Shown here in pieces: positions 1 to 64,000 of a stretch of DNA of 64,000 bases (position 1 is its first letter; each line of letters begins with the position of its first letter). A program made the translations under genes and the position numbers. Below the pieces are notes generated by a model. It had not been told where the DNA came from. It made no database searches and worked only from the letters and a program-made list of their open reading frames with translations. This stretch comes from Candidatus Omnitrophota bacterium (GTDB lineage Bacteria > Ratteibacteria > UBA8468 > B48-G9 > DTJG01): positions 1 to 64,000 of the forward strand of contig JAMWBU010000004.1 in the NCBI GenBank assembly GCA_023819255.1, in the 5' to 3' direction.

Positions 1-2873
1 GCTGCCCTGTAATCTGGAATATTTACGAAAATTTTCTGATTCTCCTTCACTTCTATTTGTATCTGATGCAGATAAGTAACATTTCCGGAATAAAACAATA
101 GTCCCTGTTGAGTCCAGTCGCCTGTTGAAAGCTGCTGGACATTTCTTACAATTGCCGGGTTGTTGTCAATCATTTTTACTCCAAAGCTCCCAAGTATGTA
201 GATGATTTCAAAACCTGGATGCTGTGCGTTATAAATTGTTTCAAGAACAATCTGATTCTCTTCGACGCATAAAATTGACGGGTCAAATCTCAAAAGCCGC
301 AGTGACCTATCAACCCACCAGCCACTTTCTAAATCAGAGTTTATTTGATGTCCATTGATTGAAATTCTGTAAAGCTCTGGTTTTTCAATGGCAAGGCATG
401 TTTCACCAGTAGGTATAGTTTCAATAAAAAAGCGATACTTCAAACATACATTAGTAGATTTTGTCTTCTGGCTCTCTTTTCTTGCCCATGGCTGCATCAT
501 TGCTTTGCCCCTGATTGGAATCCCGAGATATTTTCTTATTTCCCTATCAATCCTGAGTATTTCATTTTCGTCCTGCCAGGTGCCATCAGAAATTTTCCAT
601 TGCGGTCTGTCCAGAACCAGCACATTGTGTTCAGAAAGTAATATATCCCATTTATCTTTTTCAATCCTGATTTTTTCAATTTCCTGAAGTTTTTGCCTTT
701 TTTCTACAGGAATTGAAATAGTTGTTTTTGGAATAATGTAGAGACGGCTTCCAAGCGCAGGGAAAGATGTTTTTATTGCATAAGTTGAATCCTTTTCTAT
801 GGTTTCGGTGGAATAAAACTTACCTGAGTTAGGGTCAATCTCCACAGGTGCATTTTTCCACGCCGGATTACCGGAAATGATAACATTGTTAAAAGCAATA
901 TTTCTTTCGCAGGAAAGCGCGTGGCGCTCGCCGAGTGGTTTCCACTCCATTGATGTGTTGCAGAGGAAAAGGTAAAATGCCTCCTTATCTTCTCTTAATA
1001 AATAAAGGATTTCTTTTATTTCTTTCCCATTTTCATCAACAATGGAAACACATCGAGCCGATCCCTCAATTTTGTTGATCGCTTGTTCAATAGAATCAGC
1101 CACTTCGAAATATTCACAAATTTCTTCTTTTTTCACAGCGTCAACATAATCCGGGATTTTCTCGACGAAGATGACGTTTCCGCCAGCATCCTTAAATTGT
1201 TTCAATATTTTCAGCGTTGAGCTTCTTATTGTGAATAGCGGAGGTACCAGCACTGTATTGTATGTGGCTTTATTCACCTTTAGAACTGGAAGGCCATCTT
1301 CTCTTATTACTTTCGCCCATTTTGAAAGGATTTCTTCGTCTCCATAATCAAAGTCAATGTGTGATGAGAGCAATGTATCGCAAAGATTAGCATACATAAG
1401 GTCGTACTCAACAACTTCCTTATTAAAACCTTTCCATGTCTTTTTTTCATCATCCCACTGAGGCATTCTGAATAGGCACCACATACTTTCAACAGGGTGT
1501 ATAACAAGAAGATTTCTTTTCTCTGTGCCTTTAGTCATAACCACGTGCAATCTTGCAAAATAATCCTCAACCTTACTGTAAAGATGCCACCACGGCGACT
1601 GATAAAAGATGCTGGCTGGATAATCTCTTTTTGCTTCTGCAAGCATCGTATACCAGGAAAGATGCTGGCATCTCAGGTTTATTCCTAAAGCTAACTGCCA
1701 GTCGCCAAGCGCCTTATGGCCTGAAAATGGGAAATCCCATCCAGTGCATCCATATGTTTCTGTTAGGCGCCACTTTCTTCCGAATTGTCTTGCGACTGAA
1801 CTGACCTGTTTTGCGGTATTGAATTCTCTCCTGTGTTCTGTAAGAAGATCCATTCCAGGCGCCTGCATATACTGGTAAAATCTCATGCAGCTTCCGACCA
1901 CATTTGTCTGGGATGCAAGTGTTTCTTCTGAAAGCACATGGCCTGTAAATAATAACTTATTCTTTTCGCACCACTGGCCTATCTGTCTCGCAAAAGCATC
2001 AACAAAAAGATATGTAATGCAATCGTGATAGTGGTATCTGGGTTTTGAAATTTTCTGTTCTGCTATATCGAAATATATTTCAGGAAGATGATTCATTATG
2101 TCATAGCCATATCTTTTCTTAAACACAACAGGAAGTTTTTCGGTCCAGGGGACCGCTATGATTGTTTCGGGTTCATTTTGAGAGATAAAAAATGTTCTTC
2201 CATAATTAGGTTCGTCTGTAAAAATTCCAGGTATCACATTGCCAAAGTATTTCCCGCAAGAATTTTTATATCTCTGGTGAGTAATTTCAATAAATTTTTT
2301 GACTGCCTGGTGGTTCATTGTATCAAGATATGTGTATCCGTTATACCAGGGGCTTTCCTTTTGGACCTCAATAGTAAAAACAAGATACTTAACTTTATCT
2401 TTCGTCCTTTTTTCTAACTTTTTGACCTTTCTATAGCTTTTTATTTTGTCCTGTTCAAATTCGATCTCGAAAATTCCGGCAACATTCTTTGCATCTTTAA
2501 TTTTTTTATACTCGTCAACAATCTTCATACCAAGATATCTCATTCGGAATTTCTTGTCTTTTGTAACAAGACCACCTGCTGCTCCTGACGGCCATCTGTC
2601 TTCGTCATAAAGATAGGCGAGCATTTTTAACTTTTTTGCTTCATCAGCACAGGCATTTATGCATTCAAACCACTCTTTTGAAAGATACTCTGTGTCAAGA
2701 CCAACGCGCGAATGCATAAAGAATCCGCCAAGACCCATTTCTTTCATGATTCTTATCTGACGTCTCAATTCTTCTGGCTCAAGTTTTCCATTCCATGCCC
2801 AGAATGGCGCGCCCCTGTAAATGGATGGAAGTTTTTCGAGTTCTTTCAAAATCGCATTAATATTTTTTGACAT
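1..2873 (-). CDS. GH106-like glycoside hydrolase (3' end outside window)
   Basis: The reading frame is open from an ATG at 2873 to the window edge, giving at least 957 codons; the C-terminus is missing. The start follows AAGGAGG. The N-terminus has the pattern GAPFWAWNGKLEPEELRRQI followed by MKEMGLGGFFMHSR, typical of the large (about 1000-residue) family that includes GH106 alpha-L-rhamnosidases. A later TETYGCTGW segment resembles the family's acidic active-site region. No signal peptide is visible, so a cytoplasmic enzyme acting on imported oligosaccharides is plausible. It lies just downstream of an oligogalacturonate lyase-like gene on the same strand, which suggests rhamnogalacturonan or pectin breakdown. 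Family assignment is from motif memory; the substrate is inferred. Confidence 0.72.
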   Translation of the reverse strand, partial: MSKNINAILKELEKLPSIYRGAPFWAWNGKLEPEELRRQIRIMKEMGLGGFFMHSRVGLDTEYLSKEWFECINACADEAKKLKMLAYLYDEDRWPSGAAGGLVTKDKKFRMRYLGMKIVDEYKKIKDAKNVAGIFEIEFEQDKIKSYRKVKKLEKRTKDKVKYLVFTIEVQKESPWYNGYTYLDTMNHQAVKKFIEITHQRYKNSCGKYFGNVIPGIFTDEPNYGRTFFISQNEPETIIAVPWTEKLPVVFKKRYGYDIMNHLPEIYFDIAEQKISKPRYHYHDCITYLFVDAFARQIGQWCEKNKLLFTGHVLSEETLASQTNVVGSCMRFYQYMQAPGMDLLTEHRREFNTAKQVSSVARQFGRKWRLTETYGCTGWDFPFSGHKALGDWQLALGINLRCQHLSWYTMLAEAKRDYPASIFYQSPWWHLYSKVEDYFARLHVVMTKGTEKRNLLVIHPVESMWCLFRMPQWDDEKKTWKGFNKEVVEYDLMYANLCDTLLSSHIDFDYGDEEILSKWAKVIREDGLPVLKVNKATYNTVLVPPLFTIRSSTLKILKQFKDAGGNVIFVEKIPDYVDAVKKEEICEYFEVADSIEQAINKIEGSARCVSIVDENGKEIKEILYLLREDKEAFYLFLCNTSMEWKPLGERHALSCERNIAFNNVIISGNPAWKNAPVEIDPNSGKFYSTETIEKDSTYAIKTSFPALGSRLYIIPKTTISIPVEKRQKLQEIEKIRIEKDKWDILLSEHNVLVLDRPQWKISDGTWQDENEILRIDREIRKYLGIPIRGKAMMQPWARKESQKTKSTNVCLKYRFFIETIPTGETCLAIEKPELYRISINGHQINSDLESGWWVDRSLRLLRFDPSILCVEENQIVLETIYNAQHPGFEIIYILGSFGVKMIDNNPAIVRNVQQLSTGDWTQQGLLFYSGNVTYLHQIQIEVKENQKIFVNIPDYRA

Positions 2874-2896
2874 GCGTCCTCCTTTTTGTGTTCATT

Positions 2897-2926
2897 AATA
2901 TACAACATACAAAACATTTCAGTCAA
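2897..2926 (-). promoter_or_regulatory. Predicted sigma70-type promoter for the GH106-like gene
   Basis: On the minus strand there is TTGACT (2926-2921), an 18-base spacer and TATATT (2902-2897), about 25 bases upstream of the start codon at 2873. It occupies the short gap after the oligogalacturonate lyase-like gene, so the glycosidase could be transcribed independently of it. Confidence 0.5.
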
Positions 2927-2935
2927 GCATATCTT

Positions 2936-4012
2936 TTATAGCGGCACAATGAATAGGGAGCTTTTTCCATCGCGGTCTGAAGTAAATATGACATAAGTCC
3001 CTTTCGGGCTGAATGAGGGATGGACATGACCCAGCTGGTTTCTTTCGGGATTGCAGGAAGAATCTGGCCAGCAGAGTATTTGAGATTTTCCTGTTTCAAT
3101 GTTGATAATGTATAATTCATTCTCTTTTTGTTGCTGGACATCAGAGACAATCAATTTATTGTCCATTGAAATGGCTGAATGTCCGAGCAATCTTTTTTCT
3201 GAAAAAAAATGTTCTTTATAATCAGAGCCATTTATGTCAATTGAAGAGATAAATGTCGGCACCCAGGACGGCACAGTTTTTTTATGAAAGTATAAGCGGT
3301 TATTAGTGCCGTGACCCCAGTATTCGTGTGTTGCGCGGAAGCCTGCTGGCATTACGAGAAATGGTTCGAGTGTTTCATTTTCAACATCCAGCTTCCACGC
3401 TCTCGCTCTTTTGTCCGGTGGCAATGAAAAATTATTCTGCATATCAGGCAGTATGTTAAATGTAACAATCAATTTTTCCGATGGTGCCGCAAGCAAATGA
3501 GAAATCTTTTTACACTCTTGCGGAAGCGGATATGTGCCTGAGATTTGCTGGTTGCCAGATAATTTTTTATAGACTATGCCAGTACGGCCATCTTCATTTT
3601 TATAAAGGCCTGAAACCCAGTTTCCTCTTTCTGAAATAGCAGGTCCAGCAGTTATCTCAGTCCATTGGTTTTCTTTTTCTAACAGAACAGTTCTATCGAG
3701 ATTTTCTATGTCTGCACATACAATTCTTTTTCCGTCATTCCATATTATATACTGGTCAAAACAAGTGTAGTTATAACATTTTCCAAAATTTTCTGTGATT
3801 TGGGTTGTTTCAAGACTCTCAATTTCCATCCTGTATAATTCAAAATTTCCTGTTTTATTTGAACTGAAAATTACATATCTTTCATCTGCTGAAAATGCCT
3901 GAAAATACATATACGGAGCGACGCAATCGCAGCCATCCATGTAAAACTTCAATATTTTCCTGCCTGTTTTTTCATCAAATATCGTTTGCTTTTTCATAGG
4001 AAATATATCCAC
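2936..4012 (-). CDS. Oligogalacturonate lyase-like beta-propeller protein (PL22 type)
   Basis: This 358-residue protein resembles PL22 oligogalacturonate lyases (usually about 385 residues), which cleave unsaturated digalacturonate and related oligomers to 5-keto-4-deoxyuronate. Seen: propeller repeats such as SADERYVIFSSNKTGNFELY, a HEYWGHG segment, and near the C-terminus NQLGHVHPSFSP. The last has the Q-x2-H-x-H spacing of the metal-binding Gln and His residues known in the family, and HEYWGHG could supply the remaining His. The GTG at 4012 is preferred as start because GGAG lies five bases upstream; the ATG at 3997 has no such site. No signal peptide, consistent with a cytoplasmic enzyme. 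A generic TolB-like propeller is the alternative. Confidence 0.75.
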   Translation of the reverse strand: MDIFPMKKQTIFDEKTGRKILKFYMDGCDCVAPYMYFQAFSADERYVIFSSNKTGNFELYRMEIESLETTQITENFGKCYNYTCFDQYIIWNDGKRIVCADIENLDRTVLLEKENQWTEITAGPAISERGNWVSGLYKNEDGRTGIVYKKLSGNQQISGTYPLPQECKKISHLLAAPSEKLIVTFNILPDMQNNFSLPPDKRARAWKLDVENETLEPFLVMPAGFRATHEYWGHGTNNRLYFHKKTVPSWVPTFISSIDINGSDYKEHFFSEKRLLGHSAISMDNKLIVSDVQQQKENELYIINIETGKSQILCWPDSSCNPERNQLGHVHPSFSPKGTYVIFTSDRDGKSSLFIVPL

Positions 4013-4055
4013 AATTTCTCCATTTATTTTTGAAGGGAATTTTTAATGCTTGTTT

Positions 4056-4084
4056 ATTTTACTACTGAACGGTTGCAAAGTAAA
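4056..4084 (-). promoter_or_regulatory. Possible promoter for the oligogalacturonate lyase-like gene
   Basis: On the minus strand there is TTTACT (4084-4079), a 17-base spacer and TAAAAT (4061-4056), upstream of the GTG at 4012. The region is very AT-rich and the -35 hexamer is weak, so this is tentative. Confidence 0.33.
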
Positions 4085-4178
4085 GAATTTTATTTAAAAT
4101 TTGTTTATGAAATGTCAGCTATAATTTAATAAAAATAAATTTGACAAGGAATTGAAGTTTAGAAAATTAAGAGAAAAA

Positions 4179-4207
4179 TTGAAAACTGTTACCAGATTCA
4201 TTATAAT
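4179..4207 (+). promoter_or_regulatory. Predicted promoter for the H-X9-DG pseudopilin
   Basis: TTGAAA (4179-4184), a 17-base spacer and a perfect TATAAT (4202-4207) lie about 55 bases upstream of the start at 4263. They sit in the 250-base divergent gap 4013-4262, which otherwise holds only AT-rich sequence and a second TTGACA at 4141 without a good -10 partner. Confidence 0.6.
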
Positions 4208-4262
4208 AAATATCAGAGGACAAAAGGATGAATCAATAAAATAACAAAAAAAGGAGGTAAAA

Positions 4263-5036
4263 ATGGACAGAAAAGGATTTACACTAATAGAACTGCTTGT
4301 AGTTATAGCGATAGTGGCGATTTTATCAGCGATGTTACTTCCTGCGTTAAGCAGGGCCAGGGAAAAAGCAAGGGCTGCTGTATGTATGAACAATTTAAAA
4401 CAATGCGGATTTGCTTTCCATATGTACGCGAATGATTATGATGAGTTTTTACCTCCGGCATATTACAGGGAAGGTAACTATGATTACTGGTTTCATCTTA
4501 TTGCAATTTACCTGGGAAAGTCAATTGATCATAATTCTTCTACACCATATAAATTTGAATTTGGGCTTATGAAACCAAGCAGACCGCAGGGTATACCGTT
4601 TATGCCATGTCCATCTGCTCGCATTGAAATAAAAACAAGAAATAATGATACTTATACATACAGTGTTAACTATTATTATGGATCACGAGATGATACCGTA
4701 ATAGGAGTATTTGGGCCATATCAAACCGGATCTCCTTATTATAAGGGTTCTAAAAAACTGAGTCAGATAAAAAATCAGAACTGTTTTCTCGTTGTGGATG
4801 GGACTTATAATTCTGTATACAATATTCTGGGAGCCCCTTTGAATACAGATACAGACGCTGATGGAGTAAACGATACTTACTATTATTTACTTTCTGACCT
4901 TCCGAGGAGTCAGTATAACTACACCAGCCCCAGGCATTCAAATGGATACACTGCTCTTATGGCAGATGGTTCTGTAAAATATATTAATTTTTTGGAATTT
5001 TTAACAAATCAGGAATACTGGCGCGCTATAAAATAA
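4263..5036 (+). CDS. Type II/IV pseudopilin with H-X9-DG motif (DUF1559-like)
   Basis: A 257-residue prepilin-like protein. The N-terminus [20 protein letters not shown] is a class III signal peptide with the G/FTLIE prepilin-peptidase site and the hydrophobic helix. Near the C-terminus is [14 protein letters not shown], the H-X9-DG motif of prepilin-processing-associated proteins that are abundant in Planctomycetes, Lentisphaerae and similar phyla. A strong AAAGGAGGT precedes the ATG. It is expected to be cleaved and methylated by a prepilin peptidase and placed in a secretion-type pseudopilus or at the cell surface. It is followed at once by an exported beta-helix protein, but a role in export of that protein is only a guess. 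Confidence 0.9.
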
Positions 5037-5065
5037 ATTTTAAGGAAATGATCATAGGGGGGATT

Positions 5066-7102
5066 ATGGATAAATTTTTCTATTTGATTAGAAATGCATT
5101 TATGATTTGTACTGTGCTGTTTTTATTCGGAGTCAATGGTTCTTTTCCTCAAGCTAAGAAAGAAAAAATTGCTCCGAATACGCAGGCGATTGAAGAGATT
5201 AATCAGGGCAAGAAAAACATTGCGTATGCCTCCTGGTGGGGATTTGATCCCGAAGATGCAACAGAAGCACTCCAATCAGCAATTGATTCAGGTGTCCAAA
5301 AAGTGATTGTTGATAATACAGGGAAACCATGGGTCATTGGAAAAACAATTCACTTGCGCAGTAATCAGGAAATTATCTTTGAGAAAGGAGTAATTGTTGA
5401 GGCGAAAAAAGGAGCCTTTTCAGGTAAATATGATTGTCTCTTTCTTGCTGAATCCCAGAGTAATATTGTTCTTAATGGCTATGGTGCGACTTTGAAAATG
5501 AGAAAGATGGATTACACAAAGCCACCTTATGAAAAAGCAGAATGGAGACACATACTTGCTCTTAAAAGCAGTGAAAATGTGAAAGTTTATGGTTTAACAC
5601 TTTCAAGCAGTGGTGGAGATGGAGTTTATATTGGTGTATCAAGAAAAGGTGTTCCATGTAAGAACATTCATATAAAAGATGTGATTTGTATCGATAATTA
5701 CCGTCAAGGTATAAGTGTCATAAGTGCTGACAACTTAATTATCGAAAACGTTATATTACAGGATACTGAAGGCACTTTGCCGATGGCAGGTATCGATTTT
5801 GAACCAAATGAACCTTCGGAAATGCTTTCAAACATAATTATGAGAAACTGCATATCTCAAAACAACGCCGGGTTTGGTTTCGCTTTCTATCTAAATTACC
5901 TGAATAACATTTCTCATCCCGTGTCAATTCGCATTGAAAAATGTAAAGCGATCGGGAATAAGGCAGGTGTATGGATTTCTTCAGGTAATAGCAAAGATGC
6001 GGCTGTTAAAGGTTCTATAGAGTTTGTCGACTGCGTTTTTGAAAATAGTGATCAGCCAGGAATTGTTATCAGTGACAAGTATCCGGAAAACTTAAAAGTC
6101 AGGTTTGTTGATTGCAAGATTAGTAAAACATCAGTCAAACAACCAGAGCAAGCCCCAATTTTTTTTGTATGCTCCCGTAATAGTTCTGAACCAGTTGGGG
6201 GAGTTGATTTCATTAACTGTGAAATAAATGATGAGATTGAGCGAATGCCTTTCGCTTTTTCTGACTACAGCGGTGGTAGAGTTAAATTGAAAGATATAAC
6301 GGGTACAATAAAAGTTGTTCGCAATAATTTTCAGAAGGAATACAGAATTACACAGGAGTTACTCAGTCAGTGGATTCCATCCCAGATTTCTAAACAGTTT
6401 GCAGATTTTAATTTAGAAAACTTGAATAAATTAGAACCATTGTTTCCTGATGCTAAATTTCCGGCAGGCATCTCTTCTAATATAAGATTTCGCGGTGCTG
6501 CTGAATTTCTGATATGGGCAAAAAAAGGTGAAATTGTTTCTTATATAATGGAAGTTCAACCTGTTACCACAGGCGCTCAGCCATTAGATTTAATGATAAT
6601 TACTCCTTCGGGTAAAAGTTTTGGGAAGAGAAATTTGTTGGGAGAAAATAAAAATGAATTTATTGCTGATGAGACAGGGGTCTACCGCATTGTTTGCAAA
6701 GCAGATTATTCTGTAGCTATAACAATGAAATCCTGCACGCATAGATTTTGTTTTTTTGCTGCTGATAAAGCTTTTCACTTTTTTCTTACAACAGGCGAAT
6801 TATACTTTCTTGTTCCAAGGGGTATTAAAGAATTCGGTATAAATGTTTATGGTGATGCTGGCGAGGCAGTGAAAGCTATCGTTTATGATGAAAAAAAACA
6901 AATTCTGGGGCAAAAGGATAATATAATTAAAGCACATCAGTTTGTTGTCGCAAGAGATAGTTTTGATAAGGAAGAAATTTATTCAATTAGTTTTGAAAGA
7001 CCTTCTTCAGGACACTTTGAAGATTTTTATGTTAGACTTCAGGGTATTCCGGCCTTGTTTGTTCCTGTTAAAGAGGCTTTACTTAAGCTGGTTGAAAATT
7101 AG
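5066..7102 (+). CDS. Exported parallel beta-helix protein (pectate lyase-like fold)
   Basis: This 678-residue protein has a signal peptide (MDKFFYLIRNAFMICTVLFL...) and then a pectate lyase-like N-cap (PEDATEALQSAIDSGVQKVI). About residues 110-390 are right-handed parallel beta-helix coils, recognisable from repeated short I/V strands and N ladders (NIHIKDV, NLIIENV, NIIMRNC, FVDCVF). A C-terminal beta-rich region of about 250 residues follows. ATG 5066 is chosen because AGGGGGG ends four bases upstream; an in-frame ATG at 5048 has a poorer site. The fold is shared by polygalacturonases, pectate lyases and epimerases, and I cannot identify catalytic residues. Neighbouring pectin-related genes make a polysaccharide role likely. 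Confidence 0.75.
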   Translation: MDKFFYLIRNAFMICTVLFLFGVNGSFPQAKKEKIAPNTQAIEEINQGKKNIAYASWWGFDPEDATEALQSAIDSGVQKVIVDNTGKPWVIGKTIHLRSNQEIIFEKGVIVEAKKGAFSGKYDCLFLAESQSNIVLNGYGATLKMRKMDYTKPPYEKAEWRHILALKSSENVKVYGLTLSSSGGDGVYIGVSRKGVPCKNIHIKDVICIDNYRQGISVISADNLIIENVILQDTEGTLPMAGIDFEPNEPSEMLSNIIMRNCISQNNAGFGFAFYLNYLNNISHPVSIRIEKCKAIGNKAGVWISSGNSKDAAVKGSIEFVDCVFENSDQPGIVISDKYPENLKVRFVDCKISKTSVKQPEQAPIFFVCSRNSSEPVGGVDFINCEINDEIERMPFAFSDYSGGRVKLKDITGTIKVVRNNFQKEYRITQELLSQWIPSQISKQFADFNLENLNKLEPLFPDAKFPAGISSNIRFRGAAEFLIWAKKGEIVSYIMEVQPVTTGAQPLDLMIITPSGKSFGKRNLLGENKNEFIADETGVYRIVCKADYSVAITMKSCTHRFCFFAADKAFHFFLTTGELYFLVPRGIKEFGINVYGDAGEAVKAIVYDEKKQILGQKDNIIKAHQFVVARDSFDKEEIYSISFERPSSGHFEDFYVRLQGIPALFVPVKEALLKLVEN

Positions 7103-7189
7103 ATTGCAACAAAGAAAAAAATTTTAAATTTCATGGTTATTTTTGTTTTCAGGTTAGCGCAAATCACATTTCTCCGATAAAAAAAGTTT

Positions 7190-7218
7190 TTGACATGACC
7201 TTATTAAAATTGTAAAAT
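7190..7218 (+). promoter_or_regulatory. Predicted sigma70 promoter of the gap-pgk-tpiA operon
   Basis: A perfect TTGACA (7190-7195), a 17-base spacer and TAAAAT (7213-7218) lie 38 bases upstream of the gap start codon. AAAGGAGG precedes the ATG. The rest of the gap 7103-7256 shows no clear terminator for the upstream beta-helix gene. Confidence 0.75.
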
Positions 7219-7256
7219 ACATTCAACGATCACATTTCCCAACAAAAGGAGGAGTT

Positions 7257-8261
7257 ATGAGAGTTGCCATTAACGGTTTTGGTAGAATCGGAAGACTTGT
7301 TTTAAGAGCCGCCATTGAGAAAGGAGCGAAAGATTTTGAGATTGTTGCTTTCAATGATATCGCAGATGTTAAGACAAATGCGCATCTTTTCAAATATGAC
7401 TCAAACTACGGAATTTTTCAGGGGACGGTCGAGGTAAGAGATAAAGAAATTGCGATAAACGGCAAGCCTTATAGAGTTCTTATCGAAAAGGACCCGAAAA
7501 ATCTTCCATGGAAATCGATGAATGTTGACCTTGTTGTTGAATCCACAGGTCTTTTCACTGAGGCGGAAAAAGCAAGAGCCCATATCGAAGCGGGCGCAAG
7601 AAAAGTTGTTATAACTGCTCCTGCAAAGGGTGAGGATGCAATGATTGTTATGGGGGTAAATGACTCAGCGTATGACCCTGCGAAACACAACATTATATCC
7701 AATGCCTCCTGCACCACAAACTGTCTCGCGCCCATGGTTAAAGTTCTTGATGATGCGTTCGGGGTAATCAAAGGATTGATGACAACAATCCATGCATATA
7801 CAAACGACCAGAGGATTCTGGATCTTCCGCATAAAGATCTTCGAAGAGCAAGAGCGGCTGCTCTTTCAATGATACCGACAACAACCGGTGCTGCGAAGGC
7901 AATAGGAAAGGTTATTCCAAAATTGAATGGGAAATTGAACGGCATTGCTATCAGAGTTCCCACTCCAACAGTTTCAATTGTAGATTTTGTCGCTCAAACT
8001 GATAAAAGTGTTGATGAAAAAACAGTTAATGATGCATTCAAAAAGGCTGCTGAGACAAATCTGAAAAATATTATTCAATACTGTGATGAACCACTTGTTT
8101 CAAGGGATTTTGTGAAAAATGAACACTCCTGCATTTTTGATGCGCCCTCAACCTATGTCATTGATGGAAATATGGTGAAGGTTTTTGGCTGGTATGATAA
8201 TGAATGGGGTTACAGTTGTAGGGTTGTCGATCTTTTAACAATGATAAGCAAGAAAGGTTAA
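7257..8261 (+). CDS. gap: Glyceraldehyde-3-phosphate dehydrogenase
   Basis: A 334-residue type I GAPDH, which oxidises and phosphorylates glyceraldehyde 3-phosphate with NAD(P). Seen: the N-terminal nucleotide-binding motif [15 protein letters not shown], the catalytic signature [16 protein letters not shown] with the active-site Cys at about residue 151, and the C-terminal [15 protein letters not shown]. Length is normal. It is the first gene of a glycolytic operon, 20 bases upstream of pgk. The start has a strong AAAGGAGGAG site. Confidence 0.98.
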
Positions 8262-8281
8262 GTTTCCACCAGGGGGAAACT

Positions 8282-9466
8282 ATGAAATTATTAACAATTC
8301 AGGGTAAGGATTATTCAGGAAAGCGCGTTTTTGTGCGAGTTGATTTTAATGTGCCGCTGGATAAGGACCAACACATTACCGACGACACAAGAATAAGGGC
8401 TTCTCTTGAAACAATAAATTTCTTGTTAAACCAGAAAGCCACAGTAATACTTGCTTCTCATCTTGGAAGACCAAAAGGAAAGCCAGAGTCCTCAATGAGT
8501 CTTTCACCAGTAGCAAGACATCTTTCAGCACTTATCGGCAAGCAGGTTTTATTTGCAAACGATTGTATTGGGCAGGAAGCAAAGAAGATCGTTAACTCCG
8601 CTGTAGCCGGAGACATAGTATTGCTTGAAAATTTAAGATTCCATCCCGGAGAAGAAGAAAATGACGAGGTATTTTCAAAAGCTCTGGCTGAACTTGCAGA
8701 CTGTTATGTGAACGATGCATTCGGTTCATCTCATCGAGCTCATGCCTCGATCGTTGGGATAACAAATTTCTTAAAGGATAAGGCAGCGGGTTTTCTCATA
8801 GAAAAAGAAGTCAAAGCTCTCAGCAAGCTTATGGAAAATCCTGAAAGGCCTTTTTTATTAATCGTTGGTGGAGCAAAGGTGAGTGATAAGATAGGTATGC
8901 TTAGAAATCTGCTTGACAAGGTTGATACAATGATTACAGGCGGAGTGATGGCTTATACATTTATCAGGGCAAATAACTGGGAGACAGGAAATTCAAAGGT
9001 GGAATACGATTCCATTCCGCTTGCGAAAGAGATTTACAAGGAAATAAGAAAAAGACATTTAGAGTTCCACACTCCGCTTGACCATGTTGTGGCAGACAGA
9101 ATTGCTGAGGATGCTCATTATTTCACGACAGAAAGAGGCACTGTGCCGATAGGCTGGATAGGCGTGGATATCGGTCCACAGGCAGTCTGGGAATATACTG
9201 ATTGTATAAAAAGGGCAAGGACAATTTTCTGGAATGGCCCTATGGGCGTTTTTGAGATAGAACCTTTTGCTAAAGGGACCATTGAGATAGCAAAAGCGGT
9301 TGCGGAAAGCGACGCATTTACAGTGATTGGCGGAGGAGACTCAATAGCGGCAGTGAATAAAGCAGGTGTTGCTGATAAAATCTCCCATATTTGCACAGGT
9401 GGCGGAGCTTCTCTTGAGTTCCTCGAGGGAAAGGGACTGCCGGGAATTGATATACTCAAAAAGTGA
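8282..9466 (+). CDS. pgk: Phosphoglycerate kinase
   Basis: A 394-residue monofunctional PGK, transferring phosphate from 1,3-bisphosphoglycerate to ADP. Seen: the substrate-binding VRVDFNVPLD, the LASHLGRPKG segment, the hinge and nucleotide domains (LIVGGAKVSDKIG, WNGPMGVFE) and the C-terminal GGGDSIAAVNKAGV and CTGGGASLEFLEG. Length fits the family. It is preceded by gap and followed after only seven bases by tpiA, so the three are cotranscribed. It is not fused to tpiA, as occurs in Thermotoga. Confidence 0.98.
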   Translation: MKLLTIQGKDYSGKRVFVRVDFNVPLDKDQHITDDTRIRASLETINFLLNQKATVILASHLGRPKGKPESSMSLSPVARHLSALIGKQVLFANDCIGQEAKKIVNSAVAGDIVLLENLRFHPGEEENDEVFSKALAELADCYVNDAFGSSHRAHASIVGITNFLKDKAAGFLIEKEVKALSKLMENPERPFLLIVGGAKVSDKIGMLRNLLDKVDTMITGGVMAYTFIRANNWETGNSKVEYDSIPLAKEIYKEIRKRHLEFHTPLDHVVADRIAEDAHYFTTERGTVPIGWIGVDIGPQAVWEYTDCIKRARTIFWNGPMGVFEIEPFAKGTIEIAKAVAESDAFTVIGGGDSIAAVNKAGVADKISHICTGGGASLEFLEGKGLPGIDILKK

Positions 9467-9473
9467 GGAAAAA

Positions 9474-10229
9474 GTGATAAGACCACTTATTGCGGGCAAC
9501 TGGAAGATGTATAAAACGCCGAAAGAGGCAGAAAATTTTGCTAAGGAGTTGAAGGAAATTCAGAAGTATGATGATCGCGACATACTTGTATGTCCACCTT
9601 TTCCAGCAATTGCGATTGTTAGTAGAATTCTTGCTGACACTGGAATTTACGTTGGGGCTCAAAATGTTTATCCCGCAAAAGAGGGCGCATTTACCGGCGA
9701 AGTTTCTCCTTTGATGCTCAAGGATGCCGGCGCGCAATTTGTGATATGCGGACATTCTGAAAGGCGGCAAATTTTTAAGGAAACAGATGATTTGATTGGT
9801 GAAAAAGTCAGGGCAGTTGTTGAGTATGATATGGTTCCTATCCTGTGTGTTGGCGAAACTCTGCAGCAGAATGAAAAAGGTGAAACCTTTTCTGTGGTGA
9901 AAATGCAGATTGAACAGGGATTAAAAAATATTTCGGCAGATATGATAAAAAACATTGTGATTGCTTACGAACCTGTATGGGCGATAGGCACAGGCAAAAA
10001 TGCAACCCCGCGGCAGGCAAATGAGGTTCACGCCTTTATCAGAAACATTATTCAACAGATATATGGAAATGTTGCCAGATCCATTCGTATCCTTTATGGT
10101 GGAAGTGTGAAGCCTGACAATATTGACAGCCTGATGGCTGAAAAAGATATTAATGGCGTGCTTGTGGGTGGAGCAAGTTTAAAGTTTGAGTCCTTTTCGC
10201 GAATAGCAGGTTTTAATAAATCGGTGTGA
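9474..10229 (+). CDS. tpiA: Triosephosphate isomerase
   Basis: A 251-residue TIM barrel interconverting dihydroxyacetone phosphate and glyceraldehyde 3-phosphate. Seen: the N-terminal AGNWKMYKT with the catalytic Lys, the catalytic His in ICGHSERR, the catalytic Glu and loop 6 in AYEPVWAIGTGKNATP, and the phosphate-binding YGGSVKPDN. A GTG start at 9474 is chosen because it begins the conserved VIRPLIAGNWKM sequence; the GAGGA site overlaps the pgk stop. A longer in-frame extension to 9366 would lie inside pgk and is not credible. Confidence 0.97.
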   Translation: MIRPLIAGNWKMYKTPKEAENFAKELKEIQKYDDRDILVCPPFPAIAIVSRILADTGIYVGAQNVYPAKEGAFTGEVSPLMLKDAGAQFVICGHSERRQIFKETDDLIGEKVRAVVEYDMVPILCVGETLQQNEKGETFSVVKMQIEQGLKNISADMIKNIVIAYEPVWAIGTGKNATPRQANEVHAFIRNIIQQIYGNVARSIRILYGGSVKPDNIDSLMAEKDINGVLVGGASLKFESFSRIAGFNKSV

Positions 10230-10236
10230 GGGATAC

Positions 10237-10593
10237 ATGATTACATTTCTCATAGTTGTGCATTTGATAGTATCGATTCTTTTGATTGTAGCTGTCCTTC
10301 TTCAGAGTGGCAAGGGTTCTTCAATGGCAAACGTGTTTGGTGGCGGTGGCATGGAAACGGTTTTTGGCGCAGAGACGCCTGCCATTATGAATAGAATCAC
10401 GACAGTGCTGGCTGTGTTGTTTATGGTGAATTGCATCCTTCTTACAACAATGTCTTTTAAGTATGCCGGATCTTCTGTGATTCAAAGGGAATTGCAAAAA
10501 GAATCCTTGCCATCAGAGCCGGTTGAAAACCCTGCTGGACCGTCAATTCCAACAACACCTTCAACAGATGTGCCGCCGGCACAGAAAAATTAA
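10237..10593 (+). CDS. secG: Preprotein translocase subunit SecG
   Basis: A 118-residue SecG, a small membrane partner of SecYE. It has two hydrophobic helices (about residues 3-20 and 50-72) and the conserved loop VLLQSGKGSSMANVFGGGG, followed by a charged and Pro-rich tail. It starts seven bases after tpiA; the gap-pgk-tpiA-secG order is common in bacteria. Its 3' end overlaps the start of the next gene by 26 bases. Confidence 0.95.
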   Translation: MITFLIVVHLIVSILLIVAVLLQSGKGSSMANVFGGGGMETVFGAETPAIMNRITTVLAVLFMVNCILLTTMSFKYAGSSVIQRELQKESLPSEPVENPAGPSIPTTPSTDVPPAQKN

Positions 10594-12289
10594 TCTTGTT
10601 TTTTTGTTTCTGGTGTTATTTTTCTGCGTGCCAGGTCGATCGGATGCCACACATGGGGGTTCTGTAGTAATCTCATCGTCTTCAATACCAAAATCATTTA
10701 ATCCTGTCGTTGCGAAGGAAACAAGCACGACTTTCATAACAGGATTCATTTTTGAAGGTTTAACTGCCACAGATGGAATTACGCAGCAGGTCAAACCAAA
10801 CCTTGCGATTTCATGGAATATCGATAGTACAGGAAAAATATGGACTTTTTATTTGCGAAAGGATGTTTACTGGAATGATGGAATTCAGTTCACCGCGCGT
10901 GACGTAAAGTTCACTTTTGACCGGTTGATTTTCAATCCTGATATACCCACCAGCAGCAGAGATGTGCTTTCAATCGATGGCAAACCTATAAAGGTTGAGG
11001 TTGTTGAAAAATTTGCGGTAAGGTTTTACTTGCCAGAAAGATTTGCACCATTTTTGAGATTGATGGGACAGGAGATTCTTCCGGAACATAAATATAAACA
11101 GATTGTTGATAGAAAAGCGTTTTCTTTTTCTATGGGATTGGATTCGAAACCAGAAGACATAGTCGGCACAGGTCCTTTCATGCTTGAGGATTTCAGACCA
11201 GGGGAATGGGTTATTTTGAAAAAAAACAAAAGATACTGGAAGAAAGATTCTCAGGGCAATTCACTTCCGTATATTGATAGAATTATTATCCTTACGATCC
11301 CTGATCAGAATCTCGCGCTTTTGAAATTCAAAAAAGGCGAGCTTGATATGATTTCCTTGCGGCCGCAGGATTATCTATTGTTGATGAAAGATAAACCTGC
11401 GGATGTGAAGATTTTCAATGTTGGGCCTTCTCTTGGTTCTGAATTTCTTGTATTCAATCAAAATCTTGACAGCAGTATTGCTGAATATAAGAAACAATGG
11501 TTCAGGAATGTTAAGTTTAGATGGGCGGTTTCCTGCGCCATTGACAGACAGACAATCATTGATAATATTTTTGCCGGGCTCGGTCATCCTTTATATGGTC
11601 CTGTGAACGAATCAGTGCCTGAATTTTATAATAACCGCATTAGAAAATTTCATTACGACCTGAGAAAAGCGGAAATGTATCTGGCTGAAGCAGGTTTCAA
11701 AAAAGGTAGTGATGGATTGCTTTATGATAGAGATGGAAATCAGGTTTCCTTTTCTCTAATTACAAATAGCAACAACAGTCAGAGAATAGAACAGGCAAAC
11801 CTTATAAGGACTGATCTTGAAAAACTTGGCATGAAAGTGAATTTCCTTCCTGTTGATTTCAATTCCCTTGTAACAAGGATTAACAGTACAAGAGATTGGG
11901 AGGCGGTATTACTTGGACTCACAGGAAGCGTAGACCCGCATTTTGGGAAAAATGTCTGGGTTACAAGTGGGCATCTTCATCTGTGGAATCCTGGCTCGCC
12001 TTCGTCAGTTTATTCGTGGGAAAAAGAAATTGACAGTATTTTTCAACAGGCAGCAATGATCTTTGAGCCAGAAAAGAGGAAACAGCTTTACGACAGGTGG
12101 CAGGAAGTTTTTTGCGAAAACCAGCCCATGATTTTTACTGCTACATCTGATGTTATTTACGCGGTAAAGGATAAGTTCGGAAATCTTAAACCCACAGTTT
12201 ATGGTGGACTTTTTCATAACATAGAGGAAATTTATATTTTACCCATTGAATCGGGTTCCTCAAAAGCGAGGAAAAAGATCGGGAAATAA
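10568..12289 (+). CDS. Peptide/oligosaccharide ABC transporter substrate-binding protein (SBP family 5)
   Basis: About 573 residues from the ATG at 10568, which gives a short basic N-terminus (MCRRHRKIN) and hydrophobic signal segment (LVFLFLVLFFCVPG). The mature protein matches SBP_bac_5: an early NPVVAKETST region, WTFYLRKDVYWNDGIQF, TARDVKFTFDRL, GTGPFMLEDFRPGEWVILKK and FRWAVSCAIDRQTI. Such proteins bind peptides, nickel or oligosaccharides outside the membrane and deliver them to Dpp/Opp-type permeases. The only matching permease in the window is dppBCDF-like at 33960-37830, which lacks its own binding protein. The start lies inside secG, so translational coupling is likely. Confidence 0.9.
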   Translation: MCRRHRKINLVFLFLVLFFCVPGRSDATHGGSVVISSSSIPKSFNPVVAKETSTTFITGFIFEGLTATDGITQQVKPNLAISWNIDSTGKIWTFYLRKDVYWNDGIQFTARDVKFTFDRLIFNPDIPTSSRDVLSIDGKPIKVEVVEKFAVRFYLPERFAPFLRLMGQEILPEHKYKQIVDRKAFSFSMGLDSKPEDIVGTGPFMLEDFRPGEWVILKKNKRYWKKDSQGNSLPYIDRIIILTIPDQNLALLKFKKGELDMISLRPQDYLLLMKDKPADVKIFNVGPSLGSEFLVFNQNLDSSIAEYKKQWFRNVKFRWAVSCAIDRQTIIDNIFAGLGHPLYGPVNESVPEFYNNRIRKFHYDLRKAEMYLAEAGFKKGSDGLLYDRDGNQVSFSLITNSNNSQRIEQANLIRTDLEKLGMKVNFLPVDFNSLVTRINSTRDWEAVLLGLTGSVDPHFGKNVWVTSGHLHLWNPGSPSSVYSWEKEIDSIFQQAAMIFEPEKRKQLYDRWQEVFCENQPMIFTATSDVIYAVKDKFGNLKPTVYGGLFHNIEEIYILPIESGSSKARKKIGK

Positions 12290-12293
12290 TCCT

Positions 12294-12806
12294 GTGCCGG
12301 TGCTGAGAATTGTGTATCAGAAGAAACTTGTCGGACGATTTATTTCGGCAAATTACATTGGAAATATCTTTGAAAGATCTATGAGAAGATTGCAGGTTGA
12401 TTTAGTTTTTTCTCAGGGCTTCAATCGGAGGGTCAGGATGAGTTTTGGCCCGCCACTTGCTGTTGGAATAGCAGGTAGAAACGAGATAGTCTACATTTAT
12501 GTAAAAAACACAAATATGTCCTGTCAGTTAATAAAGGAAAAACTGAATGAAATCCTTCCAGAAGGTTTAAAAGTTGTTGACTGTGAGTATTTTCAAGATA
12601 ATAAGAAACCGCCTCTGATCAAAAAGGCTATCTATCTTATAAAAATTTCAGAAGATAAGAAGTTTTTTCTTCCACAATCATGGAAGATTGTTTCGCTAAA
12701 AGACAATATTATGGAGATAGAGATTTCGCTTGAAAAATTCAAACACAAAGAATTGTTTGATATATTCGGTCCTTCTGGTGTTATCGAGCGGTTTTTGATT
12801 TTTTGA
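12294..12806 (+). CDS. DUF2344 / radical-SAM-linked protein (TIGR03936-type), stand-alone
   Basis: About 170 residues. The N-terminal half, RIVYQKKLVGRFISANYIGN, then RSMRRLQVDLVFSQGFNRRV and MSFGPPLAVGIAGRNEIV, is the characteristic pattern of the family usually fused to or next to a B12-binding radical-SAM protein; its biochemical role is not settled. No radical-SAM gene is present in the window. The start is uncertain: GTG 12294 lies just after the upstream stop, while an ATG at 12246 would overlap the preceding gene by 44 bases and add an unconserved basic stretch. Confidence 0.8.
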   Translation: MPVLRIVYQKKLVGRFISANYIGNIFERSMRRLQVDLVFSQGFNRRVRMSFGPPLAVGIAGRNEIVYIYVKNTNMSCQLIKEKLNEILPEGLKVVDCEYFQDNKKPPLIKKAIYLIKISEDKKFFLPQSWKIVSLKDNIMEIEISLEKFKHKELFDIFGPSGVIERFLIF

Positions 12807-12822
12807 TAAAAATTGATATAAT
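12795..12822 (+). promoter_or_regulatory. Predicted promoter of the sugar-acid operon
   Basis: TTGATT (12795-12800), a 16-base spacer and a perfect TATAAT (12817-12822) overlap the end of the DUF2344 gene and precede the TTG start at 12876 by about 50 bases. No terminator is visible between, so read-through from the glycolytic operon is also possible. Confidence 0.5.
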
Positions 12823-12875
12823 TTTGAATAAACTGTTCAAACCGCAGATAATACTAATTTCAACAGGAGAATAAA

Positions 12876-13658
12876 TTGGCATTGAGATTTAGCATACCAA
12901 AAAGGGAAGGTTTTTATAAGAAATTTGTTTCTTCGGACAATTCTGACATAAAGTTTATTTCATTCAGTTTTTTTCGCGGTAACTCAGGTCAGTCCATTGT
13001 GGAAAACACTGCTCGAGAAGAATGGTTATGGGTTATTCTTTCAGGAAAGATCAGCATTCAAATAAAAGGTGGCGAGAGTTTTATACTCGAGAGGAAAAGT
13101 GTTTTTGTTGATAGACCTGTTTCGCTATACCTTCCACCAGAGACAGAATATTCCATAAAAATTGAGGTTCTGTCAGAGGTACTGGCTGTTTCAGCTGTTG
13201 CAGACAGAAAGTTTTCACCGGTTTTGATTTCTGGCAGGGATGTTAAGGTTCAAAGGGCAGGAAAACTTAATTACCAGCGAACAATATTTAATATAGTGCC
13301 TCAGGATTTCCCTGCATCAAAGATTATCGCTGGAGAGACGATTCATGATAAAGGGCACTGGTCCTGTTTTCCACCGCATAAACATGATGTTGACATGATG
13401 CCTTATGAAAGTGAGCACGAAGAGATATACTTTTTCAAATGCGAGCCAGAAAGCACGGGGTTTGGAATGATGCGCGTTTATGATGAAAAAAATGATGTTG
13501 CTTTTCCAATACTGACGAATGATGTCATAACGATTCCTGGTGGATATCACCCTGTGGCAGTTATTCCAGAACATACTCTTTATTATTTCTGGGTGCTTGC
13601 CGGCAGAAAAAGGCCTTTTCAACGCCATACGCATCCTGACTATTTACAATACGAATGA
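12876..13658 (+). CDS. IolB-family isomerase (5-deoxy-glucuronate isomerase-like)
   Basis: A 260-residue two-cupin protein of the KduI/IolB family. The second cupin carries the metal-site pattern HWSCFPPHKHD, then EHEEIYFFK and IPGGYHPVAVIPE, as in IolB, which isomerises 5-deoxy-glucuronate during inositol degradation. No other iol gene is in the window; instead it heads an operon with hexuronate enzymes (mannonate oxidoreductase-like SDR, UxaE). It may therefore act on another uronate: a role like KduI on 5-keto-4-deoxyuronate from oligogalacturonate, or replacement of uronate isomerase UxaC, is inferred only. It starts at TTG after CAGGAGA. Family is confident, substrate is not. Confidence 0.82.
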   Translation: MALRFSIPKREGFYKKFVSSDNSDIKFISFSFFRGNSGQSIVENTAREEWLWVILSGKISIQIKGGESFILERKSVFVDRPVSLYLPPETEYSIKIEVLSEVLAVSAVADRKFSPVLISGRDVKVQRAGKLNYQRTIFNIVPQDFPASKIIAGETIHDKGHWSCFPPHKHDVDMMPYESEHEEIYFFKCEPESTGFGMMRVYDEKNDVAFPILTNDVITIPGGYHPVAVIPEHTLYYFWVLAGRKRPFQRHTHPDYLQYE

Positions 13659-13669
13659 AGGAGGAGAAA

Positions 13670-14497
13670 ATGGACAGAAAGATGATGGAACTTTTTTCTC
13701 TTGATGGAATGAATGCAGTCGTTACAGGCGGAGCCGGGGTGCTTGGATTAGGTATATGTCGAGGTCTTGCTCTGGCAGGCGCAAAGGTTGGTATTCTTGA
13801 TATGAAAAATTTCGACCAGGCTGCGGAGCAACTTGTTTCAGAAGGGCTAAAAGCGGATGGTTTCTATATTGATGTGTTGAAAAAGGATGAGATTGTCTCC
13901 TGCGCTGAAAAGGTTATTAAAAAATATGGAAGAATAGACATACTTGTCAATTGTGCTGGTGGAAATCTTAAAGAGGCAACAACATCCTCTGAATTGACTT
14001 TTTTTGATCTGCCACTTGCAGGACTTGAAAAGGTTATTGCACTTAATCTTTTTGGCGGTGCAATATTGCCATCGCAGGTTTTCGGAAAAGAGATGGTAAG
14101 AAATAAAGAAGGCGGCTCTATTATAAACATATCCTCAATGAATGCCTTCAGGCCTTTAACAAAGATTCCAGGTTATTCAGCCGCCAAAGCAGCTGTGAGC
14201 AATTTTACTCAATGGCTCGCTGTTCATTTTGCGATGGAATACAACAAACTGTTAAGGGTTAATGCAATCGCTCCGGGATTCTTTTTGACCCAGCAGAACC
14301 GTTATCTTCTTGTGGATGAAAACAATAATTTGACCTCAAGGGGGCAGACAATTATCCAGCATACACCAGCGGGTAGATTTGGCGAACCAGAAGATTTGAT
14401 AGGCGCCTGCATCTGGCTTGCTTCAAAGGCATCAAAATTTGTCACAGGGGTTGTTGTTCCTGTTGATGGGGGATTTAACGCTTATTCAGGGGTTTAA
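13670..14497 (+). CDS. SDR oxidoreductase, D-mannonate oxidoreductase (fructuronate reductase) type
   Basis: A 275-residue short-chain dehydrogenase. Seen: nucleotide-binding VTGGAGVLGLGICRGLA, the NCAGGN motif, catalytic Ser in NISSMNAF and Tyr-x3-Lys in GYSAAKAAV. The C-terminus VNAIAPGFFLTQQNR, then GQTIIQHTPAGRFGEPEDLI and VVPVDGGFNAYSGV closely recalls SDR-type mannonate oxidoreductases (B. subtilis YjmF type), which interconvert D-fructuronate and D-mannonate. ATG 13670 is chosen because AAGGAGGAG precedes it; an ATG 15 bases earlier overlaps the iolB stop. It follows the IolB-like gene and precedes gnd, with UxaE further down, which supports a hexuronate role. Confidence 0.83.
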   Translation: MDRKMMELFSLDGMNAVVTGGAGVLGLGICRGLALAGAKVGILDMKNFDQAAEQLVSEGLKADGFYIDVLKKDEIVSCAEKVIKKYGRIDILVNCAGGNLKEATTSSELTFFDLPLAGLEKVIALNLFGGAILPSQVFGKEMVRNKEGGSIINISSMNAFRPLTKIPGYSAAKAAVSNFTQWLAVHFAMEYNKLLRVNAIAPGFFLTQQNRYLLVDENNNLTSRGQTIIQHTPAGRFGEPEDLIGACIWLASKASKFVTGVVVPVDGGFNAYSGV

Positions 14498-14516
14498 TCT
14501 AAAAAAGGAGAGAGGA

Positions 14517-16004
14517 ATGGGAAAAGCGGATATTGCAGTAATCGGGATGGATGTTATGGGAAGGAGTCTTGCTCTCAATATGGAGAGCCGCGGTTACACT
14601 GTTGCTGTTTATAACAGGACAGCCGAGAAGACAAAAATATTCGCAGAGACAATGGCGAAAGGGAAAAACATCATTCCAACTTATGATCTCAAAGAACTTG
14701 TTGATGCGCTCAAAAGTCCAAAAAAAATTATGCTGATGGTCAAGGAGGGCCAGCCTGTTGACAGTTTTATTGAATCTCTTCTGGAATATTTGAAAACAGG
14801 CGACCTGATTATAGACGGTGGAAACTCTTTCTTTAAGGACACAATTCGCAGGAACAAAACACTTGCTGAGAAAGGTATTTTGTTCATTGGAACAGGTGTT
14901 TCCGGCGGTGAAGAGGGTGCGTTAAAGGGGCCAGCAATAATGCCTGGCGGACAGAAACAGGCCTATGACCTCATTGAGAAGATATTTAAGGACATTTCCG
15001 CAAAGGCATATGACGGAGAACCATGTGTTGATTATATGGGACCAGATGGAGCAGGCCATTTTGTCAAGACAATTCATAATGGAATTGAATATGGAGATAT
15101 GCAACTTATCGGAGAGGTTGTGTGGTTTTTTACAAATGTCGGAATGAAAGCCGATGAAATCGCAGATATAATGGCAAAATGGAACGAAAAAGACGATATT
15201 TTACGCTCCTATCTAATTGAAATAACAGCTGATAGCATGAAACAGAAACACCAGGATTCAGACGAATTTCTTGTTGACAGGGTCGCTGATATAACAAGGA
15301 TGAAAGGAACAGGCACCTGGACAGTTCAGAGCGCCCTTGAATTGCTTGTGCCGATTCCAACCATTGCGGCTGCTGTTTTTTCCAGAGAAATGTCTCAGGA
15401 CAAAGATCTACGGCTTTCTATGGCAAAGAAACTTAAAATTAGTTCGTCCAGATTCAATGGTGATAAAAAAGATATGGTGCAGATTGCGCATGACGCGCTT
15501 TACATTGCGAAAATTTCTTCATATGCGCAAGGTATTGCTCTTTTGCAGGCGGCTTCAAAGACATACAATTTTAATTTGAATATTGGAAGAATTGCGAAAG
15601 TGTGGAGAGCAGGATGCATCATTCGAGCCCAATTCCTTGATGAAATCACAAAGGCATATGAATCTAATCCGGATCTGCCAAACTTGCTTGCGGCTCCAAA
15701 ATTTGCAGATTTTGTTGAGAAAAACACAGGAAAGCTGGTGAGGTTTGTAGAGGTTGCTCATCAGTGTGGAGTGCCGGCTCTTGCAATGTCGGGTTCACTC
15801 GACTATATTTTGCAGATAACATCGCCTGTTATGCCTTCTGCCCAGGTTTCTGCGCTTCAGCGAGATTATTTTGGCGCTCACGGATATTTTAAAATAGGCG
15901 GGACGAGCAAACCTGAATTGATGTTGAATAAGGAAGGCAAAGTGAGGGAGTTTCACACCGAGTGGTTGCTTCCTGGAAGACCGGAAAAAGAAATAACAAA
16001 ATAA
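14517..16004 (+). CDS. gnd: 6-phosphogluconate dehydrogenase, decarboxylating
   Basis: A 495-residue long-form 6PGDH, oxidatively decarboxylating 6-phosphogluconate to ribulose 5-phosphate. Seen: the nucleotide-binding start AVIGMDVMGRSLALNMESRG with YNRT typical of NADP enzymes, the catalytic Lys region GAGHFVKTIHNGIEYGDMQL, and the signature MKGTGTWTVQSAL. Met-Asp in VIGMDVMG replaces the more usual Leu-Ala, a minor difference. The start at 14517 follows AGGAGAGAGG; in-frame codons upstream lie inside the SDR. Its place between a mannonate oxidoreductase-like gene and a LarA-like epimerase is unusual and suggests sugar-acid catabolism rather than only the oxidative pentose phosphate pathway. 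No zwf is in the window. Confidence 0.95.
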   Translation: MGKADIAVIGMDVMGRSLALNMESRGYTVAVYNRTAEKTKIFAETMAKGKNIIPTYDLKELVDALKSPKKIMLMVKEGQPVDSFIESLLEYLKTGDLIIDGGNSFFKDTIRRNKTLAEKGILFIGTGVSGGEEGALKGPAIMPGGQKQAYDLIEKIFKDISAKAYDGEPCVDYMGPDGAGHFVKTIHNGIEYGDMQLIGEVVWFFTNVGMKADEIADIMAKWNEKDDILRSYLIEITADSMKQKHQDSDEFLVDRVADITRMKGTGTWTVQSALELLVPIPTIAAAVFSREMSQDKDLRLSMAKKLKISSSRFNGDKKDMVQIAHDALYIAKISSYAQGIALLQAASKTYNFNLNIGRIAKVWRAGCIIRAQFLDEITKAYESNPDLPNLLAAPKFADFVEKNTGKLVRFVEVAHQCGVPALAMSGSLDYILQITSPVMPSAQVSALQRDYFGAHGYFKIGGTSKPELMLNKEGKVREFHTEWLLPGRPEKEITK

Positions 16005-16087
16005 ACTCTGGCTTGAATCACGGGTTTTTGTTAATAGGCGTGCCTCGTGAATAACGTGGGCGTGATAAATTTTTAAGTCAGCAAACA
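16005..16087. other. Short intergenic region with repeated CGTG tetramers
   Basis: The 83 bases between gnd and the HAD gene hold ATCACG (16017-16022) and its inverted copy CGTGAT (16061-16066), plus four CGTG tetramers at 16039, 16046, 16055 and 16061. No -35/-10 pair or terminator is clear. It could be an operator or processing site, or chance. Confidence 0.25.
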
Positions 16088-17098
16088 ATGGAAGACTTTT
16101 TTTTACGGATAAAAGAATTCAAAAAGACAAAAGATTATCTTGTCGCAATTGATACAGATGGTTGCGTCGTTGATAATATGAGTGGGAAACAGATTCTTGT
16201 TTTTCATCCTCTTTATATGGAATTTTATGGATTATGGGATATTGAGTCGTATTTCAGAGAGGTTGCCGAATACTACAATCTTTTCTCAGTTCACAGGGGT
16301 TCCAATAGATTTATCGCTTTAAGGTTAATCCTGAATGTTCTCAAAAACCGAATGGATGCAGGCAGGGTTGTGAAAGAAAACAATTTGAAAATACCTGACT
16401 CTGGAATACTTGACGATTTCATTGATTTTTGTGAGAAAAATAGTTATGGACTCAGTAATTCTTCTCTCAAGATGTTTGTTGATACAAGGTGTCTGGATTT
16501 AGCCGCTCAAAAGACTCTCGCCTGGAGCAGAGCGGTTAACGAAGTATTGCTGATTATAAACAAGAATTTTATGCCATTTGCGAATGTCAGAGAATCTCTT
16601 GAGATTATTAGCAGGGAAGCTGACATTGTTGTTGTTTCTCAGACGCCATACGATGATTTATTTGAATACTGGCGTTCATATGACATGATAAAATATTTGA
16701 AGATTATATGCGGGCAGGAAACCGGAAGCAAGGTTTTTCAGATTGAAATGCTGAAGAAAATCGGTGGCTATCCTGATGAAAATGTGCTGGTTATAGGAGA
16801 CAGCTACGGCGATTTTGAAGCGGCAACAAAAAACAATGTGAAATTTTATCCGGTGGTTCCCGGAAAAGAAGAAAATGCGTGGAAAAAGATGCCTGATGCT
16901 TTTGAACTTTTTCTGGGCGGCAAATACACGGCTGAAAAGCAGAAATTTTTTCTTGAAGAATTTTTAAAAATTTTAAATTCTTCTCCGGCGTGGGAAAATC
17001 CAGAATATGACCACTCAGTTTCATACCGGGAAAAACAGGAACTTAGAAAATCTTTATATAAGAGATTTAACCCTTCAGGGAGATTATTGCTGCTATGA
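16088..17098 (+). CDS. HAD-superfamily hydrolase, substrate unknown
   Basis: A 336-residue HAD protein. Seen: motif I as AIDTDGCVVDNM (DxDxx(V/T)), a large alpha-helical cap, motif II Ser/Thr in VVVSQTPYDD, and motif IV VLVIGDSYGDFEAA. Phosphatase or phosphonatase-type chemistry is expected, probably on a sugar or sugar-acid phosphate given the neighbours. It overlaps the LarA-like gene by the four-base ATGA, so they are translationally coupled. No Shine-Dalgarno-like sequence is visible ahead of the ATG, which is unusual in this window. Specificity cannot be read from the sequence. Confidence 0.8.
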   Translation: MEDFFLRIKEFKKTKDYLVAIDTDGCVVDNMSGKQILVFHPLYMEFYGLWDIESYFREVAEYYNLFSVHRGSNRFIALRLILNVLKNRMDAGRVVKENNLKIPDSGILDDFIDFCEKNSYGLSNSSLKMFVDTRCLDLAAQKTLAWSRAVNEVLLIINKNFMPFANVRESLEIISREADIVVVSQTPYDDLFEYWRSYDMIKYLKIICGQETGSKVFQIEMLKKIGGYPDENVLVIGDSYGDFEAATKNNVKFYPVVPGKEENAWKKMPDAFELFLGGKYTAEKQKFFLEEFLKILNSSPAWENPEYDHSVSYREKQELRKSLYKRFNPSGRLLLL

Positions 17099-18381
17099 TT
17101 ATAAAAGAAAAATGGCGCGTGGATAGTTCCCTGTCGAATACAGAATTTTCATCATTGTTGAATGAAGCGCTTGCCTTGAAATTTTTCGAAAAGCAAAAAA
17201 TTTTGACGATTATTCCTGATGGAACGCGCTCGGGTCCCACAGGACTTCTTTTCAGAACAATACTCGATTCACTTTATGGCAGGGCAAGCAAGATTGATTT
17301 TATGATAGCGCTTGGCACGCACCCAGCCATAGGTGAAAATCAACTTGAAAAACTTCTTGGAATAAGTTGTGCTGACTTGCAGAGCAAGTATCCGGAAACC
17401 GCTGTCTATCAACACTGCTGGGACGATTCTTATATCATCACAGAAATTGGCACGATAACCTCAAAAGAAATTTATGAAATTACAAAGGGATTGCTTGACG
17501 AAGATATTCCTGTAACGGTTAATCGAAACATACTTGATTATGATCAGATAATACTTGCAGGTCCTGTTTTTCCGCACGAAGTTGTTGGTTTTTCTGGCGG
17601 CTATAAGTATATTTTTCCAGGGGTTTCCGGCCCGCATTTTCTTCACAAGTTTCACTGGCTCGGTGCTTTGATTACCAATCCAAAAATAAATGGCACAAAG
17701 GATACACCTGTCAGAGACGCGATAAATAAAGCGGTTTCCTTTATTAAGACGCCAATAACGCAAATATGCTATGTTGTGAAGGACAAGAATGTTTATGGGT
17801 TATATGTGGGTGATAATCAGGCGTGGTCTCAGGCTGCGGATCTGTCGGCTCAACTTAATATCAAATATGTTAAAAATAGTTATAAAACTGTTTTATCCAT
17901 GGCTCCTTTAATGTACGATGACATCTGGACAGCCGGGAAGTGCATGTATAAATTAGAGCCTGTTGTTGCTGATGGTGGAACCTTGATCATTTATGCACCC
18001 CATATAACCGAGGTTTCATACACTCATGGGAAATATATTGAACAGGTGGGATATCATACGCGCGACTATTTTGTGAAACAATGGGAAAAATTCAAGGATT
18101 TTCCCGGCGGGATTCTTGCTCATTCAACCCATGTTAAAGGAATAGGAACTTTCATAAATGGTAAAGAGAATCCAAGAATAAGTGTCTGCCTTGCCACAGG
18201 CATAACAAAACAAATGTGCGAAAAAATTAATCTTGGATATATCAATCCTGGCGCGATTGATATCAATGAGTTTATCAGAAAACCAGACACTCTTGTTGTG
18301 AGAGATGCAGGAGAAGTTCTTTTTAGATTGGAAAATGGAGATGTTCCGGATATTGATGAACTTTACAGGATACACAAATGA
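17095..18381 (+). CDS. LarA-family nickel-pincer racemase/epimerase
   Basis: A 428-residue member of the lactate racemase family, whose enzymes use a covalently bound nickel-pincer nucleotide to racemise or epimerise 2-hydroxy acids. The N-terminal domain has IIPDGTRSG and IALGTHPAIG, as in LarA. The key residues are at the right spacing: a His in YQHCWDD, then PHEVVGFSGGYK (His and the cofactor-attached Lys ten residues apart), then a His 16 residues after that Lys (HKFH). The wider family includes D-gluconate 2-epimerase as well as lactate, malate and phenyllactate racemases. Between gnd, the HAD gene and uxaE, a sugar-acid epimerase is likelier than a lactate racemase. The cofactor genes larB, larC and larE are not in the window. 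Confidence 0.87.
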   Translation: MIIKEKWRVDSSLSNTEFSSLLNEALALKFFEKQKILTIIPDGTRSGPTGLLFRTILDSLYGRASKIDFMIALGTHPAIGENQLEKLLGISCADLQSKYPETAVYQHCWDDSYIITEIGTITSKEIYEITKGLLDEDIPVTVNRNILDYDQIILAGPVFPHEVVGFSGGYKYIFPGVSGPHFLHKFHWLGALITNPKINGTKDTPVRDAINKAVSFIKTPITQICYVVKDKNVYGLYVGDNQAWSQAADLSAQLNIKYVKNSYKTVLSMAPLMYDDIWTAGKCMYKLEPVVADGGTLIIYAPHITEVSYTHGKYIEQVGYHTRDYFVKQWEKFKDFPGGILAHSTHVKGIGTFINGKENPRISVCLATGITKQMCEKINLGYINPGAIDINEFIRKPDTLVVRDAGEVLFRLENGDVPDIDELYRIHK

Positions 18382-19742
18382 ACGAGTCATTCAGAAAGCG
18401 ATATCCTGAATTCAAAGTTTTTAATAGTTCTATTAGAAGACATGGCGATAAGTATTACTTTGTAGCCGAAAGAGAAAGCAGGTTCTATCTTGTTACTGGC
18501 AAAGATTCTTTCAGTTTTTTTGAAAGAGAAAAAGCCCCTGAGATACTGAAGAAAAGTTTTCCTTTTCTTAAGCCCGCGTGCTCGGGTTGCAAGAATTCTT
18601 TTGGTTTTGGAGATAGAACAGGATACGCTACAGCAGGTCATATTCGTGCTGCCAGAAAAAGCAATTTTTTCCCGATTTTTGCGCAACAATCGGCAAGAGA
18701 ACTTGAAAGGACAGGCAGAAGTTTTCAGCAGGTTCTTGATGATGTGGTATTCTGGTGTTTTGCTGAAGGATGGTCGGATCCTTTCGGCGCAGACGCTGAC
18801 CACGCAAAGAGTTTTGAAACCCTGCAGGAGGCAATTTCCGCAGGATATACCTTCTTCACCATTGACCCGTCGGATAAGATTAAGATTTTAGAAAAACAAT
18901 TTGCCGGAGAAAGCCATAAATATGGATTTTATCTCAAACAATATTCTGGAAAGAAAATTTCGATCAAGGGATTTTCTTTTGTTTTTACAGATGATATTAT
19001 TATTGACCTTGTTTCCACATATGGAGACGCTCTTGATTTTGTTCAGCAGTGTTATTTATTTATTTCAGATAAAAGAAAAGATTTTGATTTTGAGGTCTCT
19101 GTCGATGAAACAAAAATTCCAACAAGCCCTTTTGCTCATGTGTTTGTTGCGATGGAACTTATAAGGAGAAAAATCAGTTTTCAGAGTCTGGCATTGCGTT
19201 TTCCGGGAAAATTTGAAAAGGGAATTGACTACAGGGGAGATATTAAAAATTTTACAGGGGATCTGATAGTTCATAACAACATAAGAAATTATTTTGGACC
19301 GTATAAAATTTCCCTGCATTCTGGAAGCGATAAGTTCGCAGTATACAGAGAATTCAGGAATATTGTCGCAGATATGTTTCATGTGAAAACATCAGGAACA
19401 TCATGGATTCAGGCGATGAAGACAATTGCCGCGGTTGACAGGAACCTGTTTATTGAATGTATGGCTGTAGCGCTCAAAAATTTTGAAAAAAATTCTGCTT
19501 CCTATGAAATTTCTGCTGATATTTCAAGGATAAACATTGAAAAAATGCAAAGAGAAGATATTGAAAGCATGTTTTCTGACAGCAATATAAGGCAGCTGAT
19601 TCATATCAGTTATGGAAGCATTACAGGAGTCGAGAGTCCGCAATTGAAGAACAGTTTTTTCTCTGTAATTGAAAAAAACCTTGAACTTTACACTCAATTT
19701 GTTGAAGAACATTTAAACAGGCACATTACACTTTTATCATAA
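18378..19742 (+). CDS. uxaE: Tagaturonate/fructuronate epimerase UxaE
   Basis: A 454-residue protein of the UxaE family, known from Thermotoga as the enzyme interconverting D-tagaturonate and D-fructuronate, which lets galacturonate enter the glucuronate branch. Recognised from GFGDRTGYATAGHIRAAR, IFAQQSARELERTGRSFQQV and FGADADHAKSFETLQEA, a set highly characteristic of the family, and the later SVDETKIPTSPFAHVF and SLHSGSDKFAVY, which look like barrel strands with acidic and His residues. Length is normal. It overlaps the LarA-like gene by ATGA, and transketolase follows 14 bases later. This is the strongest single pointer that the block handles hexuronates. Confidence 0.9.
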   Translation: MNESFRKRYPEFKVFNSSIRRHGDKYYFVAERESRFYLVTGKDSFSFFEREKAPEILKKSFPFLKPACSGCKNSFGFGDRTGYATAGHIRAARKSNFFPIFAQQSARELERTGRSFQQVLDDVVFWCFAEGWSDPFGADADHAKSFETLQEAISAGYTFFTIDPSDKIKILEKQFAGESHKYGFYLKQYSGKKISIKGFSFVFTDDIIIDLVSTYGDALDFVQQCYLFISDKRKDFDFEVSVDETKIPTSPFAHVFVAMELIRRKISFQSLALRFPGKFEKGIDYRGDIKNFTGDLIVHNNIRNYFGPYKISLHSGSDKFAVYREFRNIVADMFHVKTSGTSWIQAMKTIAAVDRNLFIECMAVALKNFEKNSASYEISADISRINIEKMQREDIESMFSDSNIRQLIHISYGSITGVESPQLKNSFFSVIEKNLELYTQFVEEHLNRHITLLS

Positions 19743-19756
19743 AAAAAGGAGCCAGG

Positions 19757-21676
19757 ATGAAGAAAAGATTTCCTTATGATACTTTGCCCGTTGATGAAAT
19801 TAAAACATTGAAGGAATTCAGCAATCTTTGTAGAAGAGATGTTCTTACGATGACAACACTTTCAAAATCCGGTCATCCGGGCGGTTCAATGTCCGCCATG
19901 GAGATATATAATGTTATCTTTCATTTTGCCGCAATAAGTCCTGAAAAAGTGGATGATCCTGAAAGAGATAAGATTGTTATAAGTTTTGGTCATACTTCTC
20001 CAGGAGTATACGCTGTTTTGGGAAGATTGGGGTTTTTTGATCCTGACACAGCGATTGCTTCATTCAGACAGGCTGGAAGCATTTTTGAAGGGCATATCGT
20101 GAGAAAAGTCCCTGGAATTGACTGGGGCACCGGTAATCTGGGCCAGGGACTTTCCGCAGGTTGCGGATACGCGCTTTTTGACAGAATAAAAAATCGTGAA
20201 AGCTACACTTTTGTTTTGATGAGCGATGGTGAGCAAACTAAGGGACAGGTTGGTGAAGCGCGGCGTTTTGCAATGAAATATAATCTGAATAATCTCAGGG
20301 TAATCATTGATTATAACAGGATACAGATAAGCGGATGCATTTTTGATATCATGCCGTCAAACATCAAGGAGAATTATCTTGCCGATGGATGGGAAGTAAT
20401 GGAAACAGATGGACATGATATAGCCCGGCTTTATTCAACTATAAAGAAAAGCCTTGAAATTGATAAACCAGTTTGTATAATCGCAAACACGGTTATTGGC
20501 AAAGGCGTTTCTTTTATGGAAGGGAAATGCGCATATCATGGAAAGACGCTCGGTGAAGAGGACTACATTAAAGCGATCAAGGAACTTGGTTTTGAAAGTG
20601 ATCTTGAAAAATACAAAGAGTTGAGAAAGAAAAAGAATTACACATTTCCCGGAAGGAGTTTTGAAATAAAAGTTTCAATAAACAAAGGGAAAAGCCGCAC
20701 CTATGAACCAGGAACGAAAATTGATAATCGTACCGCATTTGGAAACGCGCTTCTGGATCTTGGAATAGCCAATAAAGATAACAAAGAAAATCCAATCCTT
20801 GTTTTTGATTGTGATCTTGCAAGCTCAGTAAAGACCGATATATTTGCCAGGGAATTTCCGGATAGATTTTTTCAGTGCGGTGTCCAGGAACACCATGCCG
20901 CAACAGTGTCAGGCGCTTCTTCGTCTGGCGGCGCTGTGAGTTTTTTTGCTGATTTTGGAGTATTCGGGGTTGACGAGACATACAATCAACATCGCTTGAA
21001 TGACCAGAACTACACAAACCTGAAGGTTATATGCACACATCTCGGTCTTGATGTGGGAGAGGATGGGAAAACGCATCAATGTATAGATTACATTGGGCTG
21101 TTCAGAAATATTTTTGGTATGCGCCTTATTATACCCGCCGATCCAAACCAGACAGACAGAGTGATAAGATATGTTGCGTCGCAACCAGGAAATTATTTTG
21201 TTGGCATGGGTAGATCGAACGCACCTATTATTACCACTATTGATGGAAGGCCATTTTTCGCGTCTGATTACGAGTTTGAATACGGACGGGCTGACATTTT
21301 AAGAGACGGCAAAAATGGTTTTATTTACACTATGGGAGCACTTGTGCCAAGGGCAATCGCAATTTCTGACCAGTTGAAGCAGCAGGGTATAGAAATTGGT
21401 GTTGTCAATTACAGCTGCCCTGTGGCGATAGATGAAAATGCGTTGAATATGGGAATTAAAACAGGGCTTGTGATTTCCTATGAAGACCATATTGCTGATT
21501 CAGGACTTGGGATGACCATTGCTTCTTATATTGCCGAAAAGCAAAAGATTGTTAAGTTTTACAGGCTCGGCATAAGAAAATATGGAAGCTCTGGCACACC
21601 CGACGAACTCTATGCAGAGCACGGTCTGGATGTTGAGACAGTGAAGGATTTAATTAGAAAATTGTTGAAAGTTTGA
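19757..21676 (+). CDS. tkt: Transketolase
   Basis: A 639-residue single-chain transketolase, transferring two-carbon units between pentose phosphate pathway sugars with thiamine diphosphate. Seen: SKSGHPGGSMSAMEIYN, the GTGNLGQGLSAGCGYA stretch, the ThDP/Mg2+ motif LMSDGEQTKGQVGEARRFA followed by an N-R-I-Q segment, the central QCGVQEHHAATVSGA with its Glu, and a transketolase C-terminal domain (VNYSCPVAIDENAL). It has the full three-domain length, not the split form of archaea and some anaerobes. A strong AAAAGGAG precedes the ATG. Downstream of gnd and uxaE, it would process the ribulose 5-phosphate made by Gnd. Confidence 0.95.
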   Translation: MKKRFPYDTLPVDEIKTLKEFSNLCRRDVLTMTTLSKSGHPGGSMSAMEIYNVIFHFAAISPEKVDDPERDKIVISFGHTSPGVYAVLGRLGFFDPDTAIASFRQAGSIFEGHIVRKVPGIDWGTGNLGQGLSAGCGYALFDRIKNRESYTFVLMSDGEQTKGQVGEARRFAMKYNLNNLRVIIDYNRIQISGCIFDIMPSNIKENYLADGWEVMETDGHDIARLYSTIKKSLEIDKPVCIIANTVIGKGVSFMEGKCAYHGKTLGEEDYIKAIKELGFESDLEKYKELRKKKNYTFPGRSFEIKVSINKGKSRTYEPGTKIDNRTAFGNALLDLGIANKDNKENPILVFDCDLASSVKTDIFAREFPDRFFQCGVQEHHAATVSGASSSGGAVSFFADFGVFGVDETYNQHRLNDQNYTNLKVICTHLGLDVGEDGKTHQCIDYIGLFRNIFGMRLIIPADPNQTDRVIRYVASQPGNYFVGMGRSNAPIITTIDGRPFFASDYEFEYGRADILRDGKNGFIYTMGALVPRAIAISDQLKQQGIEIGVVNYSCPVAIDENALNMGIKTGLVISYEDHIADSGLGMTIASYIAEKQKIVKFYRLGIRKYGSSGTPDELYAEHGLDVETVKDLIRKLLKV

Positions 21677-21705
21677 TCCGCAGACAATTATTCCGGGAGG
21701 CAGAA

Positions 21706-21906
21706 ATGAAATGCGTAAATCGGGATGTTAATATTAAGAATTGTTCGTGCACATACATTTCCTGCGGCAAGCGGGGCATGTGCTGTGAATGTGTAAGCTA
21801 TCACAGGAAAAATGGCGAAATTCCGGGATGCTTTTTTCCTCCAGACGCAGAAAAAACTTACGACAGATCAATAGAAAATTTCATACGCGTCTACAGCAAA
21901 AGTTAA
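21706..21906 (+). CDS. Small Cys-rich protein (DUF6485-like)
   Basis: A 66-residue protein with eight Cys: MKCVNRDVNIKNCSCTY, then CGKRGMCCECVSYHRK and PGCFFPPDAEKTYDRS. The spacing suggests a zinc or iron-sulfur site. It matches a small family I recall as DUF6485, of unknown function, common in anaerobes. GGGAGG precedes the ATG at 21706. It is the last gene of the sugar-acid block, and its stop codon overlaps that of the convergent phospholipase D-like gene. Confidence 0.8.
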   Translation: MKCVNRDVNIKNCSCTYISCGKRGMCCECVSYHRKNGEIPGCFFPPDAEKTYDRSIENFIRVYSKS

Positions 21907-22841
21907 TACCATATCCAGAGATACCTCCATCTCTTCAGGAAACGAGAAACAATGTCAGGCTGTTTTATAACAATCAATGTCTCAATATTTTTTCTTGCGG
22001 TTTCAGTGTAATTAAATGAACCGGTAAGAACAGTATTGCGATCGATAATCAAAAATTTGTCATGTATGTTATTAACAAAGCAGTCCTTTTTTACTTTTAG
22101 AAAATGGATTTTTTTCATAAAAGAATATTCGTTCGAGGAAGGATTTTGCGAGCCCTCAAAGATTCCATAAACCTTTATTCCTTCTATTCCTGTCCTGCAG
22201 ATTTCTTCGCCTATCGCGTCAGAAGTAAAAACAAACATTGCGAATTTTAGAGATTCTTTCGCTTTTTTTATTTCATTTTTTACTATCAAGGCGCAGTCAG
22301 AGACAGGAGAGAAATAAATTTCTATGAAATCATTTATTAACAATTGTCCTTTTGAAATAATAGATCTCGACCATAGAGAGAAAAAATTTTCAGCAAAAAA
22401 TTTACCGATAGTTTCGTCATTAATAAAAAGAATGTTATTTGAATCCCACCACATTGAAGATTCAGTGAAATTGGCTGAACCGACAAAGGTATATTTTTCG
22501 TCTATCACTATAAATTTTGAATGAAGCGCGCAGGATTTTTTATCCCATCTTTTTATCTGCAAGTTTCTGGCGATGCTGAAATTTTGATAGGGCTGGAAAT
22601 TGGTCAGGATTTTTACTTCTATTCCTTTTTTTGCAAGATTTTCAAGAATATCATAGCCCTGTTTCCAATTGAAGGTATAACTTGCGATATAGACGGATTT
22701 TTTTGCTTCCTGCAATTTTTTAATGATTATCCGGTCAATTTTATCGGATGGAGAAAAGTATGCCGACATTTCTGCGGCGTGAGACAAATATTGCAGAAAA
22801 AAGATTAAAACTATGATTTTTCTCAAAAAAACCTTCTTCAT
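21903..22841 (-). CDS. Exported phospholipase D-like protein, two HKD motifs
   Basis: A 312-residue protein with a signal peptide (MKKVFLRKIIVLIFFLQYLSHA) and two PLD repeats. The first is ALHSKFIVIDEKYTFVGSAN, the second IHDKFLIIDRNTVLTGSFNY; both keep His-x-Lys-x4-Asp. Exported two-repeat proteins of this size may be nucleases or phospholipases. It stands alone on its strand between two plus-strand operons. Whether it cleaves DNA or lipid cannot be read from the sequence. Confidence 0.88.
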   Translation of the reverse strand: MKKVFLRKIIVLIFFLQYLSHAAEMSAYFSPSDKIDRIIIKKLQEAKKSVYIASYTFNWKQGYDILENLAKKGIEVKILTNFQPYQNFSIARNLQIKRWDKKSCALHSKFIVIDEKYTFVGSANFTESSMWWDSNNILFINDETIGKFFAENFFSLWSRSIISKGQLLINDFIEIYFSPVSDCALIVKNEIKKAKESLKFAMFVFTSDAIGEEICRTGIEGIKVYGIFEGSQNPSSNEYSFMKKIHFLKVKKDCFVNNIHDKFLIIDRNTVLTGSFNYTETARKNIETLIVIKQPDIVSRFLKRWRYLWIWY

Positions 22842-22875
22842 ATTAAGAATTTCTTATTTTCGCAAAAAAGAAGTT

Positions 22876-22904
22876 TTCACAAAAGTTGTAAACTGAAGTA
22901 AAAT
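22876..22904 (+). promoter_or_regulatory. Predicted promoter of the dehydrogenase-riboflavin operon
   Basis: TTCACA (22876-22881), a 17-base spacer and TAAAAT (22899-22904) lie 40 bases upstream of the TTG start at 22945, in the 103-base divergent gap after the phospholipase D-like gene. No riboswitch fold is evident there. Confidence 0.5.
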
Positions 22905-22944
22905 ATTACCGGTCAATAAAAATGATATCAGAAAAGGAGGAATT

Positions 22945-23994
22945 TTGAAAGCAGCAATTTTTCAGGGTCCGGAAAAAATACAGGTTATGGAGTGGAAAAA
23001 TCCTGTTTGCGGAGACGATGAGATTCTGATAAAAGTTGAGTATTGCGCAATATGCGGCACAGATGTTAGAACTTTTTTCCATGGCCATAATAAGGTTATT
23101 CCGCCCGCGATTATCGGTCATGAAATAACCGGTGAAGTGGTTGAAGCAGGGAAGAATGTTAAAGGACTATTAAAAAAAGGAGACAGAATAACACCTGTAA
23201 CTTCCATTGGTTGCGGATACTGCAGGCTTTGCAGTAAGGGTCTGTACAATCTATGTCCTGACACAAAAGCCCTGGGTTATTTTTATCCTGGAGGTTTTGC
23301 CGAATATATGATTATTCCAGAGGCAGCTGTTGAGCAAAAAGCATGGGTTGTTCTTCCTGATAACATTTCTCTCCTTGAGGGTTCTCTTATAGAGCCATTG
23401 TCCTGCGTGATAAATGCCCAGAACTATCTCGCAATACAACCAGGCGATTCTGTTGTCATCTATGGAGGTGGGCCAATAGGTTTTATGCATGCCATACTTG
23501 CGCGAGCATCTGGAGCAGAAAAAATCGTAATGGTGGATCCCGCATATGAGCGGCTTGAAAAATTTGCTTCACTATTTTCTGATTTAATACTGATAAATCC
23601 TTTGAAAGAAAACACTGTTGCCAAGATTAAAAAGATCACAGATGGTTTTGGCGCTGATGTTATAATTACGGCGTGTCCTGCAAAGCAGGCGCAGGTTGAA
23701 GCTTTCCAGATAGCGGCGCCTCGAAGCAGAATAAGTTTTTTTGGAGGATTGCCAAAAGACGATTCTGTGATCAGTATTGACAGCAATCTCATCCATTATT
23801 ATGAAATAAGCGTTTTTGGAGCGTTTGCTTCAAACAGGGTTGATTACCAGAAAGCCGTTGACCTCATATCTTCAAGAAAGATCGATCCTTCCAGATTTAT
23901 TACAGAAGTTATTCCATTAAAAGATATTGATAGAGGAATAAGAATGGTGAAAGGTGGAAGCGTTTTGAAGGTGGTTTTAAAGATACAGGAGTGA
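22945..23994 (+). CDS. Zinc-dependent medium-chain dehydrogenase (polyol/threonine dehydrogenase-like)
   Basis: A 349-residue MDR alcohol dehydrogenase. Seen: catalytic-zinc Cys in CAICGTDVRTFFHGH, GHEITGEVVEAG, a structural-zinc set CGYCRLCSKGLYNLC, and the Rossmann motif VIYGGGPIGFMHAILA followed by an acidic residue (MVDPAY), which suggests NAD preference. It starts at TTG after AAAAGGAGGA. It precedes by three bases an SDR resembling sorbitol-6-phosphate dehydrogenase, so the two may act on the same polyol or its phosphate. The exact substrate is unknown. Confidence 0.88.
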   Translation: MKAAIFQGPEKIQVMEWKNPVCGDDEILIKVEYCAICGTDVRTFFHGHNKVIPPAIIGHEITGEVVEAGKNVKGLLKKGDRITPVTSIGCGYCRLCSKGLYNLCPDTKALGYFYPGGFAEYMIIPEAAVEQKAWVVLPDNISLLEGSLIEPLSCVINAQNYLAIQPGDSVVIYGGGPIGFMHAILARASGAEKIVMVDPAYERLEKFASLFSDLILINPLKENTVAKIKKITDGFGADVIITACPAKQAQVEAFQIAAPRSRISFFGGLPKDDSVISIDSNLIHYYEISVFGAFASNRVDYQKAVDLISSRKIDPSRFITEVIPLKDIDRGIRMVKGGSVLKVVLKIQE

Positions 23995-23997
23995 AGC

Positions 23998-24786
23998 ATG
24001 AAACAAATGCTAAAAGGTATGATTACGATTGTCACCGGCGCCGGACGGGGGCTTGGAGAAGCTTTGAGTTATGGATTTGCGCAGGAGGGCGCGATTGTTT
24101 GCCCCTGGGATATTGATGAAGAAAATCTTAATAAGACCGCAGGGAAACTTGAAACCATGAAAAGACTCGGGAAAAAAGCAAAGGTTGATATAACTGATGA
24201 AAAACAGGTGAGCAAAGAAATGGAATTGATTGAATCTGAATTTGGAGGAATAGACATTTTAATAGCAAATGCAGGAATACTTTATTCTTATGAAATTACT
24301 GAGTTTCCTGAAGACCGGTGGAGAAAGATCATAGAAGTCAATCTCACAGGATATTTTATATGCGCAAAGTACGCGGCAAGATTGATGAAAAAGAAAAGAA
24401 AAGGAGTTATTATCCAGATAAACTCCAAATCAGGGAAAAAAGGGAGTTACTGGAACAGCGCATATGCGGCAAGCAAATTCGGTGGGATAGGACTTACTCA
24501 GAGTATGGCTCTGGATCTTGCGCCTTTTGGAATCAGGGTAAACGCAATATGTCCGGGTAATCTTTTTGAAAGTCCGTTATGGCAGAAAAGTTTGTTCCAG
24601 CAGTATTCAAAAAAGTGGGGTATTTCCATTGAAGAAGTAAAAAGAAAATATGTTGAGCAGGTTCCTCTTGGAAGGCCGTGCACTTACAAGGATGTTATAA
24701 ATGTGGCGGTTTTTCTTGCGAGCGACCGGGCCGAATATATGACCGGTCAGGCAATCAATGTGACAGGTGGTCAGGAAATGAGATGA
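23998..24786 (+). CDS. SDR oxidoreductase, sorbitol-6-phosphate dehydrogenase (SrlD)-like
   Basis: A 262-residue SDR. Seen: VTGAGRGLGEALSYGFA, acidic WDIDEEN after strand 2 (NAD-type), ANAG, NSKSGKKGSYWNSAYAASKF with catalytic Ser, Tyr and Lys, and the C-terminal TGQAINVTGGQEM. The NSKSGK and GLTQSMALDLA stretches and the INVTGGQ ending closely recall SrlD, which oxidises sorbitol 6-phosphate to fructose 6-phosphate. It is sandwiched between an MDR dehydrogenase and ribD, overlapping the latter by ATGA. No PTS genes are present, so a free polyol or another sugar phosphate is possible. Confidence 0.82.
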   Translation: MKQMLKGMITIVTGAGRGLGEALSYGFAQEGAIVCPWDIDEENLNKTAGKLETMKRLGKKAKVDITDEKQVSKEMELIESEFGGIDILIANAGILYSYEITEFPEDRWRKIIEVNLTGYFICAKYAARLMKKKRKGVIIQINSKSGKKGSYWNSAYAASKFGGIGLTQSMALDLAPFGIRVNAICPGNLFESPLWQKSLFQQYSKKWGISIEEVKRKYVEQVPLGRPCTYKDVINVAVFLASDRAEYMTGQAINVTGGQEMR

Positions 24787-25907
24787 AACAGTCCAGAGAT
24801 ATTATTTTTCTAAATAAATGCCTTGCCCTTGCGAAAAATGGTTCAGGTCTTGTCAGCCCAAATCCAATGGTCGGCGCTGTTGTGGTGAAGGGCAATCATA
24901 TTGCTGGATATGGCTGGCACAGGGCTTTTGGCCTTCCTCACGCAGAAGTCGAAGCAATTAAAATGGCAGGTGCAGGGGCAAGAAACTCAACATTGTATGT
25001 TAATCTTGAGCCCTGTTGCCATTATGGAAAAACACCCCCGTGTACTGATTTAATCATCAATTCTGGTGTAAAAAAGGTTGTATTCTGTACCTTAGACCCT
25101 AATCCCGAAGTCAACGGGAAAAGTGTGGAGATTTTGAAAAATAATGGTGTTGAGGTTAGATACGGGCTGCTTGAATCAGAAGCTCGAAGATTAAATGCTT
25201 TTTATTTTACATTTGTGGAAAAAAAGAGACCATTTATAAGTTTAAAATGGGCGATGAGTGTTGATGGCAAAATCGCTGACGCATCTGGCATGTCAAAGTG
25301 GATTACAACATGTCAAGCGAGAGAATTTCAAAAACAACTGCGATTTGAGTATGACGCAATTCTTACGGGAAGCGGGACTATCTTAAAAGACAATCCCGTG
25401 CTTGATTTCAACGTTCCCGGTCAAATAAAAAAGCGTCTGGCAAAAAGGAAGAGATTTTACAAGATAATTCTTGACAGCACATTGAAGATAGCCCCTGATG
25501 CAAATGTTTTTTCGAATGCGAACGCAAATGTTGTCATTTTTGTTGCAAACGGTGTTGTTGAAAGTAAGAAAAAATTTCCTGAAAATGTTGAGATAGTGGA
25601 AGTGGAAAGAGAATCAAACGGATTGCTTGATATCAGGGCTGTCATTTTTCATCTATATTCAAAAGGAATTGGCAAATTGTTTGTTCAGGGAGGGACAAAG
25701 ATATTGACATCATTTTACAATTATGGACTTTTTGACAATATTTATTTATTTGTGGGCGGCAAGATTATTGGAGGACCTGCCATATATCCGCCTTTTGAAG
25801 GAAAGATAATTCCACTGGAATCTCAATCAGAGATTCATCTGGAAGAAGTGATAAGGATTAAAAACGATGTATTAATGGTTTTCAGAAATGTTCGCCGGGA
25901 TAATTGA
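24783..25907 (+). CDS. ribD: Bifunctional riboflavin biosynthesis protein RibD (deaminase/reductase)
   Basis: A 374-residue RibD. The N-terminal deaminase has zinc motif HAEVEAI and the EPCCHYGKTPPCTDLII stretch; the C-terminal reductase starts near KRPFISLKWAMSVDGKIAD and contains SKWITTCQAREF, LTGSGTILKDNPVL and LFVQGGTKI. It performs steps two and three from the GTP-derived pyrimidine. ATG 24783 overlaps the SDR stop as ATGA; a longer in-frame extension would lie inside the SDR. It is the first rib gene, followed by ribE with a 20-base overlap. Confidence 0.96.
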   Translation: MKQSRDIIFLNKCLALAKNGSGLVSPNPMVGAVVVKGNHIAGYGWHRAFGLPHAEVEAIKMAGAGARNSTLYVNLEPCCHYGKTPPCTDLIINSGVKKVVFCTLDPNPEVNGKSVEILKNNGVEVRYGLLESEARRLNAFYFTFVEKKRPFISLKWAMSVDGKIADASGMSKWITTCQAREFQKQLRFEYDAILTGSGTILKDNPVLDFNVPGQIKKRLAKRKRFYKIILDSTLKIAPDANVFSNANANVVIFVANGVVESKKKFPENVEIVEVERESNGLLDIRAVIFHLYSKGIGKLFVQGGTKILTSFYNYGLFDNIYLFVGGKIIGGPAIYPPFEGKIIPLESQSEIHLEEVIRIKNDVLMVFRNVRRDN

Positions 25908-26517
25908 AGAAATAGGGACTGTTGTTGATGTAAGAAAAAAAGGAAATTCAGTTTTGCTCGGGATAAAGGCAAAAAAGGTTTTTGACGATTTATCCGTCGG
26001 GGATAGCATCAGCGTGGATGGTGTATGCCTTACGGTTAAAACCATAAAAAGACCAGTTTTCTATACAGATCTTTCACCGGAAACATTGAAGACGACGACT
26101 CTCGGAAATGTCAGGAACCAGGCTTATGTAAATCTTGAAAGGGCTTTGAAATATGGAACGAGAATCGGCGGACATTTGCTTTCAGGACATATAGATTTTA
26201 AGACAACGATAATTTCAAGAAAGAATCAGGGAAATAATTCAATAATCCTGGTGAGGATACCGATTGAATATTCCTGCTATTTTATAAAGAAAGGTTCTGT
26301 GGGTATAGACGGAATTTCTTTAACTGTTGCTGACTTAACAGGCGAGAATATTGCCATATGGCTTATTCCATATACGATAGACAATACGACGATGAAAAAC
26401 AAGAAAACCGGAGACCAGATCAATATTGAAGTTGATATGCTGGCAAAAATCGCAACTGGCACAGAATGCAATGCGCGGAGAACATATGGAAAGGTCAGCA
26501 AGGAATCAATCTTTTGA
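25888..26517 (+). CDS. ribE: Riboflavin synthase alpha chain
   Basis: A 209-residue protein with two tandem lumazine-binding domains. It starts with MFAGIIEEIGTV, has GDSISVDGVCLTVK in repeat one and GSVGIDGISLTVAD in repeat two, and GHLLSGHIDFKTTI. It dismutates two 6,7-dimethyl-8-ribityllumazine molecules to riboflavin. The start overlaps the ribD end; the 3' end overlaps ribBA by 32 bases. Confidence 0.96.
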   Translation: MFAGIIEEIGTVVDVRKKGNSVLLGIKAKKVFDDLSVGDSISVDGVCLTVKTIKRPVFYTDLSPETLKTTTLGNVRNQAYVNLERALKYGTRIGGHLLSGHIDFKTTIISRKNQGNNSIILVRIPIEYSCYFIKKGSVGIDGISLTVADLTGENIAIWLIPYTIDNTTMKNKKTGDQINIEVDMLAKIATGTECNARRTYGKVSKESIF

Positions 26518-27733
26518 AATCAGCAGTGTAGAGGATGCGATCAGGGATCTTAAAAAAGGTAAGTTTATTATTGTGGTTGACGACGCAAAGAGAGAAAACG
26601 AGGGAGATCTCGTTTGTTCTGCAGAGAAGGTTACGCCTGCTGTTATAAATTTTATGACAAAGCATGCCAGGGGATTGATTTGTGTGGCTTTACCCGAAGA
26701 AAGGATAAAGCAATTGAATCTTTCTCCTATGGTTGAGGACAATACAGCGTTGCATCACACAAATTTTACTGTTTCCGTGGATGCAAAAAATGGGGTTACA
26801 ACAGGAATATCCGCTTTTGACAGAGCCAGGACAATAAAGGTTTTAATATCGCCTGACTCAAAGCCCCAGGATCTTGCCCGACCAGGACATATATTTCCTA
26901 TCAAATCAAGAGACGGTGGAGTGCTGGTGCGTGCAGGGCATACTGAAGCCGCGGTTGACCTTGCGAAATTGGCCGGTCATTATCCAGCTGGAGTAATATG
27001 CGAGATAATGGCTGACGATGGTTCGATGGCAAGAATGCCTGAACTCATCAGCATGGCGAAGAAACACGGATTGAAGATCGTTACAATAGCGGATCTGATA
27101 AAATACAGAAGGACCAGAGAAAAACTGGTTGAACGAATATTGTCTGTAGAGCTTCCTACCAGATCTGGCACATTTGATCTGCTTCTTTATAGAGATAAGA
27201 TTGAAAATAATAATCATCTTGCTCTGGTGAAAAAGGTTTCTGACAGTAAAAAGATCCCGCTTGTGAGGGTTCATTCACAGTGTCTCACAGGCGATATTTT
27301 TCATTCATTCAGATGTGATTGTGGAGAGCAGCTTCATACAGCGCTTTCAATGATTGCAAAAGATGGAGGGGCTTTAATTTACCTGCCGCAGGAAGGAAGG
27401 GGAATAGGGCTTGAAGATAAGCTTCGCGCGTATAAACTTCAATCAGAAAAGAATCTCGATACCGTTGAAGCCAACTTATATCTTGGTTATCCTGATGATC
27501 TCAGGGACTATGGAATAGGAGCCCAGATTCTTCTGGATTTAGGATTGACCAGTATTCGCCTTCTTACCAATAATCCCAGAAAAATAGTTGGCCTTGAGGG
27601 CTATGGCATTGATATTGTTGAGAGAGTGCCCATTGAAATCGCTCCAAATCCGCATTCACTGAAGTATCTGGAAACAAAAAAGAAAAAGTTAAGACATCTG
27701 CTAAAGGTTAATTTTAAAAAGGGGGAAAAATGA
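26486..27733 (+). CDS. ribBA: Bifunctional 3,4-dihydroxy-2-butanone-4-phosphate synthase / GTP cyclohydrolase II
   Basis: A 415-residue fusion. The N-terminal RibB domain has [18 protein letters not shown], a DRARTIK stretch and [14 protein letters not shown]; the C-terminal RibA domain has the zinc Cys set in [20 protein letters not shown] and [17 protein letters not shown]. It supplies both riboflavin precursors. Start ATG 26486 has a GGAG upstream and lies inside the ribE end; an in-frame ATG at 26426 would extend further into ribE. RibH follows with ATGA overlap. Confidence 0.96.
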
Positions 27734-28194
27734 AAGTTTTTGAGGGGAATCTGTCGGCTGAAGGAAAGATTTTTGGAATTGTGGTAAGCAGGTTTAACGA
27801 ATTCTTGACCAGGAATCTTCTCCAGGGAGCTATCGACTGTCTCACAAGGCATGGAGCTTCAGATAAAGACATTGATGTTGTGTGGGTTCCAGGCGCTTTT
27901 GAGATAGGATTCGCGGCAAGAAAAATGGCGGCTTCAGGCAGATATAACGCTTTGATATGTCTTGGCGTTGTTATACGCGGAGCGACCATGCATTTTGAAT
28001 ATGTCGCAGGTCAGGTAACGAGAACGCTTGGCCAGATTAATAGCGAGGGAATAGTTCCGATCACCTCTGGAATTATTATTGCAGACAGCATTGAGCAGGC
28101 AACTGAAAGAGCGGGAACAAAAATGGGTAACAAAGGCTGGAGCGCGGCTCTTTCTGCGATTGAAATGGCTGATGTGAATGAAAAGTTGAAATGA
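27730..28194 (+). CDS. ribH: 6,7-dimethyl-8-ribityllumazine synthase
   Basis: A 154-residue lumazine synthase. Seen: GIVVSRFNEFLTRNLLQGA, VWVPGAFEIGFAARKMA, GVVIRGATMHFEYVA with the conserved His region, and NKGWSAALSAIEM. It condenses the RibB and RibD products into the lumazine used by riboflavin synthase, and usually forms an icosahedral or pentameric shell. ATGA overlaps join it to both ribBA and nusB. Confidence 0.97.
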   Translation: MKVFEGNLSAEGKIFGIVVSRFNEFLTRNLLQGAIDCLTRHGASDKDIDVVWVPGAFEIGFAARKMAASGRYNALICLGVVIRGATMHFEYVAGQVTRTLGQINSEGIVPITSGIIIADSIEQATERAGTKMGNKGWSAALSAIEMADVNEKLK

Positions 28195-28619
28195 AAAAGA
28201 TAGCTCGAAAAGCCAGGGTGATCGCTCTTGAAATATGTTATCAGCTTGATATTCATAACCTTCTGTCTGAAAAACACGCTACAAAAGTGTTGAAGGAAAA
28301 GAATATTGACGGAGATATTTATTTCAGGGTCGAATCGATTGTTTGCGGAGTTGTAAAGAACCTTTCTTTTATCGACGGTTTGCTCGCGAAATACAGCGCA
28401 AACTGGGATATTTCAAGAATGAGTTATGTGGACCGCAATATTTTGAGAATTGCTGTTTATGAAATGTTTTTCGTCTCCGAGGTGCCTGATATTGTTGCAA
28501 TCGATGAAGCAATTGAAATTTCAAAGATTTATAGCAGCCCGGATTCAGGAAAATTTATCAACGGACTTCTTGACAGGATAATGAAAGAAGGCGTTTCCCG
28601 AAAAGACATAGAAAAATAG
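28191..28619 (+). CDS. nusB: Transcription antitermination factor NusB
   Basis: A 142-residue all-helical NusB. Seen: the N-terminal KARVIALEICYQLDIHN, and the C-terminal MSYVDRNILRIAVYEMFF, then VAIDEAIEISKIYSS and GKFINGLLDRIM, the usual NusB signature. It binds boxA RNA with S10 for rRNA antitermination. The ribH-nusB adjacency with overlapping stop and start is common in bacteria. Confidence 0.95.
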   Translation: MKKIARKARVIALEICYQLDIHNLLSEKHATKVLKEKNIDGDIYFRVESIVCGVVKNLSFIDGLLAKYSANWDISRMSYVDRNILRIAVYEMFFVSEVPDIVAIDEAIEISKIYSSPDSGKFINGLLDRIMKEGVSRKDIEK

Positions 28620-28623
28620 TGAG

Positions 28624-29580
28624 ATGAAAAGAATATCTGGAATTGCTCTGAAATCCTGTGTCAGTATCTTCTTCATTTTTCTCGTACTGAGAAAAATAAA
28701 TTTTTTTGAATTGGGAGGAATTTTCAAAAATGTGTCTATTCCCGCTCTTATATGGATGTTTACGGTGAATTACGCGATTACTTTTTTTATAGCTCTGAGG
28801 TGGTATTTCATTCTTGATGAATTTAAAGAAAAAATTTCTTTTTTCAATGTCTGGAAATTATCTTTAATAGGTTTGTACTTTAATATACTCTTGCCAACCG
28901 GCACCGGCGGTGATGCTGTCAAAATTTTATATATAACGCGTAATCATCAGGAAAAATTAAGACTGGGAACATCTGTAATTTTTGATCGCTTCATAGGGTC
29001 TTCAACGATTATCGCGATGGCGATAATCAGCCTTCTTTCATACGAAAAAAATCTTCCAGCGAAGTTAAAGATCACTCTTGCGTTGCTGCTTATTGTTGTA
29101 CTTTCAATATGGCTGCTGATTTTCTGGGACAGACTTGCTGTTCTCACGGGCAGGATTTTTCCTTACAGATTGAGGCAGAAGTTGAAGATTTTTTATAATC
29201 ATCTCAGGGATTATGGCATTAACAGTCGCGTTCTAATTAACGCGATATGCACCAGCATTTTCGTTCAAATCCTTTCAATATATGTCCAGTATCTCGCTGC
29301 AGAACTTGTTTCGCCTGTGTCTGGCACATCTATTCCATTTCAGTTGTTTTTCATTTTCATTCCGATTATCTGGCTTAGCTCTATTGTGCCATCTCTGGGC
29401 GGACTTGGGATCAGGGAATACGGATATCTTTTTTTCTTTAATCCTTACCTTGGAAAGGATGCCGCCATAGCAATGTCTCTTATAAATCTTATGCTGATTC
29501 TCGCACAGGCAATCGCTGGAGGTTTGATATTTCTGTTTTTTCGTCCAGATCGTCAAAATCCGCAACGAAAGTCCTTTTGA
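28624..29580 (+). CDS. UPF0104/AglD-like flippase-domain membrane protein
   Basis: A 318-residue protein with about eight hydrophobic helices and the family markers LPTGTGGDAVKILYI, VIFDRFIGSS and VPSLGGLGIREYGYLFFF, as in the lysylphosphatidylglycerol synthase membrane-domain family. Members are proposed to move lipid-linked molecules; no catalytic domain is present here. It is the last gene of the riboflavin operon, and its final 92 bases overlap the 3' end of the convergent PfkB-family reading frame. Confidence 0.82.
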   Translation: MKRISGIALKSCVSIFFIFLVLRKINFFELGGIFKNVSIPALIWMFTVNYAITFFIALRWYFILDEFKEKISFFNVWKLSLIGLYFNILLPTGTGGDAVKILYITRNHQEKLRLGTSVIFDRFIGSSTIIAMAIISLLSYEKNLPAKLKITLALLLIVVLSIWLLIFWDRLAVLTGRIFPYRLRQKLKIFYNHLRDYGINSRVLINAICTSIFVQILSIYVQYLAAELVSPVSGTSIPFQLFFIFIPIIWLSSIVPSLGGLGIREYGYLFFFNPYLGKDAAIAMSLINLMLILAQAIAGGLIFLFFRPDRQNPQRKSF

Positions 29581-30501
29581 GAATTTTTTCTACTTCATAA
29601 GGTTGTGGAATATCAGTGAATGGTTTTGCGGCTTTTGCCGTTCCGCAGGCTGCGGCAAATTTCAGAGATTCCCTAAATTTCCCTGTTCTTGAATAAGACA
29701 GAACAAACCCGGCAAGAAACACATCGCCGCAACCAACAGAACCGGCTTTTTTAATTTCAGGGCCTCTGGTATAAAAAAAACCTTCTCTGGAAAAGCCCGC
29801 CGCTCCTTTATCGCCCATTGTCACAAGCACAAAAGATATTCCTGAATTAAGTAGTTTTTCTGCTGCTTTTCTGAGTTGCGCAAGGTTTTCAATTTTTCTG
29901 GATATGAGTCGTTCAAGTTCTCTGATGTTTGGTTTTATAAGGTCTGGACCTGCAGATACTGCGGATTTCAAGAAAAAACCATCTGAGTCAACGCTGATCA
30001 TAGCCGTGGTATTTTTTTCGCGAATCTTATGTATCGCCTGATTGTAGAAATTCGCTGGTATGCCTGGTGGCAGGCTTCCACAAAAAAAAATCCAGCTAAT
30101 TTTGTCGAAATCTCTATCAACAATGAATTTCAGGATTTTTTTTGCAAAATTTTCTGTTATTAATGGGCCTGGTTCATTAAATCTTAATACTGTGCCGTTT
30201 TCAAAAAAAAATTGTGGCTTTCTCTTGTTTCGGCAGAAATATCAAGAAGATATTCAGTGGAAATCCTGCTTTCAGTCAGGAGTTTTTTGAATCTGATTCC
30301 ATTTAAACCGCCAGCAATGCCAATTGTTTTAATATTTTCGCCATATTGAATCAGAAACCTTGCGACATTAAATCCTTTTCCTCCAGCTTCTATTTTTTTC
30401 TTCTTAATGCGCACAACATCGTCGAACTTTATTTCTTCTGCATAGTAGTTTACATCCAGACAAGGATTCAAATTGACTGATATGAATTTTTTATGTCGCA
30501 T
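29489..30501 (-). pseudogene. PfkB-family kinase (1-phosphofructokinase-like) split by a frameshift
   Basis: Two adjacent frames together make one PfkB kinase of about 335 residues. The first part (from 30501) has LNPCLDVNYYAEE and IEAGGKGFNVARFL, as in FruK/tagatose-6-phosphate kinases, and ends at a stop near 30184. The second frame carries FCGSLPPGIPANFYNQAI, PNIRELERLISR, TMGDKGAAGF and the ATP/catalytic segment GSVGCGDVFLAGFVLSY. The switch lies at a run of nine T on the minus strand (30211-30203); ten T (or seven) would restore one frame. This is a homopolymer sequencing error, a real mutation, or a slippage site. It is last in the long minus-strand array. Confidence 0.8.
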
Positions 30502-30506
30502 TTGCC

Positions 30507-30671
30507 TTATACTGACTGAGGTCGATATTTTCTTATTTTTTTGCGTCTTCTTAACTGGCTGGGTTTTTCATAAAATTCCCGTTTCTTAATTTCCCTGATA
30601 ATACCTTCTTTTTCAACCTCGCGTTTAAACTGTTTGAACAGTTTTTCAAAATGTTCGTGTTGTTTTTCCAC
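30507..30671 (-). CDS. rpsU: Ribosomal protein S21 (short, GTG start)
   Basis: A 54-residue small-subunit protein. The core [20 protein letters not shown], then [14 protein letters not shown] is diagnostic of bS21, followed by a short basic tail. The start is a GTG immediately preceded in frame by TAA, so the frame cannot be longer; AGGGGG lies about 12 bases upstream. The residues before the core are shorter than in many homologues. It lies 21 bases after a zinc-ribbon gene and five bases before the PfkB kinase. Confidence 0.92.
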
Positions 30672-30692
30672 TTAGGTACTGTCACCCCCTTC

Positions 30693-30854
30693 CTAATAGC
30701 TATCTATGTCAAAAAGACGTGATCCGCAGTGCTTACATTTTTTTTCGTTTTGCTTGTATCCATCCACAATGAAGCAAACCCTGCATTTTATGTTTTTCTT
30801 CTCGCTTGCAGGTTCTCTCTCTTTTTCAATACGAGATAATGATTTCTCTTTCAT
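30693..30854 (-). CDS. Small zinc-ribbon protein
   Basis: A 53-residue protein starting at ATG 30854. It has a charged N-terminal tail (MKEKSLSRIEKEREPASEKK) and then a single zinc ribbon with CRVCFIVDGY and CKHCGSRLFD, two CxxC pairs. The function is unknown. It lies three bases after the purine nucleoside phosphorylase stop and 21 bases before rpsU, so it may be a translation-associated protein, but that is a guess. An AAAGGA precedes the start at a somewhat long distance. Confidence 0.75.
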   Translation of the reverse strand: MKEKSLSRIEKEREPASEKKNIKCRVCFIVDGYKQNEKKCKHCGSRLFDIDSY

Positions 30855-30857
30855 ATT

Positions 30858-31691
30858 TTATATGGTCCTTTTTTGATAACTTATTATAATATTTTCTACA
30901 ATATCCGTCAAAAAAGGTTCTGCGGCAGAAGCAGCAGCCAAAATTTCTTCAAATGTGGCAACCTTCAGAGCGTCAGGGAGACACATATCGCTGATGACCG
31001 ATGCGCCAAAGACTTGCAATCCAGAATGAACAGCTGCTATTACTTCGGCCACTGTTGACATACAAACCATATCAGCGCCTATGGATCTTAGAAATCTGTA
31101 TTCTGCTTTTGTTTCAAGATTTGGTCCGGTCAGTCCAACCAGCACCCCTTTCTTAACAGGTATCTTTTTTTCAAGCGCTATCGTTTCTGCAAGTTCTATG
31201 AGTTTCTGATCATATGGTTGTGACATATCTGGAAATCTTACTCCGATTTCCTCATAATTTTTTCCAATTAGAGGATTATGTCCGGTAAGATTAATATGGT
31301 CTACAATGATTACAATATCGCCTGTTTTGAACATTGGGTTCAACCCGCCTGCTGCGTTTGATTCAATCAAAATCTTTGTACCAAGAAATTTCAAAACCCT
31401 TATAGGAAGTGCTATTTCCGTTGCTGAATAACCTTCATACAGATGAAATCTGCCCTGAAAAGCAACAACGTTTTTTCCGGCAATTTTTCCAAAAATAAGG
31501 TTTCCCGCGTGTCCCTGGACGGTTGAGACAGGAAAATTAGGGATTGAACTATAGGGCACTATCTTTTCCGTATCTATTCTATCAGCAAATTTTCCAAGAC
31601 CTGTTCCAAGAATAATGCCAATTTCAGGCCTCATATCGGTTATGGATTCCAAAAATTTAACGGTCTCTTTAATTTTTTCAAGTTCGCACAT
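30858..31691 (-). CDS. Purine-nucleoside phosphorylase
   Basis: A 277-residue trimeric-type PNP, splitting purine nucleosides with phosphate into base and ribose 1-phosphate. Seen: IGIILGTGLGKFADRI, the STVQGHAGNLIFG phosphate-binding stretch, ESNAAGGLNP, LTGPNLETKAEYRFLR and MVCMSTVAEVIAAVHSG. Length fits. GGAGGAG precedes the ATG. The distinction between inosine/guanosine PNP and MTA phosphorylase is not certain, but the pattern favours PNP. Confidence 0.93.
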   Translation of the reverse strand: MCELEKIKETVKFLESITDMRPEIGIILGTGLGKFADRIDTEKIVPYSSIPNFPVSTVQGHAGNLIFGKIAGKNVVAFQGRFHLYEGYSATEIALPIRVLKFLGTKILIESNAAGGLNPMFKTGDIVIIVDHINLTGHNPLIGKNYEEIGVRFPDMSQPYDQKLIELAETIALEKKIPVKKGVLVGLTGPNLETKAEYRFLRSIGADMVCMSTVAEVIAAVHSGLQVFGASVISDMCLPDALKVATFEEILAAASAAEPFLTDIVENIIISYQKRTI

Positions 31692-31708
31692 CTTTCTCCT
31701 CCAGTTTG

Positions 31709-32527
31709 CTATCTTAGTTTAGAAAGCTCTATTGCTTTTTTTTCTGCTGATTCAAAGGCGGCACTGATTGTTTTTTCAAGATTTCCTTCTGTGAGTTTTG
31801 ATAATCCCGCAAGAGTTGTTCCTCCAGGAGAACATACTTTTTCTTTCAGCAGAGCAGGGTTTTCTTCTGCTTTTGCAAGCATTATTCCCGCGCCCTGAAA
31901 AAGATGCGAAACAATCTTCACCGAGATATTATCAGAAAATCTTCTCTTTCTTAAAATTTTGTAAACCAATTCCGCAAGATAAAAGAGAAAACCAGGTGCG
32001 CTTCCCGCTACCGCTGTCATAAAAAACATATCCTTTTCTTTCACTGGAAAGCAGTATGCCGCTTTTGAAAAAATCCTTACAATTTTTTTAATTGTCGTCG
32101 ATGTAACACCCTTGCTGCAGTAGGCAATAAGTCCATTTCCATAACCAATCGCGAGATTCGGCATAAATCTGATGGCAGAAACATCCTTATCAAGCATTTT
32201 TCTGATGGAATCGATGGTTATTCCAGCAGCGACACTGATGATAATTGAGTTTTTTTTCAAATATGGGGAGATACTGGAACATAATTGTGCTATATCCTTT
32301 GGCTTCACAGCGATTATTACAAACCTGGACCTTCTGACAAGTATATCTGTGTCGGTTGTAACAATTCCGAAATTTTTTTTAAGAATTTTTGTTTTTGATT
32401 TATCGATATCACTTACGCAAATTTTATCTCTGGAGATATCCGCAAATTCTGTAAGGGCTTTGATAATTGCTATTCCTATGTTTCCGCACCCGATTATTCC
32501 AAAGGTAAAATTATTTCTTTTTTTCAA
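31709..32527 (-). CDS. proC: Pyrroline-5-carboxylate reductase
   Basis: A 272-residue P5CR, last step of proline synthesis. Seen: nucleotide-binding FGIIGCGNIGIAIIKAL, VKPKDIAQL, SVAAGITID, RFMPNLAIGYGNG and the C-terminal signature CSPGGTTLAGLSKLTEGN. It starts at TTG overlapping the ABC ATPase stop (TTGA). Length is normal. No proA or proB is in the window. Confidence 0.93.
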   Translation of the reverse strand: MKKRNNFTFGIIGCGNIGIAIIKALTEFADISRDKICVSDIDKSKTKILKKNFGIVTTDTDILVRRSRFVIIAVKPKDIAQLCSSISPYLKKNSIIISVAAGITIDSIRKMLDKDVSAIRFMPNLAIGYGNGLIAYCSKGVTSTTIKKIVRIFSKAAYCFPVKEKDMFFMTAVAGSAPGFLFYLAELVYKILRKRRFSDNISVKIVSHLFQGAGIMLAKAEENPALLKEKVCSPGGTTLAGLSKLTEGNLEKTISAAFESAEKKAIELSKLR

Positions 32528-33264
32528 CCCGCTTCTTCTCCTTCCACTTCTCCAACCTTGATCTGCAGGTTTTCTCTATCTTCAATCCTTTCAATCAAGC
32601 CGTCCCTGATCCATATGACCCTGTCAGAAACATCGAGCATTTTAAGATCATGAGTGGCGGTAATGATGCTAACCTCTTTATTTTTATTCATTTCCTTAAG
32701 CAGGTGTATGATTTCTTTTCCGGTTTTTAGATCAAGATTTCCTGTGGGTTCGTCAGCAAGAATGATAGCCGGATCATTAGCAAGTGCTCTTGCGATGGCA
32801 ACCCTCTGCTGTTGACCTCCAGAAAGTTCAAATGGCTTATGATGGAGCCTTTCTCCAAGACCCACTGTTTCAAGAAGCTCCTTTGCTTTGTTCATTGCTT
32901 CATCGTTTTCCATACCTCCGAAAATCATAGGAAGCATCACATTTTCAAGGGCAGTCATAACTGGAATGAGATTAAATGTCTGAAATATGTATCCTATTTT
33001 TCTGCATCTTAACCATGCAAGCTCATACGCGTCGAGCTGGGCGATGTCCACTTCATCTATGTAGACCTTTCCCTCAGTGGGTTTATCGAGGCCACCTATC
33101 ATGTTAAAAAGTGTCGTTTTTCCGCTTCCGGACGGACCCATTATTGATATATATTCGCCTCTGTATATTTCGATATCAATTCCTTTCAAGACGTGCAGCG
33201 GTATTTTTCCAAGAAGAAATGTTTTTTTTAATCCTATCGTCCTTACAATCGCTTCTTTTGGCAT
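32524..33264 (-). CDS. MacB/LolD-type ABC transporter ATP-binding protein
   Basis: A 246-residue ABC ATPase: Walker A GPSGSGKTT, Q-loop in IFQTFNLIP, signature LSGGQQQR and Walker B AIILADEPTGNLD. The DEPTGNLD and IMGPSGSGKTT context is typical of the MacB/LolD/FtsE group that drives FtsX-type permeases. ATG 33264 is chosen for its GGAG; a longer in-frame extension would enter the neighbouring permease. With the short permease before it, it forms a small export or lipoprotein-type system. Confidence 0.92.
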   Translation of the reverse strand: MPKEAIVRTIGLKKTFLLGKIPLHVLKGIDIEIYRGEYISIMGPSGSGKTTLFNMIGGLDKPTEGKVYIDEVDIAQLDAYELAWLRCRKIGYIFQTFNLIPVMTALENVMLPMIFGGMENDEAMNKAKELLETVGLGERLHHKPFELSGGQQQRVAIARALANDPAIILADEPTGNLDLKTGKEIIHLLKEMNKNKEVSIITATHDLKMLDVSDRVIWIRDGLIERIEDRENLQIKVGEVEGEEAG

Positions 33265-33277
33265 TTTTGTCTCCTTT

Positions 33278-33931
33278 TTAGACTTCCCTGCGGATTGCTT
33301 CAGCTGGTTCCAGTTTTGCCGAAATATATGCAGGATATATTGCACCGATTACAGATATTACTATCCCGAGCAGAATGCTGAAAACTGAATATTTTATAAT
33401 AAGTTGCCCCGGGAATATGCTCCATACAAGGCCCTTGTATCTTAAAAGATAGATAAAAAGAGTCGCCAGGGCTCCTACAAATACTCCTATGATTGATCCT
33501 GCAAGTCCCTGTATTGAAGATTCGAGAAGGAAAAGTTCAACAATAAATTTATCAAGCGCGCCAAGGCATTTCATTGTGCCTATTTCGCGGGATCTTTCTG
33601 TTACCGCCATAAGCATTGCATTTACGATTCCAACAACGCAGACAAGCAGTGAAAGAGAGACCAGCCATGCCTGTCTTGTTCGTATTTCATCAAGATTTTG
33701 TTGCAACGCAATCTTCAAACTTTCCGGTCCTTTTTGTATTATGCCCGCTATAAAGGCATTACTGCTCAATATAGACATGAGAAAAGCGATGCCGAGTACA
33801 ATAGACGAGGTAACAATAATGGATCTGCCGAATCTTATTTTTATGCTTCTCAAACTCATATTGAACGCATGTTTTAGTGGTAATACCAGTTGTTTTTCTA
33901 TTTTTCTTTTTTCAGGCACTTGCGTGGACAT
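33278..33931 (-). CDS. FtsX/MacB-type ABC permease, small form
   Basis: A 217-residue permease starting at ATG 33931 after AAAGGAG. Helix one is SIIVTSSIVLGIAFLMS, followed by only about 45 residues of extracytoplasmic loop, then a FtsX-like domain with MLMAVTERSREIGTMKCLGA and three further hydrophobic helices. Typical MacB permeases carry a periplasmic domain of 200 or more residues; here it is nearly absent, as in some minimal FtsX proteins. The following gene is its ATPase. Confidence 0.88.
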   Translation of the reverse strand: MSTQVPEKRKIEKQLVLPLKHAFNMSLRSIKIRFGRSIIVTSSIVLGIAFLMSILSSNAFIAGIIQKGPESLKIALQQNLDEIRTRQAWLVSLSLLVCVVGIVNAMLMAVTERSREIGTMKCLGALDKFIVELFLLESSIQGLAGSIIGVFVGALATLFIYLLRYKGLVWSIFPGQLIIKYSVFSILLGIVISVIGAIYPAYISAKLEPAEAIRREV

Positions 33932-33959
33932 TTTCGCTCCTTTTTTCAATAAATAAATT

Positions 33960-34886
33960 TTAAACCATTTTTTCCTGCTCGTAAAGAAAGCATGACACCA
34001 GGTGTTTCTTTTCTTTTTCTTTTAATACAGGATGATGTTCAAAACATATTTTTTTTCTATACGGACATCTGGCGAGAAAAACACAACCATCAAAATCTTT
34101 GTATTTTTCTTCTCTTATGGATGTTATAGAAGAAGGGTTCCATAAAATCTTTGTATACGGATGAAGTGGAGATTTTAATATCTGTTCCACAGAACCTTCT
34201 TCAACTATGTTGCCTTGATACATAACAACAATTCTTTCGCAGAAGTCAACCACAATCTTCAGATTATGAGTTATGAATACAAAGGTCAGCCCTAAATTTT
34301 TTCTTAATCCATCGAGAAGTTTCAGAATGTTAACTTCTGTTGTGGCGTCGAGATTGCCTGTTGGTTCGTCAGCCACTACACATTCTGGATTGCCGGCAAT
34401 AGCCCTTGCTATGGCTACCCTCTGCCTTTCTCCGCCGCTCATCTGATGCGGGTATCTGTTTTTATAATCAGAAGGCAGGCCTGTTTGAGTAAGCGCTGTT
34501 TCAATCATTTCAGGATTGACTCTTCTTGAAGGTATGGCTTCTCTGAGTGTTTTTTCAATGGTTGAACGAGGATTTAGAGATTTGTACGGGTTTTGAAAGA
34601 TTATCCTCACCTTATTTCTGAAAAAGACAAGCTTTGAATCACCAAGACCTGTTATATCGTTATTTCTATAATACACTGAACCTGAATCGGGCCTTACAAG
34701 TAAAAGCAATACTTTCGCAAGCGTTGTTTTTCCAGAACCAGATTCTCCCACGACACCAAGATCAATTCCTTTGTTTACTCTGATTGATACATTATTCAAA
34801 GCTGTGACTTTTCGCCTGTTGATTCCCAGAAAGTCCTTTACCACAAAAACCTTGCTTATTTTTTCACACCTGAGTATTTCTTCCAT
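33960..34886 (-). CDS. dppF: Oligopeptide/dipeptide ABC transporter ATP-binding protein (DppF/OppF-like)
   Basis: A 308-residue ABC ATPase: Walker A GESGSGKTTLAKVLLLL, NPYKSLNPRSTIEKTL, signature MSGGERQRVAIARAI and Walker B CVVADEPTGNLD. The C-terminal part has the Cys set of Opp/Dpp ATPases (CVFLARCPYRKKICFEHHP), often binding an iron-sulfur cluster. It overlaps dppD by 23 bases and is the last of a four-gene permease set. Confidence 0.9.
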   Translation of the reverse strand: MEEILRCEKISKVFVVKDFLGINRRKVTALNNVSIRVNKGIDLGVVGESGSGKTTLAKVLLLLVRPDSGSVYYRNNDITGLGDSKLVFFRNKVRIIFQNPYKSLNPRSTIEKTLREAIPSRRVNPEMIETALTQTGLPSDYKNRYPHQMSGGERQRVAIARAIAGNPECVVADEPTGNLDATTEVNILKLLDGLRKNLGLTFVFITHNLKIVVDFCERIVVMYQGNIVEEGSVEQILKSPLHPYTKILWNPSSITSIREEKYKDFDGCVFLARCPYRKKICFEHHPVLKEKEKKHLVSCFLYEQEKMV

Positions 34887-35808
34887 TTTTTAAACATCTT
34901 ATACCGGTTTCGCTGTCGCACCACACAAAAGGAATTGTTTTTTTACACCTTGCTTCTTTTTCGACGCACATATCAAAAAAAGGACATTTTTGTTGCATTT
35001 GTTTACTATCCATCGTATTTTTTTTGAAATTCAATTCCAATATGGTGTCTTTTCCTTCAATGGTGCCGAGAAGAATATTCGCGTACGGATGGGAAGGTTT
35101 TTCTCTGCCGGGTTTGAATATTTCCACGATATGTCCGCGATACATAATACCTATGCGTGTGCCTGTTTTCATTGCAAGTTCCAGATCATGGGTGATGAAA
35201 AAGATTGCCGGATTATGTTTCAATCTTATGGCATTTAAAAGGTCTATGACCTGTCGCGTCGTCAGGACATCAAGTGCAGTGGTTGGTTCATCCGCAATGA
35301 TAATTGAAGGTTTGTTTATGAGAGCCATTGCTATCATTACTCTTTGTTGTTGACCTCCACTTAATTGATGCGGATACACTGTTTGTACCTCTGAATCAAG
35401 CCCAACTTCCTGCAATGCAAGTGAAATCAGCTCCTTTTTATTTTCATTTTTTCCATGATAGGATTCCTGAAGATGGGAGCCAATTGTGAACAAAGGGTCC
35501 AGATACGCCGATGGATCCTGGAAAATGATGCTTATATCCTTTCCCCTTATATTTCTCATTGATTGCTCGTTTATTTCAAGAATATTTTTCCCATTTATTA
35601 ATATTTCGCCGGATGCTATTTTAAAACTTTTTGGAAGAAGTTTAATAATTGAGAGGGCGAGAGTTGTTTTTCCTGAACCTGATTCGCCAACCAGACAGAA
35701 CATTTCCCCTTTTTTCACCATAAAATTGATGTCATTCAAAATCGAGATTGATTCTGTCTTTTCAACTCTTAATACTGAAAGGTTCTTGACTTCAAGTATT
35801 TGCTCCAT
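34864..35808 (-). CDS. dppD: Oligopeptide/dipeptide ABC transporter ATP-binding protein (DppD/OppD-like)
   Basis: A 314-residue ABC ATPase: Walker A GESGSGKTTLALSIIKLLP, FQDPSAYLDPLFTIG, LSGGQQQRVMIAMALI and IIADEPTTALDVLTTRQVI, then a C-terminal Cys-rich oligopeptide-binding region (CPFFDMCVEKEARC). ATG 35808 starts one base after the dppC stop; a longer extension would overlap dppC. It pairs with dppF as a heterodimer driving the DppBC channel. Confidence 0.9.
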   Translation of the reverse strand: MEQILEVKNLSVLRVEKTESISILNDINFMVKKGEMFCLVGESGSGKTTLALSIIKLLPKSFKIASGEILINGKNILEINEQSMRNIRGKDISIIFQDPSAYLDPLFTIGSHLQESYHGKNENKKELISLALQEVGLDSEVQTVYPHQLSGGQQQRVMIAMALINKPSIIIADEPTTALDVLTTRQVIDLLNAIRLKHNPAIFFITHDLELAMKTGTRIGIMYRGHIVEIFKPGREKPSHPYANILLGTIEGKDTILELNFKKNTMDSKQMQQKCPFFDMCVEKEARCKKTIPFVWCDSETGIRCLKNGRNTQV

Positions 35809-35809
35809 T

Positions 35810-36868
35810 TCACCAGTTTTTTGGGTCAAGCACATTTCTCAGGGCGTCTCCGAGAAGATTAAAATTTATCAAAACAACGAATATAAATATTCCTGCAAGA
35901 AGCAGCCAGGGCGCGTCTCCAAGAACTCTCAAATTTCCTATTGTTGAAGAAAGAATATTACCCCAGCTTGGATATGGTTCCTGTATTCCAAGTCCGAGCA
36001 AACTGAGCGCGGCTTCTCCGATGATGTATCCGGGTACGCTAATTGTAATTGCAGTGATCGAATAAGAAAAGGTGTTCGGAAATATGTGAAACAATAAGAT
36101 TTTCCAGTGAGGTAATCCGAGAGATCTTGCCGCAAGAACATAGTCTTCTTCTTTAATAGAAAGAACCATGCCCCTTATGATTCTTGCAAGTCCTGCCCAA
36201 CCAATCAGGCTGAGAATCATAACAATCAGAAGATAAACCTGGATGCTTGAAAGATTCAGAGGAAACATTGCTCTGAGAGAAAGCATAAGATAAAAAGAAG
36301 GGAAAACCATCAGAATTTCCACCAGTCTCATAAGTATCTGATCAATAATTCCGCCAAAATATCCAGCAATCCCTCCTGTGATCATGCCGAGAGAAAATGA
36401 AATAAATACACCTATCAAACTGATTGAAAGAGAAATCCTGCCGCCGTATAACAATCTTGAAAAGATATCCCTTCCATAGTTGTCTGTGCCAAACAGAAAA
36501 ATTCCGGCTGGTTGATCAACTCCGAAGAGATATCGTTTCGTTTTGAAAAAAAAGAAGATCCTTCTTTCTTTGCCCGAAACAAAAAATTTTAATGGATATA
36601 TTTTAGAGTAATCCTGTTTGTATGTTTTGAAAACAGGATCGTCAATTACAGTGTTGTATACAAATGGTCTTATGTGAAAATTGCCACCCGAGTCGAAAAA
36701 ATGGATTTTTGTTGGGGGATGATACGGCTTGTTTCTGAACTGCTGATCGAAATGATATGGTGCGAGTATATCAGCGAAAAATGAAACGAAATAAAATACC
36801 AGAAGAAACCATAAACTGAAGTATGCCGGTCTGCTATGATTTTTTAATCTTTGTAAAAGCCTTCTCAT
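35810..36868 (-). CDS. dppC: Dpp/Opp-type ABC permease (DppC-like)
   Basis: A 352-residue permease. Helix one is YFSLWFLLVFYFVSFFADIL; the binding-protein-dependent transport domain starts near GTDNYGRDIFSRLLYGGRIS, and the coupling EAA-like loop is EEDYVLAARSLGLPHWKIL. It has an insert of roughly 80 residues between helix one and the GTDNYGRD motif (about residues 40-120), longer than in typical DppC. It overlaps dppB by ATGA. Confidence 0.9.
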   Translation of the reverse strand: MRRLLQRLKNHSRPAYFSLWFLLVFYFVSFFADILAPYHFDQQFRNKPYHPPTKIHFFDSGGNFHIRPFVYNTVIDDPVFKTYKQDYSKIYPLKFFVSGKERRIFFFFKTKRYLFGVDQPAGIFLFGTDNYGRDIFSRLLYGGRISLSISLIGVFISFSLGMITGGIAGYFGGIIDQILMRLVEILMVFPSFYLMLSLRAMFPLNLSSIQVYLLIVMILSLIGWAGLARIIRGMVLSIKEEDYVLAARSLGLPHWKILLFHIFPNTFSYSITAITISVPGYIIGEAALSLLGLGIQEPYPSWGNILSSTIGNLRVLGDAPWLLLAGIFIFVVLINFNLLGDALRNVLDPKNW

Positions 36869-37830
36869 GATATTCTTATCCTTGGATCAAAAAACGCTAT
36901 CAGTATATCGCCTATGAGATTTCCAACAATCAACAGAAAACCGCTTATTACAAGTGAACCCATTACAAGATACAGATCGTGTGAAAGAACTGCTTCAAGT
37001 ATAAGGCTGCCCATGCCAGGCCAGCCACATATTATTTCTGTTAGCGCGGCTCCATTAAGGATGCCTCCGATTTCCATTCCGAGGATTGTGAACATTGGAT
37101 TCAATGCGTTTCTCAGGGCATGTTTGAAAATTACTGAATTGCGGGGCACTCCTCTTGCCCATGCAGCAAGGACATATGGTGTATTGAATGTTTCAATAAA
37201 ATTGTTCTTCATAAGCCTGAATAACCCGCCTACATTTACCAGACACAGCACAAGACCCGGAACTAAAAGATGTTCCATATAGTCCTTAAAAAGCGCAAAT
37301 GAGGACGCATCAACTTCAAAAATGCTTCTTGTCCCTCCAAGAGGCAATAGATTAGTTTTGCTTATAAAATATACAAAAAGCAAAGCGACAAAAAATGATG
37401 GCAGAGATATGGAAAGATAGGCTAACATAGAAAAAATTTTATCAATGAATGTTCCTTCTCTGTATCCTGCAAACACTGCCAGAGGTAATGCTATGACCCA
37501 GCTTATAACCAAAGAAAAAATTGCCAGACATATTGTGTTTTTCAGGCGAAATTTTATCAGTGTTCTAACAGGGATGTGATACGCGAATGAAACGCCAAAA
37601 TCAAGTTTGCACATGTTTTTCAACCAGAGAAGATATTGGACAAGAATCGGTCTGTCAAGTCCAAAGTTGACCTTCATTGATTCGATTGTTTCAGGGGATA
37701 TTTCCGGATTCATTTTCATCTGGGCAAAATAATCTCCGGGCGAGGACTGGATGATTATGAAGGAAACAAAACTCATTCCGATGAGCATGGGGATTAATTG
37801 CAAAAGTCTTTTCAATACAAGTTTTTTCAT
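36865..37830 (-). CDS. dppB: Dpp/Opp-type ABC permease (DppB-like)
   Basis: A 321-residue permease with six helices. Seen: MKKLVLKRLLQLIPMLIGMS at the N-terminus, SPGDYFAQMKMNPEIS, the coupling loop YVLAAWARGVPRNSVIFKH and the C-terminal VLSHDLYLVMGSLVISG. It starts just after the tsaE stop with no visible Shine-Dalgarno sequence. No substrate-binding gene adjoins the cluster; the SBP at 10568-12289 may serve it. Confidence 0.9.
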   Translation of the reverse strand: MKKLVLKRLLQLIPMLIGMSFVSFIIIQSSPGDYFAQMKMNPEISPETIESMKVNFGLDRPILVQYLLWLKNMCKLDFGVSFAYHIPVRTLIKFRLKNTICLAIFSLVISWVIALPLAVFAGYREGTFIDKIFSMLAYLSISLPSFFVALLFVYFISKTNLLPLGGTRSIFEVDASSFALFKDYMEHLLVPGLVLCLVNVGGLFRLMKNNFIETFNTPYVLAAWARGVPRNSVIFKHALRNALNPMFTILGMEIGGILNGAALTEIICGWPGMGSLILEAVLSHDLYLVMGSLVISGFLLIVGNLIGDILIAFFDPRIRIS

Positions 37831-37833
37831 TTT

Positions 37834-38313
37834 TTATAACAGTTCGATAGTTATTTTTCTCCGTTTCAAATCAAGAAATTCAAGAGTAACCTTTATCGAT
37901 TTAGCTGGTATTTTTTCCATAGCAACTTCAGGCCACTCAATCAAAAGAAGTCCGCTATCAATATATTCTGAGAAACCGAAACTTTCAAGTTCAATTGCGC
38001 TGGTAATCCTGTAAAAATCAAAATGGTAAACAGTCGTTTTCCCCTTTGAATACTGGTTAACAATCGCAAAAGATGGGCTTGTAATATTGTTAATGCCGGT
38101 TAAACCTTTTATTACACCCCGAATCATTGTTGTTTTTCCAGAGCCAAAAGGGCCAGAAAAAATCACGCAAACAACTTTATGCTTCTTTATCCATTGCGCC
38201 AGTTTTCTTCCCAGTATCTCTGTTGATTTCGAAGAGTTTGTTTTGAAGCAGAGTAATTTTTTTTCAGGAGAAGTGTTTGAATTTTTCTCCGCGTATTTTA
38301 GCTTTTTTTCCAT
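37834..38313 (-). CDS. tsaE: tRNA threonylcarbamoyladenosine biosynthesis ATPase TsaE
   Basis: A 159-residue P-loop ATPase. Seen: Walker A SGPFGSGKTTMIRGVIKGL, ITSPSFAIVNQY, VYHFDFYRI and LLIEWPEVAMEKIP, all hallmark TsaE segments. It assists TsaB/TsaD in making t6A on tRNAs reading ANN codons. The first 30 or so residues are unconserved and overlap thiL by 50 bases, so the true start may be later, though no other ATG with a good site is available. TsaB and TsaD are not in the window. Confidence 0.92.
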   Translation of the reverse strand: MEKKLKYAEKNSNTSPEKKLLCFKTNSSKSTEILGRKLAQWIKKHKVVCVIFSGPFGSGKTTMIRGVIKGLTGINNITSPSFAIVNQYSKGKTTVYHFDFYRITSAIELESFGFSEYIDSGLLLIEWPEVAMEKIPAKSIKVTLEFLDLKRRKITIELL

Positions 38314-39160
38314 CGGGGTATTTCAACAAAAAGGTTTTTTGTCTTGTTATTCTACCAATATTTGTAACAGGTAAACCCTTGATATCTGCAGGAACAAGTG
38401 ATACAAATTCAGGTGAAACGGTAAACAGCAGTTCATAATCTTCCCCGTCGTAGAGAGCAGAGGAAATCCTATTTTTTTCACTGGCATCTCTTGAAACAGG
38501 AATTTTTGATGTCTCTATCTCAAATCCACAGCCGGACGCTTCCGCAAGTTTTCTTGCGTCAGAAGCCAGACCATCAGAAAGATCGATCATTGCCGAGGGT
38601 TTGATGGACTTGATTATTTCTTTTGCCTCCCTGACGCGCGGAATGAATCTAAATTGTTTGCCTTTCTGGGCTCCGCCGAGGGTTCCTGTAACAAAAATGA
38701 TATCTCCGGGTCTGGCCGTGTTGCGCAGGATCAGTTTCTTCTTTTCCACAATCCCGATTAAGAAGATATCGACAAAAAGCGTCTCTGAACGGGATAAATT
38801 GCCCCCAACGATATCAATGTTAAACATTTCCGCTATTTCCAGAATGCCCGTATAAATTTCTCTGTAATTGTCGGCTTTTTTTTTCTCCATACCAAGAGAA
38901 ACAAGCGCCCACAGCGGATTGCCGCCCATTGCTGCTATGTCACTGATGTTGACCGCGAGCGCCTTGCGTCCAATCTGTCTGAATGTGGCTTCCTGCATTT
39001 TAAAATGGACATTTTCCACCACAACATCTGTTGTAAGCAGTAGATAAGAATTTCTGTTATAATCGATAACAGCTGTGTCGTCTCCAATGCCAAGTTTAAC
39101 CTGTCTGTTTTTACATCTGCAGCGAGATTTGAGCCATTTTATTATTTGTCTTTCGTCCAT
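38264..39160 (-). CDS. thiL: Thiamine-monophosphate kinase
   Basis: A 298-residue ThiL, phosphorylating thiamine monophosphate to the diphosphate used for example by transketolase. Seen: [72 protein letters not shown] and [12 protein letters not shown]. It overlaps argG by 19 bases at its 5' end and tsaE at its 3' end. Confidence 0.95.
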
Positions 39161-40356
39161 CCTGTTTTCCTGTTTCTTTTACCCTCGAGAATCAACGGCA
39201 ATCCAAAAATGTCTATAAATCCTTTTGAGGCTTTATGGTCAAAGATATCCCGGTCGGTATATGTAGCAAGGTCTTCCTGATAAAGAGAATAAGGAGATTT
39301 CCTGCCGACAGCCACGCACTGGCCTTTATAAAGTTTTATTCTTACGGTTCCAGTTACATGTTTCTGTGTTTCGTCAATGAAACTTTCAATGCATTTTCTG
39401 AAATCACTGAACCAGTAACCATAATAGATGAGTTCAGAATATTTCTGGCTTATAATGTTTTTGAAATGATACAGTTCTCTTTCAAGAACAAGTTTTTCAA
39501 GTTCCGCGTGCGCGGTGTGTAAAATTACGGCGGCAGGCGCTTCGTAGATTTCTCTTGATTTTATGCCTATTAGGCGGTTTTCCAGCATATCAATTCTTCC
39601 GACACCATGTTTTGCGCCGATTTCATTTAGTTCAGAGATAAGTGAAATATCTGGCAGACTTTTCCCGTTTAATTTTATGGGGATTCCCTTGTAAAATTCT
39701 ATATCGATGTGTTGGGGCGTTGTCGGCGCCTTTAATGGTGAACAGGTAAGCTGATAAGCATCTTCCGGTGGTTGTTGCCATGGGTCTTCGAGCAATCCGC
39801 ATTCTATGGAAATGCCCCAGAGATTCCAGTCAATGCTGTATGGTTTCTTTTTCGTAACATCAACCGGAATTTTATGTTTTCTGGCATATTCTATTTCTTC
39901 TTCCCTGGATTTAAATTCCCATTCTCTCACCGGCGCAATAATTTCCATTTCCGGAGCAAGACTTTTGAAGGCGAGTTCAAATCTTACCTGGTCATTGCCT
40001 TTTCCTGTACATCCATGCGCGAGCGCATCGGCTTTTTCTCTTTTTGCGACCTCGACCATGTTTTTTGCGATCAGCGGCCTTGAAAGTGCTGTCGCAAGCG
40101 GATATTTACCTTCATAGAGGGCGGAACCTTTAAGAGAAGGAAAAACATAATCATCGATAAACTCGCGTTTTAGGTCCTTAAAATAGAATTTTTTCGCTCC
40201 TGTCGCAATCGCTTTTTTTTCTAATGCCGATGGATTTTCTTTTTGTCCGATGTCTGCTGTGAAGGCAATAATTTCTGCACCGTATTTTGTTTGCAGCCAT
40301 TTTATGATGACAGATGTATCAAGCCCGCCCGAATAGGCAACCACAATTTTTTTCAT
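39142..40356 (-). CDS. argG: Argininosuccinate synthase
   Basis: A 404-residue ArgG, joining citrulline and aspartate with ATP. Seen: the PP-loop [28 protein letters not shown], the [18 protein letters not shown] stretch, [20 protein letters not shown] and [11 protein letters not shown]. Length is normal. AGGAG precedes the ATG. A GNAT acetyltransferase resembling the first enzyme of arginine synthesis lies two genes upstream; argH is not in the window. Confidence 0.97.
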
Positions 40357-40367
40357 TTTTTCTCCTG

Positions 40368-41459
40368 TTAAATAAGATTTTCTTTTCTCATCTTAAAGAA
40401 CATTCTTGCTCTTCCGTATGCAACTCCTCCGAAGCCAATAATTAAAAACAGCAATTGAATCAAATAACCGATTTTTGGTATGGATGTCAGAAGAACAAAG
40501 ATCCCTGTGCCAACAAATATGCCGAGAATTGTCCTGATTTTTTCTCTTTTTAGTTTCCAGAGTATCAGTCTTCCCAGGGCAATACAGGTAAATCCGCGGC
40601 AGAGATATAGAAGCGAAACATAAAAAGTCAAAAAAATCAGTCCGAGTGGCGCGCCAACCAGAGTGATCATCAGAAAAACAAGAATCAATGGAACAGCAAT
40701 AAGCAATAATATTCCTGTAAAGAAAATTCTCACGGGTTTTTTCTCTATGATATCTATTATTTCATTGAGAATTCTTGGTGTAAAAATAATCATCAGAACA
40801 AAGGGAAAGCACAAACCCAGAAAAGAATACATTTTGATAAATTTAGACGAAAAGAAGACCTGTGCCGGCCGAGGAACAGGGGGTTGGTAGGTAAAATCGC
40901 ATCTTTCCAAAACCTTCAAAGGAATCGCTGGCTTTTCTTTGCTCTGAACGAAAACTTTGTTTTTTATATCAATGTTCTTACTGAAGATTATGTTTCTTGT
41001 TCTTATATAGAGAGAATCGTAGGCGCCTCCTATCTGAATGTTCCTTGACCAGATTTTTGCCGCATGGTTTGCTTTGACATCGTCTAAAATTGATATTTCA
41101 GGGGCCATTATATTTACATTTCCACCAACCGCCAGATTTCGCATTTCAAGACTTCTTGCTATCACTCTCAGATTGCCATTTATTTTTCCAGAGATAGACA
41201 CGGAATCTCCGGCAATATAAACATCTTTTTTTGAAGAACCACTGAAGTTAACATTGATTCCCAGCAGCACAACATCTTCCATTGATGTTCCGTTAAAATT
41301 CAATTTATTTCCAATGGAAAGAATATTGTTTTTTAAATTATGTTGCATCTTTAATTCCTCGCCGGTAAAAAAATCTTCAATGCCGAAATTAGCCGTTTCA
41401 ACATCAGCATAAAGATTGGAAAAAAATAGCAAAAATAACAAAGCAAGAATTTTTTTCAT
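40368..41459 (-). CDS. Bactofilin-like exported membrane protein
   Basis: A 363-residue protein with signal peptide ([18 protein letters not shown]), then about 170 residues of short beta repeats of bactofilin/polymer-forming type ([39 protein letters not shown]), then five hydrophobic helices near the C-terminus. This layout occurs in proteins thought to shape or organise the envelope; the function is not known. The start at 41459 overlaps the GNAT gene end. It is followed by argG after 11 bases, an arrangement without obvious metabolic logic. Confidence 0.7.
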
Positions 41460-41914
41460 AGGTTTTTTATCATTGGCACTTCGTCGCATCTTGGAAATTT
41501 CGGACAGTTTATGCAGTCAAACCATATCTTATGTGGTAATTTCGTTTTTTCGATCCGCACAAAACCGAATTTCTCAAAAAAATCAGGAGCATAAGTGAGA
41601 ACGAATATTTTTTTGATTTCCAGTTTTTTTGCTTCCAGAATAAGCATTTCGATGAGTTTTGTGCCATATCCCATTTTTTGCTTTGTGTTTCTAATCGCAA
41701 GAGACCTGATTTCGCCAAGATTCCTCCATACAATTTTAAGAGCGCCGCAACCAATAACTTTTCCATTGTCGCATATTACCCAGAAATTTCTGAGGTTTTC
41801 AAAGATCTGATTTAATGAAACCGGAAGCATTTTGCCCTTTTTTGCCTGACTGTTTATAAGATTTTTTATTTCATAAACATCACCCATTACCGCTGGTCTT
41901 ATGTCAATTTTCAT
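41456..41914 (-). CDS. GNAT N-acetyltransferase, short ArgA-like
   Basis: A 152-residue GNAT protein. Seen: IRPAVMGDVYEIKNLI, IGCGALKIVWRNLGEIRSLA and the acetyl-CoA loop KQKMGYGTKLIEMLIL. The C-terminal KIWFDCINCPKFPRCDEVPM Cys motif is typical of short N-acetylglutamate synthases that start arginine synthesis without a kinase-like domain. Closeness to argG supports this. It could also be a generic acetyltransferase, but the KIW-DC-CPKF-CDE tail is distinctive. Confidence 0.82.
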   Translation of the reverse strand: MKIDIRPAVMGDVYEIKNLINSQAKKGKMLPVSLNQIFENLRNFWVICDNGKVIGCGALKIVWRNLGEIRSLAIRNTKQKMGYGTKLIEMLILEAKKLEIKKIFVLTYAPDFFEKFGFVRIEKTKLPHKIWFDCINCPKFPRCDEVPMIKNL

Positions 41915-42518
41915 CTATAATGACCCTCCTTCCCTCAATTCTAATTTTTTGTTCAGAAATAAGTTTTATGGCGAGTGGATATATTATGTGTTCTTTTTCC
42001 TGTATTCTCTGGTGGAGCGTTTCAGGAGTGTCATCATCCATCACAGGTACAACTGCCTGAAGAATTACAGGACCCGTGTCAATGCCCTGGTCGACAAAAT
42101 GCACGGTGCAACCGGAAAATTTAGCACCGTAATCAATCGCCTGTTTCCATGCTTCGAGACCGGGGAAAGATGGCAAAAGCGATGGATGTATATTGATAAT
42201 TTTGCCTCTGAATGAGTTGAAAAATGTTTTTTTTAGTATTCGCATAAATCCTGCGAGACAGATAAGTTCTACATCATATTCTTTAAGGCATTTGACATAC
42301 TTTTCCTCTTGTTGCGGTTCCAGAATTGTGCGATATCCGCCGGGTTCTATGTATTTTGCGTCTATGCCATTGGCCCGGGCAATCTCAAGAGCGAAAGCCC
42401 CGGGATTATCGCTTATCACTGCGCCGATTTTAACCTTCAAAAATCCTGATTTCACCTGGTTTATTATGGCGGCGAGATTGCTTCCTTTTCCGGAAGCAAG
42501 AATTCCTATGGTAAACAT
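41904..42518 (-). CDS. purN: Phosphoribosylglycinamide formyltransferase
   Basis: A 204-residue PurN, formylating GAR with 10-formyl-THF in purine synthesis. Seen: TIGILASGKGSNLAAII, LICLAGFMRIL, INIHPSLLPSFPG and GCTVHFVDQGIDTGPVILQ with catalytic Asn, His and Asp. It overlaps both neighbours. PurM at 47312 is the next enzyme in the pathway but on the opposite strand. Confidence 0.96.
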   Translation of the reverse strand: MFTIGILASGKGSNLAAIINQVKSGFLKVKIGAVISDNPGAFALEIARANGIDAKYIEPGGYRTILEPQQEEKYVKCLKEYDVELICLAGFMRILKKTFFNSFRGKIINIHPSLLPSFPGLEAWKQAIDYGAKFSGCTVHFVDQGIDTGPVILQAVVPVMDDDTPETLHQRIQEKEHIIYPLAIKLISEQKIRIEGRRVIIDEN

Positions 42519-42832
42519 TTTTCAATCTCCTTCAAAAGTCGAAGAATTTTTTTTAAAAATTCCGCAGAACTTTGCTGGGTCTTTTTTTCCTTGTCGTAAG
42601 CGCCACGAATTTTCTTTTTTACTCCATGTATTTTATATCCATCTTCATAAAGAAGTTTCTGAATGTGTTTAATCCTGTCCATATCTTTTTCAGAATAGAT
42701 CCTTCTTCCCGAATGGTCGCGCTGAATCCTGAGAAAGGAAAATTGAGTTTCCCAGTATCTTAATATATGCGGCGCGATTCCAGTTATTTTTGCAACTTCC
42801 TTTATGCTGTAATAACGAGGATTTTCACTCAT
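42506..42832 (-). CDS. MerR-family transcriptional regulator
   Basis: A 108-residue protein with a MerR helix-turn-helix: YSIKEVAKITGIAPHILRYW, then RRIYSEKDMDRIKHIQKLLY. A short Lys/Glu-rich helical tail follows in place of a ligand-binding domain; no Cys-rich metal site is seen. It probably regulates genes near it or stress genes, as HspR/MlrA-type small MerR proteins do, but no target site was found. It overlaps gpsA and purN. Confidence 0.88.
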   Translation of the reverse strand: MSENPRYYSIKEVAKITGIAPHILRYWETQFSFLRIQRDHSGRRIYSEKDMDRIKHIQKLLYEDGYKIHGVKKKIRGAYDKEKKTQQSSAEFLKKILRLLKEIEKCLP

Positions 42833-43805
42833 TCTTAAGTTGCCTTGTCATTAGTTTTTCAATCTCATCCAGAGGTTCAGAATCCTGGTTTACTATTCTG
42901 TAAATAGTAGATGCAATCGGGACTTCCACTTTGTTTTTTTCGGAAATTTTTATGATTGCTTTTGACGCGGATATGCCCTCAATTACCATTTTCGTGCTCG
43001 CGAGAAACTCATTTTTCTTTTTTGCAGCCACTGCCTGTCCGAAACGATGATTTCTACTTCTGGGACTGAACGAAGTAGTGATTAAATCGCCGATACCTGC
43101 AAGTCCCCAGAAAGTTTTTTCCCTGGCGCCGAAAACCTTACCGAAGTTCTTCATTTCTTCGATGCTTCTTGTGATAAAGGCTGCTTTTGCGTTATCTCCC
43201 AGATTAAGTGCGTCTATTATGCCTGCACCTATAGCGACAACATTCTTATAACCTCCGCATATTTCAACCCCGCAGACATCATTGGTTGTGTAAAGCCTGA
43301 TGATTTTCGAAGAAAACATATGTTGAAATTTCATTGCTAAATTTGTGTTATGGGAAGCGATTACCGCAGCTGTTGGTTTTCCAGCAGCGACCTCAGATGC
43401 AATGGTTGGTCCTGAAATATTTGCTGATTCGCACCGACCGATTTCATTGTACAATATTTCTGACATTCTCATTCCTGTTTCAGGTTCGAGGCCCTTTGTG
43501 GCTATAAGTATATCTTGCTTTCGATAAAATGGTTTTAGATATTGTACCGTATTTCTGAAATATTGCGACGGAACCACAATTATAAGCGTGTGAGCGGATG
43601 AAACAGCCATCTGAATGTCGCTGGTTATAAATACTGTTTCGGGAATTTTAAATCCTGGAAGAAATTCAGAATTTTCTCTGGTTTTCACAAGAGTTTCCGC
43701 ATAATCTGGAAATTTTTCCCACAGCGTCACAGAGTATTTTTCAGCCAGCAGTATTGAAATGGCTGTACCCCAGCCACCAGCGCCGATAACACCTATTTTT
43801 TCCAT
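42825..43805 (-). CDS. gpsA: Glycerol-3-phosphate dehydrogenase [NAD(P)+]
   Basis: A 326-residue GpsA, making sn-glycerol 3-phosphate for phospholipids from dihydroxyacetone phosphate. Seen: IGVIGAGGWGTAISILLAEK, IATKGLEPETG, NISGPTIASEVAAGKPTAAV, GYKNVVAIGAGIIDALNLGD and FWGLAGIGDLITTSFSPRSR. It overlaps plsY by 13 bases; PlsY uses its product, so the pair is a functional unit. Confidence 0.97.
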   Translation of the reverse strand: MEKIGVIGAGGWGTAISILLAEKYSVTLWEKFPDYAETLVKTRENSEFLPGFKIPETVFITSDIQMAVSSAHTLIIVVPSQYFRNTVQYLKPFYRKQDILIATKGLEPETGMRMSEILYNEIGRCESANISGPTIASEVAAGKPTAAVIASHNTNLAMKFQHMFSSKIIRLYTTNDVCGVEICGGYKNVVAIGAGIIDALNLGDNAKAAFITRSIEEMKNFGKVFGAREKTFWGLAGIGDLITTSFSPRSRNHRFGQAVAAKKKNEFLASTKMVIEGISASKAIIKISEKNKVEVPIASTIYRIVNQDSEPLDEIEKLMTRQLKNE

Positions 43806-44404
43806 AAATTAAATTTGTTTTCTTTTCCCTGCGTAAGCCTTTTAATGTTTTCTTTATGAGCCATAATTATTACCGCGCAGATAAAAACTCCAGTTATTAT
43901 AAGAACTGGGTCTTTGTGCAATAGCCATAAAAATACCGGCAATCCAGTCGCAGCCGTCATTGATGCCAGAGAAACATATCCTGTGATGATAAACACCAGA
44001 GCCCATAATAAAAGGGAAATAAGCGCTTCAATCGGCATTATCGCAAGTATTACGCCAAAACTGCAGTTTACTGCCTTTCCACCTCTGCCTTTGAGAAAAA
44101 TGGAAAACTTGCTGCCAAGAATCGCGGCAAAACCGGTGGATATAAGGATTAACTGATTCAGGTTTGTCCCATGGATATACTTCATCAGAAGGATTGGAAA
44201 CACGCCTTTTAAAACATCCAGTATGAAAGTAAAAATTCCGGGTACTGGTCCCAGTACCCGGAATACATTGGTTGCTCCAATATTTCCACTTCCTTTTGTT
44301 CTGATATCAACGCCATAAACATATCTGCCAATCCAGTAGCCCCATACGAAACTACCTGACAAATATCCGGCCGTGACCCAGCAAAAAATTAAGAACAGAG
44401 ACAC
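43793..44404 (-). CDS. plsY: Acyl-phosphate:glycerol-3-phosphate acyltransferase
   Basis: A 203-residue integral membrane PlsY with five to seven helices and three motifs: GSFVWGYWIGRYVYGVDIRT, SGNIGATNVFRVLG, and FLKGRGGKAVNCSFGVI. It acylates glycerol 3-phosphate using acyl phosphate made by PlsX, whose gene is at the other end of the window. Confidence 0.96.
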   Translation of the reverse strand: MSLFLIFCWVTAGYLSGSFVWGYWIGRYVYGVDIRTKGSGNIGATNVFRVLGPVPGIFTFILDVLKGVFPILLMKYIHGTNLNQLILISTGFAAILGSKFSIFLKGRGGKAVNCSFGVILAIMPIEALISLLLWALVFIITGYVSLASMTAATGLPVFLWLLHKDPVLIITGVFICAVIIMAHKENIKRLTQGKENKFNLWKK

Positions 44405-44424
44405 TGACCATAAGCCTGCAAAAG

Positions 44425-45054
44425 TTATTTAATGCTCAGCAATTCCTTTGCTTTATCAACAGCAGAACCAGCGTCAGGCGCATACCCATCAGCTCCTATT
44501 TCATCAGCGTAGGTCTGGGTAACAGGCGCTCCGCCGATTATTATTTTCACACTGTCCCGGATGCCTTCTGATTTCAATTTTTCAATGACATTCTTCATCG
44601 CTGGCATCGTGGTCGTGAGAAGCGCGGAAAGTCCTATCAATTGAGCGCCATTTTTTGCGGCTTCAACGAATTTTTCCTCAGGCACATCTATGCCGAGGTC
44701 CATAACTTCAAACCCTGCGCCTTTCCACATCATTGAAACAAGATTTTTTCCGATATCGTGGAGATCTCCTTTTACTGTGCCTATGGCAACCTTTGCCTGT
44801 GATTTAATGCCGGCTTTTGCTATTTCTGGCTGGAGAATAGCCATTGCTTGATTCATTGCTCTCGCAGCGATCAGAACCTCAGGAACATAAAATTCATTAT
44901 TTTTGAACTTGACTCCTACAACATTCATTCCTGCAATAAGGCCTTCGTTCAAAATATTTTCCACTCCAATGTTCTCTGATAAAGCTTTTGTGACAAGCTC
45001 GGTCGCCTTTTTGGCGTCTCCCCTGATGATGGCTTGCTTTATTTCTTCTAACAT
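44425..45054 (-). CDS. Methyltransferase cognate corrinoid protein
   Basis: A 209-residue B12-binding protein. The N-terminal four-helix cap (AIIRGDAKKATELVTKALSE) is followed by the Rossmann-like cobalamin domain with the lower-ligand motif in GTVKGDLHDIGKNLVSMMWK, LIGLSALLTTTMPAMK and IIIGGAPVTQTYADEIGADG. Such proteins carry methyl groups between substrate and tetrahydrofolate or coenzyme M methyltransferases (MtaC/MtbC/MttC type). No MtaB, MtaA, MtvB-like partner or corrinoid activator is in the window. AAGGAGG precedes the ATG. Confidence 0.92.
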   Translation of the reverse strand: MLEEIKQAIIRGDAKKATELVTKALSENIGVENILNEGLIAGMNVVGVKFKNNEFYVPEVLIAARAMNQAMAILQPEIAKAGIKSQAKVAIGTVKGDLHDIGKNLVSMMWKGAGFEVMDLGIDVPEEKFVEAAKNGAQLIGLSALLTTTMPAMKNVIEKLKSEGIRDSVKIIIGGAPVTQTYADEIGADGYAPDAGSAVDKAKELLSIK

Positions 45055-45095
45055 TACTAACCTCCTTAATTGAGAAAAAAATTTTTATACAAAAA

Positions 45096-45124
45096 TTTAT
45101 ACAGCATATCAGATTATTTGTCAA
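45096..45124 (-). promoter_or_regulatory. Promoter of the minus-strand array (corrinoid protein to PfkB)
   Basis: On the minus strand there is a perfect TTGACA (45124-45119), a 17-base spacer and TATAAA (45101-45096), about 40 bases from the start of the corrinoid protein. It shares -35 bases with the divergent promoter of tRNA-Val. Confidence 0.7.
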
Positions 45125-45145
45125 GTTTTTGTTATAAGTTTAAAA
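45118..45145 (+). promoter_or_regulatory. Promoter of tRNA-Val (possibly also dnaK)
   Basis: TTGTCA (45118-45123), a 17-base spacer and TAAAAT (45140-45145) would place the transcript start near 45152, eight bases before the tRNA. Its -35 hexamer overlaps by five bases that of the minus-strand promoter. Confidence 0.6.
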
Positions 45146-45159
45146 TAATAAGTGCTTAA

Positions 45160-45233
45160 AAGGCGGTTAGCTCAGTCGGCAAGAGCGCTTCCCTTACAAG
45201 GAAGAGGTCGTGGGTTCGATTCCCTCACCGCCT
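45160..45233 (+). tRNA. tRNA-Val (anticodon TAC)
   Basis: A full cloverleaf can be folded by eye. The acceptor stem AGGCGGT pairs with ACCGCCT, the D arm is GCTC/GAGC, the anticodon stem CTTCC/GGAAG encloses CTTACAA (anticodon TAC), and the TTCGATT loop is closed by GTGGG/CCCTC. The second T-stem pair is a T-T mismatch. The discriminator base is A and CCA is not encoded. It reads GTA and probably the other GTN codons. Confidence 0.93.
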
Positions 45234-45336
45234 ATAAATAACTCTATTATCGCGCCTTTGCGAAAAGGATTATGAAACTTTTATTTGCGTCTCCACATCT
45301 AAAATTAACGAAAATTAAAACAATAGGAGAAATAAA

Positions 45337-47208
45337 ATGGAAAAAATCATAGGAATAGATCTTGGAACAAGTAATTCAGCAGCCGCTATAATGGAGGCAG
45401 GCAAGATTGTTGTTATTCCCAGCGCAGAAGGCACAACAATAGTTGGTGGAAAGGCTTTTCCGTCATATGTGGCTTTTACGAAAGACGGACAGATTCTTGT
45501 TGGAGAGCCCGCGAGACGGCAGGCAGCGGTTAATCCTGAGCGGACAATTTTTGCAGCAAAAAGGAAAATGGGCACCGATTTTAAGTACACAATTGATGGT
45601 AAGACATACACGCCGCAACAGATCTCGGCTTTTATTCTTCAGAAAATTAAGAAGGATGCCGAAAATTACCTGGGTTATCCAATTACAAAAGCCGTGATAA
45701 CAGTGCCCGCATATTTTAATGATAACCAGAGACAGGCAACAAAAGATGCCGGAACAATAGCCGGACTCGAAGTTGTCAGATTGATTAATGAACCCACTGC
45801 CGCAGCGTTTGCTTATGGCCTCGATAAGCTAAACCAGGAGCTGAAAATTATGCTTTTCGATTTTGGTGCTGGCACCCTTGATGTCACAATAATGGAAATG
45901 ATGGGCGGAGGCGTTTTTAAGGTTCTTTCCACAAGCGGGGATACCCAACTTGGCGGAACCGATATGGATCAGGATCTTATTAACTTTATTGTAAATGATT
46001 TCAAGATGCAGACCGGAATAGATTTAACAACTGATAGAATGGCGATGCAAAGAATTCGGGAAGCGGCTGAAAAGGCAAAAATAGAACTTTCTTCTACGCT
46101 TGAGACCGAGATTAGCCTGCCTTTTATCACCGCGAATGAGAAAGGGCCGCAACATCTCTCAATGAAGATCAGAAGGGCTCAACTTGAGGAATTGGTAAGG
46201 GGGCGCGTGGAAAAATGTCGTGGACCAATGGAACAGGCGCTTTCAGACGCAAAACTTACATCATCTCAGATTGACAAAATTATTCTCGTTGGCGGACCCA
46301 CGAGAATGCCGATAGTTCAGAAGTTTATAGAGGATTTTATGGGCAAAAAGCCGGAAAGAGGCGTGGATCCTATGGAGTGTGTTTCAATTGGTGCCGCAAT
46401 ACAGGGTGCAATACTTGCCGGCGACATAAAAGATAAAGATATACTTTTGCTGGATGTGACTCCTCTTTCGCTCGGAGTGGAAACTCTTGGCGGAGTGTTT
46501 ACAAAAATAATCGAGAGAAATACCACAATTCCTACAAAGAAAAGCCAGATATTTACAACTGCGGCAGATAATCAAACTTCAGTTGAGGTTCATGTGTTGC
46601 AGGGAGAACGGCCGATGGCGAGTCATAATACCAGTCTTGGAAGATTTCATCTTGATGGAATTCCTCCGGCACCAAGAAATGTTCCACAGATTGAAGTGAC
46701 CTTCGATATTGACTCAAACGGAATTCTATCTGTGACTGCGAAAGATCTTGCGACATCAAAGCAACAATCAATAAGGATTACGGCCTCGAAGAAATTATCA
46801 AAAGAAGAAATAGACAAAATGATTAAAGATGCTGAACAATTCGCCGAGCAGGATAGAAAACAAAAGGAACTGGTGGATCTATGCAACAGTGCCGATGGCT
46901 TTGCATACAGTGTTGAAAAAACCCTTAAGGAGCACGGCGATAAAATCCCTGTCGAAGAAAAAAATCTTGTCAATGAAAAAATATCTGCCCTTAGAAAAGC
47001 TGTTGAATCGAAGAATGAATCCGAAATAAAATCTTTAATGCAGGAACTGGAACAGGCATCTCACAGGATAGCAGATATCCTTTATAAACAAACAGCGCAA
47101 TCGACTGCCGACCAGCAGCAATCATCTCAGGCATCTGAACCAAAACAGGAACAGGAAGGTAAAAAGGTTGTTGATGCCGACTACCGTGAAGTCGATGGAA
47201 ATAAATAA
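45337..47208 (+). CDS. dnaK: Molecular chaperone DnaK (Hsp70)
   Basis: A 623-residue Hsp70. Seen: [50 protein letters not shown], the interdomain linker [19 protein letters not shown] and a substrate domain ending in a Gln/Ser-rich tail. The central Asp-Leu-Gly-Thr-Ser and Phe-Gly-Ala-Gly phosphate loops are those of DnaK; Phe-Gly-Gly is more usual for the latter. No grpE, dnaJ or hrcA adjoins it and no CIRCE element precedes it. AGGAGA lies before the ATG, and a terminator follows. Confidence 0.97.
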
Positions 47209-47230
47209 TATGGTATCAGGTTGAAAATGA

Positions 47231-47255
47231 GGGCGGCTAATGCCGCCCTTTTTTT
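47231..47255 (+). terminator. Rho-independent terminator after dnaK
   Basis: GGGCGGC and GCCGCCC form a perfect 7-bp stem with a four-base loop, followed by a run of T. It ends the tRNA-Val/dnaK unit. Confidence 0.93.
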
Positions 47256-47275
47256 ATTGGTTTACTCCATGGTGT

Positions 47276-47281
47276 TATAAT
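47276..47281 (+). promoter_or_regulatory. Possible -10 element upstream of purM
   Basis: A perfect TATAAT at 47276-47281 lies 30 bases before the purM ATG and just after the dnaK terminator. The -35 region (TTATTG/TTTATT) is weak. Confidence 0.35.
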
Positions 47282-47311
47282 AATAATGAAATATACAGGG
47301 GAAAAAAAGAA

Positions 47312-48361
47312 ATGGTTACATATAAAAGGGCGGGGGTAGACGATCAAAAGGCAGAAGCGCTGGTAAGGTTTATAAAGGACCGCGCAGAAAAATCCTTCAA
47401 GAAAAAAATAGCTGGAGACATTGGCTTTTTTGCTGGCTTTGTGCCTTTTCCTTTTTCTGGCGGCAAAGATTTTCTTGTCGCTGGTTGCGATGGCGTTGGT
47501 ACAAAGGTTCTTATTGCAAAGGCGCTTGAAAAATATGATACGATTGGTATAGATCTTGTGGCGATGAATTGCAACGATGTCGCTGTCTGCGGAGCAAAGC
47601 CTCTTTTTTTCCTTGACTATCTGGCTGTGGGAAAGTTAAAAATAGAAAGGGAAAAGAAACTTCTTGAGGGAATAATTAGAGGTTGTGAAATTGCTCAATG
47701 CGCTCTTGTTGGTGGAGAAACTGCTCAGATGCCGGATGTTTATTCCGAAGATGATTTTGATCTTGCGGGTTTTTGCGTTGGTGTAGCGAAAAAGGACAGG
47801 ATACTCGGTCCTTCAAGGGTTAGTGAAGGTGATGTGTTGCTTGGAGTTGGTTCAAACGGTTTGCATTCAAACGGATTTTCTCTTGTAAGAAAGATTTTTT
47901 TTCAAAGCAGGGACATTAAGAGAAAACTTTTTGAATACAGGGTAAATCTCGGTCGTTCTCTGGGAGAAGAATTTTTGAGGCCCACCCACATTTATTCTCC
48001 ACTTATTGTCAATCTGGTTGAAAAAAATCTTGTTAATGCGGCTGCTCATATTACTGGAGGCGGTATCCCGGGAAATCTTGTAAGAGTTTTGCCGGAAAAT
48101 CTGGATGCTGAAGTTTTCACCGATTCATGGAATGTGCCAGTCGTGTTTTCTATGATTCAGGAGACAGGCAGAATCAAGCCAGAAGAAATGTATAATGTTT
48201 TTAATATGGGGATTGGATTGATTCTTTGTTTACCGGTGCGCAATAAGGAAGAAGTCAGTTCAATCATACAAAAAAAAGGTTTCAGGGTTTTTGAAATAGG
48301 ATTCATATGTAAGGGCAAAAGAAGGGTTGTTCTGAAAAAAAGGCGTTTGAATAAACAATAA
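47312..48361 (+). CDS. purM: Phosphoribosylformylglycinamidine cyclo-ligase
   Basis: A 349-residue AIR synthetase. Seen: YKRAGVDDQKAEALVRFIKD, VAGCDGVGTKVLIAKALEKY, DLVAMNCNDVAVCGAKPLFF, ALVGGETAQMPDVY, VGSNGLHSNGFSLVRKI and HITGGGIPGNLVRVLP. ATG 47312 begins the conserved VTYKRAGV sequence; an in-frame start at 47240 would overlap the terminator. It closes the imidazole ring in purine synthesis. Confidence 0.96.
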   Translation: MVTYKRAGVDDQKAEALVRFIKDRAEKSFKKKIAGDIGFFAGFVPFPFSGGKDFLVAGCDGVGTKVLIAKALEKYDTIGIDLVAMNCNDVAVCGAKPLFFLDYLAVGKLKIEREKKLLEGIIRGCEIAQCALVGGETAQMPDVYSEDDFDLAGFCVGVAKKDRILGPSRVSEGDVLLGVGSNGLHSNGFSLVRKIFFQSRDIKRKLFEYRVNLGRSLGEEFLRPTHIYSPLIVNLVEKNLVNAAAHITGGGIPGNLVRVLPENLDAEVFTDSWNVPVVFSMIQETGRIKPEEMYNVFNMGIGLILCLPVRNKEEVSSIIQKKGFRVFEIGFICKGKRRVVLKKRRLNKQ

Positions 48362-48376
48362 CTGTGGGAGGCAGAA

Positions 48377-48664
48377 ATGACTGATAAGAAAAATATTCTG
48401 TACAAAGCACTTGCTTTAGGGATTGCCTCGCTTTCCATTGCCGAAAAGAAAAGAAAAGAGATTCTGGAGATCCTCGAAAAAGAGGTGAAAGATAAGAAAC
48501 TTGAAGAAAAAATCGAGAAGCGGTTTTCTGGTTTGATTGAAAAAATCGATAAGACCACTGGTATTAAGAAGGAAAAAATCGCAGAAATCTTCGGGCTTGT
48601 AACAAAAAAAGAAATAGAGGACCTTAAGAAAGAAATAGAGAATTTGAAATATGGCAAGCAATGA
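48377..48664 (+). CDS. Small coiled-coil protein (phasin-like)
   Basis: A 95-residue Lys/Glu-rich protein, essentially all helix. It has a short hydrophobic segment (LYKALALGIASLSIAE) and later heptad-like EIEDLKKEIENL. The pattern resembles short phasin-family or poly-granule-associated proteins often encoded next to UbiB-type ABC1 kinases. It overlaps that kinase gene by ATGA. GGGAGG precedes the ATG. Function unknown. Confidence 0.7.
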   Translation: MTDKKNILYKALALGIASLSIAEKKRKEILEILEKEVKDKKLEEKIEKRFSGLIEKIDKTTGIKKEKIAEIFGLVTKKEIEDLKKEIENLKYGKQ

Positions 48665-50295
48665 ATATACTTGGTGTAAGCAGAAAATACCGACTTATCA
48701 ATCGTGTGCGCATAGTGTTAAGGGTGCTGGTCAAACATGGACTTGGATATTTTTTGGACAGGATTTTCAAAGAACCAAGTTTAAGGGTTCTGCGTTTTCA
48801 TCGAATTTCTGCAAAAAGGCAATATCTCACACCCGCGCAAAGATTATGTTCTGTTATTGAGGAGCTTGGACCAACATACATAAAAATCGGGCAATTTTTT
48901 AGCACAAGAGCCGACATACTGCCAGAAAATTTTCTTAAGGAACTTTCCAAACTTCAGGATAATGTCTCGCCTTTTCCTTTTGAAAAAGTTGAAAAGACGA
49001 TTAACGAAGATTTTGAAAGGCCCATGCATGAAATCTTTTCAGAGTTTTCAGAAAAACCGATGTTTTCCGCTTCCATCGGGCAGGTTCATTTTGCAAGACT
49101 TGTTTCTGGAGAAACGTGTGTTGTTAAAGTCCGAAGACCGGGAGTGGAGGAGGCCATTGCTGAAGATGTCGAAGTTTTAACAGAGATATCTAAACTGGCC
49201 GCCAAGCATATTCCTGAATTAAAAAAATGGAATATTTCAGAATTACTTGAAGAAGTTGGAGAATTTTTGAAAAGGCAGATAGATTTTATTTATGAGGCGG
49301 GTATGATGGAGAAATTGAAGGATTACTATGGCAGATCAAATATCATGGTTCCTCGCGTATTTTGGGATTTTACGTCAAAACGGGTGCTTACAATGGAAAA
49401 AATACACGGGATCAAAATACTGGATGTTGTTGCTGACAAAAGTGATGTTTCCAGTCGTCTTGTAAAAGGATTGTTTGAGACTCTTTTTGAAACAGGTTAT
49501 TTCCACGCTGATCTGCATCCGGGCAATATACTGATCACAGACAAGGGTGGTATTGCTTTTGTCGATTTTGGTCTTGTGGGTTATTTTTCTTTTGAGAAAA
49601 GGAAATTGCTTGCTGCGATTATTTCAGGCGTTCTTAAAGGAAAAACTGCAGAAGTGATACCTCATATAAAAAAGCTTTTTGGAATATCATACAAAGTTCC
49701 AGAAACTTTTGAGAGGGACGTCGGTTTTATTGTTGATAAATACGGTTCTCTTCCGCTTAAAAAGGTTCATCTTGCGAACATTATTTATGATCTGATGCGC
49801 ATGGCACGAAAGATGAGCATTAGACTTGATTCTGATGTTGGACTTCTCGCAAAAAATTTAATGAGTCTTGAAGCAATCTGTGCCAGACTCAGCCCATCTG
49901 AAAGCATGCTTGATCTTAGCAAGACGTACTGGCAACCACTGCTGGACAAAGGAATCTTTCAACATTTATGGCTGGAAGACATAAAAAATGTTTTAATATC
50001 CTATAAAAACATCATAATGGAGTTACCCGAAACGTGGGAAGAATTTGTAGGGCTTAACAGAGAAAGAGTCGAAACAGAACAAAAAATTAGCCGCCAGCTC
50101 GAGAAGTACACCAGGAGCATTGAACACGCGGGAACTAAAATAAGTTTTGCCATTTTTCTTTTGCCTGTTTTGGCATTTATTATAATTTCAGGCATTAAAT
50201 ATCTGAGGCCTGGCATGTTTATACTTTTGTTAACAGTGTTCATTGTGCTGATCGCCATTTTATTAAAGATGACAACGCAGGAGTCAGATGAATGA
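48661..50295 (+). CDS. ABC1/UbiB-family atypical kinase-like protein
   Basis: A 544-residue ABC1 protein. Seen: the signature KIGQFFSTRADILPENF (KxGQxxSxR), an Ala-rich loop ASIGQVHFARLVSGE, the Lys in VVKVRRPG, catalytic-loop-like YFHADLHPGNILI, DFG as FVDFGLVGYFS, and two hydrophobic C-terminal helices. Family members support quinone or isoprenoid-lipid metabolism and bind ATP. No ubiquinone genes are in the window, so the partner lipid is unknown. It overlaps obgE by eight bases. Confidence 0.9.
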   Translation: MNILGVSRKYRLINRVRIVLRVLVKHGLGYFLDRIFKEPSLRVLRFHRISAKRQYLTPAQRLCSVIEELGPTYIKIGQFFSTRADILPENFLKELSKLQDNVSPFPFEKVEKTINEDFERPMHEIFSEFSEKPMFSASIGQVHFARLVSGETCVVKVRRPGVEEAIAEDVEVLTEISKLAAKHIPELKKWNISELLEEVGEFLKRQIDFIYEAGMMEKLKDYYGRSNIMVPRVFWDFTSKRVLTMEKIHGIKILDVVADKSDVSSRLVKGLFETLFETGYFHADLHPGNILITDKGGIAFVDFGLVGYFSFEKRKLLAAIISGVLKGKTAEVIPHIKKLFGISYKVPETFERDVGFIVDKYGSLPLKKVHLANIIYDLMRMARKMSIRLDSDVGLLAKNLMSLEAICARLSPSESMLDLSKTYWQPLLDKGIFQHLWLEDIKNVLISYKNIIMELPETWEEFVGLNRERVETEQKISRQLEKYTRSIEHAGTKISFAIFLLPVLAFIIISGIKYLRPGMFILLLTVFIVLIAILLKMTTQESDE

Positions 50296-51283
50296 TTTTA
50301 TCGATGAAGTGAAAATATGGATAAAGGCAGGGGATGGAGGACCTGGTTGCGTTGCGTTCAGAAGGGAAAAGTTTGTTCCAAGAGGCGGGCCTTCTGGCGG
50401 CAATGGCGGCAATGGCGGTTCTATCTATTTCAAAGCATCTAGCAATGTCAAGACATTGCGTCAATATTATTACCGCAGGCATTTCAAAGCAGAAAGCGGC
50501 AAGCCAGGGGAAGGGAATAACCGCACAGGCGCAGATGGTATGGACCTTATTCTTAAAGTGCCGGTGGGAACAATTGTGATTGAGATAAGAGAAGGAGAAA
50601 AAGAAGTGATTATCGCAGACCTGGATAAAGAGGGTTCAGAAGTGCTCGTTGCAAAAGGTGGCCGTGGTGGAAGAGGAAATGCAAGTTTCAAAAGTTCTAT
50701 AAATCAGGCTCCTCGAATAGCGATGCCAGGTGGTTATGGCGAAGAGAAATTTGTGAAACTTGAACTCAAACTTATCGCTGATGTCGGCATTATTGGTTGT
50801 CCCAATGCCGGCAAATCCACATTGCTTTCAATAATTTCCAATGCTAAACCAAAAATAGCCGAGTATCCTTTCACGACATTGAACCCTAATCTTGGTGTGG
50901 TTGACCTTGGAGACGGAAGACAGTTTATTGCCGCTGACATACCCGGGCTTATTCAGGGCGCATCGTGTGGCGCGGGACTCGGGATCAAATTTTTGCGACA
51001 TATTGAAAGGACAAGACTTCTTATTCATCTTATTGACCTTTCTTTGCATGATGTTGCTAAAAGGTATTATAATATAAGAGATGAAATGGGTTATTATAAC
51101 CAGTCGCTTCTTGAAAAACCCGAAATTGTTGTAGGCACAAAAATAGATTTGCCTGAAAGCAAAAAAAACATTCAAGAACTGAAAAAGGTTGCAAATGCTT
51201 TTTTTCTTATCTCCTGTATGACCAACGAAGGCATTAAGCCATTACTCGAAGAAATCTGGAAAAGATTGCTCAGTTTAGGATAA
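50288..51283 (+). CDS. obgE: Obg-family GTPase
   Basis: A 331-residue ObgE. The Gly-rich Obg domain includes DFIDEVKIWIKAGDGGPGC, PRGGPSGGNGGNGGS and KGGRGGRGNASFKSS. The G domain has G1 GCPNAGKST, a TTLNPNLG switch, G3 DIPGLIQGAS and G4 as TKID. The C-terminal OCT domain seen in Firmicutes is absent, as in many bacteria. It associates with the 50S subunit. It is usually downstream of rplU-rpmA; here it is between the ABC1 protein and prfB. Confidence 0.96.
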   Translation: MNDFIDEVKIWIKAGDGGPGCVAFRREKFVPRGGPSGGNGGNGGSIYFKASSNVKTLRQYYYRRHFKAESGKPGEGNNRTGADGMDLILKVPVGTIVIEIREGEKEVIIADLDKEGSEVLVAKGGRGGRGNASFKSSINQAPRIAMPGGYGEEKFVKLELKLIADVGIIGCPNAGKSTLLSIISNAKPKIAEYPFTTLNPNLGVVDLGDGRQFIAADIPGLIQGASCGAGLGIKFLRHIERTRLLIHLIDLSLHDVAKRYYNIRDEMGYYNQSLLEKPEIVVGTKIDLPESKKNIQELKKVANAFFLISCMTNEGIKPLLEEIWKRLLSLG

Positions 51284-51298
51284 GTGAGGAACGATTTT

Positions 51299-52408
51299 AT
51301 GGAATCAACGTTGAAAGACAAATGCATTCAGTTGCAAAGGTCTTTTGAAGAAGTGAAAAAGGCTGTTCAGTGGGAACAACAGCAGGAGAGATTTGCTGCT
51401 CTGCAACAAGAAAAAAACTTAAAAGGTTACTGGGACCCCAGGGTGGATAGCGAGAAAATAAATCAATGGAATTATTTTATAGAAAAACAGGAAAGGATTG
51501 ATAAGATAGAAAAAATGTTTGATAACTTTTTTGCAATTGCAGAACTCCTTCAAGATGGGTCTGATCCAGATCTTGAAAATGAAGCTTCTTCTATTCTCCA
51601 GCGGTTATCACAGGAAATTGAGAATTTCAAATTAGAGGTCTATTTTTCAGAACCCGCTGACAGAAATGATGCTATTGTTACTCTTCATGCGGGCGCAGGT
51701 GGGACAGAGGCATGTGATTGGGTAAGCATGCTTTTTCGAATGTATTCAAAATGGGCTGCGCAGAAAGGCATGAAGGTCGAAGTTGTTGACTTCTTGCCCG
51801 GGGAAGAGGCAGGACTGAAAAAAATTATGGCGGTTTTCTCAGGTAATTATGCTTATGGTTATCTCAAAGGCGAGACCGGTGTTCACCGACTTGTGAGAAT
51901 TTCGCCTTTTGATGCGAATAAAAGACGACACACAAGTTTTGCGGCTGTGAATGTTATTCCAGAAATAGAAAAGGATATTAAGATTGAAATACGAGATGAG
52001 GATATAGAACTGGAAACATTTCGTTCAGGTGGAAAGGGTGGTCAGAATGTGAACAAGGTTGAGACAGCTGTCAGGATAAAACACATACCTACGGGTATTG
52101 TCGTTCAGTGTCAGAGCGAAAGGAGTCAGTTCAAGAATCGTGAAACAGCAATGAAGATTTTGAGGAGTCGCCTCTATCAGATTGAGATGGAAAAAGAAAA
52201 AAAAGAGGAAGCAGAAAAGTGGGATTCTCAGAAAGAGATTGCGTGGGGAAGTCAGATAAGGTCTTATGTATTCTGTCCTTACACTATGGTAAAAGACCAT
52301 AGAACTCAAGTAGAGACAGGAAATGTTGAAGCAGTAATGGACGGTGAGATAGATGTTTTTATCAAGGCTGAAGTTGAATATCTTGCAAAGCAAAAAAATG
52401 TAAAATGA
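51299..52408 (+). CDS. prfB: Peptide chain release factor 2
   Basis: A 369-residue class I release factor. The codon-recognition motif is SPF (in [15 protein letters not shown]), specific for RF2 (UGA/UAA), and the GGQ motif is in [14 protein letters not shown]. It is continuous in one frame: the in-frame UGA and programmed +1 shift near codon 25 found in many bacterial prfB genes is absent. ATG 51299 follows GAGGA; a GTG directly after the obgE stop would add five residues. It overlaps coaB by ATGA. Confidence 0.96.
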
Positions 52409-53043
52409 AATTTCTGATAACAGCAGGACCCACAAGAGAATATCTGGATCCTGTGAGATTCATAAGTAATCCGGCAACAGGAACGCTTGGATACTTTTTG
52501 GCAAAAAAGGCAATGGAGCGCGGGCATTCAGTGAGCGTTATTTCCGGGCCATGCAATTTTCCTGAAATAAAAGGGGTAAAAAAAATACAGGTTGAATCAG
52601 CGCTTGAAATGAAAAGCGTGGTGGAAGAAAAATTTCCATCGTGCGACGCGCTTATAATGACAGCTGCTGTTTCAGACTGGAGACCTGCAAAAAGATATGG
52701 AAAAAAATTGAAAATAAAAAAGTCGTGGAACCTTAAACTTGTTCCAAACCCGGATATTTTGAAAAGTGTGGCGAAAATAAAAAAAGTAAATCAGGTTGTT
52801 GTCGGGTTTGCTCTTGAAAGCGCCAGTATAATTGAAAATGCAAAGAAAAAACTGAGATGGAAAAAACTTGATGTGCTTGTTGCAAATACGGTTGAAAACT
52901 TTGGTGATTCATCCGGAAATAATGAGATTTTTGTTCTTTATCCTGACGGAAAGATAAAAGATTGCTCGGGATATTCCAAACGAAAATTGGCTTCCTTTTT
53001 AGTCCTTGAAATTGAAAGGCATAACAAATTGAAGCGCAAATGA
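52405..53043 (+). CDS. coaB: Phosphopantothenate-cysteine ligase (CoaB, single domain)
   Basis: A 212-residue CoaB domain protein. Seen: [20 protein letters not shown], the [10 protein letters not shown] stretch, a [10 protein letters not shown] motif, LVPNPDIL and VVGFALES. It joins 4'-phosphopantothenate and Cys in coenzyme A synthesis. Most bacteria have a CoaBC fusion; here the CoaC decarboxylase must be separate and is not in the window. CoaD, a later step, is at 62384. Confidence 0.9.
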
Positions 53044-53768
53044 TAAAGAAACTGAGTTTTGTTCTTGTTTTGCTTTATGCAATCCGATCTATGTGCGATT
53101 CCTCAATTAACAGGGAAATTTTATGCAATCGAGTCGAAGGAAAAATCGTTGTGGATGGAATTATCAATGAGCCGGCATGGGAAAAAGCGGTTCCCTTAAA
53201 CTTTGTCAAAATTGTATCTCTGGACGAACCAATTTTTGCTACGATGGCCTATTGCCTTTACGATAAAAATTATATTTATTTTGCATTTTTTTGCCAGGAC
53301 AGAGATATATGGGCAACACTTAAAAATAGAGATTCTCAACTCTGGGACCAGGATGTTGTGGAGATTTTTTTGAAGCCTGATTCTTCTGACGATTCGTTTT
53401 ATGAATTTCAGATTTCTCCCAAAAATACAGTGTTGGACGCATTTGTTTTGAGGAGACTGAGGGAAAAAATGTTCACAAGGTTTGCTGAATGGAATTGCGC
53501 AGGGCTTAAATCATCTGTAAAAATAAAAGGAACATTAAACAACTGGTTTGATGATGATAATTTCTGGAGTGTCGAAGTGGCTATTCCTTTCAAAAGTTTG
53601 CTATCGAATGGCAGGATGCCCGCAAGAAATGATGTGTGGCTTATTAACCTTGGAAGATATGATTATTCTGTCTACCTTGAAAAAGGTTTTGAAACCTCAA
53701 CCAGCTGCCCGATAAAAAAGTTTGATTTTCATAGATATGAAGAATGGAGTTTTTTGAAATTCAATTGA
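53040..53768 (+). CDS. Exported CBM9-like (carbohydrate-binding) protein
   Basis: A 242-residue protein with a short signal peptide ([19 protein letters not shown]) and one CBM9-like domain: GKIVVDGIINEPAWEKA, YLYDKNYIYFAFFCQD-type strands, DQDVVEIFLKPDS and YEFQISPKN, WSVEVAIPFKSL, VWLINLGRYD. Such domains bind xylan- or cellulose-type sugars, or occur in outer-membrane-linked glycan proteins. It has no catalytic domain attached. Next to NagB/PIG-L and sugar-isomerase genes it may be a glycan sensor or scavenging protein. Confidence 0.8.
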   Translation: MIKKLSFVLVLLYAIRSMCDSSINREILCNRVEGKIVVDGIINEPAWEKAVPLNFVKIVSLDEPIFATMAYCLYDKNYIYFAFFCQDRDIWATLKNRDSQLWDQDVVEIFLKPDSSDDSFYEFQISPKNTVLDAFVLRRLREKMFTRFAEWNCAGLKSSVKIKGTLNNWFDDDNFWSVEVAIPFKSLLSNGRMPARNDVWLINLGRYDYSVYLEKGFETSTSCPIKKFDFHRYEEWSFLKFN

Positions 53769-53783
53769 GGGGATTTAATTGAC

Positions 53784-56132
53784 GTGAGAAGATACGATTA
53801 CAGTTCTTCAGTTGAAAAAATTGCGATAAAACAATCTGGTTTTGAACCGCGTTACCAACCGGAAGAAAAAATAAGAATTCTTGAGGTGGCTGATTTTCCC
53901 AGTCTTGGAAAAATTACAGCACTGAGGTTTTTAGAATGGTGTAAGAAGAATCCCGCAGGCGTAGTTTCTTTGCCTACCGGCAAGACGCCAGAACATTTTA
54001 TATACTGGACATCTTTTATTCTTAAAAACTGGTTCGGAAAAGATGTTCAACGACTTCTTGATTCTTACGAAATTGATTCTAAGATCAGGCCAGTTATGTC
54101 TGATTTTATTTTTGTTCAGATAGATGAGTTTTTTCCAATGAATCCACGGCATGAAAATAGTTTTCTATGGTATATCAATAAATTTTATATTAAGGAATTT
54201 GGATTTGATGACAAAAAGGCACTTTTGATTGATGCGTGGACAACAGGATGCAAGCGCGGAAAAAATCTTGGGGAATTTTTTCCCGATGGCAGGATAGATC
54301 TATCATTAAGATACAGGCAACCCAGAAATAAACTCGAAGAGCTTCAACAAAAGGCAATTCAGCATATTGATGATTATGCGATGGAATATGAGCAAAAAAT
54401 CAGAGAATATGGAGGCATTGGATTTTTTCTCGGCGGCATCGGCCCGGATGGCCATATCGGTTTTAACATAAGGGGTTCAGACCATTTCAGCACAACTCGA
54501 CTTGCACCTATCAATTATGAAACAGCGGCAGCCGCAGCGACAGACCTTGGAGGAATAGAAGTTTCAAGGGAAAAAGTTGTTATGACAATCGGCATTGAAA
54601 CAATTACATTTAACAAAACGGCAACTGCGATTATTATTGCCGCCGGGGAAAGCAAAGCGCAGGTTGTCAGGGATGCAGTGACAAATGAGCCTTCAATTCT
54701 TTATCCAGCAAGCGCTCTTGGCATACTTGAAGGCGCGTGTTTTTACCTCACAACCGGAGCGACAAAACGTCTCACGCAAAGGACAATAAAAAAACTTGAG
54801 AAAGAGCCTGCTTTTTCTGAGATTGATTTGAAAAAAATTATTGTTGATGTTGCGCTTAAAAGCAACAAATCGCTTGAATCACTGGCTATTGCTGATTTTA
54901 GAAAAATCACGGAAGGAAATTTCCTTATAAAAAATGGAATTGATGTTGCCGTTGCTTCGAAGTCTGTTTCTCGTTCCTTTAAAGAAAAAATAAAGCGCGG
55001 CACAGAGACGATTGAAAACACCACGTTTTTGCACACAGGCCCACATCATGATGATATAATGCTGGGTTATATGCCATACATAATTCATCTTGTAAGAACA
55101 CCTTTGAACAATCATTATTTTGCGACTCTCACCAGTGGTTTTAGTTCTGTGACAAACTCTTATGTTGTTGAGCAAATGAAAAATCTCGAATCTTTTATTT
55201 CAACTGATGAGTGCAGACAATTACTTCAGCAAAAGTACTTCAAACCAGATGATAATAAAGCAAGGATCAGAGATGTGTATCTCTATCTTGATGGGGTTGC
55301 TGCAAATAGTGCGGATATTCAGAACCAGGCTTCTGCGAGAAGGATGATGAGAAACATTGTTTCGATAGTCAATTCGTATAAGATATCAACGATAGAAAAC
55401 AAAATTTCATGGTTTTTCAAATATTTTGCGAGCTCTTATCCTGGGAAAAAAGATATCCCGGATGTTCAACTTCTAAAAGGGATGATAAGAGAATGGGAAG
55501 AGGAACTTTTATGGGCGCATCTTGGATTTGACTGTCAGCATGTTTTTCATATGAGATTGCCTTTTTACACAGGCGACATCTTTACAAAAAAACCGCAGTT
55601 GAATCAGGACATAATGCCGATGCTGGATTTAATCGAAAAAATCAACCCTGACGTCATTACTGTAGCGATGGATCCTGAAGCAAGCGGTCCCGACACGCAT
55701 TATAAGGTTTTGCAGGCAATTGCAGAAGCCATTGGACTGTATCTGAAAAAAAATCCAGGGAAAAAGATACGGGTGTGGGGCTATAGAAATGTGTGGTACA
55801 GGTTTCATCCAGCAGAGGCAGATATTATTGTGCCTGTTTCCATGAACTCATTTGCGATTATGAGAAGCGCTTTCAATATCTGTTTTGGTTCACAGAAAAG
55901 CGCATCTTTTCCAAGTTATGAGTATGACGGACCTTTTTGCGACCTTGCTCAGAAAATTATGGCAGAACAATACGCTATGATGAAGACATGTCTGGGAAGG
56001 GAATTTTTTTATTCAAGTGAAATTCCCAGACTCAGAGCAACAAGGGGACTGGTATTTTTGAGAGAAATGGAGCCAGAAGAGTTTTTCGCTGAAGCAAGAT
56101 ATCTTAAACAATTGACTGAAAGCATAAAATGA
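53784..56132 (+). CDS. Glucosamine-6-phosphate deaminase fused to a PIG-L/LmbE deacetylase domain
   Basis: A 782-residue two-domain protein. Residues about 40-340 are NagB-type: GVVSLPTGKTPEHFIY, FVQIDEFFPM, GGIGPDGHIGFNIRGS, TTRLAP. Residues about 410-770 are PIG-L-like: LHTGPHHDDIMLGYMPYI (the metal-binding HxDD-type motif) and a terminal region containing DPEASGPDTHYKVL, with a further His/Asp set. NagB converts glucosamine 6-phosphate to fructose 6-phosphate; a PIG-L domain removes N-acetyl groups. Similar fusions exist in Bacteroidetes. The start is GTG 53784 with GAGGGG 11 bases upstream, so it is somewhat uncertain. Confidence 0.9.
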   Translation: MRRYDYSSSVEKIAIKQSGFEPRYQPEEKIRILEVADFPSLGKITALRFLEWCKKNPAGVVSLPTGKTPEHFIYWTSFILKNWFGKDVQRLLDSYEIDSKIRPVMSDFIFVQIDEFFPMNPRHENSFLWYINKFYIKEFGFDDKKALLIDAWTTGCKRGKNLGEFFPDGRIDLSLRYRQPRNKLEELQQKAIQHIDDYAMEYEQKIREYGGIGFFLGGIGPDGHIGFNIRGSDHFSTTRLAPINYETAAAAATDLGGIEVSREKVVMTIGIETITFNKTATAIIIAAGESKAQVVRDAVTNEPSILYPASALGILEGACFYLTTGATKRLTQRTIKKLEKEPAFSEIDLKKIIVDVALKSNKSLESLAIADFRKITEGNFLIKNGIDVAVASKSVSRSFKEKIKRGTETIENTTFLHTGPHHDDIMLGYMPYIIHLVRTPLNNHYFATLTSGFSSVTNSYVVEQMKNLESFISTDECRQLLQQKYFKPDDNKARIRDVYLYLDGVAANSADIQNQASARRMMRNIVSIVNSYKISTIENKISWFFKYFASSYPGKKDIPDVQLLKGMIREWEEELLWAHLGFDCQHVFHMRLPFYTGDIFTKKPQLNQDIMPMLDLIEKINPDVITVAMDPEASGPDTHYKVLQAIAEAIGLYLKKNPGKKIRVWGYRNVWYRFHPAEADIIVPVSMNSFAIMRSAFNICFGSQKSASFPSYEYDGPFCDLAQKIMAEQYAMMKTCLGREFFYSSEIPRLRATRGLVFLREMEPEEFFAEARYLKQLTESIK

Positions 56133-56142
56133 GAGGTGCGAA

Positions 56143-57537
56143 ATGTCAATACAGAGACCAGTCATTGGAATGCTTGGCGTCACCGCGAGTCTTTATAAAA
56201 AAAAGCTTCCACAATTTGTTGAGGAACTTGAAAAACAGTACAAGAATTTTGTTCAGAAATGTTTTTCGTTTGCTGACATTGTTAGTTTTCCTGTTGCTTA
56301 CGAAAGGCATATGATAGAAGAATCATATTCAAAAATGCTTCAGGCGGGCGTGGATGGCATTATTATTGTGTTTCTTTCTTACAGTCCCAGCATGATTATC
56401 GCGCCTGTTATTGAAAAAAGCCGTGTTCCGGTTCTCATATGGAACACGCAGCATCTTTTTGAGATAACTAAAAGTTTCTCAGTCAGGGATATGATAAATA
56501 ATCATGGCATGCATGGGGTTCAGGATCTCGCCTGTGTTCTTTTGAGACAGAAGTCACCATTTATAATTGTCACAGGTCATTGGACCCAGAATGACACAAT
56601 GTTATCTCTGGCGAACTGGTGCAGATGCGCTGCGGTTTATGGGGCTTTAAAGAGATTAAAGGTAGGCAGAATCGGAGGAAGATTTAAAGACATGGGCGAT
56701 TTTTCTGTGTCGGATGAAGCCATTGGAAAAAATTTCGGCGTGGATATTGTAGACATTGAAATAGCCGAGCTGGAAAATGAAGCAAAGCAAATTTCCCGGA
56801 ATGACATAGAGCAAGTACTTAAAAACGAAAAGAAGAAGTTTATTGTTGAGATTGACAGCAGCCTTCATGAAAATTTGATCTGTACGGAGATGGCGTTAAG
56901 AAACATAATTAATAGGTACGGACCGGGTGCACTGGCAATAAATTTTATGGCATTTAAAGGGGACTCTGCCTATAATTTAATGCCATTTTACGCTATTTCA
57001 AAACTTATTTCAGAGGGCATGGGATACGGAGGCGAAGGAGACGCCCTTTGCGCCATAAGCGTATGGATTCTCCATAAACTTGCTGGTCAGGCCGCATTTA
57101 CAGAGATGTTTACCACTGATTATAAAAATAATAGAATTTTTATGTCTCACATGGGCGAAAGCAACCTTTCTATGGCAAAGAACGATGCAGAAATAAAGCT
57201 TGTTAAGAAGGATATGAGCATTGTCAACCCGGGATCCTTTACAGGAATGTTTTTATTTCAACAAAAGCCGGGAACTGTTACACTCTTTAATCTTGCTCCA
57301 TGTGAAAAAGAAAAGTTTCGTTTTATTGCTGCAACAGGCCGTGTGGAAAGCAGAAAGATTTTTCCAGATATCAAAGCACCACACTTTCTGTTGAAGGTAA
57401 AAGATGATGTGAGGGATTTTTTAACATCGTACAGCCTGTATGGAGGGACACATCATCTTGCTATGGCATACGGGGATTATAATGAGCGGCTCAGGACCCT
57501 TGCCAGTATAATCGGTCTGGAATTTTTACAAATTTAA
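56143..57537 (+). CDS. L-arabinose/L-fucose isomerase-like protein
   Basis: A 464-residue protein of the arabinose/fucose isomerase superfamily. Seen: RPVIGMLGVTASLYKKKLPQ, GVDGIIIVFLSYSPSM, VPVLIWNTQHLFEI, NNHGMHGVQDLACVLLRQ, IGGRFKDMGDFSVSDE, and a C-terminal YSLYGGTHHLAMAYGDY with the terminal His of the metal site. It may isomerise an aldose to a ketose whose phosphorylation is done by the FGGY kinase three bases downstream. The exact sugar is unknown; identification is by overall pattern. Confidence 0.82.
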   Translation: MSIQRPVIGMLGVTASLYKKKLPQFVEELEKQYKNFVQKCFSFADIVSFPVAYERHMIEESYSKMLQAGVDGIIIVFLSYSPSMIIAPVIEKSRVPVLIWNTQHLFEITKSFSVRDMINNHGMHGVQDLACVLLRQKSPFIIVTGHWTQNDTMLSLANWCRCAAVYGALKRLKVGRIGGRFKDMGDFSVSDEAIGKNFGVDIVDIEIAELENEAKQISRNDIEQVLKNEKKKFIVEIDSSLHENLICTEMALRNIINRYGPGALAINFMAFKGDSAYNLMPFYAISKLISEGMGYGGEGDALCAISVWILHKLAGQAAFTEMFTTDYKNNRIFMSHMGESNLSMAKNDAEIKLVKKDMSIVNPGSFTGMFLFQQKPGTVTLFNLAPCEKEKFRFIAATGRVESRKIFPDIKAPHFLLKVKDDVRDFLTSYSLYGGTHHLAMAYGDYNERLRTLASIIGLEFLQI

Positions 57538-57540
57538 TCT

Positions 57541-58917
57541 ATGGGAAACTTTTTATCTTTTGATAGCGGTACAACCAACACCAAGGTTTTTTTGTATTCA
57601 GCAGATGGGCAGCTTTTACAGAATACTTCGATAAAAACAGGCATTTGTTTCCCCGGGCCTCTTATGGCTGAACAGGATAGTGATGACTGGATTTCTGCCA
57701 TAAGGAAAGGAATAAAGAGAATAAAACAAAAATCTGCAATAGACGGCATTTCCGGGAGTTTTCAGGGTGGAACATTTGTTTTGCTCGATAGAAATCTTGG
57801 TCCGCTCAGACCAGCGATAACCTGGCTTGATAACAGGGCAAAATATGTTGCTCAAGAGCTCATTCAAGAATTTGGGGAAGAATTTTTCTATAAGAAAACC
57901 GGATACGTACCGGGCGGGTGGTCGTGCGTTACCATTTTAAGGTGGTTGAAGAAAAACGAACCAGAGGTATTCGGAAAAGTTGCGCGAATTTCGTTTGTTG
58001 CGGATTATGTAAATCATTTTTTGACAGGCAATTTTGTTATTGATAAAACCAGCGCTGCAATTACCACGCTTTATAATCTGAAGGAAGAGAAGTGGGATTA
58101 TGAACTTCTGGAAATAGCCGGGATAAGCAAAAACATGCTTCCTGAGATAGTTGAAGCAGATACCTCAATAGGTGGAATTAATGCATTTGCTGCAAAATCA
58201 TTGGGTTTGAAATCTGGAATTCCTGTGCTTGCAGGAGGACATGACCAGTACTGTGCAAGTTTGGGCGCACGTGCTGCGGAAAAAGGCAAAATTCTTGTTT
58301 CCTGCGGAACTGCATGGGTTTTGCTTGCATCCACCACAAAACTTGTTTTTGATAGCAGAATGCGTCTTGCACCCGGTCCTCATGTCAAACAAGGTATTTA
58401 CGGACTTATGGCTGCTATGAGCAATGGCGGAGTTATATATGAATGGGGACAGAAAAATATTACGCGAAAATTCAATCTTCTTTCACATCCTTCAGGTGTT
58501 GTTGTAATACCGGATTTTAACACAGGAAACGGTGCCATTTGCGGGTTGGGTCTTTCAACAAAATCTTCAGATATAATGCGGGCAATTGTTGAAGCGCTCT
58601 GTTTTCAGGTTCGTGAGCGACTTGAAAGAATCGAAGAAATACTGCCTGAAGGAGAAAAGATAAACTGTATTGTTATGATAGGCGGAGCCGCAAAGGATAC
58701 ATCTCTTGCGCAATTGCTTTCAACCATTTCAGGGAAAACGGTTGTTGTCCCTGAAATAAGCGAAGCTGCCGGGTCAGGCGCGATGAGACTTTTCGGATCA
58801 TTATGTGAAATTGATGAAGACAGGCGCGATAGAGTTTTCTATCCTGAAGAAAAACTTTTTGATTCTTACAGTAATATGTATGCAAGTTATCTTAATTTGA
58901 AGAAAATTTTTAATTGA
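57541..58917 (+). CDS. FGGY-family carbohydrate kinase
   Basis: A 458-residue FGGY kinase. Seen: phosphate-1 motif FLSFDSGTTNTKVFLYSADG, the catalytic-domain ITWLDNRAKYVAQE, VLAGGHDQYCASLGARA, CGTAWVLLA and VMIGGAAKDTSLAQLLS. FGGY kinases include xylulo-, rhamnulo-, fuculo- and glucono-kinases. Next to an arabinose/fucose-isomerase-like gene, phosphorylation of its ketose product is most likely; gluconate is an alternative that would fill the gap in the sugar-acid block. No signal peptide. Confidence 0.88.
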   Translation: MGNFLSFDSGTTNTKVFLYSADGQLLQNTSIKTGICFPGPLMAEQDSDDWISAIRKGIKRIKQKSAIDGISGSFQGGTFVLLDRNLGPLRPAITWLDNRAKYVAQELIQEFGEEFFYKKTGYVPGGWSCVTILRWLKKNEPEVFGKVARISFVADYVNHFLTGNFVIDKTSAAITTLYNLKEEKWDYELLEIAGISKNMLPEIVEADTSIGGINAFAAKSLGLKSGIPVLAGGHDQYCASLGARAAEKGKILVSCGTAWVLLASTTKLVFDSRMRLAPGPHVKQGIYGLMAAMSNGGVIYEWGQKNITRKFNLLSHPSGVVVIPDFNTGNGAICGLGLSTKSSDIMRAIVEALCFQVRERLERIEEILPEGEKINCIVMIGGAAKDTSLAQLLSTISGKTVVVPEISEAAGSGAMRLFGSLCEIDEDRRDRVFYPEEKLFDSYSNMYASYLNLKKIFN

Positions 58918-58941
58918 GGACTTTGCGTGCATTGAAAAGCT

Positions 58942-59232
58942 TTATGACACGATTTTCTTTTCCCATTCAAGGATAAATTTCTTGAAATCTGTTCCTAATT
59001 TATAACCACCTATCTTCTTACTGGAATATATAATTCTATGGCATGGAATTGAGATGAGATGATTATTTTTACCGAGAATTTTCCCTACTTTTCTTGGACT
59101 GATGAATCCGCACTTAGCCGCAATCATTTTATAGGTTGATGTGCTTCCAAATGGAACAAGATTGACCTGTTTGAAAACAAATTTTTCTATTTTATTTTTA
59201 TCAGTCATTTTTGATAATTTGTCATATTTCAT
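58942..59232 (-). CDS. Methylated-DNA-protein cysteine methyltransferase (C-terminal domain only)
   Basis: A 96-residue MGMT C-terminal domain: [30 protein letters not shown], the active-site [10 protein letters not shown] and [11 protein letters not shown]. The Cys is present, so it is not an alkyltransferase-like (PWHR) protein. Full-length Ogt/Ada proteins have an extra N-terminal domain that is absent. It repairs O6-alkylguanine by suicidal transfer. It is on the minus strand, convergent with the FGGY kinase and divergent from hisI. Confidence 0.9.
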
Positions 59233-59247
59233 TATTTATGTTAATAT
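59219..59247 (+). promoter_or_regulatory. Possible promoter for hisI-secDF
   Basis: TTGTCA (59219-59224), a 17-base spacer and TAATAT (59242-59247) lie about 32 bases before the hisI ATG, overlapping the 5' end of the divergent MGMT gene. Confidence 0.38.
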
Positions 59248-59278
59248 TCTCTGTCAGTTTTTTCAACAAGGGTTCAGT

Positions 59279-59653
59279 ATGGAGATTCTGGAACAGTTGA
59301 AATTTAACAGCGATGGCCTTATTCCTGCCATTATTCAGGATGTTTCCGGCAGGGTGCTTATGCTTGGCTATATGAATAAGGAAAGCTTAAATAAATCCAT
59401 AGAAACAGGCCTGGTTCATTTCTGGAGCAGAAGCAGAAAAAAGCTATGGAAAAAAGGAGAAACTTCAGGGCATGTTCAGAGAATTTGTGAGATAAGGGTT
59501 GACTGCGATATGGATGCGCTTCTTTTCGTAGTTGAACAGATTTGCGCCTGTTGCCATGAAGGATATTTTTCCTGTTTCTGGAGGAAATTTGAAGACGGGG
59601 AATGGAAGGCAATCGATGAAAAAATTTTCAATCCTGAGAGGGTCTACAAATGA
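59279..59653 (+). CDS. hisI: Phosphoribosyl-AMP cyclohydrolase
   Basis: A 124-residue HisI, opening the adenine ring of phosphoribosyl-AMP in histidine synthesis. Seen: [54 protein letters not shown] and the zinc Cys set in [15 protein letters not shown]. It lacks the HisE pyrophosphatase domain. ATG 59279 follows AAGGG; longer extensions overlap MGMT. No other his gene is in the window. It overlaps secD by ATGA. Confidence 0.95.
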
Positions 59654-60975
59654 TGCGCAACCATTACATCAAAGTCGGTTTCATAGTTGCGGTTATCGCC
59701 TACTGTTTATGGCAGATTTATCCAATTGAAAAGAAGATAAAAAGAGGGCTTGATCTGCAGGGTGGAGTTCATGTTGTTCTGGAGGTGAAGGAGCCACAAG
59801 AGGTCGAAAAATCAATGTCTGATGTCACTCAGAGGGCTCTGGAAATAATAAGAAACAGGGTCGATGGACTGGGTGTAAGCGAGCCTGTAATTCAAAAAGA
59901 AGGAACAAATCGCATTATCGTTGATCTGCCCGGGGTTAAGGATGCACAGCGAGCCATTGAAATAATTGGAAAGACAGCTCTCCTTGAATTTCGTCTGGTT
60001 GAAGAAGATTCAAAAAAATTAACAGACGCATTAAGTGGAGATAGCGAAGTGCTTAAGGATTATGAAGTCCTTTATATGAGTCAAAAAGATGAAAGAAATA
60101 TCGCGAGACAAACCAGTCCTGTGCTTGTGAAAAGGCAACCTGAGCTTACAGGAGCCGGGCTCAGCGACGCATTTGTTGGGTACGGCGCTTCTGGTTTTCC
60201 TGAGGTGAATTTTGTTCTGAATAAAGAGGGAGCAGTTAAATTTGCCACCGTAACAGGCGAAAACATTAACAGAAGACTTGCCATAGTTCTTGACGGAGTG
60301 GTTAAGTCAGCGCCAGTAATCAGGGACAGGATTCCTGATGGTCGCGGTCAGATCTCAGGCGATTTCACAATGGAAGAAGCAAAAGAACTGGCGGTTGTTT
60401 TAAGAGCAGGCGCTCTTCCAGCAGAGGTAAGGGTTATTTACCAGCAGATTGTGGGTCCAACGCTCGGTAAAGAATATATCGAAAAATCAATCAGGGCTTC
60501 TATGTATGGTGTTATTGTGATTGTCATTTTTATGGTTGCATACTACTATTTCTTTGGCCTTTTAGCGAACTTTGCAATGGCAATTAACCTGTTGATTTTG
60601 CTTGCTTTTATGTCGATGTTCAAAGGCGTTTTGACTCTTCCTGGCATTGCTGGAATCGCTTTGACCTGCGGAATGGCAGTTGACGCCAATATCCTGATTT
60701 TCGAAAGAATAAGAGAAGAACTGCGGCAGGGTAAATCAGCAAAGTCTTCCATAGAGTCGGGGTATCATCGCGCCTGGTCAGCCATTCTTGATTCAAATAT
60801 TACAACAATAATCACTGGATCAATTCTTTTCTTTCTCGGAGAAGGCCCCATCAAAGGTTTTGGTTTAACCCTTTCTGTGGGTATAATTGCAAATCTTTTT
60901 ACCGCGGTTTTTGCAACAAAAGCAATAGTGGATTTTATGGTTGCCAACAGAAGCATTGAAAAGTTGAGGATATAA
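59650..60975 (+). CDS. secD: Protein translocase subunit SecD
   Basis: A 441-residue SecD, on the short side for the family. One N-terminal helix ([15 protein letters not shown]), then [37 protein letters not shown] and RIIVDLPGV, a periplasmic P1 region, and the RND-type C-terminal membrane domain with [24 protein letters not shown] and [17 protein letters not shown]. With SecF it uses the proton motive force to pull proteins across. It sits one base before secF. Confidence 0.96.
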
Positions 60976-60976
60976 A

Positions 60977-61867
60977 ATGGAGCTTATAAAAAACGCAAAC
61001 ATTGATTTTCTGGGAAAAAGAAAATGGACATATATTTTTTCTTTAGTTTTGATAGTTGCCGGAATGATTGTTTTTGGGTTGCGTGGGAAGTCGAATTTTG
61101 GCGTTGATTTTGTTGGAGGAGATCTGATTCACATAAAACTCGCTTCGCAGGCATCTGTCGCTTCTATAAGGAGTCAGGTCAAAAATCTCGGCATAACCGA
61201 AGTAACTGTTCAGGAAGTTGGGATGCTGCAGGATGAATTCATAATAAAGTCTCCACCGGGAACTTCTGACAGGATTCTTGAATCTATTGAAGCGGGGTTT
61301 GGCAGGGAGAAAGTTGAGGTACTGGCAAAATCCGTGATTTCTCCTTCAATGAGCGTTACCTTGAGAAAAAGAGCCCTGACTGCGTTTTTTGTGGGGTTAA
61401 TAGGAATTTTACTCTATCTTACTATAAGATTTGAATTTCATTTTGCTGTTTGCGCGACCATCGCTATTTTTCATGATTTGCTGGTGGTGCTTGCCATACT
61501 GGCGCTTTCAAAGAAAATAATAGATGGAACGATTATTGCTGCATTGCTTACGATTGCCGGTTATTCTGTGAATGACACAATTGTGATTTTTGACAGAATC
61601 AGAGAAAATTTGAGGAAGACGCATTCTAAAAATTATTTTGAGTTGTTCAATCAGTCCATCAATGAAACCTTAAGCCGGACGATTCTAACAGTTCTCACGG
61701 TTATTTTTGTTGATATACTACTACTGATTTTTGGTGGAGAACCGCTCAAAAATTTTGCCTATACTCTTCTTTTCGGATTTTTGATAGGGACATATTCCTC
61801 TATATTTGTAGCTTCAGCAATTCTGATCGACTGGCAGAGAAAATTTGGTCTTAGATTTAAATTATGA
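60977..61867 (+). CDS. secF: Protein translocase subunit SecF
   Basis: A 296-residue SecF. Seen: FLGKRKWTYIFSLVLIVAGM, SNFGVDFVGGDLIHIKL, and membrane motifs FEFHFAVCATIAIFHDLLVV, AGYSVNDTIVIFDRIRENL and NQSINETLSRTILT. It is the partner of SecD. The end overlaps rsmD by ATGA. No YajC gene is nearby. Confidence 0.96.
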   Translation: MELIKNANIDFLGKRKWTYIFSLVLIVAGMIVFGLRGKSNFGVDFVGGDLIHIKLASQASVASIRSQVKNLGITEVTVQEVGMLQDEFIIKSPPGTSDRILESIEAGFGREKVEVLAKSVISPSMSVTLRKRALTAFFVGLIGILLYLTIRFEFHFAVCATIAIFHDLLVVLAILALSKKIIDGTIIAALLTIAGYSVNDTIVIFDRIRENLRKTHSKNYFELFNQSINETLSRTILTVLTVIFVDILLLIFGGEPLKNFAYTLLFGFLIGTYSSIFVASAILIDWQRKFGLRFKL

Positions 61868-62445
61868 AGTTGACAGGCGGTTTTTTCAAGGGCCGTGTTT
61901 TATCTTACAAAAAAACATCAGGACTGAGACCCACGCGGAGCATTGTAAGAGAAGCGATTTTTGATATGCTGGGCAGCCAGGTCAAGGGAAGTAATGTGCT
62001 TGAACTTTTTGCAGGAACAGGAGCAATGGGATTTGAAGCGTTAAGCCGGGGTGCTTCGTTTGTAACATTTGTTGACAATTCAATGCAGGCAATAAGACTT
62101 CTTTTGAAGAATGCAAAACTGCTCAATCTGCGAGGAAATTTAAGAATAGTAAGAATGGGGGCAGAGTTGGCACTGAAAAAATTTGCAGATTCCGGTCACA
62201 GGTTTGATATTGTTTTTGCAGATCCACCATACGGGTTTGGTGAATCGAAATTGTTGCGAATTTTTTCAGGTACGTTTAAGATTTTGAATGATGGTGGGCT
62301 GTTTATTCTTGAAACAGGCAATGAACCTGGTGTTTACAAAAATTTGCGAATTGCGGATTTTCATCTGCTAAAGGAAAAGAAATATGGTTCAGCAAGAGTA
62401 CAGATTTATCAGAAGAAAAGAACGTCTGGCTGTGTATCCGGGTAG
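61864..62445 (+). CDS. rsmD: 16S rRNA (guanine(966)-N2)-methyltransferase RsmD
   Basis: A 193-residue SAM-dependent methyltransferase. Seen: MKLTGGFFKGRVLSYKKT, LRPTRSIVREAIFDMLGS, SAM-binding VLELFAGTGAMGFEALSRGA, and the catalytic NPPY-like FADPPYGF. It methylates G966 of 16S rRNA. The RsmD-CoaD neighbourhood is common. It overlaps coaD by 62 bases. Confidence 0.95.
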   Translation: MKLTGGFFKGRVLSYKKTSGLRPTRSIVREAIFDMLGSQVKGSNVLELFAGTGAMGFEALSRGASFVTFVDNSMQAIRLLLKNAKLLNLRGNLRIVRMGAELALKKFADSGHRFDIVFADPPYGFGESKLLRIFSGTFKILNDGGLFILETGNEPGVYKNLRIADFHLLKEKKYGSARVQIYQKKRTSGCVSG

Positions 62446-62899
62446 TTTTGATCCTGTTACCAACGGACATATTGACATTATTGAAAGAAGTTTGAAGTTC
62501 ATAGATAAGTTGATTGTGAGCGTGACTCATCATCCGACCAAGAAGCCCCTTTTTTCTTTCAAGGAAAGGATGGAAATGCTGCAAGGTGTTTTTCGAGACA
62601 GAAAGGAGATTGTAATCGAATACTTTGATGGACTTCTTGTGGATTATCTTGAAAAAAAGGGGGTTTTTCTTGTAATACGAGGTTTGAGAGCTGTTTCTGA
62701 CTTTGACTATGAATTTCAGATGGTTTTGACCAACAGAAGGATGCTTCCTCGAATCGAAACGATCTTTCTGACACCGAAAGAGGAATACCTTTATTTAAGT
62801 TCTTCTGCTGTAAAGGAAATTGCGAGATTGAACGGGCCTGTTGAGAGATTTGTGCCGGAAATTGTCGCTGAAAAATTAAGAGAAAAACATCGTTCTTGA
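62384..62899 (+). CDS. coaD: Phosphopantetheine adenylyltransferase
   Basis: A 171-residue CoaD. Seen: the HxGH-type motif in AVYPGSFDPVTNGHIDIIER, LLVDYLEKKGVFLVIRGLRA, DFDYEFQMVLTNRRM and YLSSSAVKEIARLNG. It makes dephospho-CoA. ATG 62384 has AAGGA upstream and adds a short basic N-terminus compared with the usual family start at AVYPG; a downstream GTG is an alternative. Confidence 0.95.
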   Translation: MVQQEYRFIRRKERLAVYPGSFDPVTNGHIDIIERSLKFIDKLIVSVTHHPTKKPLFSFKERMEMLQGVFRDRKEIVIEYFDGLLVDYLEKKGVFLVIRGLRAVSDFDYEFQMVLTNRRMLPRIETIFLTPKEEYLYLSSSAVKEIARLNGPVERFVPEIVAEKLREKHRS

Positions 62900-62917
62900 T
62901 TTTAACCAGGAGAGTAA

Positions 62918-63118
62918 ATGACCACTTCAAGACGACACAGCAATAGCAGGAGAGATAGCAGGAGAAAAAATAATAAGAAGGTTCTCCAGCCGGCTCTTGT
63001 GGCATGTTCCAATTGTGGAGCGATGAAACTTCCGCACAGGATATGCAGGGAATGCGGCTACTATAATGGGAAGCTCGTTGTTGCCAGGAAGGTCAAAGAA
63101 AAACAACCCGGGAAATAA
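62918..63118 (+). CDS. rpmF: Ribosomal protein L32 (zinc-ribbon form)
   Basis: A 66-residue bL32. The basic N-terminus ([18 protein letters not shown]) is followed by a zinc ribbon [20 protein letters not shown] with two CxxC pairs. CAGGAG precedes the ATG. It lies immediately upstream of plsX, as in many bacteria; the plsX ATG uses the last A of its stop codon. Confidence 0.96.
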
Positions 63119-64000
63119 TGGTTAGAATTGCTATTGATGGTATGGGCGGCGACCACGCTCCAGCAGCGGTTATTAAAGGAATTCAACTGTTTCTGGAAAA
63201 AAAGGGCTGCGATACGGAAATTGTTTGCGCTTGTCCCGAAGAAAAGTTCAGGCAAGTAATGGACCACGACATTTCCAGTCTCAAACTGACTGCGTGCGAT
63301 AGCTACATACCGATGGATTCAAAATTGTCCCTGTCCGTTTTCAGAAATAAAAACACCACGATGCACAGAATAATTCAGATGCTCAAAAACAGGGATGTCG
63401 ATGTTGCGTTCAGCGCAGGTAATACCGCTTTATTTGTTTCTATTGCGATTAGTGAGCTTGGTCTTATTGAAGGCATAGACAGACCCGCGATATGCGTGCA
63501 TTTACCAAATCTAAAAGAGCGGGTTACTCTTTTTCTTGATGTCGGAGCGAATGTTTCCGCAAAACCTATCAATTTATTACAGTATGCAATTATGGGAAGT
63601 CTCTACGCAAGGGATGTTGTTGGAATAGAAAATCCATCTGTTGGACTTTTGAATATTGGTGGAGAACCCGGGAAAGGTGATGAACTCAGACAGTCTGCCT
63701 ATAAAAAACTTTCTGAATGTTCTGCAGTGAATTTCGTCGGCAATATAGAGGGACATGAAATGTTTTCCGGCAAAGCCGATGTGATTATTGCTGATGGTTT
63801 TTCCGGCAATATTGTTTTGAAGGTTAGCGAAGGCATTGGAAGAGCATTTAAAAACATCATGCTTCGCGAAATAAACAAGTCCATTTCAGGTAAGATTGGT
63901 CTTTTTATTGCAAGAAAATCTATTGTGAGCTATGCAAGAAAAACCGATTACGCTGAATACGGAGGAGGTGTTTTACTTGGTGTGCAAGGAATACTGGTCA
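63118..64000 (+). CDS. plsX: Phosphate acyltransferase PlsX (3' end outside window)
   Basis: At least 294 residues, cut by the window end; full-length PlsX is about 330-350. Seen: RIAIDGMGGDHAPAAVIKGI, SAGNTALFVSIAISELGLIE, DVGANVSAKPINLLQYAIMG, LLNIGGEPGKGDELR, VGNIEGHEMFSGKADVIIAD and SYARKTDYAEYGGGVLLGVQ. It makes acyl phosphate from acyl-ACP for PlsY. ATG 63118 overlaps the rpmF stop. Confidence 0.95.
   Translation, partial: MVRIAIDGMGGDHAPAAVIKGIQLFLEKKGCDTEIVCACPEEKFRQVMDHDISSLKLTACDSYIPMDSKLSLSVFRNKNTTMHRIIQMLKNRDVDVAFSAGNTALFVSIAISELGLIEGIDRPAICVHLPNLKERVTLFLDVGANVSAKPINLLQYAIMGSLYARDVVGIENPSVGLLNIGGEPGKGDELRQSAYKKLSECSAVNFVGNIEGHEMFSGKADVIIADGFSGNIVLKVSEGIGRAFKNIMLREINKSISGKIGLFIARKSIVSYARKTDYAEYGGGVLLGVQGILV

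Follow-up and report, generated by a model that had tools for sequence, protein, structure and literature searches.

The window (the whole stretch of 64,000 nucleotides analyzed here) encodes a LarA-family protein amid genes for sugar-acid breakdown, which raises the question of what a nickel-pincer enzyme converts in such an operon. A sequence-only reading of the locus had proposed a new or rare substrate. This proposal could not be upheld, because the closest characterized relative is GntE2 of Thermotoga maritima, the gene of which has the same operon partners, and because the pocket residues match the GntE signature. The gene product most likely represents an already known enzyme type, which interconverts D-mannonate and D-gluconate. 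The features of the locus are compiled in Table 1.

Table 1. Genes of the operon and functional residues of the gntE product
Feature	Position	Strand	Evidence or remark
KduI/IolB-family isomerase, likely uronate isomerase in place of UxaC	12876..13658	+	Pfam KduI 1.3e-62
UxaD-like SDR, fructuronate reductase/D-mannonate oxidoreductase	13655..14497	+	PRK08277 351 bits, cut-off 281
gnd, NADP-dependent 6-phosphogluconate dehydrogenase (decarboxylating)	14517..16004	+	592 and 566 bits, above both cut-offs
HAD-superfamily hydrolase, unnamed subfamily (DTDG motif, large helical cap)	16088..17098	+	HAD_2 3.6e-6
gntE, predicted GntE-type nickel-pincer D-mannonate/D-gluconate 2-epimerase	17095..18381	+	ATG at 17095, stop codon ends at 18381, 428 aa; 4NAR match 4e-60, TM 0.87/0.89, invariant catalytic and signature residues
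H107 (in YQHCWDD)	17413..17415	+	equivalent of LarA H108, catalytic acid/base; role from PMC7583248
H161-E162-V163	17575..17583	+	H161 equivalent of LarA H174; E-V, specificity loop of GntEs
K171	17605..17607	+	equivalent of LarA K184, cofactor-bearing lysine
H187	17653..17655	+	equivalent of LarA H200, nickel ligand
uxaE, tagaturonate-fructuronate epimerase	18378..19742	+	PF16257 8.1e-138; ATGA overlap with gntE
transketolase	19757..21676	+	PRK05899 939 bits, cut-off 575

Active site, cofactor supply, and family placement of the gntE product

The 428-aa protein matches the Pfam model Lar_N (2.6e-21), and the top 19 PDB fold matches of its AlphaFold2 model (pLDDT 89) all belong to the LarA family. 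In LarA, the catalytic residues are D72, H108, H174, and K298, while R75, K184, and H200 serve the cofactor; H108 and H174 act as acid/bases and the nickel is bound by H200 (PMC7583248). All seven positions are occupied accordingly in the window protein (catalytic D42, H107, H161, and K282; cofactor R45, K171, and H187), and they are invariant in 24 of 24 orthologues from related genomes as well as in the 74 aligned family members (74/74). The assignment to the LarA family with intact functional residues was thus borne out, as was the spacing of the histidines, with H161 located 10 residues before K171, H187 16 residues after it, and H107 within YQHCWDD. Their description as pincer ligands holds only in part: the residues are present, but H107 and H161 correspond to the acid/bases and H187 alone to the nickel ligand. 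Comparison with a congeneric orthologue (dN 0.16 vs. a saturated dS of 2.4) shows that gntE is under purifying selection.

The absence of larB, larC, and larE would have counted against the sequence-only reading. All three are encoded in the source genome (2.02 Mb, 78 contigs, 92.8% complete) with scores above the curated cut-offs: larB on contig C50 (278 bits, cut-off 175), larC on C4 (LarC1 110 and LarC2 126 bits, both above cut-off), and larE on C41 (315 bits, cut-off 150). None of them adjoins gntE; they lie elsewhere than in the operon. Since the three genes are present, the NPN cofactor can be made by this organism.

The closest solved relative is the structure 4NAR (Q9WYS3), regardless of the method applied. 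A phmmer search of PDB gave 4e-60 for 4NAR, compared with about 1e-5 for lactate racemases (LarA, 1.6e-5); with a profile of the orthologues, the match improved to 4e-87 (next match 2e-14), and Foldseek returned TM values of 0.87/0.89 for the window model, vs. about 0.7 for LarA. 4NAR is GntE2 (LarAH20) of T. maritima, a 2-epimerase that converts D-mannonate to D-gluconate in the assay (PMC7583248). It shares the D, R, H, H, K, H, K active site with the window protein at an overall identity of only about 32%. The KM of GntE2 for D-mannonate is high (17 mM; PMC7583248), and the natural substrate could therefore be a close relative of mannonate.

The usual pocket residues of GntEs are E, V, A, and H (PMC11770544). 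In the window protein, E162, V163, A342, and H343 were found at the positions of LarA F175/F176/W358/T359, where the A342-H343 column was aligned via 4NAR and to LarAH18 proteins, LarA itself not being superposed. The four residues are invariant in 24 of 24 orthologues, and E162/V163 also in all 74 family members. GntE2 differs in the specificity loop, which reads E-S instead of E-V. The H-E-V loop and the A-H motif are common to the putative hexonate epimerase LarAH18 (NF052594), the model of which gave the best NCBIfam score for the window protein (184 bits vs. a cut-off of 500); none of the NCBIfam models was passed. The strongest of the 24 orthologues reached only an E-value of 4e-56 with NF052594. 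Related genomes encode true LarAH18 proteins (L037, 612 bits; L039, 592 bits), but their identity to the window protein is only 25–30%, which places the latter on a different branch and rules out a LarAH18 identity.

The proposed route from uronates to the pentose phosphate pathway

The ATGA overlaps of gntE with the HAD gene and uxaE, already recognized in the sequence-only reading, were confirmed (HAD stop codon at 17096–17098, uxaE start at 18378). A further ATGA overlap joins the KduI and UxaD genes. Because the neighboring genes would provide mannonate (UxaE and UxaD) and consume 6-phosphogluconate (Gnd), the conversion of mannonate to gluconate is the one missing isomerization. We consider it very probable that the window protein belongs to the NPN enzymes of the GntE type, with LarAH20/GntE2 as its nearest relative, and that it epimerizes D-mannonate at C2 to D-gluconate. 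The degradation of uronates would thereby be connected to the oxidative pentose phosphate pathway. By analogy with LarA, the NPN would be tethered to K171 with H187 on the nickel, H107/H161 would take the hydroxyl proton, and a hydride would move from C2 to the cofactor and then back onto the opposite face of the 2-keto acid. In the proposed route, galacturonate would be converted to tagaturonate by the KduI-like protein, tagaturonate to fructuronate by UxaE, fructuronate to D-mannonate by UxaD, and D-mannonate to D-gluconate by GntE. Phosphorylation to 6-phosphogluconate (by a kinase not recognized in the genome) would be followed by the formation of ribulose-5-phosphate, CO2, and NADPH by Gnd and by the transketolase reaction.

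Rodionova et al. (2012) proposed a mannonate-to-gluconate step for T. maritima (as cited in PMC6978723 and PMC7583248). That route likewise has UxaE, UxaD, GntE, and Gnd within one operon. The T. maritima gene set comprises gnd, uxaE, uxaD, gntE, and gntK, the first three of which are operon partners here, too. However, the T. maritima operon contains gntK and a regulator and lacks the HAD, KduI, and transketolase genes, all three of which are carried by the window operon. UxuA and Zwf were not found here, no gluconokinase was recognized among the small P-loop and FGGY types, and the KduI/IolB protein likely replaces UxaC. A literature search for this route in Omnitrophota yielded nothing relevant. 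Directly 5' of the operon, a DUF2344/TIGR03936 radical-SAM-associated protein is encoded (12246–12806), which also lies on the 5' side in L040, L041, and L044. Elsewhere in the window (53784–58917), three genes in a run, presumably for a sugar pathway, encode a NagB-like domain protein of 782 aa, a protein resembling L-arabinose isomerase (below cut-off), and an unassigned FGGY kinase of 458 aa (57541–58917).

Several textbook genes of uronate and glucose-6-phosphate metabolism were not detected, although these absences are not final because the genome is about 93% complete. UxuA (mannonate dehydratase) was not found in the source genome, and the 19 related genomes gave weak partial matches only, one of them just above cut-off when summed. 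Zwf (glucose-6-phosphate dehydrogenase) was not found in the source genome. Of the 19 related genomes, 18 yielded no Zwf, among them 12 of the 13 with a completeness of at least 90%; the exception is G008. Yet a gnd gene is present in the window operon as well as in named relatives. As UxuA and Zwf were not found, mannonate is left with no standard exit and Gnd with no standard feed except via gluconate. UxaC was not found in the source genome either (it is present in G010, G011, G012, and G015), which would fit a KduI/IolB protein acting as uronate isomerase. The KduI of E. coli converts galacturonate and glucuronate (PMC3578941); the IolB model scored 186 bits for the window gene, under the cut-off of 205. 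A GH28 pectinase was not found in the source genome.

Gnd retains the motifs KGTG, KTIHN, and RDYFGAH of a 6-phosphogluconate dehydrogenase, so a kinase is needed, and this step is the chief gap of the route; on the motifs and the model scores, an activity on unphosphorylated gluconate was rejected. The genome-wide search for a gluconokinase covered the small P-loop and FGGY types. No small P-loop type was recognized in the genome, and none of its five FGGY kinases exceeded the gntK cut-off (three of them are a xylulokinase, a ribulokinase, and one closest to rhamnulokinases; the two unassigned ones are encoded on contig C24 and at 57541–58917 of the window). The weak gluconokinase matches in relatives that were opened (L131, L133) turned out to be shikimate kinases between aroC and aroB.

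Three other substrates were weighed against the mannonate/gluconate pair. That a lactate or malate racemase resides in the sugar-acid operon by chance is highly improbable. Superfamily and catalytic residues are the same, and LarA (Lactobacillus plantarum 5HUQ; Isosphaera pallida 9EIA) resembles the window protein in fold and cofactor, but the substrate-pocket residues and the operon differ, the similarity is weak (27 bits), and the loop is E-V where lactate racemases have F-F. The LarA and malate racemase models gave 64–100 bits vs. cut-offs of 460–500 (lactate racemase model NF033504, 64 bits vs. 460). In addition, a separate lactate-racemase-like paralogue is encoded near larE (L008, 4384–5688), which scored 412 bits with the LarA model and 322 bits with the Isosphaera LarA. 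In line with the earlier reading, the protein did not cluster with lactate racemases by phmmer, orthologue profile, or Foldseek. The residue and model comparisons support an active-looking NPN enzyme in a sugar-acid operon and contradict a lactate racemase identity. The paralogue itself is clustered with genes for NagB-like, amidohydrolase-like, and URO-D-like proteins (L008, 2464–6752) at a distance of approximately 3.4 kb from larE.

Phosphorylation might also precede epimerization, in which case the protein would act on 6-phosphomannonate and release the Gnd substrate directly. This order of steps has been demonstrated with Lactobacillus suebicus extracts, the epimerase gene of that species not being known (PMC6978723), and it would accord with the high KM of GntE2 for free mannonate and with the lack of a recognized gluconokinase in the genome. 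We nevertheless regard it as unlikely: a mannonate kinase was not identified in the genome either, unphosphorylated mannonate is accepted by the closest characterized enzyme and two other enzymes of the GntE group, and the conserved acidic E162 beside the active-site histidine would argue against a phosphate pocket. A different C6 sugar acid from the degradation of uronates, namely altronate, an aldarate such as glucarate, or L-gulonate, is a quite unlikely substrate. The GntE branch has been surveyed only in part for its substrates, and GntE1 (LarAH19) lies in a uronate context, with a KM of 120 mM for mannonate; however, the neighboring genes leave the mannonate-to-gluconate step as the only isomerization missing.

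Distribution of gntE and its HAD partner

In a scan of named genomes, at least 580 stretches encoded a relative. The best 80 of these came mostly from metagenome-assembled genomes labeled as Omnitrophota, Latescibacteria, Atribacteria, Planctomycetota, Chloroflexota, and others. The nearest label among them was Omnitrophota (71% identity). The gene runs around gntE at 74 loci (window included) contained Gnd (26), UxaD (23), UxaC (8), UxaE (7), a PPi-dependent phosphofructokinase (7), a PfkB kinase (6), and a gluconokinase-like FGGY kinase (4). The PFK-like neighbor was set aside as a gluconate kinase, since the model assigns it to the PPi-dependent phosphofructokinases (332 bits, cut-off 273). 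At L072, L081, L083, L084, L096, and L104, a PfkB kinase distantly similar to KDG kinases adjoins gntE/gnd, with no UxuA seen nearby; it is possibly a PfkB-type gluconokinase.

The unnamed HAD subfamily adjoins gntE/gnd in many uncultured phyla (window 16088–17098; L040–L113). It lies beside gntE at about 26 of 74 loci, the gene runs around gntE contain it at 19 of 74 loci (window included), and HAD and Gnd genes share operons (p 7e-4). Across 61 genomes, 19 encode both GntE and the HAD protein, 8 GntE only, 3 the HAD protein only, and 31 neither (Fisher 6e-7, uncorrected for relatedness). The co-occurrence is strong, yet not strict. L100 has two HAD copies that differ in sub-type, one next to Gnd and the other next to GntE. 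The residues D22, D24, S184, K215, and D238 are invariant in the subfamily. The predicted structure (pLDDT 92.9) has a large cap and matches HADs of the phosphoglycolate phosphatase/beta-phosphoglucomutase type at low TM, which points to a phosphatase type in general only. The idea that the HAD protein universally replaces gluconokinase is weakened by G010 and G014 (93–96% complete), which encode GntE but neither the HAD protein nor a recognized gluconokinase.

In L087, L094, and L101, the gene directly 5' of gntE is similar to PdxB (4-phosphoerythronate dehydrogenase; confirmed for L087 with 439 bits), which hints at a 4-phosphoerythronate problem in the pathway. In L087 and L101, this gene is also close to the HAD and Gnd genes. 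4-Phosphoerythronate is a poison for 6-phosphogluconate dehydrogenase, and other organisms have proofreading phosphatases that remove it (PMC6449344, PMC12445079). On this ground, our leading guess is that the HAD protein may serve as a metabolite-proofreading phosphatase. A more far-reaching reading, which we put forward tentatively and with some doubt, is that the oxidative pentose phosphate branch of this lineage has lost its entry from glucose-6-phosphate and is fed by uronates alone via the nickel epimerase. In this reading, the HAD protein would be a new enzyme specific to the pathway; proofreading of 4-phosphoerythronate or 6-phosphomannonate as a phosphatase would be its most likely role, and the missing phosphoryl-transfer step a less likely one.

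Implications for uronate metabolism

The enzyme itself is ordinary; less ordinary are the route without several textbook genes and the conserved HAD partner, an enzyme with a clear pathway context. A nickel-pincer type with one well-studied example in a pectin operon is now extended to many uncultured phyla, which argues for the C2 epimerization of mannonate as a common bypass of mannonate dehydratase. Through GntE, the pentose phosphate pathway of this uncultured bacterium can most likely be fed with sugar acids of the pectin type; its oxidative branch is apparently dependent on uronates. If the absence of glucose-6-phosphate dehydrogenase holds, the supply of NADPH and pentoses from Gnd would depend on nickel and uronates.
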